From contig CP119314.1 in NCBI GenBank assembly GCA_029202385.1, positions 250,501 through 314,500 of the forward strand: 64,000 nt of DNA, in the 5' to 3' direction. The notes under the pieces were generated by a model, which saw nothing but the letters and a program-made list of their open reading frames with translations, ran no database searches and had not been told where the DNA came from. The stretch is from Candidatus Sphingomonas phytovorans (GTDB taxonomy: Bacteria > Pseudomonadota > Alphaproteobacteria > Sphingomonadales > Sphingomonadaceae). Both the position numbers and the translations under genes were made by a program. This document shows, piece after piece, positions 1-64,000 of the stretch; within the stretch, counting starts at the first letter, position 1, and each line of letters opens with the position of its first letter.

Positions 1-117
1 ATGGCGCTCTCCCCCGGACGCTCCCGTGGAGCGTTCCTGAGCTTGTGGTAGCAGAGCCGTGAGCTTAAGAATGATAAGTTCTTGTCAATTACGAACCCGT
101 TGGCGGGGGGCTTTTCG

Positions 118-249
118 ATGATCGAAACCCAAAGGCAGCTTGATAGCTTCAAGGAAGTCGCGAGCGACCTTGAAGCGGACGACGACTCGGAGCGCTTCGA
201 GAAGCTGGCGAAGGTGGTGAAGCATAAACCTGTGGAGAAGCCCGAGTGA
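118..249 (+). CDS. Small hypothetical protein (43 aa)
   Basis: An ATG frame of 43 codons rich in charged residues (MIETQRQLDSF at the start, KPVEKPE at the end), probably a soluble helical peptide. Its TGA overlaps the GTG start of the next gene in a GTGA junction, which suggests translational coupling and is the main reason for calling it. I do not recognise the family and assign no function. Upstream, bases 1-117 hold only a short GC-rich inverted repeat (about 16-37) and no clear gene. Confidence 0.5.
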   Translation: MIETQRQLDSFKEVASDLEADDDSERFEKLAKVVKHKPVEKPE

Positions 250-440
250 GCGTCAGGGCGATATATTCGCTAGCCGGCGCAGTCCTTGGGGCATATCTGG
301 CAGCCAAGAATGTCCACCATTTGAGCGATCCATCGGTCGGCTGGATCATACGGTACCGTAGCATCGTGTGTGGCCTGCTCGGGATCGTTGCCGGACTGAA
401 TTTCGTCGAAGAGATGCGTAAGCGGCGCTCGGATTTGTAA
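246..440 (+). CDS. Small hypothetical membrane protein (64 aa)
   Basis: Starts at GTG 246, overlapping the stop of the preceding small gene. Two hydrophobic stretches (about residues 5-19 and 38-52) separated by a polar segment and followed by a basic tail (MRKRRSDL) suggest a two-helix inner-membrane peptide. The family is not recognised. It lies 38 bp upstream of a Crp/Fnr-type regulator in the same orientation and may share its transcript. Confidence 0.5.
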   Translation: MSVRAIYSLAGAVLGAYLAAKNVHHLSDPSVGWIIRYRSIVCGLLGIVAGLNFVEEMRKRRSDL

Positions 441-478
441 ACTACGTAATCGCCGAGTTCGTTGAATTTGAGTACAGC

Positions 479-1153
479 ATGGTCGGTCTGGTTTTCCTGG
501 AGGCACCTAGCCTCGCCTCGATGCTACCGCCGGAGATGTTCGATCGCCTGTGCGCAGCCGGCACGCGCATGTCCTATGCTAGCGGCGCGTTGGTCCAGAC
601 CCGGGGCGATCCTTGGCCGGGCCTGTCGATTGTTCGCGACGGTGCGGTGCAGATCGGTAACGCGGGACTCGATGGGTCGTTCGTGATCACCTCGATTCTC
701 GGATCGGGTCATTGCTTCGGCGAGATGACGCTGTTCGGCGATCTCCCGCGCACTCACGACGCAGTCGCGAAGGGTGCGACGCTGATCGATCATGTCTCGC
801 CGGCCGCTTATGAGCGCTGCGCCGAGGCGGATCCGGCACTCACCCGGGCGATCATGACGATGATGGCGCGGCGCCTCTATGCGATGCTTGAATTCGCCGA
901 CGATCTCCGGCGCCTGCCGCTCAAAGTCCAACTGGCCAAATTGCTGCTGGCGATAGTGCGGGAGGGGCGGGCGTGCGCGACGCATGAGGAACTGGGGGCG
1001 AGGTTCGGCGTCACCCGCGTCGCGATCGGGACGGCGCTTGCCGCGCTGGAGGGGGAAGGGCTGGTGAAGCGGTCCTATGGCGGTATCGAGGTGCCGGATC
1101 GCGAACGGCTTCGCGCCTGGGTCGAAGACCGCACGATGTTGGCGAAATTCTGA
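479..1153 (+). CDS. Crp/Fnr-family transcriptional regulator
   Basis: 224 residues, the usual length for the family. The N-terminal two thirds read as a cyclic-nucleotide-binding-like beta roll (GCFGEMTLFGDLPRTHDAVA region, residues about 79-98), followed by a dimerisation helix and a C-terminal winged HTH (HEELGARFGVTRVAIGTALA, about residues 167-186). No cluster of cysteines typical of Fnr [4Fe-4S] binding is seen, so it is more Crp-like; the effector is unknown. The ribosome site before ATG 479 is weak, so the start is provisional. Target genes cannot be told from the sequence. Confidence 0.85.
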   Translation: MVGLVFLEAPSLASMLPPEMFDRLCAAGTRMSYASGALVQTRGDPWPGLSIVRDGAVQIGNAGLDGSFVITSILGSGHCFGEMTLFGDLPRTHDAVAKGATLIDHVSPAAYERCAEADPALTRAIMTMMARRLYAMLEFADDLRRLPLKVQLAKLLLAIVREGRACATHEELGARFGVTRVAIGTALAALEGEGLVKRSYGGIEVPDRERLRAWVEDRTMLAKF

Positions 1154-1473
1154 CTCGCACGCCTTGGAGTGGGCGATGCAGCCCGCATCAAGCGCTCGTT
1201 CTCCGGTCAGCACTTCGCATTGTAGATATGGTCAGGCCAGACGGCGACTAGCCGCGTACGGGAATTCCATCGCGAGAACTCGTTGCTGCCGGTCGACTTT
1301 TCTTGGGATGAATTCGGTCAGATACGGCGGATGCATTGAACCAAAGTGGATGTACTTCGACAATCCGATAAAAATGCTCGAATTGGCGGAATTCCATTCC
1401 GACCATTTTCATGTCTCAAATGTCATTTGTACTTCGTTAGTTAAATTTCTGTAGAAACGGCGGCGTGGGGGGA
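1154..1473 (+). other. Gene-free stretch with lower GC
   Basis: About 320 bp between the Crp-type regulator and the MHYT gene. GC falls towards the right end, and the word GGAATTCCAT occurs twice (near 1260 and 1390). This looks like a promoter or leader region for the downstream signalling gene. No convincing reading frame or RNA was seen. Confidence 0.4.
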
Positions 1474-3842
1474 ATGATGCTTTCTGTCCTTGCCTGTATT
1501 CATGATCGCCATGATTGGCGGCTGATTGTTGTCGCGGCGCTGATCTGCGTGATCGGCAGTTTCACGAGCATGCTGTCGTTTCAGCGCGTGCAGGAATGTG
1601 AACGCGCCCATCGTTATCGCTGGATGGCAATGGCTGCGGTTACCTGCGGCACGGGAATATGGGCGACCCATTTCATCGCGATGCTCGCTTATGAGGGTGG
1701 CTTCCCCATTAGCTACGCGCCGATGCCGACGATCATGTCGATCATCGTCGCCATCACTATTGCCGGGGGTCGCGAACCTCGTGGCGCATGGGCGGGGCAC
1801 TGCCGTGTCATTCGCCGGCGGCGGTGCCATCCTTGGACTAGGTCTTTCCGCCATGCACTACACCGGCATGGCGGCGATCGAAGCGCCGGCACGGCTCATC
1901 TATGATATACCGGTAAACATATGGGCCGTGCTGGTCGGCACCATCCTTTCCTCTCTCTCCCTGCTCGCCTTTCATGTCTTTCGTGACAACCGGCGTTTTG
2001 CGCTTGCCACGATATTGTTCGTCCTCGCGATTTGCAGTCTTCATTTTACCTCGATGAGCGGCACGACGCTGCTGCCCGATCCGACCGTTATCGTCAGCGG
2101 GGTGTCGAATCGACCGGTCGCTCCTCGCCGGAATCGTGATTTCGGTCTCGACCGCACTCATCCTCACGGCTTTCGGCGCGACCTTTCTCGACCGCCATCT
2201 CACGGATCTCAGGGGGCTGGCCAATGCGTCGCTTGAAGGCTTGCTGATCGTTAGGGATGATCGAATCCTCGATATCAATGAACGCCTTACAGAAATTTCC
2301 GGCTGGACATTGCCCGGGTTGATGGGCCGTTCGCCGACATTCGTCCTGGCGCTTGGACCGGAGGGGCTGAACTGCTGCGGTGAGACCGATGGTCCATCCG
2401 AAATATCGCTTCTGCAGGCTGACGGTGGTGAGATTCCGGTCGAACTCCTGTGCCGCACGATCGAATATCGCGGGCGCGAATCGCATGTTCTGGTCGTCCG
2501 GGACATTACCGAGCGCAAGAAGGCGGAACTCAAGATCGAACATCTGGCGCACCATGATGCGCTGACTGATCTGCCCAATCGAGCATTGTTCGACGATCGC
2601 ATGAATCTGGCGCTGCGCCTTGCCGAGCAACGGGAGGAGCAGGTGGCGATCCTTTGCCTCGATCTGGATCGCTTCAAGGCAGTGAACGATATCTTCGGGC
2701 ATGGCGAAGGCGATCGCATCCTGCGCAAGGTGGCCGACATCCTGCGCGGCGCGACGAGCCCGGCCGATACGATTGCAAGACTGGGCGGAGACGAGTTCGC
2801 GATCATCCAGTCGGGCGTCTCGCAGCCTGAGGCGGCAGCTCAGCTCGCGAACCGGATACAGGCTGGCTTTGCTGAACAGATGAACATGGCCCGCGATCCG
2901 AAGGCGGTCGGCGTCAGCATTGGCATCGCGCTTTGTCCGGCCGATGGATCGAACAGCGACGAATTGCGAACCAATGCCGACACGGCGCTCTATCGCGCCA
3001 AGCGCGCTGGGCGTGGCACTGCCTGTTTCTTCGATGCCGGCATGGATGAGGCAGCCCGCATCAGGCGTGAACTCGGGCATGATCTTCGTCGAGCGGTTCT
3101 GCGCAACCAGCTTTCCGTAGTGTATCAGCCGTTGATCGCGGCCGGGACCGGTCGGACGGTCGGCTATGAGGCGCTGTTGCGCTGGATCCATCCGGAGCGC
3201 GGCGTGATCGGCCCCGCTACCTTCATTCCCATCGCGGAGGAGAGCGGCACGATCGTCGAGCTTGGCGCGTGGGTGCTTGAACAGGCATGCGCCGAAGCCG
3301 CACGCTGGGATGAACCGCTCACCATTGCGGTCAACGTGTCACCGGTGCAATTTCAGCTGCCCAATTTCTGCGAGCAGGTTGTGGACGTGCTGAACCGGAC
3401 GGGGCTGGACGGCAGCAGGCTTGAACTCGAGATCACGGAAGCCGTCCTGATGCGGGATCGGGAAGCCGTCGTGGTGTTGCTGCACCGCCTGCGCGCGCTT
3501 GGCATACGCATCGTGATGGACGATTTCGGCACCGGCTATTCGTCGCTCAGCAATCTGCAGAGCTTTCCGTTCGACAAGATCAAGATCGACGGCAGTTTCA
3601 CCGCGGCCATCGAACATGACGAAGCGGCGCGATCGATCGTCCGCGCGATCATCGGCCTTGGCCACAGCCTGAATTTGCCCGTCGTCGCCGAGGGCGTCGA
3701 GACGGAGGCGCAGCGGGCGATTGTCACCGAACAACATTGTTCGCAGTTGCAGGGCTTTCTGCTCGGCATGCCTGGCGTCGAACCCAGCAGGGCCGCTCAC
3801 CCGCCAGCCGTCGTGCTGCGCAATGGGACTCGGCAGGCCTAG
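1474..3842 (+). pseudogene. MHYT-PAS-GGDEF-EAL c-di-GMP protein, disrupted by two apparent frameshifts
   Basis: The full-length protein can be followed across three frames. From ATG 1474/1477 comes the first MHYT half (WATHFIAMLAYE and preceding helices). Near 1766-1771 the frame slips by one in a run of five G, after which GGGAILGLGLSAMHYTGM and further membrane helices follow. Near 2110 it slips again into the PAS-GGDEF-EAL frame, which then stays open to 3842. Removing one base at each site gives a normal membrane sensor with a seven-helix MHYT domain. Either the gene is decayed or the two sites are sequence errors; the first, in a G-run, is a plausible error. Confidence 0.7.
2136..3842 (+). 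CDS. PAS-GGDEF-EAL portion (diguanylate cyclase/phosphodiesterase), intact frame
   Basis: The open 3' part of the disrupted MHYT gene. A PAS-like segment (ANASLEGLLIVRDDRILDIN) is followed by a GGDEF domain with an intact RLGGDEFAII site near residue 217. An EAL domain follows, with YEALLRW near residue 343 and DDFGTGYSSL near residue 462. Both catalytic signatures look functional for c-di-GMP synthesis and hydrolysis. GTG 2136 is only the first in-frame start; whether this part is translated alone is uncertain because it lies just downstream of the second frame break and lacks a clear ribosome site. Confidence 0.7.
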   Translation: MISVSTALILTAFGATFLDRHLTDLRGLANASLEGLLIVRDDRILDINERLTEISGWTLPGLMGRSPTFVLALGPEGLNCCGETDGPSEISLLQADGGEIPVELLCRTIEYRGRESHVLVVRDITERKKAELKIEHLAHHDALTDLPNRALFDDRMNLALRLAEQREEQVAILCLDLDRFKAVNDIFGHGEGDRILRKVADILRGATSPADTIARLGGDEFAIIQSGVSQPEAAAQLANRIQAGFAEQMNMARDPKAVGVSIGIALCPADGSNSDELRTNADTALYRAKRAGRGTACFFDAGMDEAARIRRELGHDLRRAVLRNQLSVVYQPLIAAGTGRTVGYEALLRWIHPERGVIGPATFIPIAEESGTIVELGAWVLEQACAEAARWDEPLTIAVNVSPVQFQLPNFCEQVVDVLNRTGLDGSRLELEITEAVLMRDREAVVVLLHRLRALGIRIVMDDFGTGYSSLSNLQSFPFDKIKIDGSFTAAIEHDEAARSIVRAIIGLGHSLNLPVVAEGVETEAQRAIVTEQHCSQLQGFLLGMPGVEPSRAAHPPAVVLRNGTRQA

Positions 3843-3889
3843 TCGCGATCCGTCCGGGGTCCCCGAGGGGCTCGCCGCTCCTTCGAGTC

Positions 3890-4228
3890 TCAAAGAATCT
3901 CGCGTACCTTCTCCGGTGGCCGGCCGAGTCGCACACCCTTTTCGGTCTCCACCAGCGGGCGTTCTATCAGGATCGGGTCGACCATCATCGCGTCGAGGAT
4001 CGCGTCGCCATCGGCATATTTCAGTCCCCGTGCGGCATCCTCTGCCATGCGCAGGCCCTGGCGCGGCGTCATGCCGGCGCGTTCGTACAAGGCAGCCAGC
4101 TTCTCGCGGGTCGGCGGGTTCTTCAGATATTCGATCACCTCGACCTCGACGCCCGGCGTCTCCTTCAGGATCGCCAGCGTCTCGCGCGATTTGGAACAAC
4201 GCGGATTATGCCAGATCGTCGCCTTCAA
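3890..4228 (-). CDS. arsC: Arsenate reductase-like protein (ArsC, thioredoxin fold)
   Basis: 112 residues from TTG 4228. The N-terminal HNPRCSKSRETL carries the single catalytic Cys of glutaredoxin-dependent ArsC/Spx-like proteins, and the C-terminal part (PILIERPLVE) is typical of the family. The TTG at 4228 is chosen because GGAG lies about 9 bases upstream; an alternative TTG at 4243 would add five residues. The gene follows a membrane protein gene by 4 bp, so it is probably co-transcribed and coupled. No ars operon is nearby, so it could equally be a general YfgD-type reductase rather than a dedicated arsenic resistance gene. Confidence 0.8.
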   Translation of the reverse strand: MKATIWHNPRCSKSRETLAILKETPGVEVEVIEYLKNPPTREKLAALYERAGMTPRQGLRMAEDAARGLKYADGDAILDAMMVDPILIERPLVETEKGVRLGRPPEKVREIL

Positions 4229-4232
4229 GCCT

Positions 4233-4895
4233 TCAACTCCCAATCTTCAATGCTCTCGTCCGGCTCACCCACCAGGCGAGCAGCGCGAGCAGCACATAGG
4301 CGACGAGGCCCAGGATTGCGAGCGAGGGCGGCGGCGGATCGACGATCGTGGCCGGCTCGGGCCCGAACCAGTTGAACGCCTGGAAGGCCGCCATCGCGAC
4401 GGCGAGCGTGGCGACCGGGATCCAGGGGCCCCGCGTGCGGGCTGTGAACCAGGCGAGGGCGCCAAAGGCCAGGATGAGTTCAAGCGGCATCTCGATCGCT
4501 GGATGGTTCCACAGGCCGAGCCCGAACGGCGGCGGTCCGCCCGCCAGTGTCAGGTCGGGCCGGTGGACCAACAGGTCGATCAGCCAGTGCGACAGAACCA
4601 CCGCGCCGCCGATCAGCGCCGCCGTGCGGTTCCGTCGCCACAGCCAGAGCAGCAGCGCGAAGCCCGCAGCCCAGCCGATCGCGCCGGCCAGGCTATGAGT
4701 CCAGGGCATGTCGTACAGGTCCATCGGGTTCATCGCCGTGATGCCGGGGACGAGCCGCATATGCTCGACGCCGAGCAGCACGAAGGAGAAGAAGGCGAGA
4801 TCGACCAGTTGGGCCGCGACGAACAGCGTGCCGAGCCGAGGTGCCCTTGGCGAGGCTGCCGCGATGAATGCCGTACTGTAGTGGCCGATAAACAT
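4233..4895 (-). CDS. Integral membrane protein (possible DUF457/YdjM-like)
   Basis: 220 residues from ATG 4895 (MFIGHYSTAF) with about six hydrophobic segments. Conserved-looking polar residues sit in or next to the helices: the His of GHYSTAF, the Asp of QLVD, the His of WTHSL and the SHWLIDLL segment. This pattern recalls the membrane-bound metal-dependent hydrolase-like family, but the assignment is tentative. It is upstream of and nearly touching the ArsC-like gene. A palindromic repeat lies 33 bp upstream of its start. Confidence 0.65.
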   Translation of the reverse strand: MFIGHYSTAFIAAASPRAPRLGTLFVAAQLVDLAFFSFVLLGVEHMRLVPGITAMNPMDLYDMPWTHSLAGAIGWAAGFALLLWLWRRNRTAALIGGAVVLSHWLIDLLVHRPDLTLAGGPPPFGLGLWNHPAIEMPLELILAFGALAWFTARTRGPWIPVATLAVAMAAFQAFNWFGPEPATIVDPPPPSLAILGLVAYVLLALLAWWVSRTRALKIGS

Positions 4896-4927
4896 GACGC
4901 GATCCCCTCGGGGTCGCATCCTACCAG

Positions 4928-4959
4928 CTTGTTCTCCCCGCGAAAGCGAGGATGACAAG
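4928..4959. repeat. REP-like palindromic element, copy A
   Basis: An imperfect inverted repeat of CTTGT-CTCC type arms around the centre CCGCGAAAGCG, followed by GGATGACAAG. The core is shared with a second copy at 8411-8437. It lies in the gap between two minus-strand genes. A G+C-rich tail (TTGGAGGATAGGGCAAGC at 5020-5037) also has a counterpart downstream of the second copy. Confidence 0.6.
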
Positions 4960-5056
4960 GGATAATTCTCGTGTTCGCCAGCGCGGAGTTAACTTTAGCG
5001 TACTGCGTTGACAACATTGTTGGAGGATAGGGCAAGCCTTCCAATTGCCGCGGTAT

Positions 5057-5971
5057 TCATGGCAGGCAGGGCTGATAGATGTCGGCCATCCCCTTGGGCT
5101 GGCCAGGGCGCGGCCGGGTGCTGGCATATGTCAGCACCCGGCTATCGCGGCTGAGCGAAGGCCCGAAGGTGAAGTCGCCGTCGTTGATCGACCGCGCGAG
5201 CGGTGTCGCCTCTCCCCATCCATCGCCGGCGCGCTGGCTGACATATATCGCACCGGTTCCGCCGCGGCTGGACCAGAAATATGCGCTACGACCATCGCTG
5301 CTCAGGGTGAAATCCCCTTCCGAACTCGGCGAGTTGATCGGCACTTGCAACGCTACGGGGGCATCGAATTCGCCATCGGCGCGTAATCTGGCGCCATAGA
5401 TGTCGAGCTTGCCCGGACCACCGGGGCGCGACGAATTGAAGTAGAGCGTGGTGCCGTGGAGCTCTGGTCCCAGTTCTTCACCGGGACTGCTGGCGGCGGC
5501 CAGATGTTCGGGTGCTCCCCATCCACCATTCGTTGTCCGCTCGACCCGCCAGATATCCCGATCCTTGCGGGCGGGCGATCGGCCGGGTGCGGGACGATCC
5601 GACGTGAAATAGAGCCACCGCCCGTCCGGCGTCAGCCACGGGTCCGTGTCCCGGTAGCGCGCATCTCCAAAGGCGATCTGCGCGGGAGCCGTCCAGCTAC
5701 CCTTACGCTTTTCCATGAAGAAGATGCGCGACCGCTCGAAATTGGCTTCCGATCGGGCAAATACCGTCAGGCGTCCGTCTTCGCTGACGCTGAGATTATA
5801 GTCATTTGCCGCGGTCGATACGATATTGGGCATGAAAGGGCCGGGTACGCATGGTGTTGATGCAGCGCTTGCCTTGCGATGCTGGTGGGGCGCCGCGTCG
5901 CTCATGCCTGTCGAACAGACTGCGAAGGCAAGCGCGGCCGATGCGATGACATAAAACCGAGGAGACATCAT
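5057..5971 (-). CDS. Exported PD40/TolB-like beta-propeller protein
   Basis: 304 residues. Residues 1-27 form a signal peptide (MSPRFYVIASAALAFAV, cleavage probably after SDAA). The rest contains PD40-type repeats with typical strands such as PWLTPDGRWLYFTSDRP, TLSSDGRSAYFWSSRGG and SLSRDSRVLTYASTRP, as in the TolB propeller. No catalytic domain is seen, so a periplasmic binding or scaffold role is likely. ATG 5971 directly abuts the stop of the NTF2-like gene upstream, so the two form one operon. That operon starts next to a BlaI-type operator, so BlaI control is plausible. Confidence 0.75.
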   Translation of the reverse strand: MMSPRFYVIASAALAFAVCSTGMSDAAPHQHRKASAASTPCVPGPFMPNIVSTAANDYNLSVSEDGRLTVFARSEANFERSRIFFMEKRKGSWTAPAQIAFGDARYRDTDPWLTPDGRWLYFTSDRPAPGRSPARKDRDIWRVERTTNGGWGAPEHLAAASSPGEELGPELHGTTLYFNSSRPGGPGKLDIYGARLRADGEFDAPVALQVPINSPSSEGDFTLSSDGRSAYFWSSRGGTGAIYVSQRAGDGWGEATPLARSINDGDFTFGPSLSRDSRVLTYASTRPRPGQPKGMADIYQPCLP

Positions 5972-6436
5972 TCATCGTCTCCCGGACGGCTGCTCCGCCC
6001 CTTGCGTCGGGCGGGGAATGGGGTGCCAAAGGGCGTTCACGATGACCCAGCGGTCGCCGAAGCGCCCCATGTGGAAATAGTCGACGAACCATGGTGTTTC
6101 GAGGCGTACCGAAGCCGTGTCGCGCGTCGTGTCGAGTATGCGGCACGAACGGCTCCATTGTTGGCGGGGAGTTCGCAAGGCGCCGCGCCGGGTCAGGTCG
6201 GTCAGTTCCTCGCGCGTCATCCGGTGTAAGCCGAGCCGCTCGTCGGGTGTTTCTCCAGCTATTGCCCGCTTGGCGAGGTCAGGGTGCAAAGACCGCGCCA
6301 CCCGCACCGGGTCGCCCTCCAATTGTCCGTCGATATAGTCCAGGCACGTAGCCTCGATCCGGGTGAGGGCTGCCGGATCGGCGGGCGGCACCGAATCCGC
6401 AACCAAGGCGGCGAATATGAGGACGGAAAGGGGCAT
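5972..6436 (-). CDS. Exported NTF2-like (lumazine-binding-type) protein
   Basis: 154 residues. The N-terminus MPLSVLIFAALVADSVPPA looks like a signal peptide. The remainder (ATCLDYIDGQLEGDPVRVARSLHPDLAKR and VDYFHMGRFGDRWVIVNALW) matches the SnoaL/putative lumazine-binding fold, a small alpha+beta cone often used for binding. No enzymatic residues can be assigned. It is the first gene of a leftward pair with the PD40 protein; the BlaI-type palindrome begins only 21 bp upstream of its ATG. Confidence 0.7.
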   Translation of the reverse strand: MPLSVLIFAALVADSVPPADPAALTRIEATCLDYIDGQLEGDPVRVARSLHPDLAKRAIAGETPDERLGLHRMTREELTDLTRRGALRTPRQQWSRSCRILDTTRDTASVRLETPWFVDYFHMGRFGDRWVIVNALWHPIPRPTQGAEQPSGRR

Positions 6437-6457
6437 ATGGGACCTCCAAAGCGGCTT

Positions 6458-6476
6458 ATACTATCATGTAGTATAT
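6458..6476. promoter_or_regulatory. BlaI/MecI-type operator between divergent genes
   Basis: A perfect 7-bp inverted repeat with a 5-bp spacer, TATACTATCATGTAGTATA, closely resembling the known TACTACA-TGTAGTA type of BlaI/MecI operator. It sits between a leftward operon (start 6436) and the rightward blaI-like gene (start 6612). The half site TGTAGTAT recurs at 6576-6583. The position suggests repression of the leftward genes and possibly autoregulation. Confidence 0.7.
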
Positions 6477-6611
6477 GTGCTATTCTGTAATTTCAATGTT
6501 GAAAAATCTGTGGCGAGGAGCGCGCGTTACGGCCGGAAAATGGCCCCGGTGTTGCCTTTACATCGCTTGTTATGCTGTAGTATCGGCGGCCGGAGATTGG
6601 ATCCACCGTCG

Positions 6612-7043
6612 ATGCGGCCAGAATCAAAGACAGAAGCCAGGCTTCCGGAAATTTCGCAGGCGGAGCACAATGTGCTGCGCGGTCTATGGCAGTTGAAGCG
6701 CGCTAGCCTGCGGGAGGTGCATGATGCCATCTCTGCGGAGACCGGATGGGCCTATACGACCACAAAGACGGTACTCGACCGGATGGCCGCCAAAAATCTG
6801 CTGAAGCGGGAAAAGGTCCACGGATTGTTCGTCTATTCCCCCGCGATCAGCAAGGCTGCGGGTATCGCACGCTTCGTACGCTATTTCGCCAGCCGTATCG
6901 TGGAACGCGATATGGGCGTCGTCTTGGGACTGTTCAGGGAATCGGAGGCACTCTCCCGCAAGGATGTCGAGGAACTGCGAGCTTTGATTTCGGAGTTGGA
7001 CAAGCAGGATGCGGCTGGCGCAGCGGGCGAAAAGAGCGCCTGA
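6612..7043 (+). CDS. BlaI/MecI/CopY-family repressor
   Basis: 143 residues from ATG 6612. A winged HTH (SQAEHNVLRGLWQLKRASLREVHDAIS region, residues about 13-39; TTTKTVLDRMAAKNLLKREKV, the recognition part) is followed by a dimerisation tail. This is the normal size for BlaI. It lies 2 bp before an M56 peptidase gene, the standard BlaI-BlaR1 arrangement, in which the membrane peptidase inactivates the repressor on a signal. The palindrome at 6458-6476 is its likely site. No beta-lactamase gene is adjacent, so the inducer may not be a beta-lactam. Confidence 0.9.
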   Translation: MRPESKTEARLPEISQAEHNVLRGLWQLKRASLREVHDAISAETGWAYTTTKTVLDRMAAKNLLKREKVHGLFVYSPAISKAAGIARFVRYFASRIVERDMGVVLGLFRESEALSRKDVEELRALISELDKQDAAGAAGEKSA

Positions 7044-7045
7044 TC

Positions 7046-8359
7046 ATGGCCGATATCGCAAAGGCTCTGATCGAATGGCTCCTGTGGCAGTCCCTCTATG
7101 CCACTGTTGCGGCGGCCGTCATATTCGGTTTGATCGGCGCACTGCGTATCCGCGACCCCCGATGGCTGATGGGGCTCTGGGCAATCGTCCTGCTGCGCTT
7201 TCTGCTGCCGACCGACTTTGCCATGCCTTGGGGGATTGGGTCGATCTGGGACCAATTCGGTCCGGCCGTCCTCGATCAGCGCGCGGATGGGGGCGAAATC
7301 GCGGCATCGGTGCCGTCGGTCGAACGATTGGGCGTAGGCGGTGGGCCGGTCGCATCCGGCAGTCTGGCGATCTTCCTTACCCTGATCTGGGCGGGGGGCG
7401 CCCTCGGGCTGTTCTTCATCGTCCTGCGCCAGCAGCTTAAGACTAGCCGGCTGCTCCGCCGCGCTGCGCCGGCAGGACAAGAGGTGCGGGATCGGTTGCG
7501 CCACTGGCAGCGCAAGTTCGACATTGACCGCCCTGTCCACATGGTGGTCGGTGATGCTAAGCTGTTGCCGTTCACGACGGGCCTCCTTTCCCCGGCCATA
7601 TTCATGTCGCGGCAGCATCTGGAGACGATCGGACGCGACGAACTCGACGCTGTCCTGGTGCATGAACTTGCCCATATCCGCTCATGGGATGTCGCCTGGC
7701 TCTACATCGAACGCCTCGTACAGTTGCTGTTCTTTTTCCACCCCGTGGCATGGTGGGCCACCCGCCAGCTGTCCCAGGCCCGCGAACGCTGCTGCGACAT
7801 TCAGGCCGTCAATATGTCGAACATAAAGGCGACACTATATTGGGAATCAGTGCTGAATCTCCTGCAGGTGCCGGCCAATAGCTCGCCCCGGCTGGCCATT
7901 GCCAGTTCGCTCGGGAGACCGGCTCGGTCGCTAAGGGATCGTATCGACGCAGTCCGTTTTCATTCGCATCCCCACACCCGCTCGCGGCTTGCTGTCTATG
8001 CCGGCATAATGGGGCTGAGCACTTTCCTTTTGCCGATGGCGCCGATCGCTGGAAGGGCAGCCATCCCCCTGCCAACCGCGAAGAACGATCTGGCGCAGTC
8101 GAAACAATCTGCACTGCGGACAGCCAATGATCGGGTCCTCCGTGCTCGTGAGATATTGGATCGATACAACCGCGGTGATTTCGGTGACCGCGTCATTACC
8201 CGGCCCAATGGCGAAGCGATTTGCGCGCCGGACAGCTGGCCGGCGGGCGTGACATGCAAGGGTGTCTTCTCGCGAAAGGATATCGGCCAACTCGTCTGGG
8301 AGGCCGAGGACAGTCTCGTCAAAGCTGAGCGGACCGCTGCGCTACTGGCGAATCCCTAG
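7046..8359 (+). CDS. M56-family (BlaR1-like) membrane metallopeptidase
   Basis: 437 residues from ATG 7046. N-terminal helices (about residues 9-50 and 105-130) precede the zinc motif HELAH near residue 206. Further hydrophobic segments and the conserved FFFHPVAWWATRQL and ERCCDIQAV elements follow. A last membrane helix leads to a short C-terminal periplasmic part with no penicillin-binding domain, unlike classical BlaR1; the sensed signal is therefore unknown. It is transcribed with the BlaI-like repressor upstream. Confidence 0.85.
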   Translation: MADIAKALIEWLLWQSLYATVAAAVIFGLIGALRIRDPRWLMGLWAIVLLRFLLPTDFAMPWGIGSIWDQFGPAVLDQRADGGEIAASVPSVERLGVGGGPVASGSLAIFLTLIWAGGALGLFFIVLRQQLKTSRLLRRAAPAGQEVRDRLRHWQRKFDIDRPVHMVVGDAKLLPFTTGLLSPAIFMSRQHLETIGRDELDAVLVHELAHIRSWDVAWLYIERLVQLLFFFHPVAWWATRQLSQARERCCDIQAVNMSNIKATLYWESVLNLLQVPANSSPRLAIASSLGRPARSLRDRIDAVRFHSHPHTRSRLAVYAGIMGLSTFLLPMAPIAGRAAIPLPTAKNDLAQSKQSALRTANDRVLRAREILDRYNRGDFGDRVITRPNGEAICAPDSWPAGVTCKGVFSRKDIGQLVWEAEDSLVKAERTAALLANP

Positions 8360-8410
8360 TGGATCGGATGCTAAGGCTTAAAATCGTAGTTTCTGACGAG
8401 TCATAGTCTG

Positions 8411-8437
8411 GTGTTCCCGCGAAAACGGGGATGACAC
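8411..8437. repeat. REP-like palindromic element, copy B
   Basis: GTGTTCCCGCGAAAACGGGG followed by ATGACAC: an inverted repeat whose core (CCGCGAAA, then GGATGACA) matches the element at 4928-4959. It is located just after the M56 gene. A related tail, GGTTGGAGGAAGGGCAAGC, occurs at 8596-8614. Confidence 0.6.
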
Positions 8438-8538
8438 CCGGTGATTTTGCCTGCGCGCCAAGTCGCTGCTTCTCCGGCGAAGGCCCCGCTGGGGATGGCC
8501 GTGACTTGGGTTGCGTGCTGTTATTTCAGACGCCCCAA

Positions 8539-8566
8539 CTCTGCCCCGGCTTTCACCAGGGCAGAG
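8539..8566. terminator. Possible bidirectional terminator
   Basis: Eight-base arms CTCTGCCC and GGGCAGAG enclose a 12-base loop in the gap between the convergent M56 and accC genes. There is no strong T-run on either side, so termination is plausible but not proven. Confidence 0.4.
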
Positions 8567-8626
8567 TGAGCTTCGGGGTAATGCGTTGGTGGAATGGTTG
8601 GAGGAAGGGCAAGCTTCGGAGTCCGA

Positions 8627-9979
8627 TCAGCCCTCCTGTCGCGCCAGCCACTCCTCCAGCCATTTGATCGTGTAATTTCCCGCCTGGAAATCCGGGTCGT
8701 CGAGCAATGCCTGATGCAGCGGGATGGTCGTCTTCATCCCTTCGATCACATATTCCTCCAGCGCCCGGCGCAGGCGGCGCAGCGCGCCCTGGCGAGTGGT
8801 GCCGTAGACGATCAGCTTCGCGATCATCGAGTCGTAATAAGGCGGTACGCGATAGCCCGCGTAGAGCCCGCTATCGACCCGCACGTTCATGCCACCCGGT
8901 GCGTGATACTGCTTCACCAGCCCCGGCGACGGCGCGAAGGTGCGCGGGTCCTCGGCATTGATGCGGCACTCGATCGCATGGCCGCGAAACACCACGTCCT
9001 GCTGGCGCAGGGTCAGCGGATGGCCCTCGGCGATTCGAATCTGCTCGCGGACGAGATCCAGGCCGGTGATCATTTCGGTCACCGGATGCTCGACCTGAAG
9101 CCGGGTGTTCATCTCGATGAAGTAGAACTCGCCGTCTTCCCACAGGAACTCGATCGTGCCGGCGCCACGATAGCCCATGTCGGACATCGCCTTGGCGACG
9201 ATCCCGCCCATGCGCTCGCGGTCCTCGGCGCCGAGCACGGGGGAAGGGGCCTCCTCGAGCACCTTCTGGTGGCGCCGCTGCAACGAACAGTCGCGCTCGC
9301 CGAGATGGATCGCATTGCCCTTGCCGTCGCCGAACACCTGGAATTCGATGTGGCGCGGGTTGCCGAGATATTTCTCCATATAGACGGTCGCGTCGCCGAA
9401 TGCCGCCTTGGCCTCGCTGCCCGCCTGCATCATCAGCGTTTCGAGCTGGTCCTCGGACGTGCACACCTTCATGCCGCGTCCGCCGCCGCCCGATGCCGCC
9501 TTGATGATCACCGGATAGCCGATCTTCCGCGCGATCGCCTTGGCTTCGGTGATGTCGCTGATCGCGCCGTCCGAACCGGGGACGAGCGGCAGGCCGAGCG
9601 CGCCGGCGGTGCGCTTCGCCTCCACCTTGTCGCCCATGGTGACGATATGTTCTGGCTTCGGCCCGACGAAGATGATGCCGTGCGCCTCGACGATTTCGGC
9701 GAACCGGGCATTCTCGGACAGGAAGCCGTAACCGGGATGGATCGCATCGGCATGGCTGATCTCGGCCGCCGAAATGATGTTGGCGATGTTGAGATAGCTC
9801 TCGCCAGCCGGCGGCGGGCCGATGCAGATCGCCTCATCGGCGAGTCGGACATGCATCGCGTCGGCATCGGCGGTTGAGTGCACCGCGACTGTCTTGATCC
9901 CCATCTCATGGCACGCGCGATGGATGCGCAGCGCTATTTCGCCGCGATTGGCGATCAGGAGTTTCTTGATTTCAGCCAT
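8627..9979 (-). CDS. accC: Acetyl-CoA carboxylase biotin carboxylase subunit
   Basis: 450 residues, the usual length. The N-terminal [18 protein letters not shown] is the biotin carboxylase signature, followed by an ATP-grasp domain with the glycine-rich loop [13 protein letters not shown] and the active-site stretch [14 protein letters not shown]. It carries out ATP-dependent carboxylation of biotin on AccB, the first step of malonyl-CoA formation for fatty acid synthesis. It follows accB by 6 bp on the same strand, with aroQ further upstream, an operon order common in Proteobacteria. Confidence 0.97.
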
Positions 9980-9985
9980 TTAGGC

Positions 9986-10459
9986 TTACTCGACAACCAC
10001 GAGGGGCTGGTCGAATTCGACCGGCTGTCCGCTCTCGACCAGGATCGCCTTCACCGTCCCGGCGCTGGGCGCGAGGATCGGGTTCATCACCTTCATCGCC
10101 TCGACGATCAGCAGCGTGTCCCCCGCTGCGACTGTCTTCCCGACGCTGATGAACGATGCCGCGCCGGGCTCCGGCGAGAGATAGGCGGTGCCGACCATCG
10201 GCGACTTTACCGCGTTCGCGCTGGCCACCGGCGCTGCCGCCTCGACCGGCGTGGCGGCAGCCGCCACCGGCACTGCGACGGGCGCAGGTGCATAATGCAC
10301 CGCAGGTGCCGCGGCGGCCGCCTTGCGCGCGATTCGGATACGACGCCCGCCATCCTCGACCTCGATCTCGGTCAGCTGCGTTTCGTCAAGCATCTGTGCG
10401 AGCTGGCGAACCAGTTCGACATCGATCCGCATCGGATCGGAATTACTATCTTCGGCCAT
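9986..10459 (-). CDS. accB: Biotin carboxyl carrier protein of acetyl-CoA carboxylase
   Basis: 157 residues from ATG 10459. An N-terminal helical segment ([20 protein letters not shown]) is joined by an Ala/Pro-rich linker (residues about 47-85) to a C-terminal biotinyl domain. The biotinylation motif EAMKVMN places the modified Lys at about residue 123. It carries carboxybiotin between AccC and the carboxyltransferase. Reading from an upstream in-frame start at 10495 would add 12 residues not typical of the family. Confidence 0.96.
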
Positions 10460-10511
10460 GCGACCCCTGTTCTCCCTTATTGGGCCAAAGCCCATTTAAT
10501 GGGGCGTCCTG

Positions 10512-10946
10512 TCAGAGACGAGCGGCGGCTTCAAGCGCAAGCAGGTAGGAAAGCGCCCCGAAGCCAGCGATGGTTCCCCTTGCGGCGCGTCCTACCCAGC
10601 TCTCGTGCCGGAAGTCCTCGCGCTTGTGCGGATTGGATAAATGTACTTCGATCACCGGTGTCTTGATCGATTTGATCGCGTCGTGGAGTGCGAGCGACGT
10701 GTGGGTATAGGCGGCTGCATTGAGGATCACCGCCCGCGCGCCACTGGCCTGCGCTTCGTGCAGCCAGTCGACCAGGTGCCCCTCGTGATTCGACTGGCGC
10801 ATGTCGATCTTCAGGTCGAGCTCCCGCGCGCGATCCTCCAGCAGCCCGGCGATGTCGTCGAGCGTGTCGCTGCCGTAGATTTCCGGCTCGCGCAGGCCGA
10901 GCAGGTTCATGTTCGGACCGTTCAGGACGAAGATCGTGTCGGCCAA
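10512..10946 (-). CDS. aroQ: 3-dehydroquinate dehydratase, type II
   Basis: 144 residues, typical for the dodecameric type II enzyme of the shikimate pathway. Conserved elements: [20 protein letters not shown] near the start (with the catalytic Tyr), [27 protein letters not shown] and [18 protein letters not shown] (seen here as [18 protein letters not shown]). It lies upstream of accB with a 52-bp gap and is probably co-transcribed with accBC. Confidence 0.96.
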
Positions 10947-11085
10947 GGATAAGCCTTTCGGTTGCGGGCGGGGTTCCGCGGCTTATATCGCGGGCTGCCT
11001 CTTTAGCCGTTCGTGCCTCGTGAAGTCGAGACAGGGCGCGGGGAGGTTTCTCGACGTCGCGCGAAGCGACCGGCTAGGGAGAGCT

Positions 11086-12084
11086 ATGCATACCGATCAC
11101 ACCGTCTCGATCCGCGTCAACGGCGAGCATCGCCGCGTCAGCGCCGGCCTCAGTCTTGCCCAACTCGCCGCCGATCTCGGCCTCGTGCCGGAAAAGGTCG
11201 CGGTGGAGCGCAATCTCGAAGTGGTGCCGCGCTCGACTCTCGGCCAGGTGCTGGTCGAGGATGGCGATGAGCTTGAGATCGTGCATTTCGTTGGCGGTGG
11301 TGACGTGGCGCCGGCACTCGATACCTGGACGGTGGCGGGCCGCACCTTCCGCTCGCGCCTCATCGTCGGCACCGGCAAATACAAGGATTTTGCCCAGAAC
11401 GCTGCCGCACTGGAGGCCTCCGGGGCCGAGATCGTCACGGTTGCGGTGCGCCGGGTGAACGTATCCGATCCCACTGCGCCGATGCTGACCGACTTCATCG
11501 ATCCGAAGAAGGTTACCTATCTGCCCAATACTGCCGGGTGTTTCGATGCCGAATCCGCGATCCGCACCCTGCGGCTGGCGCGCGAGGCGGGCGGCTGGGA
11601 TCTGGTGAAGCTTGAAGTGCTGGGCGAGGCGAAGACGCTTTATCCAGATATGGTCGAGACGTTGCGCGCAACGGAAGTACTGGCCAAGGAAGGTTTCCTC
11701 CCAATGGTCTATTGCGTTGACGATCCGATCGCGGCGAAGCGGCTGGAGAATGCTGGGGCGGTGGCGATCATGCCGCTCGGCGCGCCGATCGGTTCGGGCC
11801 TCGGCATCCAGAATCAGGTCACGATTCGCCTGATCGTCGAGGGTGCGAGCGTGCCTGTATTGGTCGACGCGGGCGTCGGCACTGCATCCGACGCGGCGGC
11901 GGCGATGGAGCTTGGCTGCGACGGCGTGCTGATGAACACGGCCATCGCCGAGGCGAAGGACCCGATCCTGATGGCGGCGGCGATGAAGGCCGGGGTCGAG
12001 GCGGGCCGTCTCGCCTATCTCGCGGGCCGAATGGGCAAGCGCCGTTATGCCGATCCGTCGAGCCCGCTGGCCGGGCTGATCTGA
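11086..12084 (+). CDS. thiG: ThiS-ThiG fusion: sulfur carrier protein / thiazole synthase
   Basis: 332 residues from ATG 11086, preceded by GGGAGAG. Residues 1-72 are a ThiS ubiquitin-like domain ([12 protein letters not shown]) ending in Gly-Gly-Gly at 70-72. From about residue 80 runs a complete ThiG TIM barrel ([33 protein letters not shown] with the Schiff-base Lys, [15 protein letters not shown]). ThiS normally needs a free C-terminal Gly-Gly that becomes a thiocarboxylate; here it is internal. Such fusions are known in annotation of some Proteobacteria. No TPP riboswitch is visible upstream. The stop overlaps the next gene's start. Confidence 0.93.
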
Positions 12085-12857
12085 TGAAGACGGTGCGGTT
12101 GGGGCTGATGATGCTTGGCGCGACCGCACTGGCATCGTGCGACGGGCCGAAGGTGACCTATGATAAAACCACGACCGTACCGGAGATGGTGTCTGCACCG
12201 ATAACGTTGAAGGCTGGCGACGGTGTCGAGATTTTCGGACGCACCTACGCCGCGACTAGGCCCAAGGCGGTGGTCCTGCTGTTTCATCAGGCCGGCTCGA
12301 GCAAGGATGAATACACCGAGATTGCGCCGCGGTTGCGTGATGCCGGCTATTCCGCCATAGCGATCGACCAGCGGTCGGGTGGGAGCCTCTATGGCGATAA
12401 CGAGACCGTCGCGCACCTCGGCAAGAGTAACGACTATCTCGACGCGAAGCAGGATCTCCAGGCAGCGCTCGACTTCGCGAGCCGGATGAAGCTCCCGGTG
12501 ATTGTCTGGGGCAGCAGCTACTCCTCCTCGCTGGTATTCCCGCTCGCTGTCGAAAATCCGGGGAAGATCAAGGCAATCCTGGCCTTCTCTCCCGGGGAGT
12601 ATTTTCCCGACGAGACGCTCGTGAAGACCGCTGCCGCGAAGGTCCATGTGCCGGTGTTCGTCACCTCGGCCAGCGACCCGAAGGAGATCGCCGAGGCGAA
12701 GGCGGTCGTCGCTGCAGTTCCCGGCGGACGGGCCGAGCAATATGTGCCGGCGATCGGCTTCCATGGCTCGTCGACCTTGATCGCTGCGAAGGATCCCAAG
12801 GGTGCCGAAGCGAACTGGAGCGCGGTGATGGCCTTTCTAAGGAAGGTCACGCCCTAA
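12084..12857 (+). CDS. Alpha/beta-hydrolase lipoprotein
   Basis: 257 residues. The N-terminus ends in the lipobox LASC, so it is predicted to be a lipoprotein. The alpha/beta-hydrolase core shows LLFHQAGSS near the oxyanion position, a nucleophile elbow GSSYS, an acid SASD and a late His in GFHGSS. The substrate is unknown. ATG 12084 overlaps the thiG stop in a TGATG junction, so it is coupled to thiamine biosynthesis expression though a functional link is not evident. Its 3' end overlaps the convergent methyltransferase gene by 4 bp. Confidence 0.8.
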   Translation: MKTVRLGLMMLGATALASCDGPKVTYDKTTTVPEMVSAPITLKAGDGVEIFGRTYAATRPKAVVLLFHQAGSSKDEYTEIAPRLRDAGYSAIAIDQRSGGSLYGDNETVAHLGKSNDYLDAKQDLQAALDFASRMKLPVIVWGSSYSSSLVFPLAVENPGKIKAILAFSPGEYFPDETLVKTAAAKVHVPVFVTSASDPKEIAEAKAVVAAVPGGRAEQYVPAIGFHGSSTLIAAKDPKGAEANWSAVMAFLRKVTP

Positions 12858-13447
12858 ACCTTCCGCGCGAGCCAGACCGTCGCGCCCCCACATCCGGGGT
12901 CTTCGACGACATGCGCCATCTCGACCAGGCCGGCCCGCAGAAAGGCCGCGCGATACTCGGCCGGGTCGAGGCTGGCGTGATAGAGCGGGTCGCCACGATA
13001 TTCGCCCATTGATGTGCCGCGTTTCGGCCCGCTGTTGAACAGCAGTCGCCCGCCTGGCTTCAGCCAGGTCGCGACGCGCGCGATCATCGTCTCCTGATCG
13101 TCATGCTCGAGATGGAACAGGCTGCCCCAGGCGAGCACGCCCTCGAACCGGTCCTCGATCGTCAGTTTGCGCATGTCGATCTGCAACCAGCGCTGCCGCG
13201 GGAAGCGTGTGCGGGCAAGGCCGATCATCGCCGCCGAACTGTCGATCCCCGTCACCGCGAAGCCGTGATCGACCAGATAGCGTCCGATAGGCTCCGCGCC
13301 GCCGCATCCGAGATCGAGGATCGCGCCGCCGCGCGGTAATGGCATGACGAAACGCTCGATCCACGGCCGCTCGACGAAGCTGCGCCCGCGATCGCGATCG
13401 AAGGCGTGGGCATGGCGCTCATAATGGTCAGCTATACGATCGGGCAT
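12854..13447 (-). CDS. Class I SAM-dependent methyltransferase
   Basis: 197 residues. Motif I is ILDLGCGGAEPIGRYL, motif II the acidic GIDSSAAMI, and the motif IV region is GVLAWGSLFHLEHDD, typical of small-molecule methyltransferases of the UbiE/Tam type. No substrate-defining feature can be read. It is a monocistronic gene convergent with the lipoprotein hydrolase. Confidence 0.85.
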   Translation of the reverse strand: MPDRIADHYERHAHAFDRDRGRSFVERPWIERFVMPLPRGGAILDLGCGGAEPIGRYLVDHGFAVTGIDSSAAMIGLARTRFPRQRWLQIDMRKLTIEDRFEGVLAWGSLFHLEHDDQETMIARVATWLKPGGRLLFNSGPKRGTSMGEYRGDPLYHASLDPAEYRAAFLRAGLVEMAHVVEDPGCGGATVWLARKV

Positions 13448-13590
13448 CGCAGCGTCTCGGACGGTTTTTCAATGTCTTGCGAGGCAGGCACGCGGCGATC
13501 CGGAGGAACCCCGGGCGAGGTCAACCGTTGATTGCCCGGGAGTGACTGGCGCCGGTCGTCGGTGCCGTAAGACGATCAAGGAGCACGCAC

Positions 13591-13761
13591 ATGGGTGAAC
13601 TCGTCGATAAGATCAAAGGCAATGTCAACGAAGCGATCGGCAAGGTCAAGCAGAAGAGCGACAATCCTGCCACGCGTGACGAAGGTGCCGTTCAGGAACT
13701 GAAAGGCAAGGGCCAGCAACTCGCCGGCAAGGTGAAGGGAGCCCTTGGCGACGACATCTGA
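13591..13761 (+). CDS. CsbD-family stress protein (56 aa)
   Basis: A short gene with ATG 13591 preceded by AAGGAG. The protein MGELVDKIKGNVNEAIGKVK... consists of the repeated Lys/Gly amphipathic pattern (KIKGNVNEAIGKVKQ, ELKGKGQQLAGKVKG) of CsbD/YjbJ proteins, hydrophilic and usually induced by general stress. The biochemical role of the family is unknown. It is monocistronic and followed by a strong terminator. Confidence 0.92.
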   Translation: MGELVDKIKGNVNEAIGKVKQKSDNPATRDEGAVQELKGKGQQLAGKVKGALGDDI

Positions 13762-13784
13762 CGCATTTCATCAAAAGATGACGG

Positions 13785-13818
13785 AAGGGCCGCTCCGGGT
13801 AACCGGGGCGGCCTTTTC
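13785..13818 (+). terminator. Rho-independent terminator of the CsbD gene
   Basis: A GC-rich hairpin with arms GGCCGCTCCGGG and CCGGGGCGGCC around a TAA loop, followed by TTTTCT, 24 bp after the CsbD stop codon. Confidence 0.85.
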
Positions 13819-13844
13819 TATTCATCGGGCTCCGGAGGTTCGGG

Positions 13845-15488
13845 TCAGCGTTTCCGTATCGCCGAGATCGTCGTGCCGGCAGTGATCGCCTCGATATCGG
13901 TCTTGAGATGGAGCAGCCGCACACCTTTCTCCGCCACGGCGCGGGCGAGGGCAGGGGCGAACGCCTCGGTCGTCTCCACCGTTTCGGCCCAGCAGCCATA
14001 GGCCCGGCCAAGCGCCGCGAAATCCGGGTTGCGCAGTTCAGTACCGGAAATGCGGCCAGGATATTCGCGCTCCTGGTGCATGCGGATCGTACCATATCCG
14101 CCATTGTCGATCACCAGGACGAGCATGTCCGCACCGTGCCCGACTGCCGTGGCCAGTTCCTGGCCGTTCATCAGGAAACATCCGTCACCTGCCAGTGCGA
14201 CAACCGTCCGGTCCGGGTGGCGCAGCGCCGCCGCAGTTGCCGCGGGGACCCCATAGCCCATCGCGCCGGCAGTCGGGGCAAGCTGGCAGCCGGGGCCGGC
14301 ATAGAGCCAGTAGCGATGCCACCAGCCGGAATAATTCCCCGCGCCGTTGCAGATGATCGTGTCAGTCGGGAGCAGCTCGCGCATCGTCGCGACGCATGGG
14401 CCGAGATCGAGCCTCAGATCGCGAGCGACAGGGGTGGTCCATGCCTCATAGTCCGCCCGGGCCTTCGCAGCAGCTTCGAGCGGAGGGATGTCGATCGCCA
14501 GCACCGCATCGGCGAACTCGCGCATGCCGGCGCAGATGGCGAGATCGGCGCGGTAGGTGCTGTTCAACTCGCTCGGATCGGGGTGGACATGGACGATCCT
14601 CTGGCCGGGATGGTCCGGCGTGATCAGCGTATAGCCGTCGGTCGTGGCCTCGCCGAGCCTCGGCCCGACGACAAGGAGCAGGTCGGCGTCCTTGACCCGC
14701 TGCACGAGCTTCGGATTGGGGCCGTAGCCGAGATTGCCGGCATAGGCGGGCGAGCTGTTGGGGATGGCATCCTGGCGCCGGAAGGCGGCGACCACCGGCA
14801 GGCCGCTGCGTTCAGCGAAATTCTGGAAATCGCGCGTCGCCTCGGTGTCCCAGCCGGCACCGCCGACGATGGCGACCGGCCGCGACGCCTCTCCCAGCAT
14901 GGCGCCCAGATGGCTCATCACGATAGGATCGCACGCCTGGACCGGACGGCCCACCCGGGGGCGATCCACCGCAACGACCTCGTCGAGCAGCATGTCCTCG
15001 GGCAAGGCAAGCACCACGGGCCCCGGCCGGCCCGACATCGCTACATTCCAGGCTCGTGCGACATATTCCGGGATGCGCGCTGCATCGTCGATCTTTGCCG
15101 CCCATTTCACGACCGGCCCGAACATCGCCGGAAAATCGATCTCCTGGAACGCCTCGCGATCTTTCGTGCCGCGATCGACATCGCCGATGAACAGCACCAT
15201 CGGCTGCGAATCCTGCATCGCTACATGGACGCCGATCGAGGCATTGGTCGCACCGGGCCCGCGCGTCACGAAGGCGACGCCCGGCCGCCCTGTCAGCGCG
15301 CCGTCGGCACAGGCCATGAAGCCGACGCCGCCCTCCTGCCGGCACACCACCAGGTCGATCTCCGGCGTGTCGTGGAGCGCGTCGAGCACGGCGAGGAAGC
15401 TTTCGCCGGGGACGGTGAAGATACGATCGCAGCCTTGCGCGACGAGCTGGTCGACCAGGATTCGACCGCCGGTACGTTGGTTTGTCAT
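13845..15488 (-). CDS. Thiamine-pyrophosphate enzyme, acetolactate synthase-like
   Basis: 547 residues from ATG 15488. Three-domain TPP enzyme: N-terminal pyrimidine-binding domain (VDQLVAQGCDRIFTVPGESFLAVLDAL, catalytic Glu in CRQEGGVGFMA), a central domain (VAIVGGAGWDTEA), and a C-terminal PP domain with GDGCFLMNGQELATAV and the metal-binding NGGYGTIRM. This matches the IlvB-like/benzoylformate decarboxylase superfamily. No regulatory subunit (ilvN) follows, so true acetolactate synthase activity is doubtful. Monocistronic, with 530 bp of non-coding sequence upstream. Confidence 0.88.
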   Translation of the reverse strand: MTNQRTGGRILVDQLVAQGCDRIFTVPGESFLAVLDALHDTPEIDLVVCRQEGGVGFMACADGALTGRPGVAFVTRGPGATNASIGVHVAMQDSQPMVLFIGDVDRGTKDREAFQEIDFPAMFGPVVKWAAKIDDAARIPEYVARAWNVAMSGRPGPVVLALPEDMLLDEVVAVDRPRVGRPVQACDPIVMSHLGAMLGEASRPVAIVGGAGWDTEATRDFQNFAERSGLPVVAAFRRQDAIPNSSPAYAGNLGYGPNPKLVQRVKDADLLLVVGPRLGEATTDGYTLITPDHPGQRIVHVHPDPSELNSTYRADLAICAGMREFADAVLAIDIPPLEAAAKARADYEAWTTPVARDLRLDLGPCVATMRELLPTDTIICNGAGNYSGWWHRYWLYAGPGCQLAPTAGAMGYGVPAATAAALRHPDRTVVALAGDGCFLMNGQELATAVGHGADMLVLVIDNGGYGTIRMHQEREYPGRISGTELRNPDFAALGRAYGCWAETVETTEAFAPALARAVAEKGVRLLHLKTDIEAITAGTTISAIRKR

Positions 15489-15822
15489 AGGGGCGATTCC
15501 TGGACCGGCCGGCGGCATTTTGCTAGCCCGCCGCGCTCGAAAATGAAGCCGGCCGGTATCGGTAAGCCCGGCGACCGTTCGCCCGTGCAACAACGCTCTC
15601 TGTATCCGCTGCGGCGAAACCCTCGGCAGAAGGTCCGCGATGTCTGGGCTTCAGGCAGTCATGGATTCGCCGTCACGATCGGCTTGAAACGTCGGGATAC
15701 TTTACACCGGGGGCGGGGCGCTGGAGTACATTAACCATCGTGACCTGCGGTTTTCCCTTACTTGAGGGGAATGGCACGCCGACTGCATAGTCTGGAGCAT
15801 GCCGAGCGTTCATCGCTTCAGC

Positions 15823-15865
15823 AGGGCGGACCGATGCTCCCTCCGATCTCGCATCGGTCCGCCCT
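15823..15865. repeat. Perfect 15-bp inverted repeat, 13-base loop
   Basis: Arms AGGGCGGACCGATGC and GCATCGGTCCGCCCT are exact complements around a 13-base pyrimidine-rich loop. No T-run follows on either strand, so it is not a standard terminator. It could be an operator, a small-RNA stem or a REP-type element. Confidence 0.75.
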
Positions 15866-15944
15866 ACCCGGCCTCCCGGATCACCACTTGATCCTCATCG
15901 ACGCGGCATTGCTGCGCTTCGTATCCCTGTGCGGACCGGGTGAC

Positions 15945-15990
15945 AGAAAAGAAAAGGGCCCCGCCGCGGTTCCCACCGCGGGCGAAGCCC
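15945..15990 (-). terminator. Terminator downstream of grxD
   Basis: Reading the minus strand, a GC-rich hairpin (arms GGGCTTCGCCCGCGGT and ACCGCGGCGGGGCCC) is followed by TTTTCTTTT, 33 bp after the grxD stop codon. Confidence 0.8.
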
Positions 15991-16022
15991 TGTCTCGGTC
16001 GATGCCGTTCCCGGCCTGGTCG

Positions 16023-16355
16023 CTATCCGGCGGTCACGACGCCCTGGTCTTCGAAAAGCTTTGCGAGCTCGCCGCTCTCGTACATCTCCATCATGATGTC
16101 GGAGCCGCCGATGAATTCGCCCTTCACATAAAGCTGGGGAATCGTCGGCCAGTCGGAAAAGGCCTTGATGCCCTGGCGGACGCCTTGATCCTGCAACACA
16201 TCGACGCTGTCGAATTCTGCGCCGAGATGATTGAGGATGGCCACCGCGCGGCTGGAAAAGCCGCACTGCGGAAAGAGCGGGCTGCCCTTCATGAAAAGAA
16301 CAACGTCGTTCTTGGCGACGATCTCGGCGATGCGGGCCTGTGCGTCATCGGTCAC
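16023..16355 (-). CDS. grxD: Monothiol glutaredoxin, Grx4 family
   Basis: 110 residues from GTG 16355, which has AGGAG 8 bases upstream; an in-frame GTG at 16373 would overlap the bolA stop (GTGA). The monothiol active site is CGFS within [10 protein letters not shown], and the glutathione-binding elements [20 protein letters not shown] are intact. CGFS glutaredoxins bind a [2Fe-2S] cluster with BolA and act in iron-sulfur trafficking. The gene directly follows bolA, which supports that partnership, and ends in a strong terminator. Confidence 0.95.
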
Positions 16356-16369
16356 TGGGTCTACTCCTG

Positions 16370-16603
16370 TCACTCTGGAACCGCGGTGGTGAGCTGCAAT
16401 GCGTGGAGCACGCCGCCCATCCGCCCACCCAGTGCGGCATAGACCGCCTGGTGTTGCTTGATACGGGGCAAGCCCCGGAAACTCTCGGCCGTCACGCGCG
16501 CCGCATAATGATCGCCATCGCCGGCGAGGTCGGTGATCTCGACCCGGGCACCGGGGATGCCCCCGGTGATCAGCGCCTCGATTTCTTCGGCTGCCATCGC
16601 CAT
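16370..16603 (-). CDS. BolA-family protein
   Basis: 77 residues from ATG 16603 (a second ATG at 16597 is possible). [21 protein letters not shown] and the signature [27 protein letters not shown] segment with the conserved His identify a short BolA/YrbA-type protein. It is expected to form a [2Fe-2S] complex with the glutaredoxin encoded next. It lies 5 bp after the zeta-subunit gene and overlaps or adjoins grxD, so the three form one operon. Confidence 0.92.
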
Positions 16604-16608
16604 CGTCG

Positions 16609-16932
16609 TTATTCCGACTGCATCAGCTGACGGCGGGCTTCGATCGTCTGATCTTCGATCGCGCGGCGGACCGCACCTTCGTCGACCTCGACGCCGGCCG
16701 CGTTCAGGTCGCTGACCAGCTTGCGGATCACGTCCTCGTCGCCTGCTTCCTCGAAATCGGCCTGGACGACCGCCTTGGCATAGGCGTCGGTCTCTTCCGG
16801 GGTGAGCTTCATCTGGGCTGCGGCCCATTGGCCAAGCAGCCGGTTGCGCCGAGCCGTGACACGAAACGCCATCTCCTCGTCGCGCGCATATTTGGTCTCG
16901 AACGCCCGCTCGCGATCGTCGAAAGTGCTCAT
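16609..16932 (-). CDS. ATP synthase inhibitor subunit zeta (DUF1476)
   Basis: 107 residues from ATG 16932 ([20 protein letters not shown]). This start and the continuation [14 protein letters not shown] and [15 protein letters not shown] are the hallmark of the alphaproteobacterial zeta protein, which in Paracoccus denitrificans inhibits the F1FO-ATPase in the hydrolytic direction. The length is standard. First gene of an operon with bolA and grxD. Confidence 0.92.
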
Positions 16933-17035
16933 GGTCGGTCGTTCCCCTTGGGCGATTTTACGTATCAGGGTCGAGATAGGGTGGGGGACGCAGCGACGCA
17001 ACCGCTCGCTCATGACCGAGAGAGGCTCGGAACGA

Positions 17036-17065
17036 ATTCCTCCCCGGGCTTGCCCGGGGAGGAAT
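17036..17065 (-). terminator. Strong hairpin after the quinone reductase gene
   Basis: Perfect 13-bp arms ATTCCTCCCCGGG and CCCGGGGAGGAAT with a 4-base loop, ending 3 bp from the stop codon of the minus-strand quinone reductase gene. It probably terminates that operon although the T-run is short. Confidence 0.7.
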
Positions 17066-17068
17066 AGC

Positions 17069-18070
17069 TTATTCCGCCACCGTCACCACCAGCTTCCCGA
17101 TCGCCTGGCGTGCCGCCATGCGGGCGATCGCCTTGCCACCATCCTCGAACGCGAAGGTCTGGGTCACGCGCGGGGCGATCTTGCCGTCCTTCCACAGCCG
17201 GAAGAGCCGCTCGATATGCGCCTGGTTCGCCTTGGGGTCACGCGCGGCGAAGGCGCCCCAGAACACGCCGCAGACATCGCAGCTCTTCAGGAGCGTGAGG
17301 TTGAGCGGCAGCTTGGGAATACCCGCGGGGAAGCCGACGACGAGATAGCGGCCCTCCCATGCGATCGAGCGCAATGCCGGCTCGGCATAGTCGCCGCCGA
17401 CCGGATCATAGATCACGTCGGCGCCGCCCGGTCCGAGTGCGGCCTTGAACTGGTCGGCGAGCGCTTTCGACTGGTCCTTGTCGAATGGGGCACGAGGATA
17501 GACCAGCGTCACGTCGGCACCGGCATCCTTCGCCACGGCTGCCTTCTCCTCTGACGAGACTGCCGCCACGACATGCGCGCCGAACGCCTTGCCCAGCTCG
17601 ATCGCTGCCAGGCCGACACCCCCGGCGGCGCCGAGCACGAGCAGGGTATTGCCCTCGGCCAGGTGTCCGCGGTCGAGCAGGGCATGGATGGTCGTGCCAT
17701 AAGTCAGCAGCAGCGATGCGCCTTCGGCGAAGCTTCGCCCTTCGGGCAGGCGGAACAGGCTGGTTGCGTTGATCGCGACCTTTTCGACCAGGCCGCCCGA
17801 TCCGGTGGTCGCGATCACCCGGTCGCCGGGCGCCCATCCGGTCACGCCTTCGCCGACGCTGTCGATCACGCCGGAAATCTCGCTGCCCGGGGCGAAGGGC
17901 CGGGGCGGCTTGAACTGATATTTGTCCTCGATGATCAGGACGTCGGGATAGTTGATCGAGCACGCCTTGACCGCGATCACCACCTGGCCCTTGCCGGCCA
18001 CGGGATCGGGCAGGTCGTCGATGACGAGGGTTTCAGGGCCGCCCGGTGCCTTCGACAACAATGCCCGCAT
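17069..18070 (-). CDS. NADPH:quinone oxidoreductase-like MDR protein
   Basis: 333 residues. Zinc-less medium-chain dehydrogenase: N-terminal GroES-like part ([25 protein letters not shown]), Rossmann motif [22 protein letters not shown], and C-terminal [27 protein letters not shown], as in QOR/crotonyl-CoA-reductase-like proteins. It uses NADPH on quinones or enoyl substrates; the exact substrate is unknown. ATG 18070 lies within the end of leuD (38-bp overlap), making it the last gene of the leuC-leuD operon. Confidence 0.9.
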
Positions 18071-18662
18071 ATGCTCGTTCTCCGCTCATCCATGGCCGGT
18101 GCTCGTTGACGCCGGACTCGTATTTAGAAATCGCGGTATCCCTTGCCAGCGTCAACCCGATCTCGTCCAGCCCCTCCATGAGGCACTGACGGCGAAAGGC
18201 GTCCAGGTCGAACGGAAAGCGGTCCTGATAAGGCGTGGTGACGGTCATTGTCTCGAGATCGACTGTCACGGAATCCGTCTTCGCGACCTCGACCAACCGA
18301 TCGACAGCTTCCTGCGGTAGAACGACGGGTACGATGCCGTTCTTGAAGGCGTTGCCGGAAAAGATATCGGAAAAGCTCGGCGCGATCACCGCGACCACGC
18401 CCATGTCGGCCAGCGCCCAGGCGGCATGCTCGCGGCTCGATCCGCAACCGAAATTATCGCCGGCGATCAGGATCGGCGATCCGGCATAGCGCGGATCGTC
18501 GAAGATATTGTCCGGCTGCGCGCGCACGGTTTCGAACGCCCCCTTGCCAAGCCCCTCGCGCGTGATGGTCTTGAGCCAATGCGCGGGGATGATGACGTCG
18601 GTGTCGATGTTCTTCGCGCCCCACGGATAGGCGCGGCCCGAAACCTGACTGACTGCTTTCAT
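18033..18662 (-). CDS. leuD: 3-isopropylmalate dehydratase small subunit
   Basis: 209 residues. [12 protein letters not shown] and the swivel-domain signature [18 protein letters not shown] identify LeuD; with LeuC it isomerises 2- to 3-isopropylmalate in leucine synthesis. ATG 18662 overlaps the stop of the small peptide gene (TAATG). After the usual end region ([14 protein letters not shown]) the protein has about 18 extra residues encoded over the start of the quinone reductase gene, suggesting loss of an older stop codon. Confidence 0.96.
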
Positions 18663-18772
18663 TACTGGCTCGCGATCGTTCCATCGGCCGGCTTCGGCTT
18701 GGCCGTTGCGGTATAGGCGGCGATGCCGCTCAGCACGGTGCCGAGGATCAGCAGTATAAGGGCCTTCTTCAT
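18662..18772 (-). CDS. 36-residue membrane peptide encoded between leuC and leuD
   Basis: A frame from ATG 18772 to TAA, giving [19 protein letters not shown] followed by [17 protein letters not shown]: one hydrophobic helix or signal anchor and a polar Pro/Lys tail. Its ATG overlaps the leuC stop (ATGA) and its stop overlaps the leuD start (TAATG). A strong GGGAGGG lies 8 bases upstream of the ATG inside the leuC 3' end. The overlaps and ribosome site argue that it is translated. Function unknown; it may be a membrane peptide or mainly serve translational coupling of LeuC and LeuD. Confidence 0.65.
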
Positions 18773-20211
18773 GACGACGTCCCTCCCATCAGGTCGCGGA
18801 CATCGCTCAACCGCCCGGTAACGGCTGCTGCCGCCGCCATCGCGGGTGAAACCAGGTGCGTCCGCGCTCCAGGTCCCTGACGCCCTACGAAATTCCGATT
18901 CGAAGTGGAAGCGCAGCGTTCACCTGGCGGCACTTTATCCGGGTTCATGGCGAGGCACATCGAGCAGCCCGGCTCGCGCCATTCGAAGCCGGCCTGGAGG
19001 AATATCCGGTCGAGCCCCTCGGCCTCGGCCTGACGCTTGACCAGTCCGGAACCGGGGACGACCAGCGCGCGAACGCCGTCCGCGACATGCCGGCCATTCG
19101 CCACCGAGGCGGCGGCGCGCAGGTCCTCGATCCGGCTGTTGGTGCAACTGCCGATGAAGACATGCTCGACCGGGACATCCTGCATCGCGGTGCCCGGCGT
19201 CAGCCCCATATAGTCGAGCGATTTTCGGGCGGCCGCCCGCTTGGCCGGATCGGCGAAGCTGTCGGGATCCGGGACCACGCCGGTGATCGACACGACATCC
19301 TCCGGGCTGGTGCCCCATGTCAGCGACGGCGCAATATCGGTCGCGTCGAGCCTCACGCTGCGGTCATAGGTCGCGGCCGGATCGCTCGGCAGGGTCTTCC
19401 ACCACGCGACTGCCTGCTCCCAGTCCGCACCCCTGGGTGCCATCGGGCGACCCTTGAGATAGGCGAAGGTCGTCTCGTCCGGCGCGATCAGGCCGGCGCG
19501 CGCCCCGCCCTCGATCGACATGTTGGCGACGGTCAGGCGTCCCTCGACCGACATCGCGCGGATCACCTCGCCGGTATATTCCACGACATAGCCGGTGCCG
19601 CCCGCCGCGCCGATCCTGCCGATGATGGCCAGGATCACATCCTTGGGGCTGACGCCGAAGCCGAGCGACCCGTCGACGCGAATCTCCATCGTCTTCGACT
19701 GGCTCAGCAGCAGCGTCTGCGTGGCGAGCACATGCTCGACCTCGCTCGTGCCGATGCCGAACGCAAGCGCACCCATCGCGCCGTGCGCCGAGGTATGGCT
19801 GTCGCCGCAGACAAGCGTGGTACCGGGGAGGGTGAAGCCCTGTTCCGGGCCGACGACATGGACGATGCCCTGCTCGGGGGCGACCGCATCGATATAGTCG
19901 ATGCCGAATTCGGCGGTGTTGCGCTGAAGCGCATCGAGCTGCGCCGCGCTCTCTGCATCGGCGATCGGAAGGCGCTTGCCCGCCGCATCGATCCGCGCCG
20001 TCGTCGGCAGGTTGTGATCGGGGACCGCCAGCGTCAGGTCGGGACGGCGCACCTTGCGCCCCGCCGCGCGAAGGCCGGCAAAGGCCTGCGGGCTGGTGAC
20101 CTCGTGGATCAAGTGGCGGTCGATATAGATCAGGCAGGTGCCATCGTCGCGACGCTCGACGACATGCGCGGCCCAGATCTTTTCATACAGGGTGAGTGGA
20201 CGGGAAGCCAT
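18769..20211 (-). CDS. leuC: 3-isopropylmalate dehydratase large subunit
   Basis: 480 residues from ATG 20211 ([18 protein letters not shown]). Aconitase-type [4Fe-4S] ligands are seen in [13 protein letters not shown] and [30 protein letters not shown] is the substrate-binding signature. It catalyses isomerisation of isopropylmalate with LeuD. The adjacent minus-strand order is leuC, small membrane peptide, leuD, quinone reductase, all with overlapping ends. Confidence 0.97.
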
Positions 20212-20259
20212 GCGGGGCGCTCTAGCCCTTTCTTGCGTCCGATCAAGCAGGCGTGGCAT

Positions 20260-21189
20260 TTAATTACGCATGGCCTGGCTTGTCGAGCGGGGTGCCAACT
20301 CGTCTGACAAGGCGTTTTTGACGAGGGTTTCGTCCGCATCGCCGTCCCCGATGATCGTCGCCCCGGCCGGCCGTTCGCGCAGGAGGGACCTGACCCGCTC
20401 CCCGTCCTCGCTCGTCGCCGGATTGTACACGACCATGCTCAGATCGGGCCGGCCATCGACGGCGAACGAGGAATATTCGAACGCGATTGGGCCCAGGATC
20501 GGGTGGCGGAGGTGCTTGACGCCGTCGCCATAGGTGCGGACGTCATTGTCCCGCCACATCGCGTCGAAGTCGGGACTCAACCGGCACAGTTCGGCGACGA
20601 GCGGCTCGACCTCCGCGCCGGCGCCCGCGCGGGCCGCGTCCGCTCGGAAGGCGCTGACGACGAAACGTGCGACGCTTTCCCAGTCGAATTGCGCGTCGCG
20701 GACGCGCGGATCGAGGAAGATCATGCGCAGGATGTTGCGCTGGTCCGGCGGAAGGGCGCCATAGTCGGTGAGGATGGCGGCAGCGGCGCGGTTCCAGGCG
20801 ACGACGTCCCAGATTGCAGTCTTCACCAGCGCGGGGCTGACGTCGAGCGCATCGAGCAGTCGCTGCAGGCGTGGCGTGACGCCCTCCGCCGGCTTGTAAT
20901 GGACCTCGGGCGGACGCCCCAGGCCGAGAAGGAACACATGTTCGCGCTCAACCTCGGTCAGCATCAATGCCCGGACGATCCGGTCGAGCACGTCCGCGGA
21001 CGGTGCGCCGCCTCGTCCCTGTTCGAGCCAGGTATACCAGGTGGGGCTGATATTGGCGCGCTGGGCGACTTCCTCACGGCGCAGGCCGGGGGTGCGCCGT
21101 CGCGTCCCGGAAAAGCCGAATGCCGCGGGATCGAGCCGCGTGCGCCGGTCCTTGAGATAAATGCCCAGGGCCTTGTCCTGTGTGGTCAT
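20260..21189 (-). CDS. XRE-family regulator with MmyB-like ligand domain
   Basis: 309 residues from ATG 21189 (MTTQDKALG); an in-frame ATG at 21210 would add seven. The N-terminal HTH is RTPGLRREEVAQRANISPTW followed by YTWLEQGRG, and the C-terminal part (VVAWNRAAAAILTDYGALPPDQRNILRMIFLDPR region) is the MmyB-like domain of Streptomyces-type regulators. It is divergent from a short-chain reductase gene (start 21284), which is the usual target arrangement for this family, so it likely controls that gene. Confidence 0.88.
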   Translation of the reverse strand: MTTQDKALGIYLKDRRTRLDPAAFGFSGTRRRTPGLRREEVAQRANISPTWYTWLEQGRGGAPSADVLDRIVRALMLTEVEREHVFLLGLGRPPEVHYKPAEGVTPRLQRLLDALDVSPALVKTAIWDVVAWNRAAAAILTDYGALPPDQRNILRMIFLDPRVRDAQFDWESVARFVVSAFRADAARAGAGAEVEPLVAELCRLSPDFDAMWRDNDVRTYGDGVKHLRHPILGPIAFEYSSFAVDGRPDLSMVVYNPATSEDGERVRSLLRERPAGATIIGDGDADETLVKNALSDELAPRSTSQAMRN

Positions 21190-21283
21190 GCTGATCCTGT
21201 TGGTCATCATACCCCGATAAGGTCACTACTTTAACAGGATGGCGTGCGCTCCGACAATGGATCTGGTGATTGAGGAGAGTGAT

Positions 21284-22180
21284 ATGCGTGTCTTCGTAAC
21301 TGGCGCCACGGGCTTTGTCGGATCGGCCGTGGTCAGGGAATTGCTTGGTGCCGGCCATCAGGTGCTCGGCCTTGCGCGGTCGGATGCCGGCGCGGAGGCG
21401 CTCAGCCAGGCAGGCGCCGACGTGCATCGCGGCGCACTCGGCGATCTCGACCGCCTCAGGAGCGGCGCGACCCATGCGGACGGCGTGATCCATACGGCGT
21501 TCAATCATGATTTTTCGAAATTCGCCGAAAATTGCGAAGAGGATCGGCGGGCGATCGAGGCGATCGGCGCTGTCCTGGAAGGATCGCAGCGCCCGCTGCT
21601 GGTCACTTCCGGCCTTGCATTGCTCGCGCCAGGCCGGCTCGCGACCGAGAGCGACGTGCCGAGCCCGGCCTTTCCGCGCGTCTCGGAAATCGCAGCCGCC
21701 GCAGTGGCGGCGCGCGGCGTCAGGGCGAGCAGCGTACGCCTACCGCCGTCAACCCACGGCGCCGGCGATCATGGCTTCGTACCGATCCTGATCGAGATGG
21801 CGCGGGAAAAGGGCGTGTCTGCCTATGTCGGCGACGGCAGCAACCGCTGGCCGGCCGCGCATCGAGTCGATGCCGCCCGGGTTTACCGTCTCGCGCTGGA
21901 ACGGGGTGCGACCGACGGTCCGTATCACGCGGTGGCGGAGGAGGGGGTGCCATTCAAGAAGATCGCCGAGACGATCGGGCATCACCTGGATGTTCTGGTG
22001 AGGGCCATATCACCCGAGGAGGCGCAGGCGCATTTCGGCTGGTTCACGATGTTTGCAAGCATGGACGTTCCGACCTCAAGCGCGCGAACGAGAGCCCTTC
22101 TGGGCTGGGAGCCCAGCGGGCCGACGCTGCTGCAAGACATGAACGACACCGATTATTTCCGGGGCCGCCAGGATCATTGA
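21284..22180 (+). CDS. NAD(P)-dependent epimerase/short-chain reductase
   Basis: 298 residues from ATG 21284 ([20 protein letters not shown]), with the atypical/extended SDR nucleotide motif GATGFVG. The rest ([61 protein letters not shown]) matches the SDR family often paired with MmyB-type regulators. A classical YxxxK is not obvious, as is common in atypical SDRs. Divergent from the regulator. Confidence 0.88.
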
Positions 22181-22185
22181 AGCGC

Positions 22186-22776
22186 TCAACCGGGAAGGAT
22201 CATGCTGTCGGCAATGGCGGGGCCGAGCGCTTGCAATCGCCAGACGCGGTTGAACGACAGCACCGCCATCGAGAGGGGGGCGACGTCGATCCGCAGCGCC
22301 CCGTCCGGCGGTATTCCAAGCGCGACGGCAATCGTGGTGCGCACCACCATGGGGTGGGTAATCGCGAGGATGGGCGCCTCGCGATCGGCCTGCACGGCGA
22401 GCCATTCGGCAATCCGAATGCCGACTGCGGCCATCGTCTCTCCGCCGGGCGCCCCTGCCACGGGATCTGCGATCCAGGCTGCGATACCGTCAGGGTCGAG
22501 GGCATGGATTTCGGCCAGACTTCGCCCGGTCCATTCGCCGTGATCGATGTCGCGGAGTGCCGTTTCGATGTCGGCGACCAGCCCAAGCGCTTCCGCCGTC
22601 TGGCGCGCGGCCAGTGCCGGGCTGGTTGCGATATGCCGCGGGGAGGGCAGGGGAATTCGGTATGCCCTGGCAGTTCGTAGCCCGCCATCGTCGAGCGGTT
22701 CGGCCGGATCGGCGAATCCGCCGACACGCGCCGTCGTCGTCGCGGCATGGCAGAGCAGGGTCAGTCGCGTGGCCAG
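22186..22776 (-). CDS. Histidine-phosphatase-like protein of the cobalt/B12 locus, apparent CTG start
   Basis: 196 residues. The frame carries TLLCHAATTTAR where classical members have RHG, then HIATSPALAARQTAEALG, DIDHGEWTGRSLAEIHALDP, GGETM and LAITHPMVVRTTIAVALG. It therefore keeps the fold and second His but has Cys-His-Ala in place of Arg-His-Gly. No ATG, GTG or TTG exists between the upstream stop and the motif. CTG 22776 has AGGGAGG five bases before it and is the best start. It is divergent from cbtB and its B12 riboswitch, suggesting a cobalamin-linked role such as ribazole phosphate metabolism; this is inference. Confidence 0.75.
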   Translation of the reverse strand: MATRLTLLCHAATTTARVGGFADPAEPLDDGGLRTARAYRIPLPSPRHIATSPALAARQTAEALGLVADIETALRDIDHGEWTGRSLAEIHALDPDGIAAWIADPVAGAPGGETMAAVGIRIAEWLAVQADREAPILAITHPMVVRTTIAVALGIPPDGALRIDVAPLSMAVLSFNRVWRLQALGPAIADSMILPG

Positions 22777-22794
22777 ACGGGCCTCCCTGAATCG

Positions 22795-22945
22795 TTGACG
22801 TTACGCTCGGTTCCGTCCTAGGGCAGGAGGGACCGAGGAAGAAGCCGGTGAAATTCCGGCACGGTCGCGCCACTGTTATCGCCAGCGCCTGCGTGCTGTC
22901 GAGAGTCAGACCTTCCTCGGACGATCATCCCGCGGGACGCGCGCT
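22795..22945 (+). promoter_or_regulatory. Cobalamin riboswitch upstream of cbtB
   Basis: Conserved B12-switch blocks are visible: GAGGAAGAAGCCGGTGAAAT then TCCGGCACGGTCGCGCCACTGT and a late GAGAGTCAGACC, with closing arms around ACCGAGGA and TTCCTCGG. It lies about 20 bp before the CbtB ATG and its ribosome site AAGGAG. Adenosylcobalamin binding would be expected to reduce cobalt uptake. Boundaries are approximate. Confidence 0.85.
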
Positions 22946-22965
22946 TCCCGGTCAAGGAGCTATAT

Positions 22966-23193
22966 ATGCCGGCTACGACCCTTTTTGCCGACGACGTCTT
23001 CATTCCGGTTCGCGGCGAGACCGCGATCCCGTTCGGCGAGCTTCTTCCCTGGGCGCTCTTCGGCACGCTCCTCGCGGTGATCTTCCTCTATTTCGTCAGC
23101 ACCGAACAGGGCGCGGTATCGCTCTTCAGCGGCAAATACGTCCATGAACTCGTCCATGACGGTCGCCATCTGCTCGGCTTTCCCTGCCACTAA
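22966..23193 (+). CDS. cbtB: CbtB cobalt-transport accessory protein
   Basis: 75 residues. One membrane helix (LPWALFGTLLAVIFLYFV) is followed by a His-rich C-terminus, VHELVHDGRHLLGFPCH, the mark of CbtB. Together with CbtA it is predicted to form a B12-regulated cobalt transporter. ATG 22966 has AAGGAG upstream and follows the riboswitch; cbtA starts 9 bp downstream. Confidence 0.93.
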   Translation: MPATTLFADDVFIPVRGETAIPFGELLPWALFGTLLAVIFLYFVSTEQGAVSLFSGKYVHELVHDGRHLLGFPCH

Positions 23194-23202
23194 GGCCGGG
23201 AC

Positions 23203-23928
23203 ATGGCGCGCACGCTCCTGATTCGCGGGATGCTGGCCGGCGTGGTCGCCGCGCTGCTCGCGGTGCTGTTCGCACGCTTGATCGCCGAGCCGCAGGTCGA
23301 CCTGGCAATCGCGTTCGAAGCGGCCAAGGCGCATGCCATGGGCGGGATGGACGAACCCGAACTGGTTAGCCGCACGGTCCAGAAGGGCCTTGGCCTCGTC
23401 ATCGCGGTGGTACTTTACGGTGCGGCGATCGGCGGCATCTTCGCGCTGGTGTTCGCTGGTCTTTATGGTCGCTGGTCGCGGCTCGGACCGCGCTCGCTCG
23501 CATTGTTGCTGGCGGTGGCGGGATTCGTCGCGATCGCGCTCGTGCCGGCACTCAAATACCCGCCGAATCCGCCTGCGGTCGGCCTGCACGAAACCGTTGC
23601 CTTCCGCACCATCACCTATTTCGCGATGATCGCCTTGTCGGTGGTCGCGCTGGTGATCGCGGCGAAGCTCGGCCGCGGTCTGTCGCAGCGGCTGGGCGCG
23701 TTCAACGCGATGCTTGTCGCGGGCGGATGCTACGTCGCGCTGGTCGCGGCCGTTCAGGTCGTGATGCCCGTCATCAACGAGGTTCCGGTCGATTTCCCCG
23801 CCGTGCTGCTGTGGAACTTTCGCATTGCGTCCCTCGCCATGCAGGCGGTGCTGTGGGCGGTGATCGGCATCGGCTTTGGTGCGGGTGCCGAGCATGCGCT
23901 TCGCAACGGAGTTCGGGGCCGAGTCTAA
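23203..23928 (+). CDS. cbtA: CbtA cobalt transporter subunit
   Basis: 241 residues with five to six hydrophobic helices beginning LLIRGMLAGVVAALLAVLFARLIAEP. Characteristic elements are the HAMGGMDEPELVSRTVQKGLG loop, PALKYPPNPPAVG and a late PVDFPAVLLWNFRI segment. It is in an operon with cbtB under a B12 riboswitch, consistent with cobalt import for cobalamin synthesis or scavenging. Confidence 0.93.
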   Translation: MARTLLIRGMLAGVVAALLAVLFARLIAEPQVDLAIAFEAAKAHAMGGMDEPELVSRTVQKGLGLVIAVVLYGAAIGGIFALVFAGLYGRWSRLGPRSLALLLAVAGFVAIALVPALKYPPNPPAVGLHETVAFRTITYFAMIALSVVALVIAAKLGRGLSQRLGAFNAMLVAGGCYVALVAAVQVVMPVINEVPVDFPAVLLWNFRIASLAMQAVLWAVIGIGFGAGAEHALRNGVRGRV

Positions 23929-23991
23929 CGGCCGTTCGCGAGTTCTTGTATCGCGATCCCTCACCGAGAGTCGGGTTGGCCCATTTAGCTG

Positions 23992-24070
23992 TTGCGAAAT
24001 ATTGCGAAATATTTTGCCAGTATATACTCCTAAAATATCTCGTTTGCGAAATATTGCGAAATATCTTGCC
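23992..24070. repeat. AT-rich double repeat (possible operator) before the second B12 riboswitch
   Basis: Two 27-bp copies, at 23992-24018 and 24044-24070, differ at one base and start 52 bp apart. Each contains the 10-bp word GCGAAATATT in tandem and an imperfect dyad GCGAAATATTTTGC. The spacing of about five helical turns, and one turn inside each copy, suggests a protein bound on one DNA face. The island is far more AT-rich than its surroundings. Confidence 0.7.
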
Positions 24071-24107
24071 TCGACCATCCGTTCGCCATATCGGTCGGCT
24101 TGATCGC

Positions 24108-24310
24108 GTCGGTGCCCCGCAAGGGGCTTAAAATGGGAACGCGGTGAGGGTGGCCCGCCACCTGAATCCGAGGCTGTCCCTGCAACTGTAAGCGGCGAGC
24201 GCGATGCATACCGCTCCTTCCGGAGGAGCAGCCACTGGGCCGGACGCTAAATCATGCGAGGTCTGGGAAGGCATGCATCAAGCTGTGACCCGTGAGCCAG
24301 GAAACCTGCC
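24108..24310 (+). promoter_or_regulatory. Cobalamin riboswitch upstream of the TonB receptor gene
   Basis: A clear B12 riboswitch: GGTGCCCCGCAAGGGGC stem, AATGGGAACGCGGTGAG, CCGAGGCTGTCCCTGCAACT, AAGCGGCGAG, GCCACTGGGCC, GGGAAGGC and GTGAGCCAGGAAACCTGCC. It ends about 195 bp before the receptor ATG. It should repress the receptor and the PepSY gene when cobalamin is plentiful. Confidence 0.95.
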
Positions 24311-24504
24311 GGCGTCTGGTCGCTCTTGCCCTGGCCCAGGGGATGGCCGCGGCACGGTGAACTCCGTCTGAGCGACGAACACGCGGCTGGGGCCGCATCG
24401 GTTCGTGCAACGGGCGCCTTTGGCGTCCGCCCGTTGGCGCGCGCCGACCGTTCGTGAACGGCACGCCCCCGCCCACCGTCGAACGACGCCACGGGGGTTA
24501 CGGA

Positions 24505-26493
24505 ATGAGGTTTATCATCACATCGCGGTTGGCCATGTCGGTTGCCGTCGCTGCATGCACGGTTACCACTGCTTACGCGGAAGACCCGGAGGACGAGAAT
24601 ACCATCGTCGTCACCGGCAGGAGCCTCGAGGAAACACTGCCGCAGGAACTGGCCCGCTACGGCAGCGATATCGAGACCGTCACCGAGAAACAGGTCCGCG
24701 ATCGCGGCGTCGTTGATGTCGCGAGCGCGCTCGACAGCGTTCCCGGCCTTTACATCAAGCCGGGTTCGGGCCCGTTCAGCTATGTGGACGTATCACTTCA
24801 GGGATCGCGCACGCAGGACGTGCTGTGGACGGTCGACGGCATCCGCATCAACAACCGCCTCTATGGCGGCACATCGCCCAACGACACGCTGCCCGCCAGC
24901 ATGATCGAGCGGATCGAGGTGCTGAAGGGCGGGGAGAGCCTGTTCTACGGCACCCAGGCAGCCGCCGGCGTCATCAACGTCGTCACCCGCAGCTTCACCG
25001 ACGATTTCAACGGCCAGGTCAATGGCAGCGTCGACAGCCGCGGCGGCACCAATCTCGATGGGTATGCCCGTGGCAGCATCGGCGACCACCGGTTCGTGGT
25101 CTATGCTTCGCGTAACGACGCGGAGGGTTATCGCCCCTATAGCGTCATGCAGCCAAGCGCGAGCGACCAGAAGCGTGGATATCGCCTGTGGTCGGTCGGC
25201 GGCAAATATCAGTTCGACTTCACGTCCGACCTGCGGCTCAACCTGCAATATCAACATACCCAGGCAAAGCTGGACAATCTCTCCCCCACGCGGGTCAACA
25301 CCAGCCGCAACGACCGCAACGAGGAAATCGCCAGCGTCCGGCTCGACTATACCGGCAGCGACACCGTCCAGTTCTTCCTGAAGGGCTATTTTCACGACTG
25401 GAAGACTGCCTATGTCCAGATCCTGAACCCGATCCCCGCCGGCCCGCCGATCACGGTGTATCCCGAGGGCACTTTCTGGGGATATCAGGACTATGGCGGC
25501 AGCGCCGTCGTCAAGCTGCACCCGCACCAGGGTCTCGAATATCTGATCGGCTATGATTTCCAGAACTTCAACGGTCGCGACGACGTCCTGCTGATCGGCA
25601 AGATCACCGAGCAGGTTCATGCCGGCATCTTCCAGGTCCGCACGACCGATGAACTCAGCAAGCGCGCGCGCCTGACGGCCGGGGTGCGCTACAACGAAAC
25701 CGGCGGTGCGAAGAAGACCGTCTGGAACGTCAGCGGGCGCTTCGACGTGACCGACAGCCTGTATCTGGAAGGGATCGGCGGGACGTCCTTCGTGCTGCCC
25801 GATGCCTCGTCGCTCTACGGCATCGATCCGTGCTGCGAGATCGGCAACCCGAAGCTGAAGCCCGAACAGAGCCTCAACCTCAACCTGACGGCTGGCGGGG
25901 CATTCACCCTGGCCGGTGGCGCGCTGAACTGGAAGGCGACCTATTTCCAGCGCACCATCACCGACCTGATCGATGCGACCTATGACGATCCCGCCTTTCC
26001 CAACGGCACCTACATCAACGTCAAGGACAAGGTGAAGGTGCGGGGCGCCGAGTTCCAGATCGACGCGACCGTGGCGCAGGACTGGCATGTCGCGGCGAGC
26101 TACACCTACACCCGCGCCCGCAACGAAGGCGCGACCAGGCAGCGGGATCGCACGCCGGAGCAATTCGCCAAGGGATCGGTCAGCTATGCGCCCGAAAGCC
26201 TGCCCTTCGGCGCCAATGTCTCGGTCAACTGGGTGGGGGACACCTATTCGTCGCCGTCCGGTTTTCCGCGCCAGAACTACGGCAACTACGCCATCGTCGA
26301 CTTCGGGGCGCATCTCTATGTGGATGGCAGCGCCCGCCGGAACCGGTTCGGGATCAATGTCGAGAATGTGACGGGCCGGGAATATGCGACGCGGGGCTTC
26401 GGATCGGCGCCCGCCGATGCCGGAGGGCGCTTCCTCTATTTCACCCGCGGCGTGCCCCGGACGCTCCGGGTCAGCTACGGCCTGAGCTTCTGA
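24505..26493 (+). CDS. btuB: TonB-dependent receptor, probable cobalamin (BtuB-type)
   Basis: 662 residues from ATG 24505. Signal peptide MRFIITSRLAMSVAVAAC...AYA, TonB-box-like NTIVVTG, a plug domain (VTEKQVRDRGVVDVASALDSVPGLY; IERIEVLKGGESLFYGTQA) and a C-terminal beta barrel ending in the aromatic SYGLSF. It would import a corrinoid across the outer membrane using TonB energy. The substrate call rests on the B12 riboswitch upstream and the cbtBA neighbours, not on a residue-level match. Confidence 0.88.
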   Translation: MRFIITSRLAMSVAVAACTVTTAYAEDPEDENTIVVTGRSLEETLPQELARYGSDIETVTEKQVRDRGVVDVASALDSVPGLYIKPGSGPFSYVDVSLQGSRTQDVLWTVDGIRINNRLYGGTSPNDTLPASMIERIEVLKGGESLFYGTQAAAGVINVVTRSFTDDFNGQVNGSVDSRGGTNLDGYARGSIGDHRFVVYASRNDAEGYRPYSVMQPSASDQKRGYRLWSVGGKYQFDFTSDLRLNLQYQHTQAKLDNLSPTRVNTSRNDRNEEIASVRLDYTGSDTVQFFLKGYFHDWKTAYVQILNPIPAGPPITVYPEGTFWGYQDYGGSAVVKLHPHQGLEYLIGYDFQNFNGRDDVLLIGKITEQVHAGIFQVRTTDELSKRARLTAGVRYNETGGAKKTVWNVSGRFDVTDSLYLEGIGGTSFVLPDASSLYGIDPCCEIGNPKLKPEQSLNLNLTAGGAFTLAGGALNWKATYFQRTITDLIDATYDDPAFPNGTYINVKDKVKVRGAEFQIDATVAQDWHVAASYTYTRARNEGATRQRDRTPEQFAKGSVSYAPESLPFGANVSVNWVGDTYSSPSGFPRQNYGNYAIVDFGAHLYVDGSARRNRFGINVENVTGREYATRGFGSAPADAGGRFLYFTRGVPRTLRVSYGLSF

Positions 26494-26500
26494 GCCGGTG

Positions 26501-27970
26501 ATGCTCCGCCCCGTCCTCTTCCTGCATCGCTGGCTCGGCATCATCATCGGCGCTCTCATGACGCTCTGGTGCCTGTCCGGGTTCGTCATGATGTATGTCG
26601 ACTATCCACGGCTCATGCCTGCCGAGCAGGTGCGGGGGCTCGCGCCCCTGCAATTGCCGGGGGCGGACGCGCTGGCCCGTGTCGATCTGCCGGCGGAGAC
26701 GCCGCTCTCGTCGGCGAAGCTGGAGATGATGGCGGGGCGGCCGGTGCTTCGGGTGGTTCCGATGATCGATCCGACCCGCCCGATCGCCCAGATGCGCATG
26801 ACGCCTGGCGGCTATGATCTGTCCTCGGGCAAGGCGATCGCGACGCTGCCGGTGGCCGATATTCGCGCCATAGCGACGAGTTTCGGGCAGCGTTTCGGCA
26901 TTGCGGGGCCGCCCGGATCGGTTGCGCCAACGGAAATGGACCAGTGGACGGTCCAGGAGTTCAGGCGCAACCAGCCGCTCTACCGGGTCGACTATGACGA
27001 TCCCTCGGCCACGACCATCTATGTCGCGGGCAACAGCGGCGAGGTGGTGCAGCAGACGACGCGGTTCGAACGTTTCTGGGGCTGGCTGGGCGCGGTGCCC
27101 CACTGGCTCTACCCGACGATCCTGCGGCAGAATGGGGAAGCGTGGAGCCAGGTGGTCATCTGGACCTCGCTGATCGGGTGCTTCCTTACCGTGACAGGTA
27201 TCTGGGTGGGCATTGCCCGGCTGCGGCGACGGCGCGACGGCAGCATCGGCTCGCCCTATCGCGGGCTATGGTGGTGGCACCACATGTTCGGCCTGTTCTT
27301 CGGGCTGCTGACGCTGACCTGGGTCGCCAGCGGACTCTTCTCGATGAACCCATGGGGGTTCCTCGACAGCATGGCCGGGTTCGCGGAGCGGCAGCGACTG
27401 GCCGGAACCGTTACATGGGGCGATATGCGGGGAGCGATCTCGCGGCTCGGTGCCATGCCCGCCGGGACGGTTCGGCTGGAAAGCGCGCCGCTCGGCGGAC
27501 GCATGTTCCTCATCGCAATTGGCCAGGACGGGCGGATGGTGCGCTTCGACGCCGGCGGACGACCTGAACAGCTTCGGGCTGAAGCCCTGAAGGATGCGCT
27601 GCGGAACGGTCCGCCTGTCGTCTCCCTCGACAGGCTTAGCGATGAAGACGCCTATTATTACACCCACAAATTTCCGATGAAGCTTCCGGTGTGGCGCGCC
27701 ATCCTGTCCGACGCGGAGGCGACGCGGCTCTATATCGATCCCGACTCGGGCAAGCTGATCCGTGCGTTCGATCGCAACGGCAGGCGTTTTCGCTGGCTGC
27801 AGGATGGGCTGCACAGCCTGGATTTCCCCATTCTCCGGTCACGGCCGCTATGGGATATCGTCGTTCTACTGCTGCTGGCGGCCGTAACCCTGGTCTGCGG
27901 AACGGGTACCTGGATGGGCGTTCGCAAGCTCGGTCGCGACTGGCGCAAGATGCGTCGCCGTCGCAGATGA
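26501..27970 (+). CDS. PepSY-associated membrane protein
   Basis: 489 residues from ATG 26501 (GTG 26498 is an alternative). The first helix region FLHRWLGIIIGALMTLWCLS matches PepSY-TM proteins; three more membrane segments follow (VVIWTSLIGCFLTVTGIWVG, MFGLFFGLLTLTWVASGLFS, and a last one near the basic C-terminus). This family often accompanies TonB-dependent siderophore or corrinoid receptors and may reduce or release the ligand. It starts 7 bp after the receptor and shares its riboswitch. Confidence 0.85.
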   Translation: MLRPVLFLHRWLGIIIGALMTLWCLSGFVMMYVDYPRLMPAEQVRGLAPLQLPGADALARVDLPAETPLSSAKLEMMAGRPVLRVVPMIDPTRPIAQMRMTPGGYDLSSGKAIATLPVADIRAIATSFGQRFGIAGPPGSVAPTEMDQWTVQEFRRNQPLYRVDYDDPSATTIYVAGNSGEVVQQTTRFERFWGWLGAVPHWLYPTILRQNGEAWSQVVIWTSLIGCFLTVTGIWVGIARLRRRRDGSIGSPYRGLWWWHHMFGLFFGLLTLTWVASGLFSMNPWGFLDSMAGFAERQRLAGTVTWGDMRGAISRLGAMPAGTVRLESAPLGGRMFLIAIGQDGRMVRFDAGGRPEQLRAEALKDALRNGPPVVSLDRLSDEDAYYYTHKFPMKLPVWRAILSDAEATRLYIDPDSGKLIRAFDRNGRRFRWLQDGLHSLDFPILRSRPLWDIVVLLLLAAVTLVCGTGTWMGVRKLGRDWRKMRRRRR

Positions 27971-27986
27971 CCGGCCGCTACGTCGC

Positions 27987-28949
27987 TCACCCTGCGACGA
28001 GGATTTCCTTGGGGGAGATGTAACTGGCGTCATGCGCGAAAGGCAGTTTCTCGCCATCGCGCATCGCCTGCAGCACCGCCGCGAAATCGGTCCCGCACCG
28101 GAACCCAAGCACCCGTTCCGCCAGGCCTGAATCATACACGCGGTCGATCGATCGGGGCAGGTGCCAGCCATATCGTTCGTACAATGCCGCCGCGTCGGGG
28201 AAATAGCGGGCGATCACCGCGGGAGCATCGGTCTTGAGCGCTGCTACCTCATCGCGCGTGAAGGGCGTCGGCGCGGAGGCGATGAAGGTGCCGAAGCCGA
28301 TCTCCGGTGCCCGTTCCAGCGCGACGACATGCGCTTCGGCCGCGTCCTCCACCGTCAGCCGTCGATGCAGCAGCTCATTGGCTTTCATGTTCTCGCCCGA
28401 CAGTTCCTGGTGGGTGTCGTCATCCTCGGGAAAGAAGCGCGAGGTGCGCAGCACGATGACCGGCAGGCCATGGTCCCTGTGGATCAGGCGGCAGAGCTGT
28501 TCGGCGGCAAGCTTGGTCACGCCATAGATGTTGCGCGGCTCGAGCGGTGCCATCTCCTCGTCGATCCACACCGCCGTTTCGCCCCGTGCCTCGCGGATCG
28601 CGGTCGAGATCATCAGTGAGGTGGTCGACGTGAAGACGAACCGGCTCGCCCTGGCCGCGACCGCTGCCTCGAGCAGGTTGAGCGTCCCGCTGCTGTTCAC
28701 GTCGATGAACGCCTGGTTCGGATAGCGCACGATGTCCGGCTTGTGCAGCGCACCGCCATGGATGACCGCGTCGATCCCGCGCTCGCCGAACAGCCGGTCG
28801 ATCAGCGCCCGGTCGGCGACGGTGCCGATCACGTCGGTGTCGATGCCCGGCGCGACGTCCAGGCCGGTGACGTCATGGCCCAGGGCCCGGAGGCGGGGTG
28901 CGAGGAAGCGACCGAGCCAGCCGCTCGACCCGGTAAGAAGAATGCGCAT
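27987..28949 (-). CDS. NAD-dependent epimerase/dehydratase (extended SDR)
   Basis: 320 residues. N-terminal GSSGWLGRFLAPRLRALGHDV is the GxxGxxG nucleotide motif, GGALHKPDIVRYPNQAFIDVNSSGTLNLLEA is typical of sugar-nucleotide epimerases, and the catalytic YGVTKLAAE provides the YxxxK. The substrate is unknown. It is downstream of the hydrolase/GST/scoB genes on the same strand, with an 83-bp gap that may hold a tiny reading frame. Confidence 0.88.
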   Translation of the reverse strand: MRILLTGSSGWLGRFLAPRLRALGHDVTGLDVAPGIDTDVIGTVADRALIDRLFGERGIDAVIHGGALHKPDIVRYPNQAFIDVNSSGTLNLLEAAVAARASRFVFTSTTSLMISTAIREARGETAVWIDEEMAPLEPRNIYGVTKLAAEQLCRLIHRDHGLPVIVLRTSRFFPEDDDTHQELSGENMKANELLHRRLTVEDAAEAHVVALERAPEIGFGTFIASAPTPFTRDEVAALKTDAPAVIARYFPDAAALYERYGWHLPRSIDRVYDSGLAERVLGFRCGTDFAAVLQAMRDGEKLPFAHDASYISPKEILVAG

Positions 28950-28954
28950 CGGTT

Positions 28955-29038
28955 TCAGCTTTTCCGTTTGGGGAGCGTCGCCACCCGGGTCTCGAGCGCG
29001 GCGGCGGGAACGAGAGGAGGCAGGAGCGCGGTCGTCAT
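28955..29038 (-). CDS. Possible 27-residue leader peptide
   Basis: A frame MTTALLPPLVPAAALETRVA... of 27 codons ends 5 bp before the epimerase ATG. Pro and Ala rich; no family. It could be a leader for translational coupling or chance; reported with low confidence. Confidence 0.25.
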   Translation of the reverse strand: MTTALLPPLVPAAALETRVATLPKRKS

Positions 29039-29062
29039 GCCCACGTCCTACCTCGGCGCGTG

Positions 29063-29974
29063 TTATCGGCGCAATACAGCCTGCTGTTTCCTGTCGAACG
29101 CTGCGTTGATGAACGTCACGCTCTCCGCCAGTACCGGGGCCTTGCCGCGAAACGGCCTGGACAACGCCATCACCACACCCTCGTGGCTGAGCCCCGGAAG
29201 GACGAGCAGGGAGACCGGCGCCCCCAGCGTCTTGAGCCTGGCTTCGAGACGCAGCGCGTTGCGCGGTCGCACCGTCGTGTCCTTGTCGCCAGTGACGAGC
29301 AACATCGGCGGCGCGTCCGCCCGCGCGAAATTGATCGGCTGGGTCATCCCCGGATCGGCCACGCCCTTCATCGCCTCTTCCGCACGCTGCGAACTCCAGG
29401 GGTAGAAGTCATAAGGGCCACTCAGCCCGACCGCTGCCTTGATGATGCCCGGATCGACGCCGGCCGCATCAAGCCAGCGCGGGTCGAGTGCCAGCATCGC
29501 GACGGTATAGGCACCGGCGGAATGGCCCGCGATCGCAATCCGTTCCGGGTCGCCGCCATATTCACCGATATGGTCGCGGGTCCATCTCACTGCTTCGGCG
29601 CCGTCTTCCAGGAAGGCAGGGAAGCGTACGCTCGGTACCTTGCGGTAATCGGGCACGACCACGACGAAACCCGCCTTGGCATAGGCGCGCGCAGCAAAGG
29701 CATAGGCGCGGCGGTTGCCCTTGGCCCAGCCGCCGCCATACCAGAAGATCAGCACCGGGCGCTTCGCCTTGGCCTCGCCGGAGGGGCGCCAGACGTCGAG
29801 CGTCTGGCCATGCGTGCCGAAGGGCAGGGCGCTGCCCGGCCTGGTGGAGCCTGTGCCGCCGCCGGCCGCGCCGTCGAGCAGGCTCAGCAGGCCGGGCGGA
29901 GAGATGAAGGCCGCCATCAGGCCTGCGACAAGGGCCAGAAGGATGGCTGCGGCGATGGCGGCACGCCGGATCAC
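29063..29974 (-). CDS. Alpha/beta hydrolase (esterase/lipase-like), membrane-anchored or exported
   Basis: 303 residues. N-terminal helix AAIAAAILLALVAGLMAAF acts as anchor or signal. The esterase core shows the oxyanion motif FWYGGGWAKGNR (HGGG-like with Tyr for His), nucleophile elbow IAGHSAGAY, acid GDKDTTV and His in GLSHEGVV, as in BD-FAE/kynurenine formamidase-type esterases. The substrate is unknown. Its ATG overlaps the GST stop by 4 bp, so the two are coupled. Confidence 0.85.
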   Translation of the reverse strand: MIRRAAIAAAILLALVAGLMAAFISPPGLLSLLDGAAGGGTGSTRPGSALPFGTHGQTLDVWRPSGEAKAKRPVLIFWYGGGWAKGNRRAYAFAARAYAKAGFVVVVPDYRKVPSVRFPAFLEDGAEAVRWTRDHIGEYGGDPERIAIAGHSAGAYTVAMLALDPRWLDAAGVDPGIIKAAVGLSGPYDFYPWSSQRAEEAMKGVADPGMTQPINFARADAPPMLLVTGDKDTTVRPRNALRLEARLKTLGAPVSLLVLPGLSHEGVVMALSRPFRGKAPVLAESVTFINAAFDRKQQAVLRR

Positions 29975-30654
29975 ACCCGGAAGTCGGCAGTGACGGTGCC
30001 GGCGGCGGCGAGTTCGGCTTCATGCGCCGTCTCGCGCCAGCTTTCGGTCAGGGCAACGCTTTCCCATTCGCGCATCGCGGGATGATCGAGGATATGCGCA
30101 ACCCAGGCAGCGCCAGCGGTCCCGACATCCAGTCCATAGGTGCGGACACGAAAGGCGACCGGCGCATAAAAGGCGTCGACCGCCGAGAAGTCGGGGCCGG
30201 CCAGCCACGGCCCGCCAAAGCGCGAAAGCCCCTGGGCCCAGAGCTCGCCGATCCGCGCGACCTGGCGCTCAAGTGCTGGCGAGGGCGCCTTGAGCGCGAC
30301 GCGGACACCCACATTCATCGTGCAGTCGTTGCGCAATGCCCCGAAACCGCCATGCATCTCGGCTGCCGCGCAAATGGCCCAGGCCCGTGCCGCCTCATCC
30401 TGCGGCCAGATGCCCGAATGGCGCTCGGCGAGATACAGGACGATCGCGAAGGAATCCCACAAGGTGCGATCGCCGTCGAGCAGGACCGGCACCTGCCCGC
30501 TCGGCGAGAAGGCGCGGAAATCCGCATAATTGTCCGGTTTCGCGAACGGTTCGATGCGCTCGGCGAACGGAATGGCCAAGGCCCTCATCAGCAGCCATGG
30601 CCGCAGCGACCAGCTCGAATAGTTCCGATTGGCGGTGATGAGGGTGTAGGCCAT
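29971..30654 (-). CDS. Glutathione S-transferase family protein
   Basis: 227 residues. A thioredoxin-like N-terminal domain (TLITANRNYSSWSLRPWLLM with Ser candidates for glutathione activation; FSPSGQVPVLLDG with the cis-Pro) and an alpha-helical C-terminal domain. Its substrate is unknown. The ATG overlaps the scoB stop (TGATG) and its own end overlaps the esterase start, so it belongs to the scoA-phosphatase-scoB operon. Confidence 0.9.
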   Translation of the reverse strand: MAYTLITANRNYSSWSLRPWLLMRALAIPFAERIEPFAKPDNYADFRAFSPSGQVPVLLDGDRTLWDSFAIVLYLAERHSGIWPQDEAARAWAICAAAEMHGGFGALRNDCTMNVGVRVALKAPSPALERQVARIGELWAQGLSRFGGPWLAGPDFSAVDAFYAPVAFRVRTYGLDVGTAGAAWVAHILDHPAMREWESVALTESWRETAHEAELAAAGTVTADFRV

Positions 30655-31289
30655 CAGGCCTGATACTGCGCCGTCGTCTTCGCCGCTATCTCGTCCGCCG
30701 TCACGCCCGGCGCCATCTCGATCAGCCGGAAGGGGGACTGATGATCGGGCCGCTGGAACACGGCGAGATCAGTGATGATCATGTCGACCACATTCTTGCC
30801 GGTCAGCGGCAGGGTGCAGGTCGGGATGAATTTCGGGTCGCCGTTCTTGCTGGTATGCTCCATCACCACGATGATCTTCTTCACGCCGGCGACCAGATCC
30901 ATCGCGCCGCCCATGCCCTTGATCATCTTGCCCGGGATCATCCAGTTGGCGATATCGCCATTCTGGGCAACTTCCATCGCGCCGAGGACGGTCAGGTCGA
31001 TGTGCCCGCCGCGGATCATCGCGAAGCTCTGGTCCGAACCGAAATAGGCGGATTGCGGCAGCTCGCTGATGGTCTGCTTGCCGGCGTTGATCAGGTCGGG
31101 ATCCTCCTCGCCCGCGAACGGGAAGGGGCCGATACCAAGCATGCCGTTCTCGGACTGGAGCGTCACCTCGACGCCTTCGGGAATATGGTTCGCCACCAGA
31201 GTCGGGATGCCGATGCCAAGGTTGACGTAAAAGCCGTCCTGCAGCTCGCGCGCGGCACGCGCCGCCATGTCGTCACGGGTCCAGGCCAT
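30654..31289 (-). CDS. scoB: 3-oxoacid CoA-transferase subunit B
   Basis: 211 residues from ATG 31289. Class I CoA-transferase: [19 protein letters not shown], the catalytic Glu in the [10 protein letters not shown] loop, and [25 protein letters not shown]. With ScoA it moves CoA from succinyl-CoA to acetoacetate or a similar 3-oxoacid, used in ketone or PHB breakdown. Unusually it is separated from scoA by an acid phosphatase gene that ends 2 bp before scoB. Confidence 0.95.
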
Positions 31290-31291
31290 TC

Positions 31292-32188
31292 TTATTTCTC
31301 CGTGGGCGCGGGCTCGGCCCAGCGCTTGTCTGCAGGAAACACGTCGTCGAACCCGCCCTTGAGGCTGCTGCCATAGACGGGGTTGGGGAGTACGAACCAG
31401 CCGGCGCCCCATTTCGCCGCGACGGGCGCGGCGAGCGTGGCATCACGCCGCGGCATCGGGGCGAGGCCGGCATTGAACAGGTCGCTGAAATCGCCGAGTT
31501 GGTCGCCGCCCATCGCGATCACGCAATATTTCGCGGCGATTGTCGCGCGGCGGCCGTCCTTCTTCGATCCCGTGGCATCGTCGCCGGCGAGGAACAGGGT
31601 GTCGCCATGGACCGCCGGGCCAAGCCCCGCACTATCGATCGTGGCGCTGGTCTGGGTTGCATTGCCGGCCGAGCGATTGGTGTTGAACACCACCGTTACA
31701 CCCAGCTTGCGCAGCTCGGTCAGCGCCTGGATCGCACCCGGGACGGCGGCGACCTTGTCGACGCCCGTCTTCTCCCATGCCTGCCAGCGTGCCTCGTCAT
31801 AGGGCCGGGGGTTGGCGGCGTCGGAATATTCGAAGCCCAGGTTGAGCAACACCGTCTCATCCACATCGAACACCGCGGCGAAGGGCTTCTTGCCGCACGG
31901 TACGAAGCCAGGTGCGGCAAGCGTCGCGTCGGAAGCGAGGACCACGCTGTCGACCGGGCGGTTGCTGACCTGGGCCGCGACATAGCCGGTCAGGCCGCGC
32001 CATGCCTGGACGCTGATCGCCGATCCTTCGCCCGAGCCGTAGAGATATTGCATGCCAGCGGGGACGGTAGGGGCGGGCAGGGTGGGAGGCGGAGCCACCG
32101 GTTCAGCAGCAACCGGGGCAGGCGCCGCTACCGCCGGCGGTGGTGTTTGTGCCGTGGAACATGCGGAAAGCGTAATTGCGAGCGCCAA
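31292..32188 (-). CDS. HAD-type acid phosphatase lipoprotein (e(P4)/class B-like)
   Basis: 298 residues from TTG 32188, preceded by GGGGGA. A very short hydrophobic leader [10 protein letters not shown] ends in a lipobox Cys, then a Pro/Ala linker and a HAD domain with [12 protein letters not shown] (both catalytic Asp), [11 protein letters not shown] and [11 protein letters not shown]. Family members are outer-membrane or periplasmic nucleotide phosphatases, for example for NAD(P) salvage. An open frame continues upstream through a palindromic repeat, but that part looks non-coding. The gene sits between scoA and scoB, an odd insertion. Confidence 0.85.
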
Positions 32189-32195
32189 CGCTATC

Positions 32196-32296
32196 CCCCG
32201 CCCGCTTGCGGGCGGGGCTAGGGAAGGGCATGTCGTCGGGAGGGAGGCATCATGTCGGACAGGCTCTCTCCCGACCTCTCCCGCAAGCGGGAGAGG
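32196..32296. repeat. REP-type double palindrome between scoA and the phosphatase gene
   Basis: Two perfect 10-bp hairpins, CCCCGCCCGC/GCGGGCGGGG (32196-32217) and CCTCTCCCGC/GCGGGAGAGG (32275-32296), flank a longer imperfect stem (GTCGGGAG to CTCCCGAC). This is the usual look of a bacterial REP doublet. It lies within the operon and extends the open frame upstream of the phosphatase start. Confidence 0.75.
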
Positions 32297-32313
32297 GGAA
32301 GAAGAAGGCCCGC

Positions 32314-33021
32314 TCACGCCGCCGCGCGCTCGCGGACGGTGCGGAATTCGATCTTCTTGTCGTAGGGCGCGCCGACGATCATCCGCTTCACATAGATGCC
32401 GGGCAGATGAATGCTGTCGGGATCGAGGCTGCCGACCGGTACCACTTCCTCCACCTCGGCGACGCAGATCTTCCCGGCGGTCGCCATCGGCGCGTTGAAG
32501 TTGCGGGCCGTCTTGCGGAAGATCAGGTTGCCGCTTTCGTCGGCCTTCCAGCCCTTGATGATCGACAGGTCGGCGCGGATGCCGCGTTCCAGGATATATT
32601 CCTGGCCGTCGAACACCTTCACTTCCTTGCCCTCGGCCACCTGGGTGCCGACACCGGTCTTGGTGTAGAAGCCGGGAATGCCCGCGCCGCCCGCGCGGCA
32701 GCGTTCGGCCAGCGTGCCCTGAGGGCAGAATTCAACCTCGAGCTCGCCCGCCAGATATTGCCGCTCGAACTCCTTGTTCTCGCCGACATAGGAGGAGATC
32801 ATCTTCTTCACCTGGCGGCTGCGCAACAGCTTGCCCAGGCCTTCGCCGTCGATCCCGGCATTGTTGCTGGCGATGGTCAGGTCCTTGGTGCTCGCCGCGA
32901 GAATGGCGTCGATCAGCCGCTCGGGAATGCCACACAGGCCGAAACCGCCAGCGCAGATCGTCATGCCGTCGAACAGGAGCCCATCCAGCACTGCCGCTGC
33001 ATCGGGATAGAGCTTCTTCAT
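32314..33021 (-). CDS. scoA: 3-oxoacid CoA-transferase subunit A
   Basis: 235 residues from ATG 33021 (MKKLYPDAAAV). Class I CoA-transferase alpha subunit: DGMTICAGGFGLCGIPERLIDA (CoA-binding GGFG) and FYTKTGVGTQVAEGKE. It pairs with ScoB, encoded 1.0 kb downstream after a REP doublet and an acid phosphatase gene. The frame also runs to upstream starts, but MKKLYPDA is the usual family start. Confidence 0.94.
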   Translation of the reverse strand: MKKLYPDAAAVLDGLLFDGMTICAGGFGLCGIPERLIDAILAASTKDLTIASNNAGIDGEGLGKLLRSRQVKKMISSYVGENKEFERQYLAGELEVEFCPQGTLAERCRAGGAGIPGFYTKTGVGTQVAEGKEVKVFDGQEYILERGIRADLSIIKGWKADESGNLIFRKTARNFNAPMATAGKICVAEVEEVVPVGSLDPDSIHLPGIYVKRMIVGAPYDKKIEFRTVRERAAA

Positions 33022-33153
33022 CATCGTCTCCGCAAACATCCTCTTGGCGCGCATAAGCCATCGGCGCGCCCGCCGGTCAATCGCACGGATACTGCAAGTG
33101 CACCTGCACGAAACGCACGCAGTGTCGATCAGGCTGCCGGATAGTGCCGGCTC

Positions 33154-34068
33154 TCAATAGGCAAGCTTCAGGCCGGGCCGGGGCCAGTCCATGCGGACAA
33201 GCTGGCCGGTGCCTGACAAGGTGATCCATGCCGTGCGCCTGTCGGGGCTACCCCAGCAGATATTGGTGGTGAACGGATCGGGCGTCGCGACGAACTCGAC
33301 CAGCTCGCCTGCTGGCGAAATCACGCTGATCCCGCTCTCGCCGATCGTCGCGACGCAGATATTGCCGCTCTCCTCGATGCCGAGCGAGTCGAAGAATTTG
33401 TAGCTGGCGGGGCGATAAAGCGGGATGCCTGCGCCGCCGAGCCCGATGCTCGCGTCAACCTTGCCGGGTGCAGTCACGCTGAACGCCATCAGCCGGCAGG
33501 TATAGGTCTCGGCCGCATAGAGCGTTGCACCGTCGGGCGAGAGGCCGATGCCGTTGGGATTCTCGCTGGGGAAGATGACTTCTTCCAGATGGCTGCCGTC
33601 AGCTTTGGCGTAGAAGATGCCGGTGATGTCCCGCTCGCGGGGGCGGTTTTTGCCATGGTCGGTGAACCAGAAGCCGCCATGCGCGTCGAATACGATGTCA
33701 TTGGGGCCGCGCAGCACGCAGCCGAAATCGCCATCCCGGTAAAGTGTCTCGACCACCCCGGTTTCGGGGTCGATCCGCTCGATCCGCCCGCCTGAATAGT
33801 CATCGGCCTGGCCATGGGGGATCAACAGGCCGCCACGTTCGACATAGTTGAAGCCGCCATTGTTGCAGCAATAGAGCTTGCCGTCCGGACCCATTGCGAG
33901 GCCGTTCGGCCCGCCGCCGGGCCTGGCTATCGTCTCCGTCGATCCATCCGGTTTTACCCGGGTGATCAATCCGGCGGCGATCTCGACCAGGATCACGCTG
34001 CCATCGGGCATCGCGACGGGGCCTTCGGGAAAGCGCAGCCCGGTGGCGGCGACGGTGAACTGGTTCAT
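33154..34068 (-). CDS. SMP-30/gluconolactonase-like beta-propeller hydrolase
   Basis: 304 residues. FPEGPVAMPDGSVILVEI, GPNGLAMGPDGKLYCCNNGG, VLRGPNDIVFDAHGGFWFTD and NPNGIGLSPDGATLYAAET are the propeller strands and the metal-binding Glu/Asn/Asp of SMP-30 proteins. It would hydrolyse a sugar or similar lactone in the cytoplasm. It has no signal peptide and is monocistronic. Divergent from the second BlaI gene. Confidence 0.92.
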   Translation of the reverse strand: MNQFTVAATGLRFPEGPVAMPDGSVILVEIAAGLITRVKPDGSTETIARPGGGPNGLAMGPDGKLYCCNNGGFNYVERGGLLIPHGQADDYSGGRIERIDPETGVVETLYRDGDFGCVLRGPNDIVFDAHGGFWFTDHGKNRPRERDITGIFYAKADGSHLEEVIFPSENPNGIGLSPDGATLYAAETYTCRLMAFSVTAPGKVDASIGLGGAGIPLYRPASYKFFDSLGIEESGNICVATIGESGISVISPAGELVEFVATPDPFTTNICWGSPDRRTAWITLSGTGQLVRMDWPRPGLKLAY

Positions 34069-34156
34069 GCCTCTCTCTCCCGATTTTCGCGGGAGCTTGC
34101 CGGTACGGGGGCGGGCTGTCGAGCGCCTTCATTCATTGATCGTTCACCCGCTTGAC

Positions 34157-34187
34157 TACAGGTGTAAACAGTACGATTACAGATGTG
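34157..34187 (+). promoter_or_regulatory. Two BlaI boxes upstream of the second blaI-like gene
   Basis: TACAGGTGTA at 34157-34166 is an exact TACA-N2-TGTA BlaI-type box. TACAGATGTG at 34178-34187 is a one-mismatch copy 21 bp (two helical turns) downstream. A possible -35 TTGACT (34152-34157) with GATTAC 17 bp further on would place both boxes over the promoter, implying autorepression. Confidence 0.75.
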
Positions 34188-34207
34188 GTCATTACGGAGA
34201 GCGAATC

Positions 34208-34576
34208 GTGAGCGAGCGGATCAGCGATGCTGAACATGCGGTGATGGAGGTGCTCTGGGATGAGTCACCCCTGACCGCGCAGGACGTGGCCGAACGCATC
34301 CCGCCGGAGCGTGACTGGTCGGCCAATACCGTGAAGACATTGCTCGGCCGGCTGCTGGCCAAGAACATCATCGCGCACCGGGAGGATGGGCGACGGTATC
34401 TGTATCATCCGCTCGTCGCGCGCGGCGACTATGTCGAGGGCGAATCGCGTCGACTGATGGACCGGCTGTTCGGCGGCAAGTTGACGCCGCTGGTCGCGCA
34501 TCTCGCCGAGCGTGACGCGCTGACCAATGAGGACATCGCCGAGATCGAGGCGCTGCTCAAAGGCCTCAAGTCGTGA
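34208..34576 (+). CDS. BlaI/MecI/CopY-family repressor (second copy)
   Basis: 122 residues from GTG 34208, preceded by GGAGAG. Winged HTH: SDAEHAVMEVLWDESPLTAQ, and SANTVKTLLGRLLAKNIIAH for recognition. Then the usual HREDGRRYLYHPLV wing and a dimerisation tail. Two BlaI boxes precede it. Its stop overlaps the GTG of the M56 gene (GTGA), so repressor and sensor are translationally coupled. Confidence 0.92.
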   Translation: MSERISDAEHAVMEVLWDESPLTAQDVAERIPPERDWSANTVKTLLGRLLAKNIIAHREDGRRYLYHPLVARGDYVEGESRRLMDRLFGGKLTPLVAHLAERDALTNEDIAEIEALLKGLKS

Positions 34577-36216
34577 CCGGCGCTGGCCTCATCCCTTGGG
34601 CTATCGAAGCGCTGATCGCTTCGGCGATGCTGATGGTCGTGGTGCTCTTGCTGCGCGGGCCGGTGCGCCGCGCCTTTGGGCCTGACATCGCCTATGCGCT
34701 GTGGGCGCTGCCCGCGCTCCGGCTCTTCCTTCCGCCCCTGCCGCAATCCTGGCGCGAGATCGCAGTCGCGCCAGTGATCCGCGCGAGCGAGCAGATCACT
34801 GTCTATGTGATCGAACCGTTCGGCGGAGACGCCACCGCGCCCGTCGCTCAAAATCCCTCGCTTGGCCCCATATTGGTCTCGCTCTGGGTGCTGGGTGCGG
34901 TGGCGTTCATCGCCTGGCATGCGACCGCGCACGCCCGCTTCTGCCGCCGCATGCTGGCGGAGACATCGCGCGAGACGGAGATCGAGGGCGGAATCCAGCT
35001 GATCGAGACCGATGCCGCGAGTGGCCCGCTCGCCTTCGGCATCTGGCGTCGCTACGTCGCCTTCCCGCGCGACTTCACCGAGCGTTATGATCTCGATGAA
35101 CGGGATCTCGCGCTGGCCCATGAGCTTGGCCATCATCATCGCGGGGATCTGGTCGCCAACTGGATCGCGCTCGTCGTGCTCGCGCTGCATTGGTTCAACC
35201 CGATCGCCTGGCGCGCCTTCCGTGCCTTTCGGGCGGATCAGGAAATCGCCAACGACGCGCGTGTTCTCGCCGGCAAGAATCCGATGCTGCGGCACACCTA
35301 TGCCTGCGCGATCGTCAAGGCGGCCCATGGCGGCGCCGTTTCGGCCGCATGCCATCTCCATACGATAGAGGATCTGAAAGGGAGGCTGAGAATGCTGAGC
35401 ACCAACAGGACGTCGCGCCTGCGCCTCGTCAGCGGCTGTGCGACAGTCGCGATGCTGACCCTGGCCGGGTTGGGGGTCACCGCGTCGGGCACGCAGGCGG
35501 CCGAACGCGTGCGATCAGGCGTCGAAAAGGCGACGGGGGTCAGTCTGGCCGAGCTCAGCCCGATAGCCGCCGCTGCCTCTCCGGCGGAAGACGGCCCGGC
35601 ACCGACGCCGGCACCGGCTCCCGAGCCTGCGCCGATGCCGGCGCCAGCCCCGGTCGTTGCGATGAATGCTGCACCTGTGCCCATGCCGGTCCAGGCGATG
35701 AATGTTGCTCCGGCCGCGCCTTCTGCACCTCCCGCGCCTCCCGCGGCACCGTCGTGGAACGGTAACGGCAACGAGAACAGCACGACCATCAGCGTTTCGC
35801 CCGACGGCAAGGTCACCACGCGCAAGGTCGTGCGCATCACGCGCCGCGAAAAAGACGGCAAGCTAGTGACCGGCGATTTTCCCGATATGGCGAATATCCC
35901 CGAAGTCTCGTCCCGCAATTGCACGGGCGACGGCCGGCGCGGTGAGATGGTGACCAATGAGAAGAAGGGCGACAAGCGCGTCATTATCATCTGCACCAAC
36001 CGCATCGAGCGGGCCGCGCGTGAAGGCGCCGCGATTGCAGCGCAGAGCAAGGATATCCAACGCAACGCTTATCGGGGCGCGCTGGATGGTCTGCGCGCCG
36101 CCCAGGAAAACTTGCGGAACGATCAGGCGATGAACGAGACCGGACGCAGGGAAGCGATCAAGGCGCTCGACGGCGCGATCCGGGACATGGAGGCCAATCT
36201 GGCCGGGGTGAACTGA
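34573..36216 (+). CDS. M56-family membrane metallopeptidase/sensor with long C-terminal domain
   Basis: 547 residues from GTG 34573. N-terminal helices (IEALIASAMLMVVVLLL; PILVSLWVLGAVAFIAW), then the zinc motif HELGHHHRGD near residue 184 and ALHWFNPIAWRAFRAFRADQE, all typical of BlaR1/MecR1. After a last membrane segment comes a Pro/Ala linker (residues about 335-395) and a charged C-terminal part (about 400-547) ending in helices (DALRAAQENLRND-like). There is no penicillin-binding motif, so the ligand is unknown. Coupled to the BlaI repressor upstream. Confidence 0.88.
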   Translation: MTGAGLIPWAIEALIASAMLMVVVLLLRGPVRRAFGPDIAYALWALPALRLFLPPLPQSWREIAVAPVIRASEQITVYVIEPFGGDATAPVAQNPSLGPILVSLWVLGAVAFIAWHATAHARFCRRMLAETSRETEIEGGIQLIETDAASGPLAFGIWRRYVAFPRDFTERYDLDERDLALAHELGHHHRGDLVANWIALVVLALHWFNPIAWRAFRAFRADQEIANDARVLAGKNPMLRHTYACAIVKAAHGGAVSAACHLHTIEDLKGRLRMLSTNRTSRLRLVSGCATVAMLTLAGLGVTASGTQAAERVRSGVEKATGVSLAELSPIAAAASPAEDGPAPTPAPAPEPAPMPAPAPVVAMNAAPVPMPVQAMNVAPAAPSAPPAPPAAPSWNGNGNENSTTISVSPDGKVTTRKVVRITRREKDGKLVTGDFPDMANIPEVSSRNCTGDGRRGEMVTNEKKGDKRVIIICTNRIERAAREGAAIAAQSKDIQRNAYRGALDGLRAAQENLRNDQAMNETGRREAIKALDGAIRDMEANLAGVN

Positions 36217-36399
36217 GGCAGGAAACAGCCTTCTTCCTCTATTCCTTTCCTTGCTTGGGCAGAGGGTGAGGGGCCTTCTCGCGGCGGCGGGAAGACCCTT
36301 CGCCATTGTGATGAACCGGTATCGACGCAAAGCCGGGCTCTTCACCCTGCAAGCAGGGACAGGGTTGCGCCGCCGCTCGCGACCCGCCATCTGCACCGC

Positions 36400-37257
36400 A
36401 TGAGCGAGCAACTACCAGGCGTGGCCGAGCAGCTCGAGCCGCTCGTCGTCCGGGTGCTGGCAGCGAACCCGTCGCCTTTCACCTATACCGGCACGCAGAC
36501 CCATCTGGTCGGCACGACCGATCTGGCCGTAATTGATCCCGGGCCGGACGATGCCGGTCATGTCGAGGCGCTGGTCCGTGCGATTGCGGGCCGCCCGGTC
36601 GTCGCTATCGTCATCACTCATACGCATCGCGACCACAGCCCCGCCGCGCGGGCGCTAAAGGTCGCTACCGGTGCGCCGATCGTCGGCTGCGCTCCCCTCG
36701 CGCTCGACGATCTTGGGCCTCGCGCTGACGCTTCGTTCGACGCTGACTACGCGCCTGATCGTATCTTGGCTGAAGGAGAGTCGGTTTCAGGCGATGGCTG
36801 GACGCTCACCGCCGTCGCCACGCCCGGGCACACGTCGAATCATCTCGCTTTCGCGCTGCCCGAGGCCGGGGCGCTTTTCTCGGGCGACCATGTGATGGGC
36901 TGGTCGACCACCATCGTCTCGCCGCCCGACGGGGATATGGCGGCGTACATGGCCAGCCTCGACAAGCTGATGCACCGCGACGACCGCATCTATTATCCGG
37001 CGCATGGCGACCCGGTGGAGAATCCCAGGCGCCTCGTCCGCGGTATGATCGGCCATCGCAAGCAGCGCGAGGGCCAGATCCTGCGCCTGCTCCGTACCCA
37101 GCCCCAGGCGATCACGGCGATGGTAGAGCGCATGTATGTCGGCATCGACCCACGGCTCTTTCCCGCAGCGGAGCGATCGGTGCTTGCCCATCTGATCGAT
37201 CTGCGCGACCGGGGCCTCGTCTCGCTCAGAGGAGACGCCTGGGAGATGGCGGCATGA
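36400..37257 (+). CDS. MBL-fold metallo-hydrolase (LACTB2-like)
   Basis: 285 residues. The metallo-beta-lactamase signature is ITHTHRDHSPAAR; further metal ligands are TPGHTSNHLAF, FSGDHVMGWSTT and YYPAHGDPV. A C-terminal winged helix (residues about 215-280) places it with LACTB2/RNase-like hydrolases. The start ATG 36400 gives the normal length. Its stop overlaps the DUF4230 start (ATGA). Confidence 0.9.
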   Translation: MSEQLPGVAEQLEPLVVRVLAANPSPFTYTGTQTHLVGTTDLAVIDPGPDDAGHVEALVRAIAGRPVVAIVITHTHRDHSPAARALKVATGAPIVGCAPLALDDLGPRADASFDADYAPDRILAEGESVSGDGWTLTAVATPGHTSNHLAFALPEAGALFSGDHVMGWSTTIVSPPDGDMAAYMASLDKLMHRDDRIYYPAHGDPVENPRRLVRGMIGHRKQREGQILRLLRTQPQAITAMVERMYVGIDPRLFPAAERSVLAHLIDLRDRGLVSLRGDAWEMAA

Positions 37258-37937
37258 AGTTCCTCGGCAAGTTTGCCGGCGCGCTCGCGCTGATCGCCCT
37301 GTTCATCGCGGGCAGCTTCTGGGCGCTCGGCTATTATGTCAGCGGCAAGGTGAAGGGTCCCGATCCGGTGACGATCGCCAGCGCTTCGCTTCAGGGCCTG
37401 AAGGAACAGAACCGGCTTTCGGCCTTCGCCGCGCGCTTCGTGGCGGTGACCACGTCGACCCAGTCGCAATTCGGGCTGAGCGCGAAGAAGACGCTGATCA
37501 TGCCCGGTATGGTCCGCTACGAAGTCGATCTCGCCAAGCTGCGGCAAAAGGATGTGACCTGGGATGCCGGGACCCGCACGCTCGGCGTGGTCCTGCCGCC
37601 GGTCGAGGTCTCCGCGCCGCAGATCGATCTCACCCAGATGCGCGAATATGGCGAGGGCGGAATTCTCTCGACCTTCACCGATGCCGATTCGAAGCTGCAG
37701 GACGCAAATCGTCGCGCCGGGCAGCAAGAACTGGTGCGCCAGGCGCATGAAGCAATACCGCTGAATCTGGCGCGCGATGCGACTCGCCGTGCGGTCGAGC
37801 GCAGCTTCGCCATGCCGCTCAAGGCGGCGGGCATGGACGTGACGGTGAAGGTGCGCTTCGCCGACGAGGCAAAGGACAATAACGAGGTGTGGGACACGAC
37901 CCGCTCGCTCGACCAGGTTTTGGGAAACAGGAAGTAA
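37254..37937 (+). CDS. DUF4230-like membrane-anchored protein
   Basis: 227 residues. One N-terminal helix (LGKFAGALALIALFIAGSFWALGYY minus its ends) anchors a periplasmic part. The body, with KTLIMPGMVRYEVDLAKL, LGVVLPPVEVSAPQIDL and late VKVRFADEA, resembles DUF4230 proteins. Function unknown. It is coupled to the MBL hydrolase gene (ATGA) and followed 2 bp later by nadA, so it lies inside a nadA operon. Confidence 0.75.
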   Translation: MKFLGKFAGALALIALFIAGSFWALGYYVSGKVKGPDPVTIASASLQGLKEQNRLSAFAARFVAVTTSTQSQFGLSAKKTLIMPGMVRYEVDLAKLRQKDVTWDAGTRTLGVVLPPVEVSAPQIDLTQMREYGEGGILSTFTDADSKLQDANRRAGQQELVRQAHEAIPLNLARDATRRAVERSFAMPLKAAGMDVTVKVRFADEAKDNNEVWDTTRSLDQVLGNRK

Positions 37938-37939
37938 TC

Positions 37940-38950
37940 ATGGACGCACGTAACGGCATCGGCGGCACGCTCACCGGTCTCGATCTCCGCGCCGAGATCG
38001 ATCGGCTTCGCAAGGAGCGCAATGCCGTCATCCTCGCGCATTATTACCAGAAGCCGGAGATCCAGGATCTGGCCGATTTCGTGGGCGACAGCCTCGATCT
38101 CAGCCGCAAGGCGGAAGCGACCGACGCTGACGTCATCGCCTTTTGCGGCGTGCGCTTCATGGCCGAGACCGCCAAGATACTCTCGCCCCAGAAGATCGTG
38201 GTCCTGCCCGACATGAATGCGGGATGCAGCCTGGAGGACAGCTGTCCGCCCGAACAGTTCGCTGCTTTCCGCGCGGCGAATCCCGATCACATCGCGCTGA
38301 CTTACATCAACTCCTCGGCCGAGGTGAAAGCGCTGAGCGACGTGATCGTCACCAGCTCGTCCGCCGAGAAGATCCTCGCCCAGATTCCCGCCAGCCAGAA
38401 GATCATCTTCGGCCCGGACAAGAATCTCGGCGGCTATCTCGCCCGCAAGACCGGGCGCGACATGCTGCTCTGGCCGGGCGTATGCATCGTGCACGAGGCT
38501 TTCAGCGAGACCGAACTGCTCAAGCTCCAGCAGCTTCACCCCGGCGCGCCAGTCGTCGCGCATCCGGAATGCCCGCCCTATATCCTCGATCATGCCGATT
38601 ATGTCGGCTCGACCCGCGGTATCCTCGAATATGCGCTGGCCATGGAGGGCGACACGCTGATCGTCGCGACCGAGCCGCACATCATCCACCAGATGCAGAA
38701 GGCGGTGCCCGACAAGAACTTCATCGGTGCGCCCGGCGCGGACGGCAACTGCAACTGCAACATCTGCCCGTACATGGCGCTCAACACGATGGAGAAGCTC
38801 TACGTCGCCCTGCGCGACCTGGAGCCGCGCATCGAGATTGAGGAGGGCTTGCGCCTGCGCGCCAAGAAGAGCCTTGATGCGATGCTTTCGATGGCCAGCG
38901 CCACGGTCGGCATGGGTGATCTGGGCCCGGTGAAGGTCACCGGCGACTGA
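37940..38950 (+). CDS. nadA: Quinolinate synthase
   Basis: 336 residues from ATG 37940. AVILAHYYQKPEIQDLADFVGDSL-type start, the cluster-ligand Cys in DMNAGCSLEDSCPP, HPECPPYI and NCNCNICPYMALNT. The [4Fe-4S] enzyme condenses iminoaspartate with DHAP to quinolinate in NAD synthesis. nadC lies 2.8 kb downstream on the same strand, but nadB (aspartate oxidase) is not in the window. Confidence 0.96.
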   Translation: MDARNGIGGTLTGLDLRAEIDRLRKERNAVILAHYYQKPEIQDLADFVGDSLDLSRKAEATDADVIAFCGVRFMAETAKILSPQKIVVLPDMNAGCSLEDSCPPEQFAAFRAANPDHIALTYINSSAEVKALSDVIVTSSSAEKILAQIPASQKIIFGPDKNLGGYLARKTGRDMLLWPGVCIVHEAFSETELLKLQQLHPGAPVVAHPECPPYILDHADYVGSTRGILEYALAMEGDTLIVATEPHIIHQMQKAVPDKNFIGAPGADGNCNCNICPYMALNTMEKLYVALRDLEPRIEIEEGLRLRAKKSLDAMLSMASATVGMGDLGPVKVTGD

Positions 38951-38980
38951 GGCTGTCGAGGCGGAAGGGGAGGTAGGGCC

Positions 38981-39499
38981 ATGTTCTTCCGCAAGAAAAA
39001 AGCGACGCGGGACTTCGCCGACGCGCCGGTTGCGACCACGCCGTTCAGGCGGATCGTGACCGGGCATGATCGCGCCGGCTGGTCGATCCTGCGCAGCATC
39101 GATACGCTCCGGCCGGTCACCACTGGCACGGGGGAGGCGGCGCTGGCGCAGGTCTGGTCGACACCGGAAGTGCCGGCCAACCTCAATGACGATAGTGACG
39201 GGACCCGCGGGCCGGGGGATGAGGGCGGCTCGATGATCCGCGTCGTCGATTTCCTGCCGGGCCGTAAATCGCGGATGCACCGGAGCTGGTCGATCGATTA
39301 TGCGATCGTGCTCGACGGCGAGATCGAGCTTCAACTCGACGGCGGCGAAGTTGAGCATCTCGAGACCGGGGATATCGTCGTGCAGCGGGGCACCAGCCAT
39401 CTCTGGCGCAACCCAGGCAGTGAGCCGTGTCGTGTCGTCTTCGTGCTGATCGAAGCGATTCCCGTCGCGATCGAGGGGCATTTGCTTCGGGAGGAATAG
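38981..39499 (+). CDS. Cupin-domain protein
   Basis: 172 residues. The C-terminal half (residues about 85-165) is a cupin barrel: VVDFLPGRKSRMHRSWSIDY, AIVLDGEIELQLDGG, LETGDIVVQRGTSHLWRNPG, with the usual His/Glu/His metal set. The N-terminal half lacks a clear match, and an internal start at the cupin is possible, though ATG 38981 (preceded by GGGGAGGTAG) is favoured. Its role is unknown; it follows nadA by 30 bp. Confidence 0.8.
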   Translation: MFFRKKKATRDFADAPVATTPFRRIVTGHDRAGWSILRSIDTLRPVTTGTGEAALAQVWSTPEVPANLNDDSDGTRGPGDEGGSMIRVVDFLPGRKSRMHRSWSIDYAIVLDGEIELQLDGGEVEHLETGDIVVQRGTSHLWRNPGSEPCRVVFVLIEAIPVAIEGHLLREE

Positions 39500-39592
39500 C
39501 CCGTCCGCGCCAGTCTCGGCCCCTCGATGAGAGAGGAAGGGCATGCGCAAATGGTTAGCATTTCTCTAACTATTACCACCTAATCGGCGGGA

Positions 39593-39901
39593 ATGTTCCC
39601 TGCGACGCCTATGTTTTCCCACTCGTGCGTACTGATGCAAATAGCCGGAATCCTTCTGGTTTTTGCGATGCTTGCCTTTTATCCGCCGGCAACGGGGCGG
39701 ATGATCCTGATCCCGCTCGGGGGCGATCCCGCTGAGGCTCTGTCCTTCGCCCTTCGCGGTGGCGCATCGCTGGTCGGCCACGGCCCTTTTGCCGGATCGG
39801 TCGTGATCGATGGCCATCGCGGAGACTTTGTGAATACGCTCTACCGTCATCATATCCTGATGCTGGCGGCCCCCGCTGCGGGTTGTGGGGCCACGGCGTG
39901 A
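39593..39901 (+). CDS. Hypothetical protein coupled to a chemoreceptor gene
   Basis: 102 residues with one membrane helix ([18 protein letters not shown]) and a small following domain ([40 protein letters not shown]). The family is not recognised, though the pattern of a single anchor plus a ferredoxin-like domain is coherent. The stop TGA overlaps the GTG of the chemoreceptor gene (GTGA), which argues for real translation and co-expression. Confidence 0.6.
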
Positions 39902-41427
39902 GCGTCGTCGACCTGGATCGCCTGCGTCGGCGCGGCTTGAGGATCCTGGTGGTATCCGCCTGGCTGTGCGTGGTTGCGCTGCTCTCGATCGGACTGGCGC
40001 AAGGTGCCGCAAGCACCAGTGCCGTCGTCCTGATCGCGATCGCTGCTAATACCGCGCCGACCGTCATGGTGCTGCGCCGTCGCTACGACCGGAATGCGCG
40101 CCTGCTCATGGGCAGCCTGGCCGGACTGTACCCGGCGCTCGGCCTCTATCTGCTCGCCGGCCATCCGTGGCAGATGGACGGGCATATGTACTTCTTCGTG
40201 GCGCTCGCCGCGCTGATCGTGCTCTGCGACTGGCGGCCGATCGTGCTCGCGGCGGCCCTGATCGCCGTCCATCACCTGTTCCTGCAATATCTTGCGCCCG
40301 AATGGGTATTCACTGGCTCGGGCAATTTTGGCCGCGTCGTGATCCATGCTGTGGCGGTGATCCTGCAATGCGCCGTGCTCAGCTACGTCGCGATTCAGCT
40401 TCGCGGATTGCTGATCCGCCAGGCGGAGGCACGGCAGGAGAGCGAGAGGCTCGCGGCCGAAGCGATCGAAGGACGTCGCGAGACCGAGGCTGCGATGGTC
40501 GCTACACGAGCTGCGGAGTCCCGCGAAGCAGACGAGCGGCACCGGCGAGAAATATTGGAGGCTGAGGCTGCGGACCAGCGACGCGAGGAAATGCTCGCGC
40601 TTGCCGAGGCCTTTCATGCCTCGGTCGCCGAGATAGTCGGCGTCGTCGGCACGGCATCGGCGGAATTGGAAGGCTCAGCCCTGGCTCTCAACGAGCTCGC
40701 CCGCCGCGCCAGTCGCGAGACCAACGACACGGCGCAGGTCGCCTCCCGGTCCTCCGCCACCGCACGCGCGCTCGCGTCCGGGGTCGAGGAACTGACGACA
40801 TCGATCCTCGCCATTGCCGCAACGGTCGACCAGCAGGCGAAGCTGAGCGGTGACGCGCGGGCCATCTCTACCGCCGGCCACAACGCGGTGGGGGCGCTCG
40901 CCGAACGCACCACCGCGATATCGCGCTTCGCTGAATCGATCAGCGACATTGCCGGGCGCACCAATCTGCTTGCGCTCAATGCCACGATCGAGGCTGCGCG
41001 CGCCGGCGATGTCGGGCTTGGCTTCGCGGTCGTCGCGACTGAAGTGAAGCAACTCGCCGGCCAGACTTCGGGCGCGACGGGTGAGATCCGGCTACTCGCC
41101 GGTTCGGTAAAGGGCGGGGCCGACATCGCCTGTGATGCGCTTCAGGAAATCGAGTCGACGGTCGGGGAACTGGCCGAGGCCGCGCAGGAGATCAGGGTCG
41201 CGGTCGACCGCCAGCGCGTGACTGCCAGCCTGATCGAAGCGACTGCGCGCGATACCGCGTCGGGGGCGGGTCTGATGACCGAGCGGATCGCCGGCGTTGT
41301 CGCGGTCGCTGGCGATACGGAGAAATTGTCCGGTCGTGTGTCGGGCGCCGCCACGAGCCTGTCCGGCACGGCACGTGACCTGCAACAGGCCACCGAGCAG
41401 TTCGTCGCTCAACTCCGCGCTGCCTGA
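39898..41427 (+). CDS. Methyl-accepting chemotaxis protein
   Basis: 509 residues from GTG 39898. An N-terminal block of about five to six helices (to residue 175) includes a conserved-looking [14 protein letters not shown] loop. There is no large periplasmic domain. A coiled coil and the MCP signalling domain follow, with the hairpin tip [20 protein letters not shown]. It would signal to CheA/CheW; the sensed input may be within the membrane. No other che genes are adjacent. Confidence 0.88.
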
Positions 41428-41784
41428 AGCGTGGAAGATCTGACCGGGCGTGTAGCCCGGCAACGCGACGTGCCACCTGCGTGGATGGCATACCGGCTTA
41501 GCTGTCGCAGAATCGGTGGTGGAGTCCTCGGGCCAGCCCGCCCGGCCGATAGGGGCATCAGCCGGCGACCACCAAGAGCTGCGGTTTCGGCACCGGCAGC
41601 ACGAACCCCTCCGCCGCGGCGAGCATGAAAAAATTGCCCTGATATTTGCTCGGGGCAGTCCGTGAATCATCCTCGGAATAACGTTTGCGACTTCGTCGAG
41701 ATCGTGGATTCAGGCTCGGACAGGCTGTCCCGAGCCGCGACAATATGCCAGACCCCGCCGGGCTGATCGGGAGCAGGGCGAATC
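41428..41784. other. Gene-free stretch between the chemoreceptor and nadC
   Basis: About 357 bp. Two hairpins are seen: CCGGGC/GCCCGG at 41444-41460 just after the chemoreceptor gene (possible terminator) and an imperfect GGCTCGG...CCGAGCC dyad near 41712-41735. A local AT-rich patch lies near 41626-41650. No supported gene. Confidence 0.4.
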
Positions 41785-42669
41785 ATGAGCTCGGATGTAA
41801 TTTGCGATGTGCGGGAAGACCGCACCTTCTTCATCGATCGCTTCGATCTCGACGCCTTTGTTGCGGCGACGCTGGCGGAGGATCTGGGCGACGCGGGGGA
41901 TATTACCTCGATCGCCGTGATTCCGGCGGATGCGCGCTTCACCGGCGTGATGGACAGTCGGGATGCGATCGTCGTTGCCGGCCTGCCCATTGCGGAGGCC
42001 TTTTTCCGCGCGCTCGACCCGGAGGTACGGATCGAGCGGCTGGTACAGGACGGTGACAGGGTCGCGGCCGGCACTGATCTGATGCGACTTGAGGGCAGTG
42101 CGCGCGCGATGCTCACCGCCGAGCGCTCGGCGCTCAACACGGTGCAGCATCTCTCGGGCATCGCGACGCTGACGCGCAGCTATGTCGACAAGATCCTCGG
42201 TACCGGCGCGATCCTGCTCGACACCCGCAAGACGATTCCCGGACTGCGCGTGCTGGAGAAATATGCGACGCGCATGGGTGGCGCGACCAATCATCGCATG
42301 GGCCTGTGGGATGCCGCGATGATCAAGGACAACCATGTCGCGGTCGCCGGCGGCGTCGGCGAGGCGGTGCGCCGCGCGAAGGTCGCGGGGATCGGGCGAA
42401 TCATCGTCGAGGTCGATTCGGTCGACCAGATCGAGCCGGCGCTGGCCGCGGGTGCCACGCATCTGCTCCTCGACAATATGGACCCGCCGATGTTGCGCGG
42501 CGCCGTCACGCTGATTGGCGGCCGCGTGCCGGCAGAAGCATCGGGTAAGGTTCGCCTGGAGACGATCCGCGCCATCGCTGAAACCGGGGTGACCTATATC
42601 AGTGTCGGCCGGCTGACCCAGTCGGCGCCCGCTGCGGATATCGGCCTGGATTTCACCGCTGCCCGCTGA
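41785..42669 (+). CDS. nadC: Nicotinate-nucleotide pyrophosphorylase (quinolinate phosphoribosyltransferase)
   Basis: 294 residues. AAT-LAEDLGDAGDITS near the start, ERSALNTVQHLSGIATLTRS, LDTRKTIPGLRVLEKYATRM with the PRPP-binding TRKT, MIKDNHVAVAGG and VEVDSVDQIEPAL are all conserved. It converts quinolinate to NaMN. On the same strand as nadA, but separated from it by a cupin and the chemoreceptor pair. Confidence 0.96.
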   Translation: MSSDVICDVREDRTFFIDRFDLDAFVAATLAEDLGDAGDITSIAVIPADARFTGVMDSRDAIVVAGLPIAEAFFRALDPEVRIERLVQDGDRVAAGTDLMRLEGSARAMLTAERSALNTVQHLSGIATLTRSYVDKILGTGAILLDTRKTIPGLRVLEKYATRMGGATNHRMGLWDAAMIKDNHVAVAGGVGEAVRRAKVAGIGRIIVEVDSVDQIEPALAAGATHLLLDNMDPPMLRGAVTLIGGRVPAEASGKVRLETIRAIAETGVTYISVGRLTQSAPAADIGLDFTAAR

Positions 42670-42730
42670 CGGTTGCGTGAGAACAAAAGAGGACTAAGCT
42701 GGCGACGATAACGTCGGGAGAGGGCGAGTC

Positions 42731-42889
42731 GTGGAACGGGCGAAATCGATCGTGATGCTTGAGCGCGGCTATCTCGGCGCGGTCGCGCCAGGCCCGGTGT
42801 GGCCGGCGCTGCGGTCGGTCGCGATCTGGTTCCTCTTCCGACTGGATACCCGGGCCTGGTTCGGCGAGAAGCTGGAGGGCAGCGCCTGA
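42731..42889 (+). CDS. 52-residue protein, internally shortened relative of the next gene
   Basis: GTG 42731 is preceded by GGGAGAGGG. The N-terminus AKSIVMLERGYLGAVA resembles PTSIIQFERFYLAAIG of the next protein, and the C-terminus LFRLDTRAWFGEKLEGSA resembles LFRGDARPWFGAKTGAGA. The whole four-helix core between them is missing. This points to a duplication followed by a large in-frame internal deletion, leaving one short hydrophobic segment. Whether it is functional is unknown. Confidence 0.5.
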   Translation: MERAKSIVMLERGYLGAVAPGPVWPALRSVAIWFLFRLDTRAWFGEKLEGSA

Positions 42890-42943
42890 AGCGAGCGTCG
42901 GTCGGCGGGTCGACATCATGGAATCAACCGGGGGAAAGAATCG

Positions 42944-43360
42944 ATGATCAGGCCGACGTCCATCATCCAGTTCGAACGTTTCTATCTCGCCGCGATCGGC
43001 GTCGATGCCGTCAATACGATCCTGTCCTGGTCCGACCAGCAGGAACGGGCGTTGTTGCACCACCAGATGTTTGGTGACCTTACCCTGCCGTTGACGACGG
43101 TGGCTGGATTCAGCCTCGCATTATTGCTGTGGTTCCTCGTCGCCCGGCAGGGCAGCGCCATCGCCAAATGGGCTCTCGCCATCTTCGTGGGGCTGGCCCT
43201 TGCCTGGACGCTTTATGCGATTCCGACCGGCCATTATTCGATTGGGCTGAGCGGCCTGCTGGGCCTTTTCTCGACGGTGCTCCAGGCTTATGCGGTCGCG
43301 ATGTTGTTTCGCGGCGACGCCAGGCCCTGGTTCGGTGCAAAGACGGGAGCTGGCGCATGA
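42944..43360 (+). CDS. Four-helix membrane protein, family not recognised
   Basis: 138 residues from ATG 42944 (GGGGGAAAG upstream). About four membrane helices: YLAAIGVDAVNTILSW, TVAGFSLALLLWFLVA, WALAIFVGLALAWTLY and GLSGLLGLFSTVLQAYAVAM. The C-terminus is RPWFGAKTGAGA. No catalytic residues were noted. Its stop overlaps the ATG of the RNase T2 gene (ATGA), so the two are coupled. Confidence 0.75.
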   Translation: MIRPTSIIQFERFYLAAIGVDAVNTILSWSDQQERALLHHQMFGDLTLPLTTVAGFSLALLLWFLVARQGSAIAKWALAIFVGLALAWTLYAIPTGHYSIGLSGLLGLFSTVLQAYAVAMLFRGDARPWFGAKTGAGA

Positions 43361-44070
43361 AGTCCCTATCGATCGTCACGGTTCTGCTCGCCGCCATGCC
43401 GGCCGTCGCCGGGGCCCAGGCCTATAAATGCGAGGTTCCTGCCAATCTCGCGCGTCCGCGTCCGGATTTGCCGTCGCGGAGCGAGCCGAAGCGTGTGTTG
43501 CCGATCGGCGGCTATACGCTCGCCGTCACCTGGGTCCCGCAATATTGCCATGAAAATGCCCGCAGCCCCTCGGCCCGGCTGGAATGCGGCAGCGGCAATC
43601 GTTTCGGCTTCACGCTGCATGGGCTCTGGCCGGATGGCGTGGGCAAGGAATGGCCGCAATATTGCACGCCGACCGCGCTCCTGCCGCGCAAGCTGGTCAG
43701 CCAGCATCTCTGCGCGACACCGTCCGTGCAATTGCTGCAGCACGAATGGGCAAAGCATGGCACGTGCATGCGCACGACGCCCGCCGCCTATTTCGCGCGC
43801 TCGACCGGTCTCTATGCGAAGCTGCGCTATCCGGACATGGACGCGCTCTCCAGGCGCCCGGCGTTGACGGCCGGCGGCTTCGCCGAGGCGATGGCCACCG
43901 CCAATCCCGGTTTGCCGGCGGCGGCGATCCGCGTGACCGCCAACCGTCAGGGCTGGCTCGACGAATTGTGGATCTGCCTCGACAAGAGCTTTGCCTATGA
44001 GCGGTGCAAGGCGGGGAGCGGCGGCTTGCCGGCAAATGCAGCGCTCAAGATCTGGCGCGGACCACGCTGA
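43357..44070 (+). CDS. Secreted T2-family ribonuclease
   Basis: 237 residues from ATG 43357. Signal peptide (MKSLSIVTVLLAAMPAVAGA), then the two active-site blocks of RNase T2: FTLHGLWPDG (first catalytic His) and HEWAKHGTCM (second His, Glu, Lys, His). Several Cys suggest disulfides. It would cleave RNA in the periplasm or outside, giving 2',3'-cyclic then 3'-phosphates. It is coupled to the four-helix membrane protein upstream. Confidence 0.93.
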   Translation: MKSLSIVTVLLAAMPAVAGAQAYKCEVPANLARPRPDLPSRSEPKRVLPIGGYTLAVTWVPQYCHENARSPSARLECGSGNRFGFTLHGLWPDGVGKEWPQYCTPTALLPRKLVSQHLCATPSVQLLQHEWAKHGTCMRTTPAAYFARSTGLYAKLRYPDMDALSRRPALTAGGFAEAMATANPGLPAAAIRVTANRQGWLDELWICLDKSFAYERCKAGSGGLPANAALKIWRGPR

Positions 44071-44125
44071 GGCGCAGTTTCGGTTTCGCCGGCGAGTAAT
44101 GTGCTCGCAATCGGCGCCCATTATT

Positions 44126-44256
44126 CCGTTCGTGCCGAGTAGGGGCGAGCAGGCGAAGCCGTACCGAGAGCCTGTATCGAAGCACGGGTAGCTCTTGAAA
44201 CGCTTGCCCGTCGATACGCCATCTCGACAGGCTCGATGGCTATTCGGGGCGAACGG
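44126..44256. repeat. Long imperfect palindromic element (131 bp)
   Basis: The left end CCGTTCGTGCCGAGTAG and right end CTATTCGGGGCGAACGG are imperfect reverse complements, with an inner GTATCGA/TCGATAC pair. This is the form of a non-autonomous REP/MITE-like element. It lies between the convergent RNase T2 and DUF4112 genes and could also act as a bidirectional terminator. Confidence 0.65.
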
Positions 44257-44289
44257 ACGAGGATAAATGCGCAGCGATCCAACTGATCG

Positions 44290-44721
44290 CTATTGATCGA
44301 TCACCGCGGACGACGGGTGGTGTTTGTCGAGATGGCGCTTGATGATGCGCAGGTTGCGGGTGTTCGACCGGAAGAAGAAATCCGGCACCGCGCCGACCCA
44401 TGGGATCAGGCCGAGCAGGAAATCCACGCCGATATTGCCCGCCATCCGTGCGATCTGAGTCTTGGACATGCCGAGATTGCGCGCTTCCCACGCCATCCAG
44501 CTCCCCATCAGCGCGGCGATGACCCCGCCGCCGATCGGGATGATGTCCAGGATCACGTCCAGCCCGACCCTGCGGTTGATGCCGGGAATGACGAACAGCC
44601 CTTCGAGCAGATGCTCCATCGCCACGACGCGCTTCCGTACTGACGCGGCATCGCGACCGGTCAGGTCGCCTGCGATCTTGCCTAGGGAATCGGGACTCAT
44701 TCTGGTCGCGCGGTTGGCCAT
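44290..44721 (-). CDS. DUF4112 membrane protein
   Basis: 143 residues. RRVGLDVILDIIPIGGGVIA, ALMGSWMAWEARNLGMSKTQ and GNIGVDFLLGLIPWVGAVPD are the DUF4112 core with two to three membrane helices. The biochemical role of the family is unknown. Its start lies 6 bp after the stop of the peptide-binding lipoprotein gene, forming a two-gene unit. Confidence 0.88.
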   Translation of the reverse strand: MANRATRMSPDSLGKIAGDLTGRDAASVRKRVVAMEHLLEGLFVIPGINRRVGLDVILDIIPIGGGVIAALMGSWMAWEARNLGMSKTQIARMAGNIGVDFLLGLIPWVGAVPDFFFRSNTRNLRIIKRHLDKHHPSSAVIDQ

Positions 44722-44727
44722 GTCACC

Positions 44728-46179
44728 TCATTTGGTGTCGTTACGCAGGTGATTCAACGGGTGCCACGCCCGGGAGTTCCCCTGCCATTGCCCCAGCCGG
44801 AGGGCGACAAGCGACCAGCGCAGCGGGCGCGCGATCGGAATATAGGCGATATCGGCCGCCAGCGCCGCATCAGCTTCGGCGATATGCGCGGCGCGGAGTT
44901 CAAGCGTGGGCGCGTCGCGGGCCGTCTCGATCGCTGCCTGTGCCTCCTGGCCGCACGGCTGGCACGCCGTGGCAAGATACCAGCGTGCACTGTCATAGGG
45001 GGCGACGGCGTCGATCAGCCGAAGATCCGCATCGGCATCGATTGGCACCCGTTTCGTTTCGATGCCGATCCTGTTCAGCCCGGCCGTGACGATGCCATAG
45101 ACGATGGTCGCCCCCGGGCCGTGTGGCAGCGCGATGCGAAGCGTCAGAGTTTCGCCATGCGCCGTCCGCCAGGCCCTGATTCGATCGAGGGCCGGCATGT
45201 CGTCGGGAGCCGGCGGATCGGCCCAGGCCGGGGTGGCGGGTCCCGATGCGGAGTCGAGCCGGTCAGGCAGGAGCTGGGTCGTCAAGTTCCAGGAGGGTAG
45301 AAAGGCGCTGACGATCGCCTGGCGGTCGACCGATCGGGCCACCACCGCACGGTTGTCGGCATCGGCAAGGAAGCCCTCGCGGTTGACGATCGCGAGGCCG
45401 AACAATCCTGCCGCAGGGTCGACTTTCTGATTGGCGGGCGCGATCTCCGCGGCGGCGAGCAGTGGCCAGTCGGCGAAAGTGCCGCCGGTTACCAGATCCG
45501 AATCCCGCGCGGCGAAACGTGCGATGGCGCGCGAGGCGCGCTCGCCGATCAGGCGGACATTCTGTTCGGGCCCCGGCTCGGCCGCATCGTCGTCGGGCGA
45601 GCGCAACGGGTCGAACGCCGGGCGCAGCATCACCCCGTCCCGATAGGTGGCGATAATACGGAACGGACCGGTTCCGCCGGGCGGCCGCGCCCGGAACAGA
45701 GCCATCTCGGGTTGAGCGAACAGCTTGAGCAGATCGGGGCGGGGACGCTTCAGCCGCACTTCGATCACCTGGGGTGTCATCTCGACGATCTCGTCGATCG
45801 CGCTGAGGAACGGGAGAAGGGGATTGCGCGATTGTGCCGCGATCTGGCGGCGGAGGATCGCCACCACTTCTTCGGCAGCGACCGGGCGGCCATCGCTCCA
45901 TTCGGCATCGCGCAGGCGGAAGATGTAGCTCATGCCCTCGTCGATCACGATCCAGCGCTCGGCGATGCCCGGTTCGATCTGCCCCGAGGCGTCGAAACGA
46001 ACCAGGCCCTGCGCGGTTGAGTCCACCAGCAGGCGGGACGATGTGCCGAGCGACCCCAGGGATGAATCGGCCAGTGCGGGGACGCCGCCGATCGCGCTGG
46101 CCACGACCGGGCCGGCATCCGATCGCCGGCCGCACCCCGCAAGCAGAAGCGCGATGAGGAGAAGGTGGCCTGTTCTCAT
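44728..46179 (-). CDS. Solute-binding lipoprotein, ABC peptide/nickel family 5
   Basis: 483 residues. Lipoprotein leader LLLIALLLAGC with lipobox LAGC. The body matches SBP family 5: GLVRFDASGQIEPGIAERW, FRLRDAEWSDGRPVAAEEVV (canonical LR.gvkwsDG element) and a C-terminal lobe with the late DADLRLIDAVAPYDSARWYL. It would bind a peptide or related ligand, but no ABC permease or ATPase genes are nearby, so an orphan binding or sensing role is possible. Confidence 0.85.
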   Translation of the reverse strand: MRTGHLLLIALLLAGCGRRSDAGPVVASAIGGVPALADSSLGSLGTSSRLLVDSTAQGLVRFDASGQIEPGIAERWIVIDEGMSYIFRLRDAEWSDGRPVAAEEVVAILRRQIAAQSRNPLLPFLSAIDEIVEMTPQVIEVRLKRPRPDLLKLFAQPEMALFRARPPGGTGPFRIIATYRDGVMLRPAFDPLRSPDDDAAEPGPEQNVRLIGERASRAIARFAARDSDLVTGGTFADWPLLAAAEIAPANQKVDPAAGLFGLAIVNREGFLADADNRAVVARSVDRQAIVSAFLPSWNLTTQLLPDRLDSASGPATPAWADPPAPDDMPALDRIRAWRTAHGETLTLRIALPHGPGATIVYGIVTAGLNRIGIETKRVPIDADADLRLIDAVAPYDSARWYLATACQPCGQEAQAAIETARDAPTLELRAAHIAEADAALAADIAYIPIARPLRWSLVALRLGQWQGNSRAWHPLNHLRNDTK

Positions 46180-46245
46180 CGAGTATCCCGGTACAGCAAG
46201 CGGCTTGGGTGGATGTTCATCTCGTTATCCTGCCATCCTCGCACG

Positions 46246-46455
46246 TCAGGCGCCACCAGCGACCGACTCATCATAGTGATAGCCTTCGAACTGGTCTTGG
46301 GCGACGCGCAGCGAGGTCGGAGATTTTCCGCGGATCGAGCTTCTTCACCTCGTCGTCCGATAGTCGCCCGAGTCCGGGTGCGGGGCACGTCGGCGCGAAT
46401 CGCAGCCGCCTGCCAGCAGGAACAGCGACGCAGTGCTGGCGAGCAGGTTTAACAA
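46246..46455 (-). pseudogene. Probable decayed small lipoprotein gene
   Basis: From TTG 46455 the frame gives a lipoprotein leader, LLASTASLFLLAGGC, then stops early. A second frame continues with RLSDDEVKKLDPRKISDLAA, and the first frame resumes with LRVAQDQFEGYHYDESVAGGA before a stop at 46246. Together they read as one small lipoprotein interrupted by two compensating shifts. Called by eye; the evidence is modest. Confidence 0.35.
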
Positions 46456-46934
46456 GCGCCTCGGCCTCGGCCGAAACCCCGTCCGGTCGGGGCGATTCCG
46501 AGGAGGCGAAGGGGAAATCAGCCCGGTTCCTATTGCCTTGTATGCCGAGCTTCCACCTGCCGTCATTCGAGCTCGAAACGGGCGTGGACAATAGTCGAAT
46601 CGGTCGGATTCGATCAGCGAATTCGCATTGATTCCGTGCTCGACACTGTGAGGCTTCACGGTGAATCCCACTTCTTTTGTCGAGGCTATTGCGGATGATG
46701 ATCGCATTGAAATTCGTATCTATTCTATCCATTGAAATTGTCCGGGCGCGTCGGAATGATTATTCCAGAATCTGCCAGGCCCGGTATCGTGTTCAGTATA
46801 ACTAAAGTAAAATTTGATGAATCCAAATAATATTATCTGTACGTATTTATGGTATCTGCGCACAAAGTTGCCGGGGTGCCGTAAAAAATTGCAAATGCCC
46901 GATACGCTGTAGACAAGTGCTGGTGAATGGGCGC
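46456..46934. other. AT-rich upstream region of the acyl-transfer cluster
   Basis: About 480 bp with no convincing gene. From about 46640 the sequence becomes distinctly AT-rich for this genome, as expected of a promoter region for the rightward SGNH/MBOAT genes. Longer frames here lack family resemblance and good starts. Confidence 0.4.
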
Positions 46935-47975
46935 ATGAACGCGCTGTTCAACAGAACATATGCTCCCATAGAAAGTATGATCCCCGTGTCGCATGGTACA
47001 GCGCAAGTGCCGCAGGCTGCTGCGCACTATCCGGAACTGCGGTCTCCGACGATCCGCCCTTTGCTGCGCATGCTGTTTGACCGGACGGCGGTACTCCTGC
47101 TGGGCACCGCGGTAGGGGCTGCGATAGGCTGGGCGTTCCAGGCCGGTAGCGAAGCCTCCGCGGCAGCGGTTCCCCCCCCGGCCCGGCCGGCTCCATATCG
47201 CCCGGCAACATCTCCGACTCAGTCGGAGGACGCCCTGGTGCGGCAATATGCGATGCCATTCCAGCAGCTTGTGAAGACGGTCGCGGCGGGCAACCGGATC
47301 AGGATCGGCGTCTTCGGCGACAGCTTCGGTGATGGCGTGTGGTGGGGGCTCGCACAGCAATTGCCGGGCAAGGCCGGGTTCGAAGTGGTCAAGTTCAGTC
47401 AGCCGGCCACCGGCTTCACTCGCTACAAAAGCCTGAACCTGGAGACTCACGCGACCGAACAACTTGGGGATGCGCCGCTCGACATCGCAATCATCTCGTT
47501 CGGCGCGAACGATGCGCAGGGGATCATCACGCCCGAGGGCAAATATGCCAAGTTCATGGGGCCGCTCTGGCAGCAGGAGGTCGGTGGACGGCTCGATCGT
47601 TATGTCGCGCTGATGCGGCGTCATCATGCGATGGTCTATTGGGTCGGGCTGCCGCGCATCGGCAAGGAAGCGCTCGACGCCGACGTCATGGCGATCAATG
47701 ATTTCTACGCGACGCGGATGGCGAAGCTCGGCGTGCCGTTCATCGATACGCGCCCGGTCGCTTCCGACGCGCGGGGCAATTTCGCGACCTATCTCAATGA
47801 TCCGAAGTCCGGAAAGCGAACGCTGATCCGAGCGGCCGATGGCGTGCATATGTCGATGACCGGCTATATCTGGATCACGCGGGACCTTGCTGGCCGTATC
47901 CGCAGCTATGCCGATGCAGCGCGCGCCGTGGTCGGCACGTCGACCACCGGCGGGGGCAGGGAAGCCGGCAAGTGA
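46935..47975 (+). CDS. SGNH-hydrolase-like protein (DUF459), membrane-anchored
   Basis: 346 residues from ATG 46935. A membrane helix (LLLGTAVGAAIGWAFQAG, about residues 55-72) is followed by a Pro/Ala stretch and an SGNH domain. Its blocks are GVFGDSFGDGVWWGL (nucleophile Ser), ISFGANDAQG (Asn) and RAADGVHMSMTGY (Asp-x-x-His). DUF459 proteins are linked to O-acyl modification of surface polysaccharides. It overlaps the next SGNH gene (GTGA). GTG 46917 is an alternative start. Confidence 0.82.
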   Translation: MNALFNRTYAPIESMIPVSHGTAQVPQAAAHYPELRSPTIRPLLRMLFDRTAVLLLGTAVGAAIGWAFQAGSEASAAAVPPPARPAPYRPATSPTQSEDALVRQYAMPFQQLVKTVAAGNRIRIGVFGDSFGDGVWWGLAQQLPGKAGFEVVKFSQPATGFTRYKSLNLETHATEQLGDAPLDIAIISFGANDAQGIITPEGKYAKFMGPLWQQEVGGRLDRYVALMRRHHAMVYWVGLPRIGKEALDADVMAINDFYATRMAKLGVPFIDTRPVASDARGNFATYLNDPKSGKRTLIRAADGVHMSMTGYIWITRDLAGRIRSYADAARAVVGTSTTGGGREAGK

Positions 47976-49207
47976 GGCCGGCGCTGCTGATCCTCGCCTC
48001 GCTGTCGGCACCGGCGGCTGCATCGACCTGCGCCGGGGCGCTTTGCAACCCCGAAGCGCTGGCGCCTTACTTCGTCAGGCTGACGGCAGCCGTCGAAACG
48101 CGGGGCGCACCGCCCGTCCACATCCTGCAGATCGGCGATAGCCATACCGCTGGCGATGCCGTGACCGGTGGGTGGCGCGATCTGCTGCAAGCACGGTTCG
48201 GCGGTGGCGGGCGCGGTGTGTTGCCGCCCGGCCGGCCCTATGATGGTTATGTCACCCGGGGCGTGACTGCCTCGATGTCGCCCGGCTGGGCGATTGGCGC
48301 GACTTTCGGCAAGGGCGCTGTCGCGCCGCGGCCGTTGCTCGGCCTTTCGGGCTTCAGCATGGCGGCGATGCGGAGCGGGGCCAGCATGGCACTGAATGCC
48401 GCACCGGGCATGGGCTTCGACCGGTTCGTGCTGTGCGCGATTGGCGGGCCGGATGCTGGCGGGGTAAGCGTCCGGTTCGACGGGCAGGATCAGGGGCGCC
48501 TGGATTTCGCAGCTCCGTCGTCCCGGCCGATCTGTCGGACGATCCGGTCGACAACGTTGCGTGCGTCGGTCGAGATCATCGCCGCCTCCCGATCGCTGAC
48601 GATCACTTCCTGGGCCACTTTCCACGATGATGGCGGCGTCGCGCTGTCCAATCTCGGTGTGGTCGGGTCGCAACTCGCGCATTTTGCGCGGACCGACGAT
48701 GCGGTCGTCGCTGAGGAACTCAAGGCCTACCGGCCCGACCTGATCGTACTTGCTTTCGGCACGAACGAGGGTTTCGCGCCGCATTTCGATCCCGTCGCAT
48801 TCGAGGCCGTGCTGCGCTCGCAGATCACGCGCCTCCGCCTGCTCTCGGGCAACGTCCCGATGCTGTTGCTGGGCGCGCCGGACTCGCTCAGCCGCCAGCC
48901 CGCGCTTCGCGCGAACGCGCCCGGTGCACTGACCGGTTGTGAGGGCGCGGATGAGCAGTCCATGCTGTTCGCGCCGCCAGCGCTGGCCGCGGTGCGCGAG
49001 ATCCAGCGCCGGGTGGCGGGCGACATGGGCGTGGCCTGGTGGGATTGGCAATCGCGGATGGGTGGCCCCTGCGCTGCCCGCAACTGGGTCCAGCGCGCCG
49101 CCCCATTGATGCGGCGCGACTATGTCCATTTCAACAATGCGGGCGGACTGGAGGTCGCGCGGCGGCTCCAGGCCGACCTCGACAGGGGAGCCGCGACCGC
49201 GGAATAA
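47972..49207 (+). CDS. Second SGNH/GDSL-type exported protein
   Basis: 411 residues from GTG 47972. Signal peptide (ALLILASLSAPAAAS), then ILQIGDSHTAGDAVTGGW (block I with Ser), VLAFGTNEGF (Asn) and a late RRDYVHFNNAGG (Asp/His). It resembles AlgX/AlgJ-like or GDSL esterase proteins that transfer or remove acyl groups on polysaccharide in the periplasm. Located between a DUF459 gene and an MBOAT gene, 2 bp before the latter. Confidence 0.82.
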   Translation: MRPALLILASLSAPAAASTCAGALCNPEALAPYFVRLTAAVETRGAPPVHILQIGDSHTAGDAVTGGWRDLLQARFGGGGRGVLPPGRPYDGYVTRGVTASMSPGWAIGATFGKGAVAPRPLLGLSGFSMAAMRSGASMALNAAPGMGFDRFVLCAIGGPDAGGVSVRFDGQDQGRLDFAAPSSRPICRTIRSTTLRASVEIIAASRSLTITSWATFHDDGGVALSNLGVVGSQLAHFARTDDAVVAEELKAYRPDLIVLAFGTNEGFAPHFDPVAFEAVLRSQITRLRLLSGNVPMLLLGAPDSLSRQPALRANAPGALTGCEGADEQSMLFAPPALAAVREIQRRVAGDMGVAWWDWQSRMGGPCAARNWVQRAAPLMRRDYVHFNNAGGLEVARRLQADLDRGAATAE

Positions 49208-49209
49208 TC

Positions 49210-50622
49210 ATGCTGTTTCCCACGCTCACCTTCGGCGTTTTCTTTCTCGTCGTCTTCGCCATGGTCTGGTCGGTGCGCTCCAACGAGTGGCGCAAGCTCC
49301 TCCTGCTCGTCGCGAGCTGGGTGTTCTATGGCGCCTGGGACTGGCGGTTTGTACCGCTGCTGATCTTCTCGGCGCTGATGAACTGGGCAGTCGCGGCCGG
49401 GCTCGCGAGCGATCGCTTCGCCGGCCGGCGCAAGCTCCTGCTGCTCTGCGGCGTCGCGGCCAATCTGATCATCCTCGGCTTCTTCAAATATTTCGACTTC
49501 TTCACGGAACAGGTCGGCGCGACGCTCGCCGCGATCGGGTTCGAGCGCGACCTGCCGATGCTGCGGGTGATCCTGCCGATCGGCATCTCCTTCTTCACCT
49601 TCCAGGGCATCAGCTATGTCGTCGATATCTATCGCCGGCGGGTTCAGCCGGCAGCGCTCCTCGACATCCTGCTGCTGATGTCGTTCTTCCCGCACCTCGT
49701 CGCGGGACCGATCGTTCGCGCGGCGGATCTCGTGCCGCAATTCCAGTCGCGCCCGAAGCTCGACCGGTCGATGGTGTCGATGGCGCTGCTGCTCATTGTC
49801 TGGGGATTGTTCAAGAAGACGGTGATCGCCTCGGAACTGGCGGTCGGCTTCGTCGACCCGGTGTTCGCCGATCCAGCATCGCATTCGGCCCTCGACCTTG
49901 TCTTCGCAGCCTATGGCTATGCTGTGCAGATCTATTGCGACTTCTCCGCCTATACCGATATGGCTATCGGGCTGGCCGCGCTGCTCGGCTATCGCTTCCC
50001 GCGCAATTTCGACCAGCCTTACCGCGCGACCTCGCTGCAGGAATTCTGGCGGCGCTGGCACATCACCCTGTCGCAATGGCTCCGCGACTATCTCTATATC
50101 GAGGCGCTTGGCGGCAGCCGGGCAGGGAAGGTTGCCACCTATCGCAACCTGATGGTGACGATGCTGCTCGGCGGCCTGTGGCACGGTGCGAGCTGGACCT
50201 TCATCATCTGGGGCGGTCTGCACGGCGGCGCGCTGGCGGTGGAACGCTTCTGGGCGGATCACGCACCGAAGCATTGGCCGCCACTGCCGATTTGGGCGAG
50301 GTTGCTCGTCACCTTCCACGTGGTCGTGCTCGGCTGGATATTTTTCCGGGCGGCGAGCTTCGCCGACGCCATGGCCTATCTCGGCGGCATCCTGAATCCC
50401 TTGGGTGGCCCCTCCGGTTTCACCGCGTCGCCGCTGATCGTGCTGCTGGTCGGTCTCGGCCTTGCCATCCACGCCACGCCGACGCGGTGGATAGGCGGCA
50501 TTGCCCTGCGCATCCGTAGCTTCCCCGCGCCACTGGTCGGCGTCGGGCTGGCGGCCCTGATCCTCGTCGTCGATGCCATGCGTTTCGAAGGCGTAGCCCC
50601 GTTCATCTATTATCGCTTCTAG
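49210..50622 (+). CDS. MBOAT-family O-acyltransferase (AlgI-like)
   Basis: 470 residues from ATG 49210 with ten or more membrane helices. Family marks: KYFDFF, LPIGISFFTFQGISYVVDIY, YCDFSAYTDMAIG, FWRRWHITLSQWLRDYLYI and the catalytic His in MLLGGLWHGASWTF. AlgI-type proteins pass acyl groups across the membrane to periplasmic SGNH partners, which here are encoded just upstream, so the three probably acylate a surface polysaccharide. Confidence 0.94.
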   Translation: MLFPTLTFGVFFLVVFAMVWSVRSNEWRKLLLLVASWVFYGAWDWRFVPLLIFSALMNWAVAAGLASDRFAGRRKLLLLCGVAANLIILGFFKYFDFFTEQVGATLAAIGFERDLPMLRVILPIGISFFTFQGISYVVDIYRRRVQPAALLDILLLMSFFPHLVAGPIVRAADLVPQFQSRPKLDRSMVSMALLLIVWGLFKKTVIASELAVGFVDPVFADPASHSALDLVFAAYGYAVQIYCDFSAYTDMAIGLAALLGYRFPRNFDQPYRATSLQEFWRRWHITLSQWLRDYLYIEALGGSRAGKVATYRNLMVTMLLGGLWHGASWTFIIWGGLHGGALAVERFWADHAPKHWPPLPIWARLLVTFHVVVLGWIFFRAASFADAMAYLGGILNPLGGPSGFTASPLIVLLVGLGLAIHATPTRWIGGIALRIRSFPAPLVGVGLAALILVVDAMRFEGVAPFIYYRF

Positions 50623-50631
50623 GAAGAAGAC

Positions 50632-50949
50632 ATGCCTGCTGCTCAGGAATTCCCCGTGGATCTGCCCGGCCCGGTCTCGCAGGAGCACGAGCTGCGCTGG
50701 ACGACGATCGTTATCGCCGTGGCCACTGTCTCACTGACCCTGACAAACGCAGCGTCGATTGAAAGCTGGAGCGCTGAGCTGACGCCCGGGCCTCGGGTGG
50801 CGCAATTGCTCGACCGTGCCGGCAACTGGCGCGCGACCACCGATCGCGCCGGGCTGGGCAGCCCGCGCGCGACAATGCACCGGATATGGAAACGCCTTGA
50901 GCAGGCCTCCTGGCCGGGCGATCCTGCCGGTGCCCAGGCGCGTGGGTGA
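50632..50949 (+). CDS. Hypothetical membrane-anchored protein after the MBOAT gene
   Basis: 105 residues. One helix (WTTIVIAVATVSLTLTNAAS) near the N-terminus, then a polar part (LTPGPRVAQLLDRAGNWRAT, MHRIWKRLEQASWPGD). No recognised family. It starts 9 bp after the MBOAT stop with GGAAGA as ribosome site and probably belongs to the acyl-transfer operon. Confidence 0.6.
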   Translation: MPAAQEFPVDLPGPVSQEHELRWTTIVIAVATVSLTLTNAASIESWSAELTPGPRVAQLLDRAGNWRATTDRAGLGSPRATMHRIWKRLEQASWPGDPAGAQARG

Positions 50950-50994
50950 CGATCGATTCCGCATATCTCATTGAGCGGACGCCGTATCCCCGGG

Positions 50995-52572
50995 TCAGCC
51001 TGCCTGATGATGTTGCGAGGCTGTGAACAATGCCCGTGCTTCGTCCGCGGTGACGGGGGTGCTGAACAACTGGCCCTGGCCTTCTTCGCACCCTGTGCCG
51101 ATCAGGGAAGCTTCCTGGTCGGCGGCATCGATCCCGTCTGCTGCGATGGTGAGGCCAAGGCCGTGCCCGAGGCCGACCAGGGCTTTGACGATGCTCCTGC
51201 TTTCAACCTCGCCGACCATGGCATGGATGAAACTCCGGTCGATCTTGATCTTGTCGAGCTTCAGATTGCGCAGGTGGTAAAGGCTTGAATAGCCGGTGCC
51301 GAAATTGTCGAGGGCGATACGTACGCCGGCGGCGCGGAGCGCGCCGAGTACCAGTTGCGCATTCTCCATGTCGGCGACCAGTGCGCTTTCGGTGATCTCG
51401 ATCTCGAGCCGCGTGGGCGAAAGGCCGGCTTCCGTGAGAATGCGCACCATGCGGGCCGCGACAAGCCGATCCTTGAGCTGGCTCGGATAGAAATCGACCG
51501 AAACGGTGACATGCGGCGGCCAGTGGTGCGCTGCCTCGCAGGCCTGGCGCAGGATCCGCTCGGCGAGCACATGGATCAGCCCCACCTCTTCGGCGATCGC
51601 GATGAAACGCTCGATGGCGATCTCGCCCTGTTCGGGGTCGATCCAGCGCGGAGTCACCTCGAAGCCGGTGATCTCATGGGTCTGGAGGTTGACGGTCGGC
51701 TGGTACATCGCCTCGATTCGCCCGGCATCGATGGCGGCACGAAGCGCGGTTTCCATCGCCGCGCGCTCCTGGACACGCAGGTCCATCTCCGCTTCGAAGA
51801 AACGCAGTGCGGAGCGTCGTTCGGCCTTGGCGCGGTACAGCGCCACGTCCGCCTTGCGCATCGCCTCGTCGACGGTTGCGGCGTCGCCCGGGACGAGGGC
51901 GATGCCGATGCCCGCACCGACACGATGGATCGCCCTGCTGGCTTCGATCGGCAGGTCGAGCGCTTCGATCACGCGCAAGGCGATATTCGTGGCGGCTTCC
52001 GGCCCGGCGAGATGCGGTGCAAGGATGGCGAATTCATCGCCGCCGAAGCGCGCGACCATGTCGCCTTCGCGCATTGCAGCGCTCAGCCGGTGCGCGACGA
52101 CGACAAGCACCTCATCGCCGATGCCATGGCCATGGAGGTCGTTGACCTGCTTGAAACCGTTGAGATCAAGCAGGAACACGCCATGCGAGGCACCCGCGCG
52201 CGGCGGCGCGGCAAGCGCGGCGCGAAGAGCATCGTCATATTGCCGCCGGTTCGGCAGGCCGGTCAGCCCGTCCTGATAGGCGAGTTCGCGGGCGTGGTGC
52301 TCTGCTGCGATGCGCCTGGCCATTTCCCGCTTCTGAACCAGATATTGGCGGATGCTGTAGAGAAGCAGGGTAACGCCGAGCAGGGCGCCGATGAGCAGCG
52401 CTTCATCGAGTTCGATTTCCGCCTGGCGGACACCGATACCGGGCTCGTTGTCGAAGATGTCGATCGCATAGGCCAAGTAGAGCGCGACGAGCGTACCGAC
52501 GAATATCAGCGACAAATCCCGGATCGTGAACCTGTGGCGAATGATGAAGCTCCAGAGTCGGGCAATACTCAT
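50995..52572 (-). CDS. Membrane GGDEF-EAL protein with an altered EAL site
   Basis: 525 residues from ATG 52572. Two membrane helices (LSLIFVGTLVALYLAYAI; LLIGALLGVTLLLYSI), a GGDEF domain with intact RFGGDEFAIL, and an EAL domain. In the latter the EAL signature reads FEVTPRW, the metal-binding DDFGTG is LDNFGTG, and the usual AEGVE is ADGID. The cyclase half looks active, whereas the phosphodiesterase half is probably weak or only binds c-di-GMP. Monocistronic and convergent with the MBOAT cluster. Confidence 0.88.
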   Translation of the reverse strand: MSIARLWSFIIRHRFTIRDLSLIFVGTLVALYLAYAIDIFDNEPGIGVRQAEIELDEALLIGALLGVTLLLYSIRQYLVQKREMARRIAAEHHARELAYQDGLTGLPNRRQYDDALRAALAAPPRAGASHGVFLLDLNGFKQVNDLHGHGIGDEVLVVVAHRLSAAMREGDMVARFGGDEFAILAPHLAGPEAATNIALRVIEALDLPIEASRAIHRVGAGIGIALVPGDAATVDEAMRKADVALYRAKAERRSALRFFEAEMDLRVQERAAMETALRAAIDAGRIEAMYQPTVNLQTHEITGFEVTPRWIDPEQGEIAIERFIAIAEEVGLIHVLAERILRQACEAAHHWPPHVTVSVDFYPSQLKDRLVAARMVRILTEAGLSPTRLEIEITESALVADMENAQLVLGALRAAGVRIALDNFGTGYSSLYHLRNLKLDKIKIDRSFIHAMVGEVESRSIVKALVGLGHGLGLTIAADGIDAADQEASLIGTGCEEGQGQLFSTPVTADEARALFTASQHHQAG

Positions 52573-52833
52573 GAGGAATCCTAACCGGCAGCACGTCTCC
52601 ACCCAAATCGTTGAAAAGTGATGAGTCGAAGGATCAGGTGAACAACAGGGGTCGCACAGGGCGGGGGAGGTGATCTGGTCGTGACCTCTCTACCTCGAGG
52701 TGGATCGGTCCCGTGCATCAAGAGGCGCCGGTCGATACAGGGGATGTTGCACCTGCTCACCACGACAAATCCAGGTGATGCCTGTGGCTCGATCCGCCCC
52801 CGGAAGAGGCAGTCGGGGCTGAGCAATGGTATA

Positions 52834-53146
52834 TGGTGCGGGCGGGGGGACTCGAACCCCCACAGGCCTTGCGGCCCTACGGATTTTCTTACCAGCTACG
52901 GCTTTCGCCGCCGCCCGCTCGGGCGTTTGTGGTCTGGACTATCCCTTCACCGTGCCCCGCATGGCGGGGGGTAGGTGCTGCCCGTCTAGTCTCTACACCT
53001 TCCCGTCGGGCACCTGTCCCTTCGGGCTTGGCTCGGGATTGCCATCTTACAGGGTTCCCCGAATTTGAGCAGTTCTACATCGCGGGTTTCCCCGCGAGCA
53101 CTCAAGTCTTTAAGTCCGGTGCGTCTACCAATTTCGCCACGCCCGC
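52834..53146 (-). tRNA. tRNA-Leu(UAA) interrupted by a group I intron
   Basis: The minus strand reads GCGGGCG at the 5' end and pairs with CGCCCGC before ACCA at the 3' end. D arm GCG...CGC, anticodon stem CGGA/TCCG, long variable arm GGCC-GCAA-GGCC and T arm GGGGGTTCGAGTCCCCC are all present. The anticodon is UAA after removal of an intron between U34 and A35. CCA is encoded. Exons are 53112-53146 and 52834-52887; the mature tRNA is 89 nt with CCA. Confidence 0.92.
52888..53111 (-). ncRNA. Group I self-splicing intron in tRNA-Leu(UAA), 224 nt
   Basis: Begins after U34 and ends in G before AAAATCCG. P1 forms between exon ACUU and intron GAGU (intron bases 9-12) with the required splice-site U-G pair. 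The R region GTAGAGACTAGACGGG and S region AAGGGATAGTCC give P7 pairing GACUA/UAGUC, the guanosine-binding core. AATTCGGGGAACC and GGCAATCCCGAGCCAAGCCC closely resemble the cyanobacterial tRNA-Leu(UAA) intron. No endonuclease is encoded. Confidence 0.92.
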
Positions 53147-53197
53147 ATGGCCTGCGACGAAGCGCAGGGAAGGGCGGGTGTCAACCCGCGGCGGTCG

Positions 53198-53476
53198 TCA
53201 CACGTTCAATCGAACGCGCATTTCCTTGCCTGGCTTGAAATAAGGGACGCGCTTGGCGTCGACCTCGACCACTTCGCCGGTGCGCGGGTTGCGGCCGATA
53301 CGGGCGTCGCGAGCCCGGGTGGAAAAGGCGCCGAAGCCGCGGAGTTCGACGCGGCCGCCCGTTGCGAGGCGCTTCGAAATTTCGTCGAAGAAGGTCGTCA
53401 CGATCGCCTCGACGTCGCGCATGGCCAGGTCGGGATTGTCGGCAGCGAGCATCTCGACAAGTTCGGAACGGATCAT
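53198..53476 (-). CDS. ihfB: Integration host factor beta subunit
   Basis: 92 residues, standard size. [21 protein letters not shown] start, the [18 protein letters not shown] motif and [20 protein letters not shown] arm, the DNA-intercalating Pro region, identify IHF-beta rather than HU. It bends DNA with IHF-alpha. It lies downstream of rpsA, the common order, and upstream of tRNA-Leu. Confidence 0.95.
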
Positions 53477-53642
53477 GGCGTCAGCGACTCCTTAAAACCG
53501 AAACCACCGGGCGACCATCGGTGCCCGATCTCCCCCACTGACGATCATTCCCGGCTTCTGTCCGGTTCGGAACAAATGACCGCCCGGTCCTTGCCTATAT
53601 CAAGCGTAAACCGCCGAATAGGATCGAATCGACTCAAATTTG

Positions 53643-53695
53643 CAAAAAAGCGCCATTTCCGGGCAGGCGGGACGATGCCGCCTGCCCGGAATGGT
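53643..53695 (-). terminator. Terminator after rpsA
   Basis: On the minus strand, arms CCATTCCGGGCAGGCGG and CCGCCTGCCCGGAAATGG form a long stem just after the rpsA stop, followed by GCGCTTTTTTGC. A strong intrinsic terminator; ihfB therefore probably has its own promoter. Confidence 0.9.
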
Positions 53696-53697
53696 TC

Positions 53698-55425
53698 TTA
53701 CTTCTTGGTCTCGCTGCTGCGCGCCTTGAGCGCCTCACCGAGGATGTCGCCCAGCGACGCGCCCGAGTCGGACGAGCCATACTGCGCAACTGCCTGCTTC
53801 TCTTCGGAGATCTGCATCGCCTTGATCGAGAAGGTCGGCTTCTTGGAACGGTCGAAACCGGTCACCATCGCGTCGAACTTCTGGGCGACCTGGAAACGCT
53901 CCGGACGCTGCTCGTCGCGGTCGCGGCCGAGATCGGTGCGCTTGATGAAGCCGGTCGCGCCATCGTCGCCGACCTGGACCTCGAGGCCCGCGTCGCGGAC
54001 TTCGAGAACGGTGACCGTGACGATCGCGTTCTTGTTGAGGCTCGAACCGCCGCCGCTCGACGCGACCGCGCCGCCGGCTGCCGGGGCGCCACGCTCAAGC
54101 TGCTTCATGCCAAGCGAGATACGCTCCTTCTCGGCATCGATGTCGAGCACGATGGCCTGGACCATCTCGCCCTTGCGGTGCAGGTTGAGCGCGTCCTCGC
54201 CCGAAACGCCCCAGGCGATGTCGGACATGTGGACCATGCCGTCGACGTCGTTGTCGAGGCCGATGAACAGGCCGAACTCGGTCGCGTTCTTGACTTCACC
54301 CTCGACGGTCGAGCCGATCGGATGCGCTTCGGCGAAGGCCTCCCACGGGTTCGACTGGGCCTGCTTGAGGCCAAGGCTGATGCGGCGCTTGTCGGGATCG
54401 ACCTCGAGCACGACGACATCGACTTCCTGCGAGGTCGAGACGATCTTGCCCGGATGGACGTTCTTCTTGGTCCAGCTCATTTCGGAGACGTGGACGAGAC
54501 CCTCGATGCCCGGCTCCAGCTCGACGAACGCACCATATTCGGTGATGTTGGTCACGCGGCCCGACAGCTTGGCGCCGATCGGATACTTGGCCGCTGCGCC
54601 TTCCCACGGATCGCTCTCGAGCTGCTTCATGCCGAGCGAGATGCGCTGCGTATCCTTGTTGATGCGGATGATCTGGACTCGGACGGTGTCGCCGATGTTC
54701 AGCACCTCGCTCGGATGGCCGACGCGCTTGTAGCTCAGGTCGGTGACGTGCAGCAGGCCGTCGATGCCGCCGAGGTCGACGAACGCACCGTAATCGGTGA
54801 TGTTCTTCACGACGCCGTCGATTACCTGGCCCTCGGCCAGCGACAGGATCAGGCCCGAACGCTGCTCGGCGCGGGTCTCTTCCAGGATCGCGCGGCGCGA
54901 GACGACGATGTTGCCGCGCTTGCGATCCATCTTCAGGATCTGGAACGGCTGCGGGATGTCCATCAGCGGGGTCACGTCGCGGACCGGGCGGATATCGACC
55001 TGCGAGCCGGGCAGGAACGCCACGGCGCCGTTCAGGTCGACGGTGAAGCCGCCCTTCACGCGGCCGAAGATGACGCCCTCGACTCGTGCGGTCTTGGCGA
55101 ATTCGGTCTCGAGCTTGTCCCAGGCGGCTTCGCGGCGGGCGCGATCGCGCGACAGCATCGCTTCGCCGTGGACGTTCTCGACTCGGTCGACATAGACTTC
55201 GACTTCGTCGCCGACCTTCAGATCGGCCTTCTGGCCGGGCATGGCGAATTCACGGAGCGGCACGCGGCCTTCCGACTTGAGGCCCACGTCGATGACCGCG
55301 AGATCATTTTCGATCGCGGTGACGGTGCCCTTGACGACCCGGCCTTCAAAGCCGTCTGCGTCGCCGAGCGTGGCTTCGAGAAGTGCCGCGAAATCATCGC
55401 GCGTTGGAGATGCCGAAGTGGCCAT
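53698..55425 (-). CDS. rpsA: 30S ribosomal protein S1
   Basis: 575 residues, close to the usual 557-570. Six S1 (OB-fold) repeats are seen, e.g. VVKNITDYGAFVDLGGIDGLLHVTD-like, VTNITEYGAFVELEPGIEGL and VKNATEFGLFIGLDNDVDGM. It binds mRNA on the 30S subunit to aid initiation. It follows cmk and precedes ihfB, with a strong terminator after it. About 210 bp upstream (55426-55636) hold no gene and probably its leader. Confidence 0.97.
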   Translation of the reverse strand: MATSASPTRDDFAALLEATLGDADGFEGRVVKGTVTAIENDLAVIDVGLKSEGRVPLREFAMPGQKADLKVGDEVEVYVDRVENVHGEAMLSRDRARREAAWDKLETEFAKTARVEGVIFGRVKGGFTVDLNGAVAFLPGSQVDIRPVRDVTPLMDIPQPFQILKMDRKRGNIVVSRRAILEETRAEQRSGLILSLAEGQVIDGVVKNITDYGAFVDLGGIDGLLHVTDLSYKRVGHPSEVLNIGDTVRVQIIRINKDTQRISLGMKQLESDPWEGAAAKYPIGAKLSGRVTNITEYGAFVELEPGIEGLVHVSEMSWTKKNVHPGKIVSTSQEVDVVVLEVDPDKRRISLGLKQAQSNPWEAFAEAHPIGSTVEGEVKNATEFGLFIGLDNDVDGMVHMSDIAWGVSGEDALNLHRKGEMVQAIVLDIDAEKERISLGMKQLERGAPAAGGAVASSGGGSSLNKNAIVTVTVLEVRDAGLEVQVGDDGATGFIKRTDLGRDRDEQRPERFQVAQKFDAMVTGFDRSKKPTFSIKAMQISEEKQAVAQYGSSDSGASLGDILGEALKARSSETKK

Positions 55426-55636
55426 AAATTATTGATTCCTAAACATTATGTTTCCGGCCAGCCGGTTGTTTCCGGCGGTCTTGGCCTATATGCCGCGGCG
55501 GCCGATTGCCGGTCGCGACGCCCAGCGCCCACCGCCCTCGCGAAGATCACCGACAAAGCGAAAAGGGCGCGTAAGCAGGATCGGCAAGTGCCATCCGTCC
55601 GGGATGGGTGCCGTTTCCGCTTCGCGCCTCGCCCGG

Positions 55637-56275
55637 CTAGGGTGTTTCCACCTGCGCCGCTGTCCGAGCCTCCACGAGCGCGATCGCCCGCTGGATGGCG
55701 GCGTCTATAGAGAGAAAGCTGGTGTCCAGCAAGGCGGCATCGCTGGCCGGTGCCAGGGGTGCGACGCCCCGCGTGCTGTCGCGCAGGTCGCGGGCGCGGA
55801 TATCCGCCAGGACCCGGTCGAGGCTGACCTGCGATCCGCGCTCGCGCAGTTCGGCGTGGCGGCGCTTGGCCCGGATCATCGGGGTTGCCCGGATGAACAG
55901 CTTGGCGTCGGCCTCGGGGGCGATGACGGTGCCGATGTCGCGGCCGTCGAGCACCGCGCCACCCGGCTGGTGCGCGAAACGGCGCTGGCGATGGAACAGG
56001 GCCGCTCGCACCAGCGGATGGGCCGAAACGATCGAGGCGCATTTGCCTATCTCGTCGCTGCGCAGTTCGGGATCGTCGAGCAGGTGCTCGTCGAAGTCGC
56101 AGGCAGCTACCGCGTCGGCCTCTATCGCGGGGTCGAGTTCAAGTCGCTGCACATTGGCGGCAACCGCGCGATAGAGCAGCCCGGTGTCGAGATGCGGCAG
56201 GCCGTAGCGCCTGGCGAGCGCCCGCGCGATCGTCCCCTTGCCCGATGCGGCCGGTCCGTCGACGGCGATGATCAT
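55637..56275 (-). CDS. cmk: (d)CMP kinase
   Basis: 212 residues. P-loop [49 protein letters not shown] and the [12 protein letters not shown] region are typical. It phosphorylates CMP/dCMP using ATP. ATG 56275 overlaps the aroA stop (ATGA), so it is translationally coupled with aroA; rpsA follows. Confidence 0.96.
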
Positions 56276-57618
56276 GATGCTGCCACTGCTTGCGAACCCT
56301 TCAACGCGTCCAGCGTTTCGAGGAACATAGGGTAGGAAGTTGCGATGGGCGATACATCATCGATGGTAAGCGACGATTTAGCGGCGAGGCCAGCCACCGC
56401 CATGCTCATCGCGATGCGATGGTCGAGCTGCGAGGCGATCGTTGCGCCGCCCGCGATCGGCCCGCCGCCATTGCCCTGGATCGCGGCACCGTCCTCATAT
56501 TCCTCGACCGCCACGCCGCATGCGCCCAGCGCGTCGGCCATCGCGGTGATGCGGTCCGATTCCTTGACCCGCAGTTCATGCGCGCCACGGGCGATCGTCC
56601 GTCCCTCCGCAAAGGCGGCAGCGACGAACAGCACCGGATATTCGTCGATCATGCTCGGGGCGAGATGGGCTGGCACCTCGATCGCCCGGAGTTGCGCGTG
56701 ACGGACGCGCAGGTCGGCGACCGGTTCCCCGCCGACGATGCGCGGATTCTCCTCGACGATATCGGCGCCCATCATGCGCAGCGCCTCGAACAGGCCGGCG
56801 CGCGTAGGGTTGAGTCCGACGTTCATTACCAGCACGTCGGATCCCGGAACGATCGACGCGGCGACCACGAGGAAGGCCGCGGACGAGGGATCGCCCGGCA
56901 CGACGATCGATTGCGGCTTCAACTCGGCTTCTCCGACGAGGGAGATGATCCGCCCCTGATTCGTTTCCTCGACGCTCAGCTCTGCGCCGAAGCCGCGCAG
57001 CATCCGTTCGCTGTGGTCCCGAGTCGCGATCGGCTCGATCACGCGGGTGATGCCGGGCGTGTTGAGGCCGGCGAGCAGGATCGCCGACTTCACCTGCGCG
57101 GATGCGACCGGCAGCGTATAGTCGATCGGCACCGCCGGGTTCAGCCCGCGCACCATCAGCGGCAGGCGCCCGCCCGGACTCGACGTGAAGTCGGCGCCCA
57201 TGCGTGACAGCGGTTCGATCACGCGGCCCATCGGCCGCTTCGATAGCGAGGCGTCCCCGGTGAAGGTGGTGGTAATCGGGTGGCTCGCGACCAGCCCCAT
57301 CAGCAGCCGGGTCGAGGTGCCCGAATTGCCCATGTCGAACGCGGTTTCCGGCTGGAGCAGTCCGCCGACGCCGACGCCGTTTACAGTCCAGATGCCGTCG
57401 CCACCGCGCTGGATATCGGCGCCCATCGCCCGCATTGCGGCGGCCGTGGCAAGAACGTCCTCGCCCTCAAGCAGGCCTTCGATCCGGCTTTCGCCGACCG
57501 CGAGCGCCGACAGCATCAGCGATCTGTGGCTGATCGATTTGTCGCCAGGCACGGCAACGGTGCCGTGCAGCGGGCCGGAGGGGAGGATTTCGAGCGGGCG
57601 GGGCAGGGGGTGCGGCAT
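56272..57618 (-). CDS. aroA: 5-enolpyruvylshikimate-3-phosphate synthase, class II
   Basis: 448 residues from ATG 57618 ([19 protein letters not shown]). [57 protein letters not shown] and [15 protein letters not shown] match the CP4-like class II enzymes. At the loop where CP4 has Asn-Ala-Ala-Thr this protein reads Asn-Ser-Gly-Thr, so it keeps the Gly associated with glyphosate sensitivity. It catalyses the sixth shikimate step. First gene of aroA-cmk-rpsA. Confidence 0.96.
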
Positions 57619-57718
57619 TGGCGCGGGCTTTTGACAGTGCGCTTGCGCTATGGCAAGGCGCGCCCCACTTTGCGGGCCATCTCGCAAAACTCCCATTTCT
57701 TCGAAAGGTCGAATCGGC

Positions 57719-58039
57719 ATGATCAAGCCGGAATGGGGCACGAAACGGTCGTGTCCGAAATGCGCAACGCGCTTCTACGATCTCGGCAAGGACGATCCGG
57801 TCACCTGCATCGAATGCGGGTCGACCTGGGTGCCCGAGCCGATCCTGAAATCCAAGCAGCCTCTGCCGTTTGACGCGCCGAAGCCCGAACTCGTCAAGAA
57901 GGATGCTGACCTGGTCGGCGACGACGATGAGGATATCGACACCGGTGAAGACGAGGAGCCCTCGCCCGACGACGAGGTCGATCTCGGCGGCGACGACGAT
58001 CTCGGCGTTGAAGCGCCGACGGACGAAGACGAGCATTGA
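57719..58039 (+). CDS. TIGR02300-type FYDL protein, acidic tail
   Basis: 106 residues from ATG 57719. N-terminal [20 protein letters not shown] and CIECGSTW form a four-Cys zinc-ribbon-like knuckle; from about residue 63 the tail is almost purely Asp/Glu with Gly. This matches the alphaproteobacterial FYDLN family of unknown function. Divergent from aroA, an arrangement commonly seen in this lineage. Confidence 0.88.
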
Positions 58040-58188
58040 TCGCATGAAACGGGGCGCTTCGGCTTCGGCCGGGGCGTCCCATTGAATTTTGTTTGAAAAA
58101 TCGACCGGCATGGTGATCACACCGCTTGCCAAGGTCGCGTCGCCTAGGTAGGGGCGACGCCTTCGCGGGGTTCCAGGCCCGCGGCGAT

Positions 58189-58264
58189 GGGGCCGTAGCT
58201 CAGCTGGGAGAGCGCTGCAATGGCATTGCAGAGGTCAGGGGTTCGATCCCCCTCGGCTCCACCA
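58189..58264 (+). tRNA. tRNA-Ala(GGC)
   Basis: GGGGCCG acceptor pairs with CGGCTCC before ACCA. D arm GCTCAGCTGGGAGAGC, anticodon stem CTGCA/TGCAG with loop ATGGCAT giving anticodon GGC, and T arm AGGGGTTCGATCCCCCT. CCA is encoded. A small CAATCTC/GAGATTG hairpin follows directly (58263-58281). Confidence 0.96.
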
Positions 58265-58333
58265 ATCTCCCAGAGAGATTGCATTATTCCCGCGAACGGA
58301 CGCTGTCAGGCGGACTCATCTTCAGGAAGATCG

Positions 58334-59584
58334 TTACTTCGGCTCGCGCGGGAATCGCCGTTGGCGGTCGAGATGGACGCGCAGGCGATTGGTCCGCGTC
58401 ATTGAGCGGCGGATACCATCCTTGTTGATCATCCAGGAAAGAAGCACGGCGCTCTTGCCGCGCGATATCGCACGAAAGCGAACTACATAGGATCGCAGGT
58501 CGCCCCAGAACCCCTGATCGGGCCGGCCATATCGAGTTCGCACTTCGAGTCTCGGCGGCACAAGTCCTCTCAGCAATGTTCCGCAGCGCACGCGCCATCC
58601 GGATTCGCCTGCCAGCGCCTGGCCTAGCCGGGCGCCGACAATGGTAGCGGATCCGGAATAGAGGCCCAGCGATGCCAGTCCTTCGGGCAGTAGCGCGGTC
58701 GTGGCTGGATCGGCGGCACCGTCGAGGAGATGCTGCGTGGGCACGCCGAGTGTTTGCGTGACCAGATGAAGCGTGAGTCGAACCGTATCGGTCAGCGCCC
58801 ATGCTTCGGCGCGCGTGTCGATGATCCTCCAGTCTAGCGGCAACGCGGGATGGTCGAGCAGCTCGGCGATATCCCACAGGCTTGTCAGGGGCGCTTCGAA
58901 GAGATGGTGCTGCAGGTGCAGGCAGAGATATAGAAATAAATCCTCCGGCGCCATCATCCGGGCGCCCGGGGGGAGCGCATCATGAGCCAGGCTGCGCGAC
59001 CAGATTCCGGCTATGTCGATCAGGGCGCCATGCCTGTCGCCCGCCAGTCGCCAATGGAGCTCGAGCGGAAGCTGGCTCGGGTTCGGCGTCGTATAGATAA
59101 GGTGGTGTTGCCAATCGGCTGACCGCATGGCGGCATCCGGTACGGCCGCCGCGTTGAAGCCGAGCGTGACGAGACTGGCATGATAGGCCATCGCGTCCTC
59201 GTCCTTCACCAGGAAGTCCACGTCGCCCATCTGACGATGCCCGAGATTGCCATACAGGCGATCGGCAAGGTCGATGCCCTTCAGCAGCAGCATCGGGCGC
59301 CCGGTCGCGGCAATGGCTTCCGCCACCAGGCTGCGCGCCTGCAACGTCCTTGCCGCCACCGCCATGCCATGGGCACGCAACCGCGCGGCAAATGGTGCCG
59401 GCGGCTGGAGGCGGGCGCGACGTAACCGGCGAGCGAGCAACGAGAGACCGGCGCCTCGCTCGACCAGTGCGAACAGGTCGGGCCAATCTGCGTCGGTCAG
59501 CCCTGCAAGCCGCCGATCGCCTTCCGAATCCCAGCGCAGACAGCGAAGCGCTGCCCCCGGCATGGCCATATCCTTCTCCGACAC
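58334..59584 (-). CDS. Nucleotidyltransferase-family protein (PF14907-like) of the RiPP locus
   Basis: 416 residues; starts GTG 59584, with in-frame ATG at 59569 and 59563 as alternatives. PMLLLKGIDLADRLYGNLGH and RQMGDVDFLVKDEDAMAYH form the nucleotidyltransferase signature (Lys-Gly loop and Asp-x-Asp). The remainder, LPLELHWRLAGDRHG and LFLYLCLHLQHHLFEAPLTS, matches proteins often found with lasso-peptide genes having an HPr-kinase-like partner. It may adenylylate or otherwise modify a peptide; this is inference. Last gene of the minus-strand cluster. Confidence 0.82.
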   Translation of the reverse strand: MSEKDMAMPGAALRCLRWDSEGDRRLAGLTDADWPDLFALVERGAGLSLLARRLRRARLQPPAPFAARLRAHGMAVAARTLQARSLVAEAIAATGRPMLLLKGIDLADRLYGNLGHRQMGDVDFLVKDEDAMAYHASLVTLGFNAAAVPDAAMRSADWQHHLIYTTPNPSQLPLELHWRLAGDRHGALIDIAGIWSRSLAHDALPPGARMMAPEDLFLYLCLHLQHHLFEAPLTSLWDIAELLDHPALPLDWRIIDTRAEAWALTDTVRLTLHLVTQTLGVPTQHLLDGAADPATTALLPEGLASLGLYSGSATIVGARLGQALAGESGWRVRCGTLLRGLVPPRLEVRTRYGRPDQGFWGDLRSYVVRFRAISRGKSAVLLSWMINKDGIRRSMTRTNRLRVHLDRQRRFPREPK

Positions 59585-59594
59585 GAAGATGGAT

Positions 59595-59891
59595 TCAGGC
59601 GGCGATACGTATCAGGGATTGGTCGGCCAGCTCGTGCAGGAAGGCGGTGACATCCTCCGCGATCTGATCGGCACCGGCGCGATACCGTCGCGCGAGGGTG
59701 TCGCAGAGACCGCTGACGGTCGTCGGGGTCGCGATCCTTTCCCAGATCTCGCGGCCGATGTGGTCGAGTCCGATGTAGCGGCCCGTCGCGATGTTGAGGA
59801 TGACGAGGTCATCGTCAACGCCGGTTGCCGGCAGGGACGAATCGCGGACGACGACCGTGTCCAGGCCAATCGGCCGGTATTGCTGTTCCAC
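59595..59891 (-). CDS. PqqD-family RiPP recognition protein (B1/RRE)
   Basis: 98 residues from GTG 59891 (GAGAAGG upstream). DDDLVILNIATGRYIGLDHIG and the following EIWERIATPTTVSGLCDTLA helix-turn-helix match PqqD/RRE domains, which bind leader peptides of RiPP precursors and deliver them to the processing enzymes. It lies between the kinase-like and nucleotidyltransferase genes, 115 bp after the former. Confidence 0.88.
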   Translation of the reverse strand: MEQQYRPIGLDTVVVRDSSLPATGVDDDLVILNIATGRYIGLDHIGREIWERIATPTTVSGLCDTLARRYRAGADQIAEDVTAFLHELADQSLIRIAA

Positions 59892-60006
59892 CTTCTCGAC
59901 CCCTTTTATGCTCTGTGCCAGCCTGTGGACTCAGAGGGCCGTAACGTTGCTTCCGTGTCCTATCAAGGCGGAGAGGTTCGGCCCGATCGCTCGATGCGGC
60001 GGGCTA

Positions 60007-60894
60007 TCAATCAGCCATGATCGCCGCCAGGACCCTGTCCATCGTCCAGTCCGTATCGGGGCGGGTGATGCGCAGCATCTCGACGCTCTGCAGCGCCCGC
60101 GACACGAGCATGGCGCGAGCCGCGATCGCCTCGACCAGATAGGGGCCGTAGACGCTGTGCATCAGCAGAGGCAGCTTCGCGCGGCCCGTCACCCGCTCGA
60201 TCCGCACGGCCGCCACCAGCCCGCGCTCGAGATGAACGATCCGACGGAGCCGCCGCGGCGGCCGGACCGGCTCGACAAACGCCGGCACTGCCATCTTCAT
60301 CCGGTGCCACGCGTTGCGCGCCAGTCCCCGGCTGTCGAGCGCCAGGGCATCCGAGGCCTCTTCGAACAGGTGGACGTGTCGTGCGCCGGCGGGAACCTCG
60401 ATGATTTCCGTGCGATCAAGGCTCAAGGCGCTGACGTCGTCGGTGTGCAGCGGCCAGCCGAGACGTGTCATCGCAGCGGCGGTGGTCGATTTCCCCGCCC
60501 CGGAATCACCGCAGATCAGCACCACTCCATCCGGAGAGACCACGCCTGATGCGTGCAGCACCAGCAGATCGCGCTGGCGCAGCAAAGCGGCCAGCATTGG
60601 GTTGAGCAGCACGTGCCGGAACAACGCCTCGTCGCATTGCGGTCCGCGCTGGAACAGGATGCGGTTGCCACGTTCTGCGAGGAATTGCCCGGCACCAGGC
60701 CCGGCACGCATCAGATAGGCATTCGGTGAAGCTTCGTGAGTCGCGTCGCGCAGGCGGGCATCATCGAGCGCGGGCGGCACATGGCCCTCGCATATCATGA
60801 CGTCGGGGATCGCTCCGGGGCTGGCGGCAGCGAGTTCGTCGCACGCGAAGGGCAGGGAGAGAACCAGCCCATGGGCAAGGTGAAGATGAGACAT
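60007..60894 (-). CDS. HPr-kinase-related protein of the RiPP locus
   Basis: 295 residues. A P-loop LICGDSGAGKSTTAAAM at about residues 127-143 within an HprK-like C-terminal fold, preceded by LLVLHASGVVSPDGV and followed by WPLHTDDVSAL. In paeninodin-type lasso clusters the related kinase phosphorylates a Ser of the precursor. Here the candidate core has Ser5 and Ser15. Gap to the cyclase gene upstream is 23 bp. Confidence 0.86.
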   Translation of the reverse strand: MSHLHLAHGLVLSLPFACDELAAASPGAIPDVMICEGHVPPALDDARLRDATHEASPNAYLMRAGPGAGQFLAERGNRILFQRGPQCDEALFRHVLLNPMLAALLRQRDLLVLHASGVVSPDGVVLICGDSGAGKSTTAAAMTRLGWPLHTDDVSALSLDRTEIIEVPAGARHVHLFEEASDALALDSRGLARNAWHRMKMAVPAFVEPVRPPRRLRRIVHLERGLVAAVRIERVTGRAKLPLLMHSVYGPYLVEAIAARAMLVSRALQSVEMLRITRPDTDWTMDRVLAAIMAD

Positions 60895-60917
60895 GCTTCC
60901 GCTTCCCCGCGCCCGTT

Positions 60918-62741
60918 TCAGTAACGCGTGCCGAAACCGTTGACGAACAGGCCCGCCATCAGGCCGCGCGTCAGGACGGTGCCCGCGAGGTTCAGTGCCT
61001 GGCCGCTATCCTCGACCTGAATCTGCTGCCAGACACGGCGCATCCGCGCCACATCGACATATTCGGCCCCCGGGCCGCGTGCCACCTCGGCCAACGCCTC
61101 TTCCACGTCGCCGAAGAATTGTCGCAGCCGCGGGACGAGGTCGCCGGACTGGCGGCCGATTGATCGGTTGAGACGGACCTCGTCCGGAAGCCTTCCCTTC
61201 ATCGCTTCGCGCACCAGCCACCGTTCGACGCCGGTCTGAGGATCGACGTAGAGAGAGTCGGGGATCGACAGACAGAATTCGAGCAGCCGCGGGTCGGCTG
61301 TAGGGTCGGTGATCGAGATTCCCGTCGCGGCGCCGACCTCGGCATAGAGAGCGCCCACCTTTAGCGCGCCCGGGCGAATGAACCGGAGCCGCTGCTCGCG
61401 GCAGCGCCGATAAGGCCCTTCGGCGCGATCGTCGCGCCAGCGCTCGCCGAGCCGGATCCGATGCGCGAAATCGGTCCGTATCGCGGAGCTCGGATAGTCG
61501 GGACGTGCGCGCAGGCCGCGATAGAGACGTTCCATCGGCCAGGGCAGCATGCGACGCAGCCTGAGCTTCGCCATTTCCGCCAGCCCGTCACGCTCGATCT
61601 GGCGCCAAAGCGGCAGCGACGTCGGATCGCCGTCCCACGAGATGCCTCCATTGCCCATCTGGCCGAGCAGCAATAGGCGGTTGCCGTCGCGCGCTGCGGT
61701 CCGGAACAGGTCCAGCAGCCAGAAAAAGCCGGGCGCGGCGTGCTCAGGCTCGCGCGTGATCGCCAGCATCTCGCGGATCGCGCCAATCGGCGAGACGTTC
61801 GCCGCGTCGATCCGGGTAAGGTCGATCGTTCCGCCGGCCCGCGCGGTGGCCGATGCCAGCGGATACTCGTCGCCGATGCCGCGGCCGACATAAGCGCGTG
61901 GATCATGGACCGGTGTCGAGACATAGGCGGAGAGCCGCCTTCCGTCTTCGGCCAGCATCGGAGCGGCGGTGACGGCGACCGAGCCTGAATCGAGCCCGCC
62001 ACTCAGCGTTGCCGCAACGCCGCCCTCTGACGGCAGGCGATCGCGCACTGCCTGGTCGAACAGTTCGCGAAATCGAACGACATAGTCCTCGCGCCGCGGA
62101 AGCCGCGTATCTGCCACGTCCTCCAGTCGCCAATAACAGTGCTTGTCGAACCGGTCCGGCGTCACGCGCAGGGAATGCGCCGGCGGCAGCCGCGAGATCG
62201 AGGCATGCGCGGTACGCTCGCCATGATAGGCGAACCAGGACACGAGCGTCTGGGCGACATAGAGCTCGTCCATCGCCACCGGGGCGAGATCGAGCGCAAG
62301 CAGGTCTTCCCGTGACGACGCGAAGGCGAAAATGCCTGGCGATGCATGATGATAAAGGGCGGTGTTGCCGAACGGATCGCGCGCCAGCGACAAAGTGCGG
62401 GTCGCCGGATTCCAGCCGACGATGCGCCAGTCGCCGTGGATCCGTTTATATGCTTGCTCGCCCCACTGCGCGAATGCTTCGCGCAGCAACTCGGCATCGC
62501 TCGGAAGACTGCATGCGAGACCGAGTTCGCTGCCAAGTTCACGACGGTTATGGACGGTTCCGTCGCCGAGGATCGTCAGTGGATAGCGGGCGCGGGAGCG
62601 GGGCGGTGCCGGGCCCCAGAGCATCGCTGTCCCGTCCATATAGACAGGCGCGCCAAGTCGCGCGCGACCGATCGCTTCGAGGCGGGAACAGATGGCGGGA
62701 TCGGTCGCGGTGCGGAGGAAGAAACCGAAAAGCCGTGTCAT
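60918..62741 (-). CDS. Asparagine-synthetase-like lasso cyclase (C protein)
   Basis: 607 residues. The N-terminal part has the glutaminase-like fold (ARDPFGNTALYHHASPGIFA) but starts MTRLFG, with no Cys at position 2, so no glutaminase activity. The synthetase domain has the ATP-pyrophosphatase loop ATLSGGLDSGSVAV at about residues 244-257. This Cys-less form is what lasso-peptide cyclases (McjC-like) show: they adenylate the ring Asp/Glu and close the macrolactam on residue 1. First gene of the minus-strand cluster, divergent from the candidate precursor. Confidence 0.88.
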   Translation of the reverse strand: MTRLFGFFLRTATDPAICSRLEAIGRARLGAPVYMDGTAMLWGPAPPRSRARYPLTILGDGTVHNRRELGSELGLACSLPSDAELLREAFAQWGEQAYKRIHGDWRIVGWNPATRTLSLARDPFGNTALYHHASPGIFAFASSREDLLALDLAPVAMDELYVAQTLVSWFAYHGERTAHASISRLPPAHSLRVTPDRFDKHCYWRLEDVADTRLPRREDYVVRFRELFDQAVRDRLPSEGGVAATLSGGLDSGSVAVTAAPMLAEDGRRLSAYVSTPVHDPRAYVGRGIGDEYPLASATARAGGTIDLTRIDAANVSPIGAIREMLAITREPEHAAPGFFWLLDLFRTAARDGNRLLLLGQMGNGGISWDGDPTSLPLWRQIERDGLAEMAKLRLRRMLPWPMERLYRGLRARPDYPSSAIRTDFAHRIRLGERWRDDRAEGPYRRCREQRLRFIRPGALKVGALYAEVGAATGISITDPTADPRLLEFCLSIPDSLYVDPQTGVERWLVREAMKGRLPDEVRLNRSIGRQSGDLVPRLRQFFGDVEEALAEVARGPGAEYVDVARMRRVWQQIQVEDSGQALNLAGTVLTRGLMAGLFVNGFGTRY

Positions 62742-62807
62742 CGGCGGCGCCTAGCTGATCGATTCTGCCCTGGCGAGAGGCCCCGGGGTATCGAGTATGG
62801 GGGGTGA

Positions 62808-62850
62808 CCCATTTTGGGCAAGGTGCTTGATGGCTCATGATCAAAATGGG
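62808..62850. promoter_or_regulatory. Inverted repeat in the divergent promoter of the RiPP locus
   Basis: Perfect 9-bp arms CCCATTTTG (62808-62816) and CAAAATGGG (62842-62850) are separated by 25 bp. They lie between the cyclase start (62741) and the precursor start (62935). A likely operator or looping site governing both directions. Confidence 0.55.
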
Positions 62851-62934
62851 CTAGGCGACGCCGTGGAGGGACGGCTGTCGTTTCGGCGCTGCGTGATCCT
62901 TCATGCTGTTTCACAAGCAAAAAAGGGAAATCTC

Positions 62935-63093
62935 ATGGCCACCGTCTGGACTGATGATGAAACCGCGGAGGGTGCGCAGTGCGAGTGGCATCGCCCAACT
63001 CTCACCACCTCCGTGATCGAGGAGATCACGCTCGGCAAGCTTGGCTCGCAATTCGACGGCCCGGCCCAGCCGGCTTCGTTTGATGGCGAGTAA
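62935..63093 (+). CDS. Candidate lasso-peptide precursor (52 aa)
   Basis: ATG 62935 is preceded by AAGGGA. The leader contains EWHRPTL, matching the W/Y-x-x-P-x-L motif bound by PqqD/RRE proteins, and ends ITL, with Thr at -2 of the predicted cleavage. The 19-residue core would be GKLGSQFDGPAQPASFDGE: Gly1 and Asp8 allow an eight-residue macrolactam ring, leaving an 11-residue tail. The leader EW-x-x-PT arrangement recalls paeninodin. It faces away from the biosynthetic genes on the opposite strand. The peptide has no homologue I can name. Confidence 0.72.
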   Translation: MATVWTDDETAEGAQCEWHRPTLTTSVIEEITLGKLGSQFDGPAQPASFDGE

Positions 63094-63455
63094 GAGCGCC
63101 GCCGTCAGAATATAGCATCGGACGGCCGGAGCATGGTTGCTTTGCGTGGCCCTCGATATGGTCGCCGCGAAGCAGCCTTCATAAGGTTCGGCCGTTGTTG
63201 CGACGAGACAGGCTGCCCTGCTTCTCCCGATCGGCCGATCCAGGGCGTCTGATCTGCCTGATCGAAAGCTCATCACCGTGGCGCTTGTTCCGCTACGATA
63301 GCGCCGCCGATTCCCGTGTCGGCTTCGTCGGCTTCGCATCCAGCAACGATGTGGCTGTCCCCTGGCCCTTATCTGTCACGCTGTTGTGCTTTCCGCCAAA
63401 AAAAACGCGAAATCATTATTTTAGGGCGGGTGCCTGAACAAAAACCGCTTTGGGC
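63094..63455. other. Gene-free stretch after the precursor gene
   Basis: About 362 bp. No frame here has a good start, ribosome site or family resemblance; an AAAAAAAA run near 63398 is the only marked feature. It may hold the precursor's 3' end and the 3' flank of the TetR gene. Confidence 0.4.
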
Positions 63456-64000
63456 TTAGTCGGGGCCGAAAAGCATTGTGAGCATTTGCGCTCTCCAATC
63501 CTTCGTGGCGCGCTCGATCGCGGCTTTGTCGGGGTTCCGGATATGCTCGACCGTAAGCCCGCGCGTAACGGCGTTGCTGAGAAGCTGAATGCTCTGAACG
63601 GCGCCGTCATTATTGATGCCGGCGGCGCGAAGTATGCGGCGGCTCCACCGGAGCACACGTTGGTCGAAGCGGCGGGCGCTGAGTTCGACTTCGCTATCCA
63701 GTTCGGGATCGTTCCGACGCGCCAGATGTATCTCCAGCGCAGCGGCTGACTCGGGCAGGCTGATGAGGGCGAGATTGGCATCGATAAGATTTTCCATCGA
63801 TTCCCGCGGCGTCTTGCCGCGCCGAATGGCCTCGGCATAAACCTTTGTTCGATAGGCGGAAAATTCCTCAACGACGGCAGCCATGAGTTTCGCCTTGGAC
63901 GGGAACTGATGCTGGATGGCCCCAAGGCTCATGCCGGTAGCGTCACGGATGACATTCATCGTGGCGCCTGAATAGCCTTGCGCGCACAAGGTGTCGCGAG
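63456..64000 (-). CDS. TetR-family regulator, truncated by the window end
   Basis: The frame is open to the window edge, so the start is not visible. RDTLCAQGYSGATMNVIRDA and TGMSLGAIQHQFPSKAKLMA form a TetR HTH (helix-turn-helix with the FPSK element). The C-terminal ligand part follows, with ALEIHLARRNDPELDSEVE. At least 181 residues are present. The regulated genes are not known. Confidence 0.88.
   Translation of the reverse strand, partial: RDTLCAQGYSGATMNVIRDATGMSLGAIQHQFPSKAKLMAAVVEEFSAYRTKVYAEAIRRGKTPRESMENLIDANLALISLPESAAALEIHLARRNDPELDSEVELSARRFDQRVLRWSRRILRAAGINNDGAVQSIQLLSNAVTRGLTVEHIRNPDKAAIERATKDWRAQMLTMLFGPD

Follow-up and report, generated by a model that had tools for sequence, protein, structure and literature searches.

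A conserved putative lasso-peptide precursor pairs with a kinase-bearing cluster that lacks a local leader peptidase in sphingomonads

In the stretch of DNA that we analysed (64,000 nucleotides, here called the window), a 52-residue reading frame at 62935..63093 on the plus strand is confirmed by sequence comparison as a real, conserved precursor gene that pairs with the gene cluster beside it. We consider it probable that the gene encodes the dedicated precursor for a pathway of the phosphorylated-lasso type, in an alphaproteobacterial branch of the paeninodin and Bsf kind. The product is most likely a phosphorylated macrolactam closed between Gly1 and Asp8, and probably a lasso, where both the threading and the modification are inferred. 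Taken together, the comparisons point to an alphaproteobacterial relative of paeninodin and Bsf with no local leader peptidase in three sphingomonad clusters and no C-terminal Ser in any member seen.

The 52-residue translation, MATVWTDDETAEGAQCEWHRPTLTTSVIEEITL followed by GKLGSQFDGPAQPASFDGE, ends at a stop codon at 63091-63093, with AAGGGAAA immediately 5′ of the ATG, and alternative in-frame starts upstream would give longer forms of 98 residues (from 62797) and 87 residues. A sequence-only reading of this DNA had proposed the frame together with its leader marks, a Gly at core position 1 and an Asp at position 8, and the frame and motifs are found as it described them. From alignment A3 (see below) we predict a 33-residue leader at 62935..63033 (plus strand) that ends in ...ITL and carries W18-x-x-P21-x-L23 and Thr32 at −2. 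The remaining 19 residues, GKLGSQFDGPAQPASFDGE, form the predicted core. Its ring segment GKLGSQFD, core residues 1–8, is encoded at 63034..63057 (plus strand), and Gly4, Ser5 and Asp8 of this segment are invariant in all six aligned rows as well as in two further precursors, G1227 and P0003; the predicted tail GPAQPASFDGE is encoded at 63058..63090 (plus strand). The peptide therefore has what is expected of a lasso-class precursor, namely a leader motif (WxxP, with Thr at −2), a small residue 1 (Gly) and an Asp or Glu at 7–9 (Asp8), and its gene is divergent from a row of cyclase, kinase, PqqD and nucleotidyltransferase genes.

By motif alone the case for a precursor is modest to weak. In 40 simulated 64-kb sequences, the general motif (leader, Thr at −2, residue 1 and acidic residue 8 in a short frame) had a mean of 0.175 occurrences per sequence and appeared at least once in 6 of the 40, against one occurrence in the window; a clade-specific motif, derived from the family itself, also occurs once in the window and appeared in none of the simulations. 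That a chance frame merely resembles a lasso precursor is nevertheless exceedingly improbable, and we discard this explanation because motif and position are conserved (alignment A3 and a profile search of six genomes) beside cyclases that in three lineages are only 39–64% identical to that of the window, in addition to Sphingomonas sp. QA11 at 97%. With the A3 profile, the cluster loci of four genomes matched at E 5.2e-21 or better, and no match elsewhere was better than 0.033. The same plan recurs beside the relatives' cyclases and the profile has no comparable match elsewhere in the six genomes, which upholds the proposed pairing of precursor and cluster. A single-sequence search of 5.8 billion proteins returned nothing beyond the precursor itself, a version of it with an earlier start, and P0003, which is 96% identical and lies on a 45-kb contig.

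The family comprises eight distinct precursors: one each from the window and QA11, two each from Flavisphingomonas formosensis and Thalassospira lucentensis, P0003, and a candidate in genome G1227. Alignment A3 contains six rows (the window, QA11 and the two pairs), in all of which W18, P21, T32, L33, G37, S38 and D41 are invariant, while L23 is Met in one row; the family plan is W-x-x-P ... T-L-[G/A/S]-x-x-G-S-x-x-D, to which P0003 also conforms. Asp8 is kept in all eight members, in line with the conservation in related loci that the sequence-only reading had called for, but its Gly1 is a feature of the window core rather than of the family, since residue 1 is Gly, Ala or Ser across the eight. 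The QA11 precursor is 88% identical to that of the window and adjoins a cyclase gene. Two copies stand in tandem beside the cyclase in F. formosensis, one of them with a three-base insertion that adds a Leu after the Thr and places the Thr at −3, and T. lucentensis likewise has two copies beside its cyclase. The G1227 candidate (MSEY...EWRSPTVMKIDLARTLAGSGSNPD, at 11911-12060 of locus L050) fits by eye and by position; its profile score is low, 12.7 bits, and it is absent from the A3 matches at E 1 or below in the six-genome search.

On sequence grounds the precursors form a new and rare family, unrecognised by NCBIfam models: seven members were scanned (P0003 was outside the scan) and none matched any model at E 1 or below, whereas a Priestia paeninodin control scored 57.7 bits against NF033524, above its cut-off of 27. 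By titles and abstract openings, the open-licence literature gave no account of this precursor family or of lasso clusters lacking the leader peptidase B2. The distribution of the clade is patchy. It was found in 1 of 29 genomes of the family to which the Thalassospira genome belongs and, at high score, in 2 of 397 genomes of the window's family, one of which is the window's own (with up to three candidates scored per genome); in G1227's family, 2 of 55 genomes gave a match at E 1e-80, and only G1227 falls inside the clade by tree. Plasmid searches with the cyclase and with the kinase returned seven records each, every one below 60% identity. Outside the clade, the precursor profile matched best, at E 0.033, to a WxxP peptide ending in Ser in genome G289 (L068, 1480-1629), about 200 bases from a PqqD gene.

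Four neighbours on the opposite strand had been described from the sequence, and domain matches identify each of them as such. The gene at 60918..62741 (minus strand) encodes a lasso-type macrolactam cyclase of the asparagine-synthetase family, recognised by PF00733/PF13537, by its motifs SGGLDS and GNxxxSW and by its place in the tree; its best NCBIfam match, the lasso cyclase model NF033535, reaches 210 bits, under the 525-bit cut-off, and an annotated Priestia cyclase likewise falls under that cut-off. It had been called Cys-less, which is right for the N-terminal nucleophile (the protein begins MTRLFG) but not for the whole chain, which has Cys at 18, 77, 202, 447 and 490. The HPr-kinase-like RiPP kinase, at 60007..60894 (minus strand), matches PF07475 weakly at 21.5 bits (cut-off 33.3) and TIGR04352 at 33.8 bits (cut-off 200), and its residues H114, G129, G132, G134, K135, S136, D152 and D153 make up an intact H-G-G-G-K-S-D-D motif at the spacing described for BsfK in PMC10368454. 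A PqqD-like RRE, or B1, protein is encoded at 59595..59891 (minus strand; PF05402 66.6 bits; best match NF033536 lasso_PqqD_Bac, 60.5 bits, cut-off 80), so that the RRE expected of a lasso cluster is present, and the row ends with a nucleotidyltransferase at 58334..59584 (minus strand; NTP_transf_5, PF14907, 142 bits). A tRNA-Ala gene lies at 58189-58264, directly beside the end of the cluster, and tRNA genes are a common site for acquired DNA.

The nearest relatives found for the window cyclase are those of QA11 (97% identity), F. formosensis (64%), G1227 (41%) and T. lucentensis (39%), and in a 20-row tree these four and that of the window form one group with support of 100/100. This clade joins two Bacillota cyclases at 97/97, one of which adjoins an annotated paeninodin-family precursor; G172 forms a long branch inside the paeninodin-side group with weak support (83/73). 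A first tree had been given 28 rows, of which the program left out G023 and G359. The 20-row tree drops G023, G359, G338, G087, G289b and G388 (badly extracted, or with a short or doubtful frame) as well as two long-branched rows (L005 of the window's own genome and C24 of F. formosensis), and the clade of interest is identical in both trees. The link to paeninodin that had been drawn from family knowledge is thus supported by cyclase ancestry but does not extend to the precursor, which lies outside the NF033524 model and has no C-terminal Ser, nor to a local B2.

The arrangement of the cluster is kept to different degrees among the relatives. QA11 has the same cyclase, kinase, RRE and nucleotidyltransferase genes as the window. 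The Thalassospira row contains the precursors, cyclase, two HPr-like kinases, a sulfotransferase, RRE, B2 and nucleotidyltransferase, and the G1227 row is like it, except that its nucleotidyltransferase-like ORF is encoded on the opposite strand, past the precursor. In F. formosensis, cyclase, kinase and RRE are followed by a luciferase-like gene, and no nucleotidyltransferase was found in 19 kb around the cluster; the expectation that the same four genes would recur beside the precursor elsewhere thus holds for QA11 and the Thalassospira rows and fails for F. formosensis in this one gene. On the far side of the precursor in the window's genome lie a TetR-like gene and then a TonB-dependent receptor, an esterase-like gene, an amidase and an ABC exporter (the last four at 8826-15922 of L003, own genome C1:306000-322000). 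Receptors and exporters can accompany lasso clusters. We leave these genes out of the cluster, since the homology to QA11 stops short of them. There is no ABC transporter in the gene row itself, and the nearest one seen is separated from the precursor by about 6.5 kb and four other genes.

The leader peptidase B2 that is usual in a lasso cluster is absent from that of the window. A PF13471 search of the window's genome placed its matches at 2.41 and 4.99 Mb alone, none of them within 10 kb of the cyclase. Four reference B2 proteins were also compared with the ORFs of L003 (the 16 kb surrounding the cluster), L006 and L024, again with no match, and on these searches we reject a B2 concealed near the cluster. 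B2 is absent from three of the five clade clusters (the window, QA11 and F. formosensis); that of Thalassospira passes curated cut-offs, and the G1227 row holds a B2 relative. Among 17 cyclase places (15 from the search of the window's family plus Thalassospira and QA11), PF13471 occurs within 10 kb in nine and not in eight; of the eight, six do have a PqqD inside that distance, and three of the six belong to the genome of the window.

Leader cleavage is probably supplied in trans by a B2 from elsewhere in the genome. PF13471 is present somewhere in 13 of the 13 genomes given to the cyclase-place search; it is also present in 187 of 397 genomes of the family, so a B2 elsewhere supports sharing only weakly, and we reject its presence as proof. 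Reading of the ORFs gave one clear discrete B2, with no RRE part, in each of three genomes, those of the window, QA11 and F. formosensis. In the window's genome this gene, at 4.99 Mb in L004, adjoins an HPr-like kinase, a sulfotransferase and a PqqD in the same order as in Thalassospira. The PqqD beside the candidate trans B2 is 27% identical to that of the window cluster, and the corresponding pair in F. formosensis is 21% identical, which argues against easy sharing. Mining that requires adjacent cyclase and B2 genes may miss clusters without a local B2, and pseudomycoidin reportedly forms without leader and leader peptidase, to go by the title of work by Zyubko in 2019.

The usual phosphorylation site is also missing from the peptide. 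The C-terminal Ser is the target of paeninodin-type kinases according to reviews (PMC9266682, PMC8498205), and it is present in none of the eight clade precursors as against eight of nine precursor candidates in other cyclase clusters, where the nine were hand-chosen from a WxxP/YxxP list that also holds spurious frames. Of the Ser and Thr residues in the core, Ser5 alone is common to all eight; Ser15, in the tail of the window precursor, is replaced by Ala in P0003 and by Val in QA11. BsfA ends in Asp, and BsfK phosphorylates Ser3 of the ring (PMC10368454). Since the C-terminal Ser is missing, Ser5 is the only invariant core Ser or Thr and BsfK modifies a ring Ser, Ser5 is our best guess for the kinase target and a likely one, although its conservation could instead serve folding or cyclisation.

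From these genes we infer the following pathway, in which each catalytic step is conditional. The PqqD/RRE protein would bind the WxxP leader, and the HPr-like kinase would phosphorylate the core, most likely at ring Ser5. A B2 peptidase from elsewhere in the genome would then cut after Thr-Leu, whereupon the cyclase would link the freed N-terminus to Asp8 with the use of ATP. This would close a ring of 8 residues and leave 11 residues as a tail, which could thread, and the phosphate may be decorated by the nucleotidyltransferase. The predicted macrolactam of the window would have [M+H]+ 1889.866, or 1969.833 when it carries one phosphate; the values predicted for QA11 are 1959.945 and 2039.911, and that for the 8-residue core of G1227 is 686.274. 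The evidence against this reading consists of the absence of a local B2, the divergent PqqDs, the tailless core of G1227, the copy with Thr at −3 and the lack of a transporter in the row.

With the paeninodin-type systems of Bacillota (PadeA/NF033524), the window shares the WxxP leader, the cyclase grouping at 97/97 and a discrete RRE, and the kinase of the Priestia paeninodin control is HPr-like with the same motif as the window kinase. It differs in being alphaproteobacterial, in having an 8-residue ring and no C-terminal Ser, and in having neither B2 nor transporter in the row. The paeninodin ring has nine residues, as does that of the Priestia control by our count. In spite of the leader and the related cyclase, straight paeninodin membership is ruled out by the NF033524 model, which matched none of seven family precursors, together with the missing C-terminal Ser. 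A nucleotidyltransferase, as in the window cluster, is also reported for pseudomycoidin. The Bsf pathway of Bradymonas sediminis (BsfA/BsfK), likened here by description, has in common with the window a Gly1-Asp8 ring, a kinase with the same H-G-G-G-K-S-D-D motif, a nucleotidyltransferase and the lack of a C-terminal Ser, and phosphorylation of a ring Ser has been demonstrated in it (PMC10368454). Bsf itself has Ile at −2, a YxxPxL leader, Ser3 as target and both B2 and an ABC transporter in its cluster (same source). The combination of Ile or Val at −2 with Ser or Thr at core position 3 is not found in the window, which has Thr at −2 and Leu3, and Ser3 occurs only in G1227. SyanA/SyanK of Sphingobium yanoikuyae, again likened by description, belongs to a kinase-bearing lasso cluster of a sphingomonad, but SyanA is polyphosphorylated on a C-terminal Ser and SyanB2 is present (PMC9266682 and PMC10368454). 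The systems for linear polyphosphorylated peptides (LPP) have an RRE, an HPr-like kinase that acts on a core Ser (S3) and an NTP transferase, as described in PMC13381572. They differ from the window in having no cyclase, a signal-peptidase-like protease and a YxxP leader (same text); the window cluster does have its cyclase. That text also restricts paeninodins to Bacillota. If the pathway works, it would represent a paeninodin-like branch outside Bacillota, with a shared peptidase and with a phosphorylation position additional to those already reported, the C-terminal Ser and Ser3 of the ring. What makes the cluster of interest is that the usual leader-cutting protease is absent from it and the usual phosphorylation site is absent from its peptide.

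The ring and tail of the precursor have not diverged alike. Over the 52 codons, the window and QA11 differ at 14 nucleotides, three in the leader, none in the ring and 11 in the 11-codon tail. In the 7 kb compared, the two share one homologous block (96.1% over 6,364 bases) that ends about 260 bases past the stop codon, and identity per 40 bases drops from 0.90–0.97 upstream to 0.57–0.82 in the 3′ flank, starting from the same point as the tail. Because the flank diverges from that point too, a recombination boundary accounts for the pattern as well as selection does. A reading that we regard as unlikely is that these are small unthreaded macrolactams, with G/A/S1-Asp8 rings phosphorylated at Ser5 and a dispensable tail, in which threading is absent or incidental. 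The predicted G1227 core AGSGSNPD has eight residues and stops at Asp8 with no tail, too short to thread, so threading is not general in the family; tails range from 0 to 11 residues, and that of the window diverges from QA11 about as the 3′ flank does, with the ring unchanged. G1227 is, however, a single case identified from position and motif at a low score, the other precursors have tails of 6–11 residues, and the cyclase groups with one from an annotated lasso cluster. Somewhat in the same vein, we tentatively suggest, as a rather unlikely proposal, that the ring alone (x-x-x-G-S-x-x-D, phosphorylated at Ser5) could be the functional unit, with a tail free to vary or vanish and no need of a lasso, and that one sphingomonad peptidase could serve several clusters whose own B2 was lost. 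With its 8-residue core, G1227 offers a way to test if cyclases of this kind require a tail.

The cluster could also be decaying: the sphingomonad branch would have lost B2 and the transporter, and the pathway would have ceased to make a product. The absence of B2 from three of five clusters, the failure to find a nucleotidyltransferase near the F. formosensis cluster and the lack of a transporter in the row would fit, but the remaining frames are open, catalytic motifs are kept between lineages whose cyclases are 64% identical, and F. formosensis has two precursor copies in a family with conserved leader and ring; we think decay decidedly improbable. Very unlikely, in our view, is a product that keeps its leader, in which, for want of B2, the cyclase would bond a side chain to Asp8 or the kinase would modify the uncleaved peptide, giving a linear or side-chain-bridged phosphopeptide. 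Lys2 is present in five of eight cores, and linear kinase RiPPs (LPP) are known in Bacillota (PMC13381572); on the other hand, Lys2 is absent from the Thalassospira and G1227 cores, two clade clusters retain B2, and LPP clusters have no cyclase whereas that of the window does. A phosphorylated G1-D8 macrolactam from a cleaved precursor is the reading we prefer.

Several other loci of the window's genome carry related genes. At L005 (own genome C1:2399000-2418000), a separate benenodin-family lasso cluster occupies 8928-9056 and 9111-9728, where the frame of an RRE-like stretch is not that of the B2 peptidase part, so the gene may be split or frameshifted. A third cluster, at 7765-13525 of L026 (C1:3767000-3785000), has a cyclase, a PqqD, a kinase-like protein and a PF14907 nucleotidyltransferase; no B2 was found nearby and no convincing WxxP precursor. 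The second PqqD/cyclase/HPr-kinase cluster without a nearby B2 lies in L025 (C1:4590000-4608000), at 7161-7397 and 7633-10937; beside it are a candidate WxxP precursor whose last residue is Ser and a radical-SAM/B12-binding gene. L004 (C1:4982000-5001000) contains, at 4432-12278, cyclase-like, tail-collar-like and GNAT-like genes together with B2, PqqD, sulfotransferase and kinase genes and a precursor candidate at 6382-6567, and a similar mix of genes, with annotated tail fiber genes, is present on an Azospirillum plasmid.
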